Source of the DNA: Deltaproteobacteria bacterium
Lineage (GTDB): Bacteria; Desulfobacterota; Desulfobacteria; Desulfobacterales; C00003060
NCBI GenBank assembly: GCA_030592345.1
Contig: JAUVJO010000004.1
Coordinates: 1-33,356, forward strand
Length of the DNA: 33,356 bases
Direction: 5' to 3'
Of this stretch, positions 1 to 33,356 are shown in pieces. A model generated the notes under the pieces. It was not told the origin of the DNA and did not search any database. It saw only the letters and a program-made list of their open reading frames with translations. Position 1 is the first letter of the stretch. Each line of letters begins with the position of its first letter. Made by a program: the position numbers and the translations under genes.

Positions 1-757
1 TCGTCCTTTTGACGGAAATCATGTACGGAACCGGGACAAGTTGAATCGCATAGTAGTGCGTGATCGTGGCAAGTGCAGTGGCAATGCCTGCCAGGCCAAG
101 CCAGAGGCCATTTCGGCCCTTCAGGTTCACTTTGGCTACCTTCCTCTTGAACCGCCAACCTGCAATGGTCGCCATGGGAACCGAGAGTGACAGCATGTAA
201 AACACACCGAAAAATAAAGGATCAGAGAGCTGGACACCCCTTTTCCCCAGGGTGGATGTCAGGCTCCAGATCAGGGCCACCAAAAGCATGCGTCGGGAAC
301 CAGGGGACTTAAAGATAGCCGTCAGGGGGGCTAGAGGGTGGTTCACAAATAGCTCGATATTCAGCACATAGGCCCCTGCTGTTACCAAAAGAATGCCGAT
401 AGCGCCATTAAAAGATATGCTCTCACCCAAGATAATAGCCGCTGTCAGGATAGTGAAAACAGGGGTAAAACTCAGATACGGTACGCTCAGAGAGAGCGGG
501 GACGTTCTGATAGCCGTGAGATATAGATAGAAGGCCAGGACTTCAAAGGGGATCTGTACGCTTATAAGGACCAGCAGATCCTTGTTCACGGGAAAGGCAT
601 CCCTTCCCATCAGGAGGGGAATCATAAACGGGAGAGAGACCAAGACGATAGCGGAGCCCGTGGTCCACTCATCATTGTCTCGCATCAAGAGCTTTGAGAA
701 AGTCTCGCTGGTGGACATAAAATAAGCGCAGACCAAGGACAACGCAAACCAGTTCAT
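1..757 (-). CDS. EamA/DMT-family transporter, truncated by the window edge (C-terminus missing)
   Basis: Manual reverse translation from ATG at 755-757: MNWFALSLVCAYFMSTSETFSKLLMRDNDEWTTGSAIVLVSLPFMIPLLMG...; multi-TM with EamA-like pattern; open to position 1. Absent from the ORF track because it has no stop in the window. Confidence 0.75.
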   Translation of the reverse strand, partial: MNWFALSLVCAYFMSTSETFSKLLMRDNDEWTTGSAIVLVSLPFMIPLLMGRDAFPVNKDLLVLISVQIPFEVLAFYLYLTAIRTSPLSLSVPYLSFTPVFTILTAAIILGESISFNGAIGILLVTAGAYVLNIELFVNHPLAPLTAIFKSPGSRRMLLVALIWSLTSTLGKRGVQLSDPLFFGVFYMLSLSVPMATIAGWRFKRKVAKVNLKGRNGLWLGLAGIATALATITHYYAIQLVPVPYMISVKRT

Positions 758-839
758 GGCTGTTTTAGGTAGCTCAGAACAAAATGGTAGCAGAAAACAA
801 AAAAGGAGTTGACCGAATTGGCTAACTCCTTGAAATAAC

Positions 840-914
840 TGGAGGCGGCAACCGGATTTGAACCGGTGTATAACGGTTTTGCAGACCGCTGCCTTACCAC
901 TTGGCTATGCCGCC
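840..914 (-). tRNA. tRNA-Cys (anticodon GCA), encoded CCA
   Basis: Reverse complement GGCGGCATAGCCAAGTGGTAAGGCAGCGGTCTGCAAAACCG...CGGTTCGAATCCGGTTGCCGCC-T-CCA; paired acceptor and T arms, anticodon GCA. Confidence 0.95.
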
Positions 915-925
915 ATATTGTGAAT

Positions 926-1000
<75 letters not shown>

Positions 1001-1007
1001 CCTTACC

Positions 1008-1112
1008 TATTGACTTTCACATATTAAATTTCACAGCGTTATCGATCGTCGGCGTATTACAATACAGCATCCTCCCTCTGGCCTTGTAAAATTCAATATG
1101 TGAAAACCTATA
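1008..1112 (-). repeat. 105-bp MITE-like element, copy 1 (inverted relative to 24546-24650)
   Basis: TATTGACTTTCACATATTAAATTT...AAATTCAATATGTGAAAACCTATA ends; centre is the reverse complement of the 24546-24650 centre with only a few mismatches. Confidence 0.92.
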
Positions 1113-1136
1113 AATACTTTTTCTTGATTTTGTCAA
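1107..1136 (-). promoter_or_regulatory. Candidate sigma70 promoter for tRNA-Gly/tRNA-Cys; -10 overlaps the terminus of the MITE-like element
   Basis: Minus strand TTGACA (1131-1136), 18-nt spacer, TATAGG (1107-1112). Confidence 0.45.
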
Positions 1137-1200
1137 CAGGAAACTTCCCTCGGGTGGCCCTGCAAAAAGACAGGATCACGCTGGGGCGCATCCACAACCT

Positions 1201-1745
1201 GGGGGATGCATCCTCTTGAAATCACTTGCACCGCATTTGTGGAGTACATTAAGTGCCTAAAGTGAACTAAAGTGAGCTAAAGTGCCTAAAGTTAAGGTAT
1301 TCTGCCTATTTTAAATATGTTGCGCCGGAGACGCACTGCTTAATCCCGCTAAAGGCAGCGATTTTATGGCGCCACTTAATTTGACACTTTAACCCTACGT
1401 TCAGCGTACTAATCGTTTGGGCTGGAGCTTGGCGTAAAATAAATTATGGCGGTTTCAAGTGGGGCTAACTTCTGGACACGAATTGAAAGGTAGTAATGAC
1501 GCGACTGCTTAATGTGCCAACAGTTCGTAAGCCGCCATAATTTATTTTACAAAATATATTTCCTCTCATAGGCTTATTCTGGACCTTGGACAGAAGGGGT
1601 CAGCTAAACGTAAAATTAACAGCCCCGATAAAATCGCTGCTAAAGGCGGGACTCACTTTCTTTCAATAATAAAACAGTTTCTTCAAGTCCTTAACTTTAG
1701 CTCACTTTAGACACTTTAGGCACTTTAGCTCACTTTCTTTCTTCC
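1201..1745. repeat. Family A inverted-arm iterated-word element (A1), interrupted by a nested insertion
   Basis: Left array 1250-1294 (AAGTGCCTAAAGTGAACTAAAGTGAGCTAAAGTGCCTAAAGTT), right array 1691-1737 (AACTTTAGCTCACTTTAGACACTTTAGGCACTTTAGCTCACTTT); homologous over its length to 3831-4080. Confidence 0.9.
1356..1639. mobile_element. 284-bp non-coding inverted-repeat element (MITE-like) nested in A1
   Basis: Termini CAGCGATTTTAT / ATAAAATCGCTG; flanked by direct repeat CTAAAGG (1349-1355 and 1640-1646); homologous empty site with a single CTAAAGG at 3980-3986. Internal 19-bp perfect inverted repeat 1434-1452 / 1532-1550. Confidence 0.85.
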
Positions 1746-1806
1746 AGAAGGATGCGCAAAAGTTTTTGTCTTCCCCCAACTGTTAGATACGCCCTCAACC
1801 ATGGCC

Positions 1807-2388
1807 TCATTCGAACAGATCCCGCCGGAACTTAATGAAATACTTTGCCCCTGACAAAAGCGTCAATGCGAGAGCGATCCACAAGAAGACCATGCCCACG
1901 ACATGGAAATTCACATTGAAATATGTGTAATGAAACAAAAGGGGTATGATGGCTGCAATCTGAAAGCCGGTTTTGTACTTGCCGAGTTCTTCGGCTTCCA
2001 TCACGACTCCCTTTTCGGTCAAGATAGCCCGAAGTCCTGTAACAGCAATTTCCCTGCCGATAATGCCAAAGGCGATCCAGGCCGGCACCCTGCCGTGAGA
2101 GACAAGCATGATCAAGGCTGCCGAGACCAACAATTTGTCGGCCAGAGGGTCCAAAAACTTTCCCAGTGTTGACTCCAGGCCATATCGCCGGGCGAGCAAT
2201 CCGTCAAACAGATCGGTTATGGCTGCGGCAGAAAAGGCGATCGCAGCCAAAAACGCGCACACCTTGTTTGTAAAGAGAAGGAGCACAATAAGCACGGGTA
2301 TGGTGCCAATCCTGTAAAACGTCAAGTGGTTTGGAAAACACCAAAACTTTGCAGTAAACGGCTTAGAAAAGTTCATAATAGCTTCCAT
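1807..2388 (-). CDS. pgsA: CDP-diacylglycerol--glycerol-3-phosphate 3-phosphatidyltransferase
   Basis: CDP-alcohol phosphatidyltransferase motif: TDLFDGLLARRYGLESTLGKFLDPLADKL. Confidence 0.92.
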   Translation of the reverse strand: MEAIMNFSKPFTAKFWCFPNHLTFYRIGTIPVLIVLLLFTNKVCAFLAAIAFSAAAITDLFDGLLARRYGLESTLGKFLDPLADKLLVSAALIMLVSHGRVPAWIAFGIIGREIAVTGLRAILTEKGVVMEAEELGKYKTGFQIAAIIPLLFHYTYFNVNFHVVGMVFLWIALALTLLSGAKYFIKFRRDLFE

Positions 2389-2396
2389 CGGTAAAA

Positions 2397-2990
2397 TCAG
2401 TACCCATTGAAATACTCCATCACTTTGTGCACAAAGCGCTCGGTTTCCTTAATGCGTGGCACTTTCCTGAGGGGGCCGACCCTGTTGGGGCCTGCATTAT
2501 AGGCCGCAAGGGAAAGAGGTATATTCCCATTAAACCGATTCAAAAGCTCTTTGAAATAGCGCACGCCACCAAAGATATTTTCTCTCGGATCAAAGGCATC
2601 TGTCACGCCCAAGTCCCTTGCAGTTTGTGGCATGATTTGCATCAACCCGCAAGCCCCTTTGCTAGAAACAGCACAGGGGTCAAAATCCGATTCCGCTCTG
2701 ATAATGGCCTTTATCAAGAAAAATGGCACGCCGTATTTGACCGCAGCCTCAGCGATGTGAAGGTCATAATGGCTAAACGAATCATAAGCCAGCCCGGAAA
2801 TGGTCTCACGGATGTAGAGCCGATATTTCGTGCTGGTGGGCACGTTGGTAAAACGGATGGCTCCTCCACTCTCTCTATAGCGGTAAACATCAGCCCGTAC
2901 CGGCACCGAGTACATCGTGAGGACTATTCCATAGGCCCATGCGGCCCATGCCCAGAGTAGAACTGACCAGAATTTTCCCTTGCATGGCAT
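2397..2990 (-). CDS. Lytic transglycosylase (SLT domain)
   Basis: AIIRAESDFDPCAVSSKGACGLMQIMPQTARDLGV...NIFGGVRYFKELL...SLAAYNAGPNRV, a typical SLT domain. Confidence 0.93.
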   Translation of the reverse strand: MPCKGKFWSVLLWAWAAWAYGIVLTMYSVPVRADVYRYRESGGAIRFTNVPTSTKYRLYIRETISGLAYDSFSHYDLHIAEAAVKYGVPFFLIKAIIRAESDFDPCAVSSKGACGLMQIMPQTARDLGVTDAFDPRENIFGGVRYFKELLNRFNGNIPLSLAAYNAGPNRVGPLRKVPRIKETERFVHKVMEYFNGY

Positions 2991-3048
2991 GGTGAAAACC
3001 CTAAGGGCTATCCTTGCTATAAATTACCGGATAATTGAGCGCCACCAA

Positions 3049-3321
3049 TCAACCACTTGACCGCGCCTTCTTGATTTGTTCCAGGTACTTGTCCCGGCAC
3101 ATTGTGCTGCAAAAATAGAGCGTTTCTCCGTCTATGACCTCTTTGACCCCGCTTCTCCTTGGAAAGTAGGTCTCGCAAAAAGGGTCTTTTACCATGATGT
3201 CATCAATCATGGCCGGTTCCTGGCGTGTTTCATGCCTGGAAGAAAATCGACCCGGAAGCATCAACGCCTTTAACGCCCGGTAACCGATGTAGATCAAAAA
3301 GCAAAGGATCAGGAATCTCAT
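3049..3321 (-). CDS. Small membrane-anchored protein with YHS/TRASH-like Cys motif
   Basis: N-terminal TM; MVKDPFCETYFPRRSGVKEVIDGETLYFCSTMCRDKYLEQI. Confidence 0.65.
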   Translation of the reverse strand: MRFLILCFLIYIGYRALKALMLPGRFSSRHETRQEPAMIDDIMVKDPFCETYFPRRSGVKEVIDGETLYFCSTMCRDKYLEQIKKARSSG

Positions 3322-3824
3322 TGGACAAGGGTAACCTTATTTTCACCATCTTTCAAGCCGGACAGCAATGATCGTACAGGTTTCACAAAAACAGGGTGCA
3401 CAAATTCAGGCGCAATATCGCAAAGGGGCTTCAGCACAAACCGCCTTTGGTGTAATCTCGGGTGTGGAATACGGATCCGGGTTGTTCGTAGAACCAGCTC
3501 ATCAAAAAACAAAATATCTAAATCCAAGACCCTCGGCCCAAACCTCGGGCCCTCAAGCCGTCGGCCCATGGCCTGTTCAATGGCCTGAAGTCTAATCAGA
3601 AGAGCTTTTGGATCAAGACAAGTGCGAACCATAAAAACGCCGTTGATGAACCAATTCTGGTCTTTGAGGTCGACCGGTTCGGTCTCATACAATGGAGACC
3701 GAATCTCTAACAAACAGCCATCCAGGGCCGCAACGGCTCTAATCCCCTTTTGGCAATTGTCAGCCCTGTTGCCAACATTCGATCCCACACCTATGTAAGC
3801 CGTATGGGTATAGGGCGTATTCAT
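3318..3824 (-). CDS. folK: 2-amino-4-hydroxy-6-hydroxymethyldihydropteridine diphosphokinase
   Basis: HTAYIGVGSNVGNRADNCQKGIRAV... RFGPRVLDLDILFFDELVL...IPHPRLHQRRFVLKPLCDIAP. Start taken as MNTPYTHTAYIGVGSN; the longer ORF runs into repeat A2. Confidence 0.92.
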   Translation of the reverse strand: MNTPYTHTAYIGVGSNVGNRADNCQKGIRAVAALDGCLLEIRSPLYETEPVDLKDQNWFINGVFMVRTCLDPKALLIRLQAIEQAMGRRLEGPRFGPRVLDLDILFFDELVLRTTRIRIPHPRLHQRRFVLKPLCDIAPEFVHPVFVKPVRSLLSGLKDGENKVTLVQ

Positions 3825-3830
3825 GACTTG

Positions 3831-4080
3831 GGGGATGCATCCTCTTGAAATCACTTGTACCGCATTTGTAGAGCACATTAAGTGCCTAAAATGAACTAAA
3901 GCGAGTCCCGCTTTTAGCGGGATTGAGGTATTCTGCCTATTTTAAATAGATTGCGACTGAGGCGCACTGCTTAATCCCGCTAAAGGCGGAACTCACTTTC
4001 TTTTAATAAAAAAACTGTTTCTTCAAGTCCTTAACTTTAGCTCACTTTAGACATTTTAGGCACTTTAGCTCACTTTTCTT
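3831..4080. repeat. Family A inverted-arm iterated-word element (A2), uninterrupted paralogue of A1
   Basis: GGGGGATGCATCCTCTTGAAATCACTTG...CATTAAGTGCCTAAAATGAACTAAAG ... TTTCTTCAAGTCCTTAACTTTAGCTCACTTTAGACATTTTAGGCACTTTAGCTCACTTT, near-identical to A1 minus the 284-bp insert. Confidence 0.9.
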
Positions 4081-4134
4081 CCATTGCCTGCCAAATGCAT
4101 TTCAACAAACCAACAGGCCCAACCAGGCAACCGG

Positions 4135-5301
4135 CTAAACGGCCAAACGGCCAATCCGTTCCACTGCCTCACGAATCCGCTCGCTGTTCACCGTGAGGGC
4201 CATCCTGACGTACCCTTCACCTGCCGCACCAAACCCATTTCCAGGCGTGGTCACAATGCCTGCTTCGGTTAAAAGACGGCTGGAAAACCCGGCTGACGTG
4301 TATCCTTTGGGCACATCCATCCATACATAGAAAGTGGCGTGCGGTTTTTCTGCAAAAAAGCCTTGAGAGCGCAACCCGTCCACCAGAATGTCTCTACGCT
4401 CCGCATAGGTCCTCTGCATATCCTCCACGCACTGCTGATCTCCCTCAAGAGCTGCAATTCCTGCAATCTGAACGGCCTGAAACGCGCCAGAATCGATATT
4501 GCTTTTCACCTGGCCCAAACCACGGATGACATCCTTGCAGCCAACGGCAAATCCAATACGCCAGCCAGTCATACTGAAAGTCTTGGAAAGGGAATGAAAC
4601 TCAATCCCAACGGACTTGGCACCTGGCACTTCAAGAAAACTCATGGGCCTGAAACCGTCATAGGCCATCTCCGAATACGCGGCATCGTGGCACACGATCA
4701 CATTATTCTCTCTGGCAAAAGCAACTACCGATTCAAAGAATTCACTGGTAGCCACTGCGGCAGTTGGATTATTCGGATAGTTTATGAACATTATCTTTGC
4801 CTTCTTGGCCACTTCCGGTGAAATGGCTTCAAGGTCAGGTAAGAATTCGTTTTCCTTTAACAGGTCCATGAAACAGGGTTCGCCGCCAGCAAACAGCGTG
4901 CCGATACTGTACACGGGATAGGCCGGGCTTGGTACAAGGGCAATATCTCCCGGGTTGATATAAGCCAGTGGAATATGGGCAATTCCTTCCTTGGACCCTA
5001 TCAGGGTTACGACCTCGCTGCCCGCATCCAGATCCACGTTGAACCTGTGCTTGTACCACCTTGAGACAGCAGCGTTAAAGTCACCCATACCTGAATAGGA
5101 AGGGTACCGGTGATTGGCAGGGTCTGCGGCAGCCTGTTTCAATGCCTCGATAATATGGGGGGGCGTCGGAAGATCCGGATCACCCACGCCAAGGTCGATA
5201 ATATCCACACCCTTGGCACGGACCTCTTCCTTCTGACGATCGATCTCCTTAAAAAGATAAGGTGGGAGGCGTTTTAGTCTTTCAGATCCTTCAATATTCA
5301 A
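4135..5301 (-). CDS. dapL: LL-diaminopimelate aminotransferase (PLP class I/II)
   Basis: IDLGVGDPDLPTPPHIIEALKQAA...SGMGDFNAAVSRWYKHRF...NYPNNPTAA...HSLSKTFSMTGWRIGFAVG. TTG start at 5299-5301 chosen because GGAGGACAAAA precedes it; the 5412 ORF start overlaps dapF. Confidence 0.88.
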   Translation of the reverse strand: MNIEGSERLKRLPPYLFKEIDRQKEEVRAKGVDIIDLGVGDPDLPTPPHIIEALKQAAADPANHRYPSYSGMGDFNAAVSRWYKHRFNVDLDAGSEVVTLIGSKEGIAHIPLAYINPGDIALVPSPAYPVYSIGTLFAGGEPCFMDLLKENEFLPDLEAISPEVAKKAKIMFINYPNNPTAAVATSEFFESVVAFARENNVIVCHDAAYSEMAYDGFRPMSFLEVPGAKSVGIEFHSLSKTFSMTGWRIGFAVGCKDVIRGLGQVKSNIDSGAFQAVQIAGIAALEGDQQCVEDMQRTYAERRDILVDGLRSQGFFAEKPHATFYVWMDVPKGYTSAGFSSRLLTEAGIVTTPGNGFGAAGEGYVRMALTVNSERIREAVERIGRLAV

Positions 5302-5323
5302 TTTTGTCCTCCGTTGTTGGTCA

Positions 5324-6148
5324 CTATTCTTCCTCCCAGAGCTGACCTTCATAGATAACCCTTGCGTCCCCCCCGAGAAAGACGCTACGAAAATCATTTT
5401 CGTTTTTCTCAAAGTAGATCTTGAGAGGCTCGCCGCCTCTTGTGTGAAACGTCGATGGGGAGAAAGCCATCCCTTTTAGAGAAAAAATAAGCGCAGCAGC
5501 CACTGAACCCGTTCCGCAGGCAAGCGTCTCGTCCTCAACCCCCCGTTCATAGGTACGAATGGCAAAAGTGTTGTCAGCTAAGGGTTGTACAAAATTCACA
5601 TTTGTGCCAGCCGGGGCATAGCGCTCATGATACCGTATGGTCCGGCCTGATCTAAGAACCGGCGCTGCTTCAACGTCCTTCACCAAAATTACCACATGGG
5701 GCACACCCACCGTGACATCGCTCGCAGTAAAGGTTTGTCCTTCAGTCTCCAGGAGATAATCAAGCTTGGCCGCTGAAGGTTGTGGCATCTCCAACTTGAC
5801 CCGCTTGCCTGTGATCTCGGCCTTGATTACGCCAGCCTTGGTTTTGAAGCTGAGCCGTGGACCTGCGATCCCTTTCAGAAAGGCCAGCCTCGCAGCGCAC
5901 CGCCCCCCGTTGCCGCACATCTCCACTTCTCCGCCATCTGCATTGAAAAAGCGCCATTTGAAATCAGCCTCTTTTGATGTCTCTATAAGGATGAATCCGT
6001 CTGCCCCGACTGAGCGTTTTCTTTGGCAAATCGAGCGAATCCACTCGCTCAAGTTCTCTTCGAACACAAACCTGTCACGATTATCAACAAGAATAAAATC
6101 GTTTCCACTGCCGCTCATCTTGTAGAAGGAAATTCCTGTTTTAGTCAT
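5324..6148 (-). CDS. dapF: Diaminopimelate epimerase
   Basis: FYKMSGSGNDFILVDNRD...NADGGEVEMCGNGGRCAARLA...YERGVEDETLACGTGSVAAA. Confidence 0.96.
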   Translation of the reverse strand: MTKTGISFYKMSGSGNDFILVDNRDRFVFEENLSEWIRSICQRKRSVGADGFILIETSKEADFKWRFFNADGGEVEMCGNGGRCAARLAFLKGIAGPRLSFKTKAGVIKAEITGKRVKLEMPQPSAAKLDYLLETEGQTFTASDVTVGVPHVVILVKDVEAAPVLRSGRTIRYHERYAPAGTNVNFVQPLADNTFAIRTYERGVEDETLACGTGSVAAALIFSLKGMAFSPSTFHTRGGEPLKIYFEKNENDFRSVFLGGDARVIYEGQLWEEE

Positions 6149-6158
6149 TTGTCATTCT

Positions 6159-7412
6159 TCACAGAAAAGGCGGTATCGACTCTCCTGCAATCAAGTCCTC
6201 GTAGGATTCCCGTGCCTTGATCACAAAAAACCGATCTTCTTTGACCATAACCTCGCAAACCCGCGGCCTTGAATTGTAATTGGAAGACATAGTAAAACCG
6301 TAAGCCCCTGCACTCATTATTGCCAGGAGGTCACCGGATTCAACATGAGGAATCTGGCGATCCCTGGCAAGAAAATCGCCGCTCTCGCAAACAGGGCCAA
6401 CGATATCGGCCTTGATTGTCCCTTCAGCATCTCTTGCCACCGGCTCTATGGCGTGGTAAGCATTGTAAAGGGATGGCCGCACAAGGTCGTTCATGGCCGA
6501 ATCTACAATAACAAAATCCTTGTCTTCACCCTGCTTTGTGTAAAGGACCCTGGTTACAAGTATGCCTGCATTACCGACAATCACACGTCCGGGTTCAAGG
6601 ACAAGAGTGAATGGCACACGACCCAGGGTCTCCAGGATGGCCGCTCCGTATTCGCTGGGGTGGGGTGGGGATTCTTGATCATAGGTGATTCCAAGCCCGC
6701 CACCAAGGTCGAGATATTTGATGGAAATGTCGCATGACTCCAAGGTGGAGATGAAATTCTTCAACCTCTCTAAGGCATCTACGAACGGGGCCATCTCTGT
6801 TACCTGCGAACCAATATGGCAACTGATACCAATCACTTCCACATGACGACGAGCATCTGCTGCCTTGTAGGTTTCTACAGCAGCCTCCATGTTCAACCCA
6901 AACTTGTTCTTTTTCAAACCTGTGGAGATGTACGGGTGTGTCCTGGGGTCAACGTCCGGATTCACACGAATGGCAACAGGGGCTTTTTTTCTTAGGCGAC
7001 CAGCACACTTATCTATGAGATCAAGCTCCTGAAATGATTCAACATTAAGCATAAGAATACCGTTTTCAAGGGCGTATGCTATCTCATCCTCACGCTTTCC
7101 CACCCCGGAAAAGACAATCCTCTCCGGCGCAATACCCGCCTTCAGTCCCCGGAACAATTCCCCGCCGGATACAATATCCAGGCCACCTCCAAGATTCCTG
7201 AAGAGTCTCAGCACTGCAAGGTTTGAGTTAGACTTGGCAGAAAAGCAGACCAGGTGAGGTACGTCCTCAAAGGCCTTTTGAAAAGCAAGGAAATGGTGCC
7301 GGAGTGTCGCATGGCTGTACAGGTAAAAAGGGGTGCCTACTTCTTGGGCTATCTCGGACACCGAGACGTCTTCGCAATACATGTGATCGTTACGATAGTT
7401 AAAGTGATTCAT
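6159..7412 (-). CDS. lysA: Diaminopimelate decarboxylase
   Basis: PLP type III fold: FSAKSNSNLAVLRLF...GLDIVSGGELFRGL...ISCHIGSQVTE...LDLGGGLGI...LEPGRVIVGNAG...CESGDFLARDR. Confidence 0.96.
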   Translation of the reverse strand: MNHFNYRNDHMYCEDVSVSEIAQEVGTPFYLYSHATLRHHFLAFQKAFEDVPHLVCFSAKSNSNLAVLRLFRNLGGGLDIVSGGELFRGLKAGIAPERIVFSGVGKREDEIAYALENGILMLNVESFQELDLIDKCAGRLRKKAPVAIRVNPDVDPRTHPYISTGLKKNKFGLNMEAAVETYKAADARRHVEVIGISCHIGSQVTEMAPFVDALERLKNFISTLESCDISIKYLDLGGGLGITYDQESPPHPSEYGAAILETLGRVPFTLVLEPGRVIVGNAGILVTRVLYTKQGEDKDFVIVDSAMNDLVRPSLYNAYHAIEPVARDAEGTIKADIVGPVCESGDFLARDRQIPHVESGDLLAIMSAGAYGFTMSSNYNSRPRVCEVMVKEDRFFVIKARESYEDLIAGESIPPFL

Positions 7413-7440
7413 TAGGGTTTGTCATTCGTGATTCGGAAAT

Positions 7441-7604
7441 GGTAACCGTTCACGGGTTCAGAGGTTCAAAGGTTCAGGTTTTAACAAGAATCTAAACTCT
7501 TGATTCGTAGTTTCATCCCGCCGTACGTCTTGCGGACTAGTCTACAAGCAAGGTCAACGAAAAAAAGGTGACCCTGAACGGTGAACCCTGAACCTGTCAA
7601 CGCC
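7441..7604. repeat. Family B inverted-arm element (B1; GGTTCA-type words)
   Basis: Left GTAACCGTTCACGGGTTCAGAGGTTCAAAGGTTCAGGTT; right ACCCTGAACGGTGAACCCTGAACCTGTCAACGCCTAC. Confidence 0.85.
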
Positions 7605-8070
7605 TACCGGAAATGTAGCAGAAGACCAAATTTGAATCCTCACTCACGCCGCCGGTCTTGTGATAAACGATAACCTTATAGACATATCGGTATCCGGACT
7701 CAACCCGGTCATAACAGGTGATACGATCTCCTTCAACCAGAGCGGGTTCAGGATCTTTGAGCCTGATATCAAGCCACGGACTAAAAGGGATTGGACAGCC
7801 TGGGCATGGCGCCACGAAACCACCGGTTTGATACTTATAAACCCTGAAACCCTCTATCCCCCCAAACATGGTGTCCCCCTTTTTCGGGACGGACCAAGTC
7901 AATCGCACCTCGCCGCTTACAACATATGCCTTTAAGTCATTGACTGGTGGGGGAACAACAGCATCAGGGACAACAGGCGGCCCCTTCTTGCCGCACCCTG
8001 GGCAACAGAGCAAAAGCCCCAAGAATATTAGAAAGGGCAGCCTATCTTGACGCCCTTTTTCCCTTTTCAT
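7597..8070 (-). CDS. Putative lipoprotein with fibronectin type III-like region
   Basis: Lipobox-like LLLCCPGCGKKGPPVVPDAVVPPPVNDLKAYVVSGEVRLTWSVP; start chosen at MKREKGRQD, ORF extends to 8106; overlaps the argH 3' end. Confidence 0.7.
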   Translation of the reverse strand: MKREKGRQDRLPFLIFLGLLLCCPGCGKKGPPVVPDAVVPPPVNDLKAYVVSGEVRLTWSVPKKGDTMFGGIEGFRVYKYQTGGFVAPCPGCPIPFSPWLDIRLKDPEPALVEGDRITCYDRVESGYRYVYKVIVYHKTGGVSEDSNLVFCYISGRR

Positions 8071-9469
8071 TTCCCTTACTCTTAACCATCTCGCGGCTAA
8101 TGGCATTCTCTGCCTTTTGGATCGCCCGAGTCACATTCTTTGTTGCTGTGCCGCCAGCAGAAAGTCGCCTGTTGACCATCTGTTGCGGTGTCAGAAGCTC
8201 AAAGAGATCTTCTGAGAAGAGTTTGGAAAACCGCGAAATATCTTTTAGCGAAAGTTCGTGGAGTTCCTTGTTTTGCCCCATGGCATACCGGATCACCTCT
8301 CCGGTGCAATGGTGCGCCTCTCGGAAGGCCATCCCCCTGGTCACCAGGTAATCGGCCATGTCTGTTGCATTCAGGAAGCCCTTTGAAACTGCATTTTCCA
8401 TGGCTGCCCGATTCACTTTCAACCTTGGAATGAGTTCCTGGTATACATCGAGACACGCCTTGAGAGTGTCTACTGTGTCAAAAAGGGGCTCCTTGTCTTC
8501 TTGCATGTCCCGATTGTAAGAAAGGGGCAAGCCTTTCATGACGGTCAACAGCGCTACCAGGTTGCCGAATACGCGGCCTGCCTTGCCCCGGACCAACTCA
8601 GCAACATCGGGATTTTTTTTCTGGGGCATGATGCTGCTCCCCGTGGCAAAGGCATCCGGTATTTCCACAAAGCCGAATTCTCTCGAGGACCAAAGGATCA
8701 ACTCCTCTGACAGACGGCTCAAATGAACCATACAGATGCTGGCCGCAGCCAGAAACTCAATAACAAAATCTCTGCTGCTGACACTGTCCAGGCTATTGGC
8801 CGAGATTTTGGGAAAATTAAGCAGCCTGGCAGTATATGCCCTGTTGATGGGATAGGTGGTGCCGGCCAGGGCCGCACTTCCTAATGGCATGACGTTGATC
8901 CGCTTGAGGGCATCCTTTAACCGGGCCGTGTCCCGCGCAAACATCTCATAATAGGCCATAAGGTGATGCGAAAAGAGCACAGGCTGGGCACGCTGAAGGT
9001 GTGTATACCCCGGCATGATTGCGTCAATATGCATGTCAGCAAATTGCACAAGAGCAAGCCGCAAGCCAGTGAGCTTTTGGACAAGGTTTCCAACCTCGTC
9101 CCGAAGATACATCCGAACGTCTGAGGCAACCTGATCGTTTCGGCTCCTTGCCGTATGAAGTTTTTGTGCGACTTTGCCGATTTTTTTTGTCAGCCGGTCC
9201 TCGATGTTCATATGGATATCTTCCAGGGCGTCATCGAGTTTAAAGTTCCCGCGTTCAATATCGCCGGCTATCCGGTCGAGGCCTTTCACGATCTTGGATG
9301 CTTCATCCTCGGAGATAATCGACTGACTGGCAAGCATTCGACAATGGGCAATGCTGCCTTCTATGTCGTAGTGTGCAAGGCGTCTGTCAAAAGCAATAGA
9401 AGAAGTGAAGGACTCTACCCTTTCGTCTGTCTTCTCAGTAAATCTGCCAGCCCATGGTTTTTCTGCCAC
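8042..9469 (-). CDS. argH: Argininosuccinate lyase
   Basis: KPWAGRFTEKTDERVESFTSSIAFDRRL...GSSIMPQKKNPDVAELVRGKAGRVFG. Confidence 0.97.
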   Translation of the reverse strand: MAEKPWAGRFTEKTDERVESFTSSIAFDRRLAHYDIEGSIAHCRMLASQSIISEDEASKIVKGLDRIAGDIERGNFKLDDALEDIHMNIEDRLTKKIGKVAQKLHTARSRNDQVASDVRMYLRDEVGNLVQKLTGLRLALVQFADMHIDAIMPGYTHLQRAQPVLFSHHLMAYYEMFARDTARLKDALKRINVMPLGSAALAGTTYPINRAYTARLLNFPKISANSLDSVSSRDFVIEFLAAASICMVHLSRLSEELILWSSREFGFVEIPDAFATGSSIMPQKKNPDVAELVRGKAGRVFGNLVALLTVMKGLPLSYNRDMQEDKEPLFDTVDTLKACLDVYQELIPRLKVNRAAMENAVSKGFLNATDMADYLVTRGMAFREAHHCTGEVIRYAMGQNKELHELSLKDISRFSKLFSEDLFELLTPQQMVNRRLSAGGTATKNVTRAIQKAENAISREMVKSKGNEKGKRASR

Positions 9470-9490
9470 AAGTTACCTCGGTCTGTTATT

Positions 9491-9628
9491 GAAAGTGAGC
9501 TAAAGTGAACTAAAGTGCCTAAAATTGCGTGACTAATAACGAGCTTTTTATATTAATCTCTTCAAGTCCTCAACCCCGCTAAAGGCGGGAGTCACTTTAG
9601 CTCACTTTAGGCACTTTAGCTCACTTTA
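9491..9628. repeat. Family A inverted-arm element (A3)
   Basis: AAAGTGAGCTAAAGTGAACTAAAGTGCCTAAAATT ... TCTTCAAGTCCTCAACCCCGCTAAAGGCGGGAGTCACTTTAGCTCACTTTAGGCACTTTAGCTCACTTTA. Confidence 0.9.
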
Positions 9629-10864
9629 CTGACTCTTACGATTCTTCACCATAGCCTGAATACGGAGCCTTAGGGCGTTGAGGCGGATAAAGCCTTCTGC
9701 GTCCTGGTGACGATAGACCTGATCTGATTCAAAGGTTGCGAAATCGCTTCTGTACAGCGACGTGTCAGATTTGCGGCCCGTCACACGACAGTTTCCTTTA
9801 TAGAGTTCCAAACGTACCGTGCCTGACACTGTATTTTGCGTTTCATCAATAAATGCCTGCAATGCCTTCATTTCAGGGGAAAACCAGAATCCGTAATATA
9901 CCAACTCAGCATACTTGGGTATCAGGGAATCACGAAGATGCATGACCTCGCGGTCCATGGTAAGCGATTCTACGGCCATGTGGGCCACCCTCAGGATCGT
10001 GCCCCCTGGCGTCTCGTACACCCCTCTTGACTTCATTCCCACAAACCGGTTTTCCACCAGATCGATCCGCCCTATGCCGTTTCGACCTCCGAGCACATTT
10101 AGCCGGGTAAGAAGCTCGGCAGGAGAAAGCCTTTCGCCGTTAATGGCTACCGGGTCTCCACGTTCAAAGGAGATCTCAATAACCTCCGGCCTGTCAGGAG
10201 CTGCCTGCGGGGATACGGAAACGCAAAATATCTCTTCTGGCGGCCCTTGCCAGGGATCTTCAAGGATACCTCCCTCGTAGCTCACGTGAAGCAAATTCCG
10301 ATCCGTACTATACGGCTTTTTCGGACTGGCCGGGACTGCAATCCCGTTAGCCTTGGCATAATCCATAAGAGACTCACGGGAATTTAATGACCATACTCGC
10401 CATGGTGCAATGATATTCATGTCAGGGGCCAATGCCTGATAGGCCAGCTCAAAGCGCACCTGATCGTTTCCCTTTCCTGTGGCCCCGTGACTCAGGGTGT
10501 CGGCATCCTCTGTCTGGGCAATCTCCACCTGTCGTTTGGCAATTAGGGGACGGGCAAGCGAAGTCCCCAGAAGATAGTGGCCTTCATAAATGGCATTAGC
10601 GCGAAATGCCGGAAACACGTAGTCGCGCACAAAGACATCTTTCAAGTCCTCAATAATTACCTTCTCAGCTCCTGTGCTCAGTCCCTTTTCCTCCAGGTGG
10701 TCCAGCTCTTCTCCCTGGCCGATATCAGCGGCAAAGGCAACCACCGGGCACTCATAAGTCTCGCTTAGCCACTTCAGGATAACAGAAGTGTCAAGGCCAC
10801 CAGAATAGGCCAGGACGATCTTTCTAATCTCTCCAGGAAATTTTGTCATTTTGTCACTTGTCAC
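9626..10864 (-). CDS. argG: Argininosuccinate synthase
   Basis: [40 protein letters not shown]...[18 protein letters not shown]. Confidence 0.97.
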
Positions 10865-10970
10865 TTGTCATTGGTAATCAGCCCCCCTACATCTGTAGGC
10901 CTGTGACGAAGCAGATCTTTGACATCGATTATCACTTATCCATAATAACTAATAACCAATAACTATTGCC
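10851..10970. repeat. Iterated-word tracts filling the argF-argG gap
   Basis: TTGTCATTTTGTCACTTGTCACTTGTCATTGGTAATCAG and CATAATAACTAATAACCAATAACTATTG. Confidence 0.7.
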
Positions 10971-11880
10971 TTGCCACAAACCTCTCCAGGACTGCCTTGT
11001 GCATGTGGAGCTTGTTTTCGGCTTGATCCCATACAACTGACCGGGGGCCTTCAAAAACATCTGCCGAGATTTCATCGCCCTTGTGAGCTGGCAGACAATG
11101 CATAACTATAACATCATCTTTGGCCAAATCGACCAACGCCTGGTTCACCTGATACGGCCTGAAGATCTTCTTGCGCAGATCCGATTCGCTCTCCTGGCCC
11201 ATACTGGTCCACACGTCGGTATAGATGACGTCTGCATCACAAACAGCCTGTTTGGGATCAGAAAGAACTATGATGTTACCACTGGTATCCTTTTTTGCTG
11301 GCTCCAGGATCTCTTCCTTTGGATAGTAACCCTCCGGGCACGCAAGGACCAAATGAAGCCCTAAGATGGCTGATGCGTTCAGCCAGGAATGGGCCACATT
11401 GTTACCATCACCGACCCACACGAGCTTGAGTCCATTTAGTTTGCCCTTTTTTTCCAATATGGTCATGAGGTCACTCAACACCTGGCAGGGATGATATAGA
11501 TCTGTCAGTCCGTTTATTACAGGGACAGAAGCTGCTGCTGCCAGCTCTTCAAGCAAGCCCTGGGAATAGGTCCTGACCACCAGTGCGTTCAGATACCTGG
11601 AAAGGACACGGGCCGTATCTGCAATCGGTTCGTTTCGAGCCAGTTGTGTATCCTTGGCACTCAAGAAAAGCGGGGTGCCGCCCAACTGGATCATCGCAGC
11701 CTCAAAGGAGACCCGCGTTCGAGTAGATGCCTTGTCAAAGACAAGCCCTAGTGTTCTTCCTTGAAGCATTAGATCCGGAATTCCTGCCCCATGACGTCCT
11801 TTAAGATCGAATGACCGCGCAAAGAGGGCCTCGAAATCATCAGCACTTAAGTCCCTTAGGGTTAAAAGGTCCTTTTTCAT
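10963..11880 (-). CDS. argF: Ornithine carbamoyltransferase
   Basis: FDKASTRTRVSFEAAMIQLGGTPLFL...LTDLYHPCQVLSDLMTI...VMHCLPAHKGDEIS. Confidence 0.97.
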   Translation of the reverse strand: MKKDLLTLRDLSADDFEALFARSFDLKGRHGAGIPDLMLQGRTLGLVFDKASTRTRVSFEAAMIQLGGTPLFLSAKDTQLARNEPIADTARVLSRYLNALVVRTYSQGLLEELAAAASVPVINGLTDLYHPCQVLSDLMTILEKKGKLNGLKLVWVGDGNNVAHSWLNASAILGLHLVLACPEGYYPKEEILEPAKKDTSGNIIVLSDPKQAVCDADVIYTDVWTSMGQESESDLRKKIFRPYQVNQALVDLAKDDVIVMHCLPAHKGDEISADVFEGPRSVVWDQAENKLHMHKAVLERFVARQ

Positions 11881-13073
11881 ACCGAAAGACCCTCAAATAC
11901 GCTATCAAGGCACGCAATAAGTGCGTCTATCTCCTTCTTCTGAATAATAAGCGGCGGGATGAATCGCAGAGTATGTTCCTGGGTGCAGTTGATCAAGAAG
12001 CCCCGCTCCATACATTGTTTCACAATAGCCGTGCCGTCACACGCGAGGTCGAGACCGATCAAGAGCCCCGCTCCCCGGACCTCACGAATAAAGGCATATT
12101 TTGGCATCAGGCTCAGGAGTTGCTCTTTAAAATAGTTTCCGACCCTTTGGCAGTTTTCAAGCACTCCTTCCTCCAGAAGGGTCTTGGCCACTGTTAGTGC
12201 TGCAATGGCAACCAACGGAGTCCCGCCAAAGGTCGAAGCGTGGGACCCCGGCGTAAAGGCCCTGGCCACCCCTTCCTTGGCCAGCATCGCCCCCATGGGA
12301 AGCCCGTTAGCCAATGCCTTAGCCAAGGTCATGATATCAGGTGTTACAGAAGAATGCTCATAGGCAAAGAGTTTTCCTGTCCGCCCCATGCCTGTTTGGA
12401 CTTCATCAAAGATAAGGAGCAGCCCTTCTCTGTCGCACAACTCCCGTAAGCCTTCCAGATACCCCTGGGCCGGGCACTGGACACCGCCTTCCCCCTGGAT
12501 CGGTTCCACCATTACCGCACAGGTTTCCTTGGAGATGGCATTTCCGACCGCATCAAGATCATTAAAAGGGACAATGTCAAATCCGGTCAGAAGGGGTTCA
12601 AAGCCTTTGCGGATTTTTGCCTGACCAGTAGCCGCCAGGGTCGCCATGGTTCGACCATGAAAAGACCCTTCCATGGTGATCATCCCAAACCGCTCAGGAA
12701 GACCGCGATCTTTGAAATATTTGCGTGCCAGCTTGATTGCCGCCTCATTTGCCTCAGCGCCACTGTTGCAAAAAAAGACCCGGTCGGCAAAGGAGTGCTC
12801 AACCAGCCACTTGGCCAACTCGATTTGCGGCTCAGTATAATAAAAATTAGATACATGCACCAGACGCCGGGCCTGATCTGCAACAGCTCGGGCAATACCC
12901 TCATGGGCATGTCCCAGATTGCAGACTGCAATCCCGGCCACAAAATCGGTATATGTGCGACCTTGTGCGTCTGTCAGCATGCATCCCTTGCCCTCTGTCA
13001 GTACGATCGGAAACCGGCTGTACGTACTGGCGATCACCCTGTCTGCTGTTTCTATTGTTTTGTCAGTAGTCAT
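11877..13073 (-). CDS. argD: Acetylornithine aminotransferase
   Basis: FVAGIAVCNLGHAHEGIARAV...FFCNSGAEANEAAIKLARKYF...LLIFDEVQTGMGRTGKLFAYE; 4-nt overlap with argF. Confidence 0.95.
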   Translation of the reverse strand: MTTDKTIETADRVIASTYSRFPIVLTEGKGCMLTDAQGRTYTDFVAGIAVCNLGHAHEGIARAVADQARRLVHVSNFYYTEPQIELAKWLVEHSFADRVFFCNSGAEANEAAIKLARKYFKDRGLPERFGMITMEGSFHGRTMATLAATGQAKIRKGFEPLLTGFDIVPFNDLDAVGNAISKETCAVMVEPIQGEGGVQCPAQGYLEGLRELCDREGLLLIFDEVQTGMGRTGKLFAYEHSSVTPDIMTLAKALANGLPMGAMLAKEGVARAFTPGSHASTFGGTPLVAIAALTVAKTLLEEGVLENCQRVGNYFKEQLLSLMPKYAFIREVRGAGLLIGLDLACDGTAIVKQCMERGFLINCTQEHTLRFIPPLIIQKKEIDALIACLDSVFEGLSV

Positions 13074-13082
13074 TTGTCAGTA

Positions 13083-13200
13083 AAAGTGAACTAAAGTGCC
13101 TAAAATGCCTAAAGTTAAAGGACTTAAACCAATTTAAAAAAGGTTTCTTCAATCCGTCAACTTTAGCTCACTTTAGCTCACTTCAGGCACTTTAGACACT
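13083..13200. repeat. Family A inverted-arm element (A4), closest to a minimal form
   Basis: AAGTGAACTAAAGTGCCTAAAATGCCTAAAGTTAAAGGACTTAAACC-AATTTAAAAA-AGGTTTCTTCAATCCGTCAACTTTAGCTCACTTTAGCTCACTTCAGGCACTTTAGACACT. Confidence 0.92.
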
Positions 13201-13207
13201 GCCCTCT

Positions 13208-14083
13208 CTATTCACTAACTTCCGTTCCTATTCCTTTGTCTGTAAAAAGCTCAAGGAGTACAGCATGTGGTGTGCGACCGTCGACGATATGCACCCTTCT
13301 TACACCGCGTTCAGCGGCCTCCAGGGCGCATTGCATCTTTGGAATCATCCCCCCAGAGACAGTGCCTCCCTTGAGCAGCTCGTGCATGGCTCCTGCCGTG
13401 ATAGAAGATATCAGTGAGCCTCTGCCGTCCAGGATACCTGCCACGTCTGTGAGCAGGATCAGCTTGATCGCACCAAGCGCTACGGCAATCTTGCTGGCCA
13501 CCCAGTCGGCATTGATGTTGTACGTCTCCCCCGAGCCTCCTACACCAACCGGAGCAATGACCGGAATAAAGCCCCCAGCCTCCAGGGTCCGTATGACCTC
13601 AGGATTTATGCCTGCGACCTCGCCCACCATGCCTATGTCTATGATCTCAGGAGGCTTGTCTTCTGCCGCGGGACGAACAAGATGCAGTTTTTTGGAAAGG
13701 ATCAGGCCACCATCCTTACCGCTCAAGCCGACTGCCTTGCCACCCTGTTGACTGATCTGGGCCACGATCTCCTTGTTGACTTTGCCCACAAGAACCATCT
13801 CAACGACATCCATGGTGGGTTCATCCGTCACCCGCATCCCATCTACAAAGTGAGACGTGATCCCCATTTTTTCCAGGACCGATCCGATCTGCGGACCGCC
13901 GCCATGGACCACCACAGGATGCAAGCCTATAAATTTCATCAGGGTTATATCACGGGCAAAGTCCTCCTTAAGACGCTGATCAACCATGGCATGCCCGCCG
14001 TATTTGATAACGATAGTCTCTCCGTAGAAACGACGGATATACGGCAGGGCCTCAATGAGTATGTCGGCAACAGTGGTGGTCAT
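13208..14083 (-). CDS. argB: Acetylglutamate kinase
   Basis: [53 protein letters not shown]. Confidence 0.97.
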
Positions 14084-14096
14084 TTGTCAAAATTGG

Positions 14097-14215
14097 AGTG
14101 TCTAAAGTGAACTAAAATGCCTAAAGTTAAAAGGAACAAGACAAATTCGAAAAGATTTTCAACTCCTCAACTTTAGTTCACTTTAGTTCACTTTAGACAC
14201 TTTAGCTCACTTTAA
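14097..14215. repeat. Family A inverted-arm element (A5)
   Basis: AGTGTCTAAAGTGAACTAAAATGCCTAAAGTT ... AACTTTAGTTCACTTTAGTTCACTTTAGACACTTTAGCTCACTTTA; AGTGTCTAAAGTGAACTAAA pairs perfectly (20 bp) with TTTAGTTCACTTTAGACACT. Confidence 0.92.
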
Positions 14216-15585
14216 AGGATGTACCGGCTTAGGTCCACGTCCTCTTTGATGCCCTCTAGTTTGTCATACACGTATTTTGCATCAATGACGATTTTTTGTG
14301 CGGCAACATCCGGTGCGTCAAACAGGATCTCATCAAGGAGTCGCTCCATGACCGTGTGGAGCCTCCTTGCCCCTATGTTTTCGGTACGGGCATTGACCTC
14401 TGTAGCAATCTCTGCGATGGCGGAAATTGCATCGTCTTCAAATACCAGGGTTATGTCCTCGGTCTTGAGTAATGCCTCATACTGAAGCCGAAGGGCATTC
14501 TTAGGCTCGGTTAGAATCCTGATAAAATCCTCTTTTCCGAGAGATTTTAGCTCCACCCTGATTGGAAAGCGGCCTTGCAGTTCCGGGACCAGGTCAGAAG
14601 GCTTGGTAACATGAAAGGCCCCTGAGGCAATAAAAAGGATATGGTCTGTCTTGACCATACCATACTTTGTGGCCACAGTGCATCCTTCCACGATGGGAAG
14701 GAGGTCCCGCTGAACGCCCTCCCTCGAGACATCCGGCCCGTGGGACCCCTCTCTTCCAGTAATCTTGTCGATCTCATCGAGAAAGATGATGCCGGTCTCT
14801 TCCACCTTGGTTATTGCTTCCTTTACGACCTTGTCCATGTCAACGAGTCGCTGGGCCTCCTCGTTAGTGAGGATCTCAATGGCTTCAGGGACCTTGACTT
14901 TGCGTTTTTTTGTTTTTTTGGGAAACATGCTGCCAAACATGTCCTTGATGTTGATGTCCATCTCCTCAAGCCCTACGCTGGAAAATATCTCCACCACAGG
15001 CATGTTACGTTCAGCCACTTCCAGGTCAACATAACGATTGTCAAGTTTGCCGCTCCGTAACATTTTTCGGATTTTCTCGCGTGTTGACGGGGGCTCTATC
15101 GCGTCTTTTCTCACCAGCTCCAATGTCGTCTCTTCACCTTCAGTGCCCTCAGACGGCTCCGGCTCTTTTTTCGGCGGGAGAAGAATATCAAGCATTCGTT
15201 CCTCAGCAATGGTTCGGGCCTTTGCCTTAACCGCCTCCTGCTCCTTTGATTTTACCATACTAACAGCCAGCTCTGTCAGATCGCGGACCATTGACTCAAC
15301 ATCCCTGCCCACATATCCGACTTCGGTGAACTTGGAGGCCTCAATTTTCAAAAAGGGCGAATCTGCCAAACGCGCCAAACGCCTTGCAATCTCGGTCTTA
15401 CCAACCCCAGTGGGGCCTATGAGAATAATGTTTTTAGGGGCTATCTCATCCCTCAAATCTTCCGGGACCTGCCTACGGCGCCACCGATTCCTAAGAGCAA
15501 TAGCAACAGAACGCTTGGCATCGTTCTGGCTTATTATATATTTGTCCAGAGCTGCTACGATCTCACGTGGTGTCAACTTTTTCAT
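14212..15585 (-). CDS. hslU: ATP-dependent protease ATPase subunit HslU
   Basis: [36 protein letters not shown]...[49 protein letters not shown]. Confidence 0.97.
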
Positions 15586-15603
15586 AGATACTCCTGAATT
15601 CGA

Positions 15604-15885
15604 GGTAACCGTTCACGGGTTCAGAGTTCAAAGGTTCAGAGTTGGCCGATGAACTGAACCGTTTATTGTATGAAATTCAAACGGTAGGACGGTGTTACGT
15701 GCTTGCCGAACATAAGTACATTGGGTCACAAAATTTTTACGGCAACGCAATTCTGTCCTACCAAACCTTCAATGCAAAAAGGTTACAGTGGTTACAGTAG
15801 TTTCATTAAATATTTTCCGGTCTACGAGCAAGACCGGGTAAAAAGCAACCCTGAACGGTGAACCCTGAACCTGTGAACGCTTACA
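15604..15885. repeat. Family B inverted-arm element (B2)
   Basis: GTAACCGTTCACGGGTTCAGAGTTCAAAGGTTCAGAGTT ... TCTACGAGCAAGACC...ACCCTGAACGGTGAACCCTGAACCTGTGAACGCTTAC; right part aligns with B1. Confidence 0.85.
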
Positions 15886-15886
15886 G

Positions 15887-16435
15887 TCATTTGATCTCTT
15901 CAATGGTGATCTCTTCGTTTGTGTAAATACAAATGGAGGCGGCAATCTTCATGGCGGCTTCTGCAATCGATCTTGCATCCAGCTCTGTGTGATGAACCAG
16001 GGCGGCTGCAGCGGCCTGGGCATAGGCCCCTCCGGAGCCGATTCCCAGGATCCCTTCATCCGGCTCAATCACATCACCATTTCCGGACAGCAGAAACAAA
16101 TGGTCGGAATCCGCAGCCATGAGTAGCGCCTCCAAGCGTCTCAAATACTTGTCAGTCCTCCAGTCCTTGGCGAGCTCTACTGCCGAGCGTGTAATGTTGC
16201 CGTTGAACTGCTCAAGTTTCCCTTCAAAGCGATCATACAGATTCAAGGCGTCGGCAGTAGCTCCGGCAAACCCTACGATGATTTGGTCCTTATATATCTT
16301 GCGAACCTTCCTGGCACGGTGTTTCATAATAGTATCTTTAATGGTCACCTGGCCATCTCCTGCCAAAGCCACGTGAGGGCCTCGACGCACAGCCAAAATC
16401 GTGGTTCCGTGAAGATTCATGTTCATTGCGTTCAT
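15887..16435 (-). CDS. hslV: ATP-dependent protease peptidase subunit HslV
   Basis: [69 protein letters not shown]. Confidence 0.97.
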
Positions 16436-16457
16436 ACACCAACTCTCCAGGGGGTAA

Positions 16458-16703
16458 AAAAGTGAGCTAAAGTGCCTAAAGTGAACTAAAGTGAACTAAA
16501 GTGAACTAAAGTGAACTAAAGTTGAGGACTTGAAGAAATTATATATCAAGTTGTGGTTTTTGGTCCTACAATTTTAGGCACTTTAGCTCACAAGGCACGT
16601 TGAAAAACCGCAGTTAATAAACGTGCTAAGCATAGCGCACTCTTTTAAACATTTTAGGCACTTTAGCTCACTTTAGACACTTTAGACACTTTAGGCACTT
16701 TAT
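16458..16703. repeat. Family A inverted-arm element (A6), expanded and rearranged
   Basis: Left array with four tandem AAAGTGAACT units (about 16478-16520); right array split into 16572-16591 and 16652-16703. Confidence 0.9.
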
Positions 16704-16709
16704 ACTTCC

Positions 16710-17666
16710 CTATCTCCTCGGATGCGCCTTGTCATAGACCTCCATCAGCCGGTCGATACTCACGTGCGTATACCTTTGCGTAGTAGTCAGGCTTGCATGA
16801 CCAAGCAGTTCCTGAACCATCCGAAGGTCTGCTCCTGCATCGAGCATATGGGTGGCAAAAGTGTGACGCAGCCCATGGGGCGTTATGGGCCGTATCAGTC
16901 CTAATTCTCGTATTGCCTTTTCAAGGAGCCGCTGAACGGAACGGGCACTCAAACGCCCACCTAGCTTGTTCAGAAACAAGGGCTCCTGGCACATGTGACG
17001 CATTGCCCTGCCCTGGCTCCTGCCATCCAGGTAAACCCGGATGCAATGCAGAGCCTTCTTTCCCACTGGAGACAGCCGCTCCTTATTACCCTTTCCCAGC
17101 ACACGGACAAGGCAAGTGTCAAAATCAACGTCCTGCACGTCCATCCCTACCAGCTCCCCTACTCGCAACCCTGTCGAATAGAGAGTCTCAAGAATCGCCC
17201 TGTTCCGCAAACCAAGGAGCGAATCCCCCTTGATTCCGTCCAACAGACGAAATGTCTCATCAATTGGAAGATAGTTCGGCACGGGCTGCCCCCGCTTAGG
17301 AGTCAAAACCGCTTCTCCGGGGTTTCTATCAATCAACCCCCGTCTTACCAGAAATCGAAAAAAAGATCTCAAGGCAGAGAGTTTCCGGGCGATGGTCGTT
17401 TTTTTATGTTTGTCATGCAAAAAACCCAGGTAAGAGCGGAGCATGAGGCCGTCCACGGCATCAATATCGGGCCTTGTTTCAGTTTGAATCTCTTGCTCCA
17501 GATAGTCGGAAAACTGCTCCAGATCTTTGCGGTAGGCCCGACACGTGTGAGACGAAAAGCCCTTTTCGGCTGACATGGTTTCAATAAAGGTCTCAATCCA
17601 TTGTCTCACGTTTATCCTGACCTCGCGGATGGTTGAACTGTTTGGCCCATGGATACGGTTCTGCAC
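16710..17666 (-). CDS. xerC: Tyrosine recombinase XerC-like
   Basis: Tyrosine-recombinase catalytic pattern: LETLYSTGLRVGELVGM...ITPHGLRHTFATHMLDAGADLRMVQELLGHASLTTTQRYTHV; upstream of hslVU. True start possibly nearer 17606. Confidence 0.9.
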   Translation of the reverse strand: MQNRIHGPNSSTIREVRINVRQWIETFIETMSAEKGFSSHTCRAYRKDLEQFSDYLEQEIQTETRPDIDAVDGLMLRSYLGFLHDKHKKTTIARKLSALRSFFRFLVRRGLIDRNPGEAVLTPKRGQPVPNYLPIDETFRLLDGIKGDSLLGLRNRAILETLYSTGLRVGELVGMDVQDVDFDTCLVRVLGKGNKERLSPVGKKALHCIRVYLDGRSQGRAMRHMCQEPLFLNKLGGRLSARSVQRLLEKAIRELGLIRPITPHGLRHTFATHMLDAGADLRMVQELLGHASLTTTQRYTHVSIDRLMEVYDKAHPRR

Positions 17667-17720
17667 AAAACTATAATGTTTATCAGAATCTGTTGAAAAA
17701 TCAATAGAAAAATGGAAAAA

Positions 17721-18296
17721 TTAAGAACCTGACAGATCGATGATGCCCATAATCTCAGGCCAGTTGGCGACCTCCAGGAAAGGATGGGGGAATCGATTCC
17801 AAGGTTGGTGAAACAGGATGGGGGTAATATCGTGCTTGTCTAACATGAAACAGATCTCAAGGTAGTCGTCTACAAAGTACTGGATACCCCGTGCCTTGAG
17901 CACACCGGCCTTTGCCTCAAACGCGCCCGTGGCAATCACTTCAACCGGGAAGGGAAGCTGAGAAAGCATTTTCTCCACCCATGCCTGAATCGGTGGAAGC
18001 ACGGGGCGGGCGGTCACAAAAAGAAGTGGCCCTTTCTGGCCGATTTCAGAAAGGGCCTCAACCGAACCTTCTATGGGATTGAGCTCTGACTCAAAGTTCC
18101 CTTCGAGTATTCCATTAATAATGATGTTGATAATCTCAGGCTTTACGTCCAGGCACTCTTCCAGAAAATACTGTGTAATATCCTCGTATTTTATGTGGTT
18201 GATGCCGTAGTCCTTGCGCGCAATCTCTAAAAAAAGCCCCATGGTATTTGCAAAAACGCCGTCTATGTCAAAGGCTATCTGCCCGGGACTGATCAT
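17721..18296 (-). CDS. HAD-like phosphatase family protein
   Basis: IAFDIDGVFANTMGLFLEIARKDYG...LLFVTARP...IQYFVDDYLEIC. Confidence 0.65.
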   Translation of the reverse strand: MISPGQIAFDIDGVFANTMGLFLEIARKDYGINHIKYEDITQYFLEECLDVKPEIINIIINGILEGNFESELNPIEGSVEALSEIGQKGPLLFVTARPVLPPIQAWVEKMLSQLPFPVEVIATGAFEAKAGVLKARGIQYFVDDYLEICFMLDKHDITPILFHQPWNRFPHPFLEVANWPEIMGIIDLSGS

Positions 18297-18308
18297 ACGG
18301 CCCTGCCT

Positions 18309-18638
18309 TTACGCGGCTCTGCGTGTTTTCTTCTTGAGACGACTTATGCGGCGTCTCAACAAATCGGCTTTTGCCATATCCTTGCTCTCATGGGCCTCTG
18401 TCTTTAGTAGTTTGAGGCCCTGAATCTTTTTCTTGGTATCCCTGACAGACACATCAGATTTTTTCGCCTTATCATCTACAATTCCCCGAACCTCTTTAAT
18501 TGCAGCGAGCAGTTCGGCCTTGTTCATCCCGTGGACTCCTGATATCTCCGGAATCGTTAAGGCAAGTTCTCGCAGCTCTTTAGCTGTCATTCGATCCAGC
18601 GGTTTCTCTTTTTTCTCTTTCTGCTCCTTTTTACCCAT
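18309..18638 (-). CDS. Lys-rich protein with Rho N-terminal-like (SAP/HeH) motif
   Basis: MTAKELRELALTIPEISGVHGMNKAELLAAIKEVRG; start taken at MGKKEQKEKKEKPLDR, ORF extends to 18710. Confidence 0.65.
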   Translation of the reverse strand: MGKKEQKEKKEKPLDRMTAKELRELALTIPEISGVHGMNKAELLAAIKEVRGIVDDKAKKSDVSVRDTKKKIQGLKLLKTEAHESKDMAKADLLRRRISRLKKKTRRAA

Positions 18639-18904
18639 TACCAGACTCTCCTCATCCCTATTTAACGCGATCCAGTGTTGCGCCGTCGCGCCCCTGCCTC
18701 TTGACATCAATCGTAAAAAAAGACTCGTACAACAAAGTATTGAAGGATGTCAAGGTGGAAAAATTTGACCGGAACGTATCCATAAAAATGGAAGAAATCT
18801 TCCACAAGGAAGATTTCGGCATGTTTGGTTGAAGGTGGCAACTGGAGGCGGAAGGGAAAGGCTGCGGAGGGAAATTAATGGTTGGTTTTTCAATCGTGCC
18901 CCAC

Positions 18905-19744
18905 CTATCCAATCTCATTTCCTGCCGGATGTAAGTTTATTGTAAATCTTGTCCCCTTGTTTGCGGCACTCTCTACTTCAATAGTTCCTTGGTGCCGCTC
19001 AACTATTAAATGTACCATGCTGAGCCCGAGACCTGCTCGTTTTTCTGTTTCCTTTGTACTAAAATAAGGCTGAAATATCATGGGTAATATATCTTTGGGA
19101 ATACCCTGCCCAGTATCTTCAAATTCAACTACGATCGCCCTGTCACCTGTTTTAAAGTGATCGGTTGCCCTATAGCCAACTCTATTTCCTACCTCTTCCA
19201 GTTTTTTGTTGTAAACATTTATTCTAATATCACCTCCTTTTGGCATAGCATCAAATGCATTGGTAAAAAAATTAATAAAAACTTGCTGCAATATGTTTTT
19301 GTTAGCTTTAACCTCTATTAATTCTTCACACCAGTTTCGGTGTATTTCAATACTATTGGCGAGTGCCCGATGTCCAAACAAGTCAATGGCTTCATCCAAT
19401 AATTGGCAAATATCTACGGATTCAAGTTCAAATTCAGATGTTCTTGAAAATTGCAGGAAATCATCAACAAGATTGTTTGCTTTGTTTACAGCTTGATTTA
19501 TTCTCCTGACGGGCTCTTTAAGTTTCTCGTCTATCTTTGGCAAAACGTTACCAAGAAACTCCATACCTATTGTAATGACATTCAAGGGTTTTGCGATTTG
19601 ACGGATAAATCCAAGTGATAATTGTCCGAGAGTCGCTATTTTCTCATGTTGGCCCAACCGGTTTTGAGTGTCTTCAGATTCAGAAAGAGCCTCTTTCCCA
19701 GAGTTATCCTCGGCGAGCAGAAGCTTGACCAGATTGTCAGTCAT
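18905..19744 (-). CDS. Histidine-kinase-like protein with HATPase_c domain and atypical H-box
   Basis: LGQLSLGFIRQIAKPLNVI (H-box position is Arg); N-box QVFINFFTNAFDAM, G1 FEDTGQGIP, F/G2 FQPYFSTKETEKRAGLGLSMV present. Confidence 0.85.
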   Translation of the reverse strand: MTDNLVKLLLAEDNSGKEALSESEDTQNRLGQHEKIATLGQLSLGFIRQIAKPLNVITIGMEFLGNVLPKIDEKLKEPVRRINQAVNKANNLVDDFLQFSRTSEFELESVDICQLLDEAIDLFGHRALANSIEIHRNWCEELIEVKANKNILQQVFINFFTNAFDAMPKGGDIRINVYNKKLEEVGNRVGYRATDHFKTGDRAIVVEFEDTGQGIPKDILPMIFQPYFSTKETEKRAGLGLSMVHLIVERHQGTIEVESAANKGTRFTINLHPAGNEIG

Positions 19745-19771
19745 TTCTTCCCCGTGGCAGATTCACGATGG

Positions 19772-20527
19772 TTACCCCTTTTTTTCTCCAATCAGGGAGA
19801 GAAATGGCTTAAAAAGGTCGATCGGGATCGGAAACACGGTCGTGGAATTGTTCTCTGTAGCGATCTCCCGAAGGGTCTGAAGATACCGCAACTGCAAGGC
19901 TATGGGGTGGTCCCTCATGATGGTAGAAGCCTCTGCCAGCCTGGTTGACGCTTGAAACTCTCCCTCTGCGTTGATGACCTTGGCACGTCGCTCTCGCTCT
20001 GCCTCTGCCTGCTTAGCCATGGCCCTCTGCATTTCCTGGGGAAGATCGATATGCTTGACTTCAACGGTGGAGACCTTGATTCCCCACGGATCTGTCTGGG
20101 AATCCAGGATTCCCTGAAGCTTTGAGTTGATCTGATCCCGCTCGGAAAGTAATTCATCCAATTCAGCCTGTCCGCATACGCTACGCAGTGTGGTTTGGGC
20201 AAGCTGCGATGTGGCGTACATGTAGTTTTCGACCTCAATGATCGATTTTACCGGTTCCATGACCCTGAAGTAGATGACAGCATTCACCTTCACCGACACA
20301 TTGTCCCTGGTGATGACATCCTGAGGATCCACGTCCATGGCAACAAGACGCAGGCTCACCTTCACCATTTTATCAACAATCGGGATCAGGATGATCAAAC
20401 CAGGGCCTTTGGCACCAATAACGCGCCCCAAACGGAATATGATCCCCCTTTCATATTCATTGAGGACACGAATCGCTGCGGCCAGAAAAAACAGTAGCAG
20501 GACAATGCCTGAAATCGTCGTAATCAT
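19772..20527 (-). CDS. Slipin / SPFH (band 7) family protein
   Basis: [70 protein letters not shown]. Confidence 0.93.
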
Positions 20528-20547
20528 GATAAGCCTCCTTTTCAGTG

Positions 20548-20652
20548 GTCATTTATCATTTATCATCGGTCATCTGTCATTGGTTATTTGTTATCCAGCA
20601 TCCAGTATCGAGTATCCCCAGCATCCAGTATCTACCACCAATGACAAATGAC
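20548..20652. repeat. Composite iterated-word element in the nfeD-slipin gap
   Basis: Outer arms GGTCATTTATCATTTATCATCGGTCATCTGTCATTGG / CCAATGACAAATGACTA around inner ATCCAGCATCCAGTATCGAGTATCCCCAGCATCCAGTATC. Confidence 0.75.
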
Positions 20653-21968
20653 TATCCAACTTGCTCGACCCTTAGAGTCAGTCCATCTACCCCAACCACA
20701 CAGACCCTGGTGCCCGGTTCAATCGTTTGATCGGCTACCGCATTCCAGAGCTCCCCGTGAACAAAGACCTTACCTTCCGGCCAGAGCCTGCTTTTTGCCA
20801 CGCCCACCTCCCCGATTAAGCCTTTGTCACCCGTTTTGGGTTTCGATATTTGAGCACGAAATACCAGACCTGCCACCGCAACAAAAAAACCGGAAATCAT
20901 TACCACTGTCGGGATCAGTACCTGCCATGATAGGCGCATTCCAGGTGCTGTCCCCTCAAAAAGCATCAGGGATCCCAAAAAAAGTGCAATGATCCCCCCC
21001 AGGCTCAGAAGACCATAGCTGGTCACCTTCATCTCAAGAATAAACAGGACAATGGCAACAGCAATGAGCAATAACCCTGCATAGTTAACCGGCAGTGTCT
21101 GAAAGGCATAGAAGGCCAAAATCAACGAGATGGCCCCAATAACGCCCGGGAAAATTGCCCCAGGATGGGAGAGCTCAAAATAGATGCCGGCCAAGCCGAT
21201 CATCATAAGGATATAGGCGATGTTGGGGTCGCTCAACGTTTTGAGGATCTTGTCCCTGAAGCCTTCTGTCAGGACCACCCGCCCTACCCCTTTGGTGTGG
21301 AGCACCCCCTTGTCTTTTAGCTCTCGACCATCGATTTTTTCGAGCAAATCGTCCAGATTCTCTGCAACCAGGTCGATGACCTTGAGATCCATGGCCTCCT
21401 TTTCCGTCACAGAGACACTTTCGCGAACAGCCTTTTCGGCCCATTCGCTGTTGCGCCCCCGTTTTTCTGCAATGCTTTTGGTGTAGGCCACCATGTCATT
21501 GACGACCTTATCGGCCATTGTGTCATCCATTTTACCTTGCCCCAGGTTCACTGGGTGGGCTGCGCCCATATTCGTGCCCGGAGCCATGGCTGCAATGTCG
21601 GCTGCAAGGGTAATCATCACACCGGCAGAGGCAGCCCGGGCCCCGCTTGGCGACACATAAACCACCACAGGAATCTCCATGGACAACATAGCCATTACAA
21701 TGGAACGCATGGAAAGAGCCAGCCCGCCAGGGGTGTCAAGCTCCATCACGACACAGGCAGCCCCTTCTCTGTTGGCCTTTTCCATGTTTCTTATGAGATA
21801 TTCTGCAAGCCCCGGATTGATCGTGCCAGAAGCCTTGATCACATATACCTCTCCCTTGGCAGCTCGAGCTGTGGGCATAAAGGCCCCAAACAGCACCGTG
21901 ACAAGAAGGGCGGGGATAAGAAGGGCCGGGATAAGGATATTTCGTAACCGAAATCTATTATTTCTCAT
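20652..21968 (-). CDS. NfeD-family protein with ClpP-like serine protease domain
   Basis: GEVYVIKASGTINPGLAEYLIRNMEKANREGAACVVMELDTPGGLALSMRSIVMAMLSMEIPVVVYVSPSGARAASAGVMITLAADIAAMAPGTNMGAAHPV; C-terminal NfeD OB-like region. Start set at MRNNRFRLRN, ORF extends to 22139. Confidence 0.92.
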   Translation of the reverse strand: MRNNRFRLRNILIPALLIPALLVTVLFGAFMPTARAAKGEVYVIKASGTINPGLAEYLIRNMEKANREGAACVVMELDTPGGLALSMRSIVMAMLSMEIPVVVYVSPSGARAASAGVMITLAADIAAMAPGTNMGAAHPVNLGQGKMDDTMADKVVNDMVAYTKSIAEKRGRNSEWAEKAVRESVSVTEKEAMDLKVIDLVAENLDDLLEKIDGRELKDKGVLHTKGVGRVVLTEGFRDKILKTLSDPNIAYILMMIGLAGIYFELSHPGAIFPGVIGAISLILAFYAFQTLPVNYAGLLLIAVAIVLFILEMKVTSYGLLSLGGIIALFLGSLMLFEGTAPGMRLSWQVLIPTVVMISGFFVAVAGLVFRAQISKPKTGDKGLIGEVGVAKSRLWPEGKVFVHGELWNAVADQTIEPGTRVCVVGVDGLTLRVEQVG

Positions 21969-22647
21969 AGACCGCCTGAAGTTTTTGCACATCCTCCCAA
22001 ACGTCGCGCTTTTTGTCAGGATTGCGCAGAAGATAAGCCGGGTGATATGTTGCAAGCAGTGGAATATTTTCATAAACATGAAAATCGCCACGCAACTGCG
22101 ATATTGGTGTATCTGTTTGAAGAAGCGTCTGGGCAGCAAAGGTACCCATCGCGCATATCAATTTGGGCCCTATGGCCCTGATCTGACGCCGGAGAAAAGG
22201 GATGCAGGCCACAATTTCGTCTGGCTCGGGGTTGCGATTGCCGGGTGGACGGCACTTTATGACATTGCAGAAATAGACGTCCTTCCGCGCCAGGTTGATC
22301 GCCTTGAGGATCTTTGTCAGCAACTGACCAGCCTTGCCAACAAAAGGCATCCCCTGCAAATCTTCTTCGTAACCTGGACCTTCACCTACCAGGACCAATC
22401 GAGCCCGGGGGTCTCCAGCACCAAAGACGATGTGTTTACGTTGCTTGTGGAGCTTGCACCGCCTGCAGTCACCAAGATCGCGTTGAATCATCTCAAGGGT
22501 CTCTGCCTCAGACCCTTTGCCCAACTGCTCAAGGGTTTCCACAGACCCTTCGGACAAAGCCAGCCCCTCGCATCCTAAGTGTTCAATGTATTGAAGGTAG
22601 CTCTTAACATCGCGGGTAATTTCAGATAAGGTTTGGTTGTTAGTCAA
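21958..22647 (-). CDS. Family 4-type uracil-DNA glycosylase
   Basis: DCRRCKLHKQRKHIVFGAGDPRARLVLVGEGPGYEEDLQGMPFVGKAGQLLTKIL...VYFCNVIKCRPPGNRNPEPDEI; apparent TTG start. Confidence 0.93.
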   Translation of the reverse strand: MTNNQTLSEITRDVKSYLQYIEHLGCEGLALSEGSVETLEQLGKGSEAETLEMIQRDLGDCRRCKLHKQRKHIVFGAGDPRARLVLVGEGPGYEEDLQGMPFVGKAGQLLTKILKAINLARKDVYFCNVIKCRPPGNRNPEPDEIVACIPFLRRQIRAIGPKLICAMGTFAAQTLLQTDTPISQLRGDFHVYENIPLLATYHPAYLLRNPDKKRDVWEDVQKLQAVYEK

Positions 22648-22669
22648 TATTCAATCCCTCAATCCCATC

Positions 22670-22766
22670 CGCAGATTACGCAGATTTCCGCAGATTATTT
22701 TGCCATTTTTTTCGTCCATCCATCCTAATCATCCTAATCCCTCAATTCCTTAATCCCTTAACCCTA
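22670..22766. repeat. Two iterated-word tracts in the udg-coaBC gap, running into the 3' end of coaBC
   Basis: CGCAGATTACGCAGATTTCCGCAGATTA and ATCCTAATCATCCTAATCCCTCAATTCCTTAATCCCTTAA. Confidence 0.75.
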
Positions 22767-23971
22767 TCCAATATAATATCTGCAAGGGCTCCCTTGTCCA
22801 TGGGCCCAATGTCTTCGGTGCGACCATCTCTGTAAAAAAGGCTCACCTGATTGGTATCTGAACCAAACCCTGAACCGGGCTGTCCGACAAGATTTGCCAC
22901 GATCAGGTCCAGGTTCTTTTCAGCCAGCTTGGCCTTTGCGTTTTGTTGTAAGTCATCTGTCTCAGCCGCAAAACCGACCAGAATCCAGCCCTTTTTCTTG
23001 TCACCCAAGGCTTTTAGAATGTCCTGGGTCTTTTCAAGGGAAAGCTGCTTGCCTGTGGCCCCCTTTTTTAGCTTATGCTGGGAGACACTGACCGGTCTCC
23101 AGTCAGATACGGCAGCCGCCTTCATGATCATGGTCTTTCCATCTACATTGGCCGTGACAGCGTCAAACATCTCTTGGGCGGTCCTTACGCGAATGACTGT
23201 TACACCGGGAGGATCACGAAGTACGGTGGGGCCGGTGATCAAAAGGACTTTTGCCCCACGTCTGCGGGCAGCACAGGCCAATGCATACCCCATCTTGCCA
23301 GAGGATGGGTTGCTCATAAACCTGACCGGATCGACCGGTTCCTGGGTAGGCCCTGCAGTGACCAGCACGCGCTCTTCAGCCAGGTCTTGGCAAGAGAGCA
23401 AGCATCTAAGCTGCTCTGCTATGGCTCCAATATCAGCGAGGCGACCTGCCCCTTCTTGGCCACAGGCCAACGGTCCGCTCTCCGGGCCAACGATATGCAT
23501 GCCCACCTGGCGAAGTCGTTCAATGTTGTCCTGTACCAGGCGATTTTCGTACATGTTGACGTTCATGGATGGGCAAACCAGAATGGGCGATCTAAAGGCC
23601 AGGATAAAGGTCGTCAAATGGTCATCAGCTATCCCGTGGGCCATCTTTCCAATAATATTGGCTGTGGCAGGCATGATGACCGCGGCATCGGCCTCCTCTG
23701 CCCATTGGATATGTCTAAAGGCACTCTTTTCGCGGCCATCGAAGATACCGGTCCATACCGGATGACCTGAAAGGGCTTCAAATGTGACAGGCCCGATAAA
23801 TGCCTGGCCGGCCCTGGTCATGATAACCCGCACATTAGCACCACACTTGGCGAGGAGTCTCAGAAAATCCGCCGCCTTGTATGCTGCTATTCCTCCGCAG
23901 ACTCCCAGCACGATCCGTTTATTCGTAAGCGGTTCTGGCATGTTGATTGTTGTGCATGGCGCATGGCGCAA
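22742..23971 (-). CDS. coaBC: Bifunctional phosphopantothenoylcysteine decarboxylase/phosphopantothenate-cysteine ligase
   Basis: KRIVLGVCGGIAAYKAADFLRLL...PSMNVNMYENRLVQDNIERL...VLVTAGPTQEPVDPVRFMSNPSSGKMGYALA. Probable start MPEPLTNKR at 23941. Confidence 0.95.
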   Translation of the reverse strand: MRHAPCTTINMPEPLTNKRIVLGVCGGIAAYKAADFLRLLAKCGANVRVIMTRAGQAFIGPVTFEALSGHPVWTGIFDGREKSAFRHIQWAEEADAAVIMPATANIIGKMAHGIADDHLTTFILAFRSPILVCPSMNVNMYENRLVQDNIERLRQVGMHIVGPESGPLACGQEGAGRLADIGAIAEQLRCLLSCQDLAEERVLVTAGPTQEPVDPVRFMSNPSSGKMGYALACAARRRGAKVLLITGPTVLRDPPGVTVIRVRTAQEMFDAVTANVDGKTMIMKAAAVSDWRPVSVSQHKLKKGATGKQLSLEKTQDILKALGDKKKGWILVGFAAETDDLQQNAKAKLAEKNLDLIVANLVGQPGSGFGSDTNQVSLFYRDGRTEDIGPMDKGALADIILDRVKGLRN

Positions 23972-24013
23972 AGCGTTCTTAACCCCTGCCCCTTGCCCCC
24001 TGCTCCATGCGCC
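23952..24013. repeat. Iterated-word tract upstream of coaBC, abutting the stop of the upstream lipoprotein gene
   Basis: GTGCATGGCGCATGGCGCAAAGCG...CCCCTGCCCCTTGCCCCCTGCTCCATGCGCC. Confidence 0.65.
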
Positions 24014-24505
24014 CTACTTCAACAACTTGGCCTCATTTTCTTCCAAAGTGGGCGCCACCCAGATTTCGACGTCTGTACTAAACTTTCCCTCGGTAATGCT
24101 GATGATACAGCTTCGATTCGGTTTGTTGAAAAACATCAGGGTATGTGGTGACTTGAACATACTCATCAGTCGCCAGTTGTCCTTTGTCATGTTGTTTTCA
24201 AAAAAACTGATCAAGGACTCCATCTCCACTCGTCCTGACAATGAAACAATGCCAGCCTTGAAACCAGGGGCAGAATAAACAAAGGATTTACCCTTATTCA
24301 CCTTGAGTTCCAAAGGGACAAGCACATCCTCAAAATCGTAGTAAAGAGGTTCTGGCGTGTCAGGTCCTGCGATTGCTTCGGTCCCCGGTTCTTGCGAGCT
24401 GTCAGTACCCGTACTCTTCAACCGGGCACATCCGGTAAAGATCGCGAAAACAACGACTACACCCAGAACGCCTACCAATACCCTGCATAACCTCGATTGT
24501 ATCAT
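24014..24505 (-). CDS. Hypothetical lipoprotein
   Basis: Signal peptide/lipobox VVFAIFTGCARLKSTG; no family assigned. Confidence 0.65.
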   Translation of the reverse strand: MIQSRLCRVLVGVLGVVVVFAIFTGCARLKSTGTDSSQEPGTEAIAGPDTPEPLYYDFEDVLVPLELKVNKGKSFVYSAPGFKAGIVSLSGRVEMESLISFFENNMTKDNWRLMSMFKSPHTLMFFNKPNRSCIISITEGKFSTDVEIWVAPTLEENEAKLLK

Positions 24506-24545
24506 GGCAACTCCTCCTTCTTACTCAATATAGGTTTTATTGAAC

Positions 24546-24650
24546 TATAGACTTTCACATATTAAATTTTACAAGGCCAGAGGGAGGAGGTTGTATTGTA
24601 ATACGCCGACGACCGATAACGCTGTGAAATTTAATATGTGAAAGTCTATA
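24546..24650 (+). repeat. 105-bp MITE-like element, copy 2
   Basis: Perfect 24-bp terminal inverted repeats TATAGACTTTCACATATTAAATTT / AAATTTAATATGTGAAAGTCTATA. Confidence 0.95.
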
Positions 24651-24755
24651 CCAGTGAAAATCTTGGGTTGACCCGTTAGCCGGTTTTAGCCGCAGTTCCG
24701 ACAGTAGCAGCAATGAAATGCACAGTCAAGGAACTCCAGCAATTCATAATGTAAT

Positions 24756-24834
24756 CGTTCAGGGGTTCAGGGTTAATGAAGGTTAACTAAAAAAAGCAAC
24801 CCTGAACGGTGAACCCTGAACCCATGAACGCCTA
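24756..24834. repeat. Family B inverted-arm element (B3), short form
   Basis: GTAATCGTTCAGGGGTTCAGGGTTAATGAAGG ... AACCCTGAACGGTGAACCCTGAACCCATGAACGCCTAC. Confidence 0.88.
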
Positions 24835-24934
24835 CGTTTATCCCTTGACACATAAGCCCCTTGCTCCTTATATTCACGAATATAAAGCGACTTTTTGTCA
24901 TTGTTGTGCTTTAATCTTGCCCCGGAGGTTGTCG

Positions 24935-27031
24935 ATGTCAAAAGAAGAGCCCCTAAGCATTGAAAATCTTATGAAAAAACCGCAGGTGCAGAACGTCATC
25001 AGCAATATCAACCAGGAATTGGTTGAAAGAAGGGCGCATAGCCCCAAAAAGTGCGAGGTCTTCTCCAGCCCTTATATTGTTTTACAAGAGGATCCGCATT
25101 ACAGGTTTTCCGTTGACAAGCAAGCAAGACAAGAGTTGCCAAGCATTATAGATAATAGAGTCCAGGTCGTTGTTGGTATTGAGTCCCCGGAGGCGTCTTT
25201 AAAAGAGCAGTACTGCAAGAAGCGTAACGTAGGTATTGTATTTTCCGGAGGACCTGCACCCGGAGGGCATAACGTTATAGCAGGCATTTATGACGCTGCC
25301 AAGCAAGCCAACTCTCAAAGCAAAATATACGGTTTTTTGCTCGGACCGGACGGGATAATCGAAAATGAAGCCGTGGAACTGACCGAAAGCCTTGTTGATG
25401 CTTATAAGAATCTCGGGGGCTTCAGCATGATCAAGACCGGCAGGACAAAGATAGATACTGAACAGAAGATGGCCCTGTCAAAGGAGACCTGCAAAAAACT
25501 TCAACTAAATGCCCTTGTAATCGTGGGGGGTGATGATTCAAACACCAATGCCGCTTTTCTGGCACAAGACATGTTTGAAGATGGTGTTCAGGTGATCGGT
25601 GTCCCCAAAACTATCGATGGTGATATACAGGTAAGAGACGAAAACGGTAATGTCTTGTGCGCCATGTCCTTTGGCTTTCATACGGCTGCGCGTGCTTTTG
25701 CCAACGAGATAAGCAACCTGTGTACAGACAGCACATCTGATGTCAAATACTGGCACATTTGCAAGGTTATGGGTAGGGTGGCAAGTCATCTGGCACTTGA
25801 AGTTGCCCTGCAGACCCATGCAAACATTACTCTGGTCGGCGAGGATCTTGCCGACTATGTGGACCAGAAGAGAATTGACAAAGCAACACAAGCAGGAACG
25901 ATAGACTACACTGCCTATGGCATGACCTTGCGGCATCTTTCCCGTGTGCTTTGTGAGGGTATTGTAAGGAGGGCTGCCGTTGGGAAGAACTACGGTGTAA
26001 TTGTCATACCAGAAGGCGTTTTGGAATTTATCAACGAAATACAGGTCTTTATCATAAAGCTCAATGCTATTATCGCCGAATATAACGAAGTGCACGATAC
26101 GGACTTCCACTCGGATTTCCCCCTTCTTGCCGATAAACTGGAGTATCTGCGGAAACTGGCCAGGCGTTCACGGGAAGATAGTTCCTTTACCATCTGGAAC
26201 ACACGGGATGACGACCTCTTTGATGATATCCCTGCGTTTTTTCGGGAAGGGCTCCTTACGGAAAGGGACAGTCATGGAAATTTCCAGTTTTCCCAGGTTG
26301 AGACCGACAAGGTCATCATGGGGCTGGTCAAAGACTATCTGAAGACCCTAAAGGAAAAAGGGGCTTACAAAATCGGCATAGAAAGATCCTACTACAGAAA
26401 AACGCTTGAGAGGGGGGGGCTGGACCCTGATCATTTTGGGCCTGTCATCTTTGAGAACTATGGCGATTCTAAGTTCCTGCTGGTTAGAGCATCCATCATG
26501 TCGGTCAGAAGGCTAAAACAGGCATTGATAAAGGGGGGTGCCATTAAAGAAGATGAAAAAATCCCGGGTCCTGTTGAAAAAATCTTCAAGAAATCCGTTC
26601 CAAAGTTCAACACCCAGGTCCACTTCTACGGTTACGACGGCAGGGGGAGCGATCCAACCAAATTTGACTGTATTTACACGTATAATCTGGGCCTAACCGT
26701 TTTCAGCCTGATAGCCAATGGTGCAACCGGCCAGATGGCTGCAATAAAGAATTTGGAAAAGGACTTTTCCATGTGGGAACCCATCGGGATTCCGATTGCC
26801 CCACTTATGCATCTTGAAGAAAGAAAAGGCAAACTGGCACTTGTGTTGGAGAAAAGCGTGGTGGATACAAGTTCTCCGGCTTTTAGGGTTGCAGAGGCAT
26901 TCCGGGACAAATGGCTCGGTGCAGTACCCCAAGACGATGAGTACAGAAGGCCGGGGCCCATCAGATTTGCCGGAAAAAGCGAGGAAGACCGGCCGATAAC
27001 ACTTGTGTTGAATGCGCTTGGAAAATCATAG
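24935..27031 (+). CDS. Diphosphate (PPi)-dependent fructose-6-phosphate 1-phosphotransferase, long form
   Basis: GIVFSGGPAPGGHNVIAGIYDAA...VIVGGDDSNTNAAFLAQ...VIGVPKTIDGDIQ (GGDD and PKTIDGD are PPi-type signatures). Start MSKEEPLS preceded by GGAGG; the longer ORF from 24809 begins in repeat B3. Confidence 0.93.
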   Translation: MSKEEPLSIENLMKKPQVQNVISNINQELVERRAHSPKKCEVFSSPYIVLQEDPHYRFSVDKQARQELPSIIDNRVQVVVGIESPEASLKEQYCKKRNVGIVFSGGPAPGGHNVIAGIYDAAKQANSQSKIYGFLLGPDGIIENEAVELTESLVDAYKNLGGFSMIKTGRTKIDTEQKMALSKETCKKLQLNALVIVGGDDSNTNAAFLAQDMFEDGVQVIGVPKTIDGDIQVRDENGNVLCAMSFGFHTAARAFANEISNLCTDSTSDVKYWHICKVMGRVASHLALEVALQTHANITLVGEDLADYVDQKRIDKATQAGTIDYTAYGMTLRHLSRVLCEGIVRRAAVGKNYGVIVIPEGVLEFINEIQVFIIKLNAIIAEYNEVHDTDFHSDFPLLADKLEYLRKLARRSREDSSFTIWNTRDDDLFDDIPAFFREGLLTERDSHGNFQFSQVETDKVIMGLVKDYLKTLKEKGAYKIGIERSYYRKTLERGGLDPDHFGPVIFENYGDSKFLLVRASIMSVRRLKQALIKGGAIKEDEKIPGPVEKIFKKSVPKFNTQVHFYGYDGRGSDPTKFDCIYTYNLGLTVFSLIANGATGQMAAIKNLEKDFSMWEPIGIPIAPLMHLEERKGKLALVLEKSVVDTSSPAFRVAEAFRDKWLGAVPQDDEYRRPGPIRFAGKSEEDRPITLVLNALGKS

Positions 27032-27046
27032 GATTGCGGAATTCCT

Positions 27047-29317
27047 TTACTCCAGAATTGCCCTGACCTTCTGAGATAGCTCTTCCATGGTGAATGCCTT
27101 CTGAATAAAACCATTGCAGCCACACTCCAGGATCTGGGTTGCCCGACCATTGATGCTGTATCCGCTCGAAAGTAGAACCTTTACATCCGGATCGATTTTC
27201 TTGAGTATGTCATAGGTTTCCCCACCACCCATGTCCGGCATGATCATATCGAGAATCAACATATCGATCTTATGCTGGTTCTTCTTGTAGATCTGTATGG
27301 CTTCTTTTCCTCCTCTGGCTACCAGCACCTCATAACCGAGTTTCTTTAGCATCTGGGCACCGACATCAATTATCATATCCTCGTCATCGACAAGGAGGAT
27401 CGTCTCTCTTCCCCTCAAGACCTCTTCAGGCAATTTTTTTTCTTCTGCGACTCGCTTTTCAACTGCTGGCAGGTAAATGTTAAACGTGGCACCTTCACCA
27501 GGTTTACTGGAAACATTGATGATGCCACCATGGCTCTTGATGATGCCGTACGCAGAGGCCAACCCCAGGCCCGTTCCTCTACCCATCTCCTTGGTGGTAA
27601 AAAATGGCTCAAATATCCTCTGCAGGGTTGCTTCATCCATACCGACTCCGGTGTCAGCCACAGATATCTTTACGTAATTGCCCGAATGGATATTAAATGG
27701 CTTCACATAGTCGTCATCAAGAAAAACATTTTCCGTGCAAAGATACAGGTCCCCGCCAGCAGGCATGGACTGCGAGGCATTGACGAAAAGGTTCACCAGC
27801 ACGTGCTCAATCTGACTCTGGTCCACCTCCACGGTCTTTATGTTTTCCTGGTATTTTCTATGGATCCTTATCTCCTTTTTGGTACGGCCAAACATGTCCG
27901 AGGTCTTCTTGATCAGGTCATTCAAATCGGTCGGCATCACCTCATATTTGCCGCCTCTGGCAAAACCTAGAAGTTGTCTGGTCAGTCCTGCCCCACTTTC
28001 GACATGTCGTTCAATGCTTCTTAGCTTCTCACAATGGGGATGGCTGGAATCAATGTCTGAAAGCATCATGGAGGCGTTTCCCAGGATGCCCATGAGCAGG
28101 TTATTAAAATCATGAGCAATGCCACCGGCTAATGTGCCGATAGCTTTCATCTTCTCGGTTCGCAGGAGTTGGGCCTCCAATCGTCGGTGTTCAGTAATGT
28201 CTTTCAAAACACCCACGATGCCAGCTACCATACCCTTTGAATCAAAATTCGGAGCGCCACTCAGATTGAAAAGCAGGGAAGCACCATCCTTATGTATCAA
28301 CGTGCCGATCACGAATGTGAGAGTTTCATTTCTGTCCCTGATACTCTCAAACGTAGTAACGTAGTGTTTGGCATCTTCCGATTTGGCGAAATCAGTAAAG
28401 TGTTTCCCCAAAACCTCTTCTCTTGTATGCCCCAATAGCTTTTCCCATGCTGGATTGACGTAAGTGAATGATCCATCAACTCCCAAACAGTAAATGATAT
28501 CCGGGGCATTTTCGCTAAGAGACCTGAATCTCTCTTCACTCTCCTTAAGCCCCTCTTCTGCCAGCTTGTGTTCGGTCATGTCTCTGAAGATGCCTTGACA
28601 AATCCTTCTGCCGCCCAATTCTATGAAACTCACGCTGATTTCTACGGGGATCTTGCGGCCATCTCTGTGGCATACGTAGAGGTCTTTTACAATTCCTCTT
28701 CCACCTTTAACCCTGTCCTCAAAAAGTTCTACGTAACGTTGAGCTTCATCTTTTGGATGAATTTCCGTTTGGTGGAGACCGACAATTTCTGCGGCAGTCA
28801 TTCCAAGCATCTTTTCAGCCCTTTTGTTTACCTCAAGGATAATCCCGGTTTCCGCATCTGCAAGAAATATAGCGTCGTTAGCGATCTCAGTCAGCTTTCG
28901 GTATTTCTCCTCACTCTCCTTTAGCGACTGGCGGTCCCGTGCCCGTTCCAGGGCGGAGCGCACTGCACCTGACAGGCGCACGAAGTGTTTGTGCGATTTA
29001 AGAACATAGTCGTCCAGCCCGCCCTTCATCGCCTCCACAGCGATCTCCTCGCTGCCGGCAGCAGTGAACATGATCACCGGCAGATCCGGATATGCATCTT
29101 TGACGGCACTCAGCACGGCCAGGCCATGGCTCCATAGCAGTTGGTAGTCGGTAATCACCAGGTCGAAAGCGCCCTTCTCCAGGGCCTGGGCAAAACCTTT
29201 TGCCCCCGTGATCTCCTCCACCCGGAGGTCGGCAAACTCCCGGCGCAATTCGCAAATAGTCAGCAAGCGATCGTCAGCACTATCGTCAATCAATAGAATA
29301 CGCAAAGGCTCACACAC
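27047..29317 (-). CDS. Hybrid sensor: receiver - PAS - PAS - HisKA - HATPase_c - receiver
   Basis: RILLIDDSADDRLL...; two PAS blocks; GTLAGGIAHDFNNLLMGILGNASMML; GLGLASAYGIIKSHGGII; C-terminal ILLVDDEDMIIDV...MLILDMIMPDMGG. Confidence 0.95.
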   Translation of the reverse strand: MCEPLRILLIDDSADDRLLTICELRREFADLRVEEITGAKGFAQALEKGAFDLVITDYQLLWSHGLAVLSAVKDAYPDLPVIMFTAAGSEEIAVEAMKGGLDDYVLKSHKHFVRLSGAVRSALERARDRQSLKESEEKYRKLTEIANDAIFLADAETGIILEVNKRAEKMLGMTAAEIVGLHQTEIHPKDEAQRYVELFEDRVKGGRGIVKDLYVCHRDGRKIPVEISVSFIELGGRRICQGIFRDMTEHKLAEEGLKESEERFRSLSENAPDIIYCLGVDGSFTYVNPAWEKLLGHTREEVLGKHFTDFAKSEDAKHYVTTFESIRDRNETLTFVIGTLIHKDGASLLFNLSGAPNFDSKGMVAGIVGVLKDITEHRRLEAQLLRTEKMKAIGTLAGGIAHDFNNLLMGILGNASMMLSDIDSSHPHCEKLRSIERHVESGAGLTRQLLGFARGGKYEVMPTDLNDLIKKTSDMFGRTKKEIRIHRKYQENIKTVEVDQSQIEHVLVNLFVNASQSMPAGGDLYLCTENVFLDDDYVKPFNIHSGNYVKISVADTGVGMDEATLQRIFEPFFTTKEMGRGTGLGLASAYGIIKSHGGIINVSSKPGEGATFNIYLPAVEKRVAEEKKLPEEVLRGRETILLVDDEDMIIDVGAQMLKKLGYEVLVARGGKEAIQIYKKNQHKIDMLILDMIMPDMGGGETYDILKKIDPDVKVLLSSGYSINGRATQILECGCNGFIQKAFTMEELSQKVRAILE

Positions 29318-29346
29318 ATCGCTTCTCCTCTCTTTTGACCCAGCCC

Positions 29347-30315
29347 TTATCCCTCATAATGCTCGATAACGCTGTGTATGATGCCTCGCAGATCGACTTT
29401 TGGATCAAATCCAATCAGGTCTCTGATCTTGCTGATATCCGGACAACGGCGCTTCATATCCTCAAAGCCCGGGCCATACGCCTTCTTGTAAGAGATGTAC
29501 TCGATCTCCGATTCGCTGCTGGTCATCTCCTTCACTAACAGGGCCAGGTCATTAATTGTCACCTCTTCGGTATTGCCAACGTTAATCACCTGGCCAACAG
29601 CCATCGGCTCACTCATGAGGGAAATGAGCGCTTTCACCACATCTGAAACATGGGCAAAACTGCGTGACTGAGTACCATCGCCGTACACGATAATGGGTTT
29701 TCCGATAAGCGCCTTCTGGACAAAGTTGGGAACTACCATGCCGTACTGACCGGTTTGCCTTGGCCCCACGGTGTTGAACAGACGGGCAATGATTACCGGG
29801 AGCTTCTTCTCCTCAAAGTAGGCCAACGCCAGGAACTCATCCAGGGCCTTAGAGCAGGCATATGCCCAGCGCCGCTTTGTGGTGGAGCCCATCAAGCGGT
29901 CTGTGTCTTCGGAAAGCAGAGAGCAACCCTTGCCATCCATTACCTTGCCGTACACCTCTGAAGTCGAAGCGATCAGCACCTTCTTCTTGTAGCGGTTGGA
30001 AAGCCTGAGCACGCTCTCCGTGCCCTTGATATTGGTCTCCAGTGTTTGCACAGGCCGGTTCATGATGAGCTTTACTCCGACTGCTGCAGCCATGTGATAA
30101 ATATGGTCACACTTTGAGATAAGATCATCCATCACAGCTTCATGGAGGATGGTATCGACTATCAAATGAAATCCGGGATTTTCCCGGAGGTGTTCGATAT
30201 TTTTCAGACAGCCTGTGGAAAGATTATCAATGGCAAAGACCTCCTCACCCATTTCGAGCAGTTGATCCGCCAAATGTGAGCCAATAAAACCAGCGCCCCC
30301 GGTAATCAGTATTTT
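29347..30315 (-). CDS. NAD-dependent nucleotide-sugar epimerase/dehydratase (extended SDR; UDP-glucuronate decarboxylase-like)
   Basis: MKILITGGAGFIGSHLADQLLEMGEEVFAIDNLSTG...TSEVYGKV...RRWAYACSKALDEFLAL...GPRQTGQYGMVVPNFV. Confidence 0.92.
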   Translation of the reverse strand, partial: KILITGGAGFIGSHLADQLLEMGEEVFAIDNLSTGCLKNIEHLRENPGFHLIVDTILHEAVMDDLISKCDHIYHMAAAVGVKLIMNRPVQTLETNIKGTESVLRLSNRYKKKVLIASTSEVYGKVMDGKGCSLLSEDTDRLMGSTTKRRWAYACSKALDEFLALAYFEEKKLPVIIARLFNTVGPRQTGQYGMVVPNFVQKALIGKPIIVYGDGTQSRSFAHVSDVVKALISLMSEPMAVGQVINVGNTEEVTINDLALLVKEMTSSESEIEYISYKKAYGPGFEDMKRRCPDISKIRDLIGFDPKVDLRGIIHSVIEHYEG

Positions 30316-30353
30316 CATTCTATGTTCTCCCAATAGAATCGGTAGACGTTTAC

Positions 30354-30384
30354 GGTTCACCGTTCACCGTTCACCGTTGTCCGT
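30354..30384. repeat. Iterated 7-bp word tract (GTTCACC)n
   Basis: GGTTCACCGTTCACCGTTCACCGTTGTCCGT. Confidence 0.75.
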
Positions 30385-30389
30385 AGCGT

Positions 30390-30535
30390 GCTCATATACT
30401 TATCCAATCGGTACCATTCCTTGACTTGTGGTGTATCCCAGTTAAAGAAAAGAGACGAGCAACCCTTCTCAGCCAAGAAAAGTTCCAGCAAGGTGGTCTT
30501 GCCTGACTGTCGGGGTAAGGTATTCCATGTTGTGA
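30390..30535 (-). pseudogene. Remnant of an AAA_14/DUF4143-type ATPase (Walker A fragment only)
   Basis: LPRQSGKTTLLELFLAEKGCSSLFFNWDTPQVKEWYRLD resembles 'GPRQVGKTTL...YxNWDxPxxR'; no upstream or downstream domain in frame. Confidence 0.5.
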
Positions 30536-30639
30536 AAATATCATGTAGTAGTGAAATTTTCCATAGTAAATTTGGCACCTTTTATGAAAGTCAAAAAGTA
30601 GTCTACACTTACCTGAAACTTTGTTTATGACACCAGGTT

Positions 30640-30692
30640 TTAGTATTCGAGTTTCAGGTTTCAGCTCTTGTGTTTCTGACACCTGACACCTA
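30640..30692. repeat. Iterated-word tract (TTTCAGG / CTGACAC words)
   Basis: TAGTATTCGAGTTTCAGGTTTCAGCTCTTGTGTTTCTGACACCTGACACC. Confidence 0.6.
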
Positions 30693-30725
30693 TATCTTGG
30701 CACTCTTTCCCTATAGTTAAAGCCG

Positions 30726-31112
30726 TCAACCGGTGGCCGTGGCGAAAGCTTCGGCAAGTCGCTCATATTGCTTTTTTGCCCGTTGAGGCGGTATCTGCAG
30801 TTCGTCCAAATACCACCACCAGTGAGAGCGTGGGCTACGGTGCTGTTGCCGAGAGTAGTTAAGCTCTTGCTCTCCGATAACCATCAAAAACGTTTCCCGC
30901 TCCTTCCAAAGCAATCTGTCCAACTCGTGGAGAGACTCGTATAGAGAAGTTGGGATTTTATCCTCCGGCAGGCTTTGATCTAGGATTTTCTGGATACTGT
31001 CCCGCACAAAAAGCATATCTAAAATTTCGACACCAGAGCCCTCCATATCAACAATGTAACCATAATATTTTCTGACCAGTCGCTCAAGTTCTTGCACGCT
31101 CATACGTTCCAC
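30726..31112 (-). CDS. Hypothetical protein, second gene of an overlapping pair
   Basis: 128-aa ORF overlapping the upstream ORF by 13 nt; no recognised family. Confidence 0.55.
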   Translation of the reverse strand: MERMSVQELERLVRKYYGYIVDMEGSGVEILDMLFVRDSIQKILDQSLPEDKIPTSLYESLHELDRLLWKERETFLMVIGEQELNYSRQQHRSPRSHWWWYLDELQIPPQRAKKQYERLAEAFATATG

Positions 31113-31591
31113 TCCTTTCGGTTAATCTTCACAGTTCCATTCTGCCGTAAAAAAAACGCATCTCCTTTTTCGGGCTTAAACACTGTAGCAATGAGGTCTG
31201 CTTCCATATCATAGATAACGGCTATGCCCGTTTCAGGATTCAGGAATCCCCACTGCAGTCGAGGTGGATCTGTACGATAATATCCATATACATAGATTTG
31301 AGTTTCAGGGTACTGAATGGTTAATCGGGCATCCTCATCGATCTTTTCCAAAGACGTCTTTACGGGCCAATCCTGGTCCACGTAAATCCGCTTCAGTAAA
31401 TGCCAGAGGCCGGTAGGGATAAGCGTCCCTTGATGATAGATTATGCCTTCGTGAGTCACATCGAAGTAGCGCCAGCGGAGCAAATGTGTTCCCCATCGAA
31501 CAGATGATGCCTTTTGAAGGACCTCACGTACCACTTCGTGGGTGATGCGATGCCCGAGTATGAAAAAACTTTTCTCATATTGTTGAATCAA
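31100..31591 (-). CDS. Hypothetical protein, first gene of an overlapping pair
   Basis: 163-aa ORF; QWGFLNPETGIAVIYDMEADLIATVFKPEKGDAFFLRQ; no recognised family. Confidence 0.55.
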   Translation of the reverse strand: MIQQYEKSFFILGHRITHEVVREVLQKASSVRWGTHLLRWRYFDVTHEGIIYHQGTLIPTGLWHLLKRIYVDQDWPVKTSLEKIDEDARLTIQYPETQIYVYGYYRTDPPRLQWGFLNPETGIAVIYDMEADLIATVFKPEKGDAFFLRQNGTVKINRKEWNV

Positions 31592-31646
31592 TTTTGCACC
31601 CTTTCTTGGATTAACGCAAGGACGCGGCTATCGGCATCCCTCAACT

Positions 31647-32933
31647 TCACTGTAAGAGACTTCTATAAAGCCGATCCATGTAGGCTATCAATCTCTCTTT
31701 GCTGTGGTGTGTGAGGGCATATTCCCTTCCCCTTTGACCCATTTGTTTACACAAAACAGGCTGTTGCAACAGATATCGGAGGCCGTTGGCAAAGCCGTCC
31801 ACGTCACCCGGGTTGACCATAATCCCCCTCTGGCACACTTCAAATTTGAGGTCTTTCGCTTCCGGACTCGGAAATTCCCCGTCAGCAATCAGTTCCCTCA
31901 CCCCGCCAACATCCGTAGCGATCACGGGCACCCCGGCAGCCATCGCCTCGATTACCGCGACTGGCGTCCCTTCGTTATCCGAGGTCAAGGCCACCACATC
32001 CAGATCTGCATATATTGTCGCCATGTCCTTTATCCAACCGGTAAAAACCACTCGGTCTGCCAGACCCAACTGGTGCGTCAGGCCCTCCAGTTGCCCGCGT
32101 AACTCTCCATCTCCAATGATTACAAACCGTGCAGTTACATCTTCCTCGCTTCCTGGTAACCTGCTGATCGCTTCCAGGAAGAAACGATGGTTCTTGATCG
32201 GCGTTATCCTGCCTATGATTGCCACCAGCTTAATCGCCTCGTCCGAAAGACCAAGCTGTGTCCGAAATTGGCCTATATTCGCCTTGCATCGACTAAATGG
32301 CGTCAAGTCGAACCCCAACGAAACGACCCGGTACTGCTGTGGCCGGCCAATGCCGAGACCATTACACAATTCCTCTTTCTGTTGTGAGCTGACTACAATA
32401 ATAGTATCAGTCACCTTTGCAAGGGTTTTCTCCACCCCTTGGAAAAGCCCGGACACAAACGCAGAGAAGTAGCCCCGCATGACATGACCGTGAAAAGTAT
32501 GAACCACTCTGCATTGCTGCTTTAAAATCCCGGGTTGTGCACCAGCAACCCTCCCTTTAGAAATCATCCGAACCAAGCTTTGAGCTTTGAGCTTTGAGCT
32601 TTGAGCCCTGTTGTAAATGAACGCCGCCAGTCGGCACAGGGTGCCGGCCTTGGCCGTGTGACTGTGGACGATATGGGGCCGGAACGCAAAAAGCAGGCGC
32701 AGTATCTTAAAAAAGGCGACAAGGTTATCACCCGGGTGAAACCTTTGTCCCAGTTGTGGAACAATGATTGGCTTTACCACCTGGGCCTCGGCCAGATAGG
32801 CCATATCCCCCTCTTCAGGCCCCACCTGACCGGCCACAAGGAGTGTCTCGTAGCCAAGGGTTTGCATGTCACTGGTAAGAAGAATCGTGTGAATTGCCGG
32901 CCCGCCGATGTTCAGGCGAGCAATGATACGCAT
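31647..32933 (-). CDS. Glycosyltransferase family 4 protein with an in-frame repeat-encoded insertion
   Basis: MRIIARLNIGGPAIHTILLT...PHIVHSHTAKAGTLCRLAAF...RVVHTFHGHVMRGYFSAF...LVAIIGRITPIKNHRFFLEA...LTSDNEGTPVAVIEAMAAGVPVIATDVGGVRELI. Confidence 0.92.
   Translation of the reverse strand: MRIIARLNIGGPAIHTILLTSDMQTLGYETLLVAGQVGPEEGDMAYLAEAQVVKPIIVPQLGQRFHPGDNLVAFFKILRLLFAFRPHIVHSHTAKAGTLCRLAAFIYNRAQSSKLKAQSLVRMISKGRVAGAQPGILKQQCRVVHTFHGHVMRGYFSAFVSGLFQGVEKTLAKVTDTIIVVSSQQKEELCNGLGIGRPQQYRVVSLGFDLTPFSRCKANIGQFRTQLGLSDEAIKLVAIIGRITPIKNHRFFLEAISRLPGSEEDVTARFVIIGDGELRGQLEGLTHQLGLADRVVFTGWIKDMATIYADLDVVALTSDNEGTPVAVIEAMAAGVPVIATDVGGVRELIADGEFPSPEAKDLKFEVCQRGIMVNPGDVDGFANGLRYLLQQPVLCKQMGQRGREYALTHHSKERLIAYMDRLYRSLLQ
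32576..32606 (-). repeat. Tandem 7-bp repeat (GCTCAAA), about 4.4 copies, inside the glycosyltransferase CDS
   Basis: Plus strand AGCTTTGAGCTTTGAGCTTTGAGCTTTGAGC; encodes RAQSSKLKAQSL. Confidence 0.95.
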
Positions 32934-33195
32934 AATTCTTATTTTCTCATTACCGGCCTGACTCTTCAAGGGCTTATCTCCTTGTCGAAAAATACCTGGT
33001 GCCAAATCTCAAAGGGTACCCAGTTCCTGGTTTTCGGCTGTCCGTTGTCCGTGGCGTCCCTGTATACTTGTTCGGTTGCAGGTCTTGGTTCCATGGCCGG
33101 CATAAGTGTCACTCATCCGTTGTGCATGCACCGAAGATATCCGGTCATTGTCGCCCTTATGGATCTGTAGAAAGAGAACGGAAAACCGTGTACGG

Positions 33196-33356
33196 TTACG
33201 TTTTGGCTGACTTGATTATCTCTTTGTACAAATTTTCATATTGCTGCACGACTGAATTCAGAGAGAAATTTTCAGCCACACGCTTTCTTGCCCTTAACCC
33301 CAACTCGTGGCGTGCATCACGGCCCATTTCGATTAGCTCACGCCATGCATTTGCCA
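33196..33356 (-). CDS. C-terminal end of a glycosyltransferase, truncated by the window edge
   Basis: Reverse translation ANAWRELIEMGRDARHELGLRARKRVAENFSLNSVVQQYENLYKEIIKSAKT*; typical GT4 C-terminus. Absent from ORF track because its start is outside the window. Confidence 0.75.
   Translation of the reverse strand, partial: ANAWRELIEMGRDARHELGLRARKRVAENFSLNSVVQQYENLYKEIIKSAKT

What the first reader, a model, noticed from the sequence alone, without database searches (positions are those of the whole stretch)
1356..1639. 284-bp inverted-repeat element nested in a family A element, with an internal empty-site control
SEEN: A1 and A2 are near-identical except that A1 carries 284 bp bounded by CAGCGATTTTAT...ATAAAATCGCTG, flanked by CTAAAGG on both sides; A2 has a single CTAAAGG at 3980-3986. 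The target lies in the CCCGC-TAAAG-GCGGG hairpin, around its loop. A perfect 19-bp internal inverted repeat (GTAAAATAAATTATGGCGG, 1434-1452/1532-1550) suggests a second structured unit inside. No convincing ORF is present. INFERENCE: non-autonomous element mobilised in trans, perhaps with a preference for palindromes or hairpin loops.
Basis: partly seen in the sequence, partly recalled or inferred. Interest (0 to 1): 0.6.

Follow-up and report, generated by a model that had tools for sequence, protein, structure and literature searches.

The report
Mini-transposon that lands in DNA hairpins
The 284-bp stretch is a gutted, non-coding copy of a bacterial jumping gene; it, a shorter sister copy and their full-length relatives in several phyla land at the tip of GC-rich DNA hairpins, duplicating the hairpin loop plus one base pair on each side.

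Summary
1356-1639 is a 284-bp insertion with 12-bp terminal repeats and a 7-bp CTAAAGG duplication, inside a family A element whose other copies hold the empty site. It is a MITE. The parent IS was found: a 2.1-2.3-kb element in other Desulfobacterota and, more diverged, in Planctomycetota-lineage genomes, with the same ends, an HTH orfA, a conserved A9 run and an IS4/Tn5-like DDE orfB. The internal 19-bp repeat is the IS leader repeat whose right arm carries the orfA promoter -35 box, not a second element. The same genome has a second, 108-bp copy in the same hairpin of another A element, in opposite orientation. Of 28 element ends from 14 genomes, 20 have CCCG exactly 6 or 7 bp outside the end (background 0.7%), and 26 have a complementary pair closing the duplicated bases. 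The duplication equals hairpin loop + 1 bp per side (4-nt loop gives 6, 5-nt gives 7). No autonomous copy is seen in the window's own genome (90% complete). Hairpin-targeting ISs are known (ISRm22, IS1397, ISPsy8). This looks like an undescribed IS4-related group, but ISfinder could not be searched. Duplex or extruded-hairpin recognition is unresolved.

The parts
1356..1639 (+). 284-bp MITE: non-autonomous, internally deleted derivative of a two-ORF IS4-like insertion sequence
1356..1385 (+). Left end: 12-bp terminal inverted repeat CAGCGATTTTAT followed by subterminal TTAATTTGAC motif shared with the parent IS
   Evidence: same motif at IS ends
1610..1639 (-). Right end: CAGCGATTTTATCGGGGCTGTTAATTTTAC read inward
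1349..1355 (+). Target-site duplication, left copy (CTAAAGG = hairpin loop TAAAG plus closing C-G pair)
1640..1646 (+). Target-site duplication, right copy (CTAAAGG)
1345..1348 (+). 5' stem half CCCG of the target hairpin
1647..1650 (+). 3' stem half CGGG of the target hairpin
1434..1452 (+). Left arm of internal 19-bp inverted repeat; remnant of the parent IS leader
   Evidence: aligned with GTAAAATAAAATATGGCGG in the parent IS leader (L078)
1532..1550 (-). Right arm of internal inverted repeat; in the IS this arm carries the -35 box of the orfA promoter
1546..1574 (+). Decayed orfA promoter remnant (TTTACA - 17 bp - TAGGCT)
1184..1794 (+). Host family A element A1, interrupted by the MITE; itself MITE-like with GGGCGTATC-type termini
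3976..3990 (+). Empty target hairpin in A2 (CCCGCTAAAGGCGGA), internal control

Best explanation
The 284 bp are a MITE made by internal deletion of an IS4-like insertion sequence. The parent has an HTH-encoding orfA, an A9 slippery run and a DDE_Tnp_1 orfB. The MITE keeps both ends plus the leader inverted repeat and has lost both genes. A transposase supplied in trans joins the two element ends to the two strands of a palindromic GC-rich site of the form CCCG-N6/7-CGGG, one base pair below the hairpin loop on each side. The bases between the joints (loop plus closing pair) are duplicated, so the duplication is 6 bp for 4-nt loops and 7 bp for 5-nt loops. Shown by sequence: the ends, the parent IS, the empty site, the target rule and the duplications. 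Inferred: the trans supply, orfA-orfB frameshifting, cut-and-paste chemistry, and whether the palindrome is read as duplex or as extruded hairpin.
For: Ends shared with full-length ISs: L078 left end and L080/L079/L103 complete. orfA HTH_28 and orfB PF01609 above cutoff; Tn5 transposase is the top fold match in PDB, E 5.8e-7. A9 at the same GLQKK codons in five elements. Leader repeat and -35/17 bp/-10 conserved. Second copy G000:C346:711-818, 108 bp, same hairpin, opposite orientation to A, duplication CCTTTAG. Flank rule: 20 of 28 ends with CCCG at -10/-11 against background 0.0075, 26 of 28 with a complementary closing pair, 0 of 10 chance-match controls with CCCG. Direct duplications with both ends known: window 7 bp, C346 7 bp, G175 6 bp.
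Against: No orfB match in the window's own genome, which is 89.7% complete and fragmented, so the trans source there is not seen. G265 has inverted instead of direct flank repeats, and G505's two flanks fit the stem rule but differ. Planctomycetota-lineage ends have CCCT, TCCT or ACCC rather than CCCG stems, and one (G529) fits neither rule. Most distant insertions are known from one end only because assemblies break inside the IS.
Confidence: 0.9

Rival explanations
1. Same element and parent, but the transposase reads the target as ordinary double-stranded DNA: each subunit of a dimer binds one CCCG half-site, and a flexible linker tolerates 6 or 7 bp between them. No hairpin is ever extruded.
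For: Most Desulfobacterota and Calditrichaceae targets keep CCCG itself and not merely any stem. A fixed half-site explains the exact 6/7-bp spacing.
Against: Stems change to CCCT, CCCC and ACCC in more distant members, and the closing pair changes from C-G to A-T in the Calditrichaceae copies while staying paired. This is also expected if the available palindromes simply differ between genomes, so it is weak.
Confidence: 0.5
2. The 284 bp are an old part of family A elements that A2 and others lost.
For: Two family A copies in the genome carry related inserts at the same point.
Against: All legible A copies among the 30 fetched have the uninterrupted hairpin. The insert is in opposite orientation in the two A copies. 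The same ends occur at unrelated hairpins in G005 and elsewhere, and the direct duplication marks an insertion.
Confidence: 0.01
3. The second copy arose by transposition of a composite A+MITE unit rather than by independent insertion into the same hairpin.
For: Family A looks mobile itself: conserved termini and a 9-bp duplication in L017. The two inserts share 93% over 88 bp.
Against: MITE orientation relative to A is opposite. The two host A copies are not sisters in the tree, although supports are low.
Confidence: 0.1

Closest known systems
ISRm22 of Sinorhizobium meliloti (IS4 family, IS4Sa subgroup; PMC1525189, PMC2266710)
   Same: DDE_Tnp_1-type transposase, 6-bp direct repeats, all copies inserted at the symmetry axis of GC-rich REP palindromes, some copies with mismatched repeats put down to recombination.
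   Different: IS4-family transposases are single-ORF without frameshift; here there are two ORFs with an A9 run. tblastn of orfB found nothing in PLSDB, though whether that collection holds an ISRm22 copy was not checked. A duplication length following loop size was not described for ISRm22 in the passages read.
IS1397 / ISPsy8 (IS3 family) and IS110-type ISPpu9, ISPpu10, ISPa11, IS621 in REP palindromes (PMC1525189)
   Same: Site-specific insertion into REP-type palindromes; ISPsy8 sits at the hairpin symmetry axis.
   Different: Unrelated transposases; 0-3 bp duplications for those given (ISPsy8 3, ISPpu9/10 2, ISPa11 none).
dRS3 repeats of Neisseria, ATTCCC-N8-GGGAAT, target of filamentous phage Nf1/MDA (PMC3898611, PMC3046118)
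   Same: Many left flanks here (ATTCCCGC...) have the left half of the dRS3 pattern; there too a mobile element integrates in the middle.
   Different: Different integrase (IS110/492-like) and different lineage; the right halves are mostly unread here.
ISDol1 group (ISNCY)
   Same: From memory only: group typified by a Desulfobacterota element, with 6-7 bp duplications.
   Different: Not testable: no ISfinder sequence available; the size recalled for that group (1.6-1.9 kb) is below 2.1-2.3 kb.

Membership tests
MITE (non-autonomous IS derivative) | Short, terminal inverted repeats, target duplication, no transposase gene | tested here: met
MITE (non-autonomous IS derivative) | Ends matching an autonomous IS | tested here: met
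MITE (non-autonomous IS derivative) | More than one copy in the genome | tested here: met
   Only two copies, 284 and 108 bp
MITE (non-autonomous IS derivative) | Mobilised by a partner in the same genome | tested here: inconclusive
   No orfB in G000, but the assembly is 89.7% complete and fragmented
IS4 family (parent IS) | DDE_Tnp_1 / Tn5-like catalytic core, D(60-110)D(100-150)E | tested here: met
   PF01609 above cutoff; D139-78-D218-107-E326; Tn5 fold hit, model confidence modest
IS4 family (parent IS) | Complete Y(2)R(3)E(6)K motif | tested here: not met
   YPQRWHIE present, K at the required spacing absent
IS4 family (parent IS) | Single ORF, no frameshift | tested here: not met
   orfA/orfB in different frames joined by A9
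IS4 family (parent IS) | About 10-bp target duplication | tested here: not met
   6-7 bp
IS1634 family | NCBIfam NF033559 above cutoff | tested here: not met
   19.8 bits against cutoff 100
ISDol1 group (ISNCY) | Transposase similarity to ISDol1 | not testable with these tools
   No ISfinder sequences available; only a passing mention found

The most novel reading that the evidence does not exclude
The transposase recognises an extruded stem-loop (cruciform or single-stranded hairpin at a fork) and joins the element one base pair below the loop on both strands, so stem geometry rather than a fixed stagger sets the duplication length. This would be a structure-guided DDE transposase.
Probability: 0.3. 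Interest if true: 0.7.

Novelty: new variant of a known kind. Interest (0 to 1): 0.5.

Why it matters
REP-like palindromes are known landing sites for several unrelated ISs, but how a DDE transposase reads a palindrome is not settled. This group spans several phyla, comes with a minimal 108-bp non-autonomous derivative as a ready assay substrate, and shows a simple testable rule (duplication = loop + 2 bp) that could separate structure-guided from half-site-guided targeting. Landing in hairpins of other mobile palindromes may also keep such insertions out of genes.

Tried and rejected
Deletion in A2 instead of insertion in A1: rejected by empty sites in the other A copies. Second element inside the MITE: rejected, the inner repeat is the IS leader repeat. 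Viral carriage: end pattern and orfB not found in IMG/VR. Plasmids: no match to orfB or to the MITE in PLSDB. Rfam: nothing. Solved structures by sequence: nothing. Chance matches of the end pattern (L109, L112-L118, L122, L123) were set aside and served as flank controls. The third exact CAGCGATTTTAT in the genome (C197:889) lacks the subterminal motif and is chance. The full-length IS could not be read in G005 because its contigs break about 110 bp into the element.

Full report
Observation. The window carries a 284-bp insert at 1356-1639 with a perfect 12-bp terminal repeat and CTAAAGG on both sides. It interrupts a family A element, A1 (1184-1794), at the hairpin CCCGC-TAAAG-GCGGG. A2 has the same place uninterrupted at 3976-3990, although its own stem has one mismatch (CGGA). 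Among 30 family A copies fetched from the same genome, every one in which this segment could be read is uninterrupted. Insertion, not deletion, is therefore the direction. No ORF of 80 aa or more overlaps the insert.

Second copy. A search of the own genome gave one more place, contig C346:711-818. It is a 108-bp version that has lost the middle between two short repeats, CGTAAAATAAA and CGTAAAATTAA. It sits in exactly the same hairpin of another A element, again with a 7-bp duplication, but the insert is turned round relative to A. The two A copies are not sisters in the tree, though supports are low, so two separate insertions are most likely.

Parent element. The ends occur in a genome of the same genus (G005, MAG Meg22_46_Bin_1) at four contig ends. 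A scan of one genome for each of 84,980 species with the end pattern reached a Desulfobacteraceae MAG with a degraded transposase next to the end (L077), a Calditrichaceae MAG and a Planctomycetales MAG. From the L077 protein, complete elements were found: L080 in G265 (2330 bp), L079 in G175 (2299 bp), and in the phylum of the Planctomycetales MAG L103 (2173 bp) and L104 (2126 bp). L080 and its relatives have an orfA with an HTH domain and an orfB with a DDE_Tnp_1 domain. The two are in different frames joined by an A9 run at the same GLQKK codons, which implies programmed -1 frameshifting or transcript slippage (inference). The catalytic spacing is D-78-D-107-E. The structure model is modest (mean pLDDT 54.8, core better), but its best PDB matches are Tn5 transposase.

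What the MITE kept. The left part aligns with the left end and leader of the parent, and the right part with the right end. In the parent leaders an inverted repeat of the same kind (TATGGCGG...CCGCCATA) lies before orfA. Its right arm overlaps TTGACA, followed after 17 bp by TATCTT or TATAAT. The same TTAATTTGAC motif lies just inside both element ends. The simplest reading (inference) is that one protein, probably OrfA, binds all these sites, so that the leader repeat is an operator and the end motifs are transposase sites.

Target rule. Flanks of 28 element ends from 14 genomes were read inward. Twenty have CCCG exactly 6 or 7 bp before the end, where random positions in the same loci give 0.75%. 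Nineteen also have complementary first and last duplicated bases (background 0.2%). Twenty-six of 28 have this closing pair if the 6-bp frame is used where CCCG is absent. None of ten chance matches of the end pattern without an IS shows CCCG there. Calditrichaceae copies have CCCGA...T instead of CCCGC...G, and some others CCCT, CCCC or ACCC stems. Direct duplications with both sides read are 7 bp (window, C346; 5-nt loops) and 6 bp (G175; 4-nt loop). Duplication length therefore follows loop length as loop + 2, on few fully read cases. Related ends are not statistically independent, so the binomial value printed is only a guide. In the own genome CCCG-N6/7-CGGG occurs 323 times against 115 for the reversed pattern, many of them in family A, so the pool of targets is large and A is a natural host.

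Exceptions. In G265 the two flanks are inverted copies of each other instead of direct repeats, within a near-perfect palindrome of about 50 bp per arm. Conversion between the arms would do this, but that is a guess. In G505 both flanks fit the stem rule but differ, as after recombination between copies; the same was argued for ISRm22 in PMC1525189. G529 fits poorly.

Known context. IS insertion at the axis of REP palindromes is established for several families; ISRm22, with 6-bp repeats and a DDE_Tnp_1 transposase, is the nearest in behaviour (PMC1525189, PMC2266710). The parent IS fails three defining features of the IS4 family: single ORF, full YREK motif, about 10-bp duplication. It is thus IS4-related but outside that definition. 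It may be the ISDol1 group of ISfinder, which could not be tested. Several targets resemble the left half of dRS3, ATTCCC-N8-GGGAAT, a known integration target in Neisseria (PMC3898611).

Verdict. A real MITE with a found parent and a clear target rule. The kind is known; the group and the loop-following duplication appear to be new. Whether the palindrome is read as duplex half-sites or as an extruded hairpin remains open. The confidence values of the best explanation (element, parent, target rule) and of the duplex-reading rival are not exclusive, because the rival differs only in the recognition step.

Noticed in passing
window 1184-1794 and 3813-4078; about 100 matches in the genome: Family A is itself MITE-like: termini GGGCGTATCCAGAAC..TTGGGGG and CCCCCCAACTGTTAGATACGCCC, about 306-338 bp, with a 9-bp duplication AGTGGTGAA in copy L017 and 8-of-9 matches in L013 and L033. 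So the finding is a MITE nested in a MITE; the parent of A was not sought.
   Followed up: partly
L080 152-2481 with flanks: Complete parent IS whose flanks are near-perfect inverted repeats of about 50 bp with the loop inverted on one side instead of a direct duplication.
   Followed up: partly
window 840-1000: tRNA-Cys(gca) and tRNA-Gly(gcc) lie on the minus strand, about 180 bp before element A1.
   Followed up: no
window 9575-9589: Another perfect CCCGCTAAAGGCGGG hairpin, empty, probably a further family A piece.
   Followed up: no
L065 and L068 flanks: In G005 the two target hairpins lie next to another repeat family, CTCTCACAGAGTTC.CAGAGGC.CAGAG.
   Followed up: no
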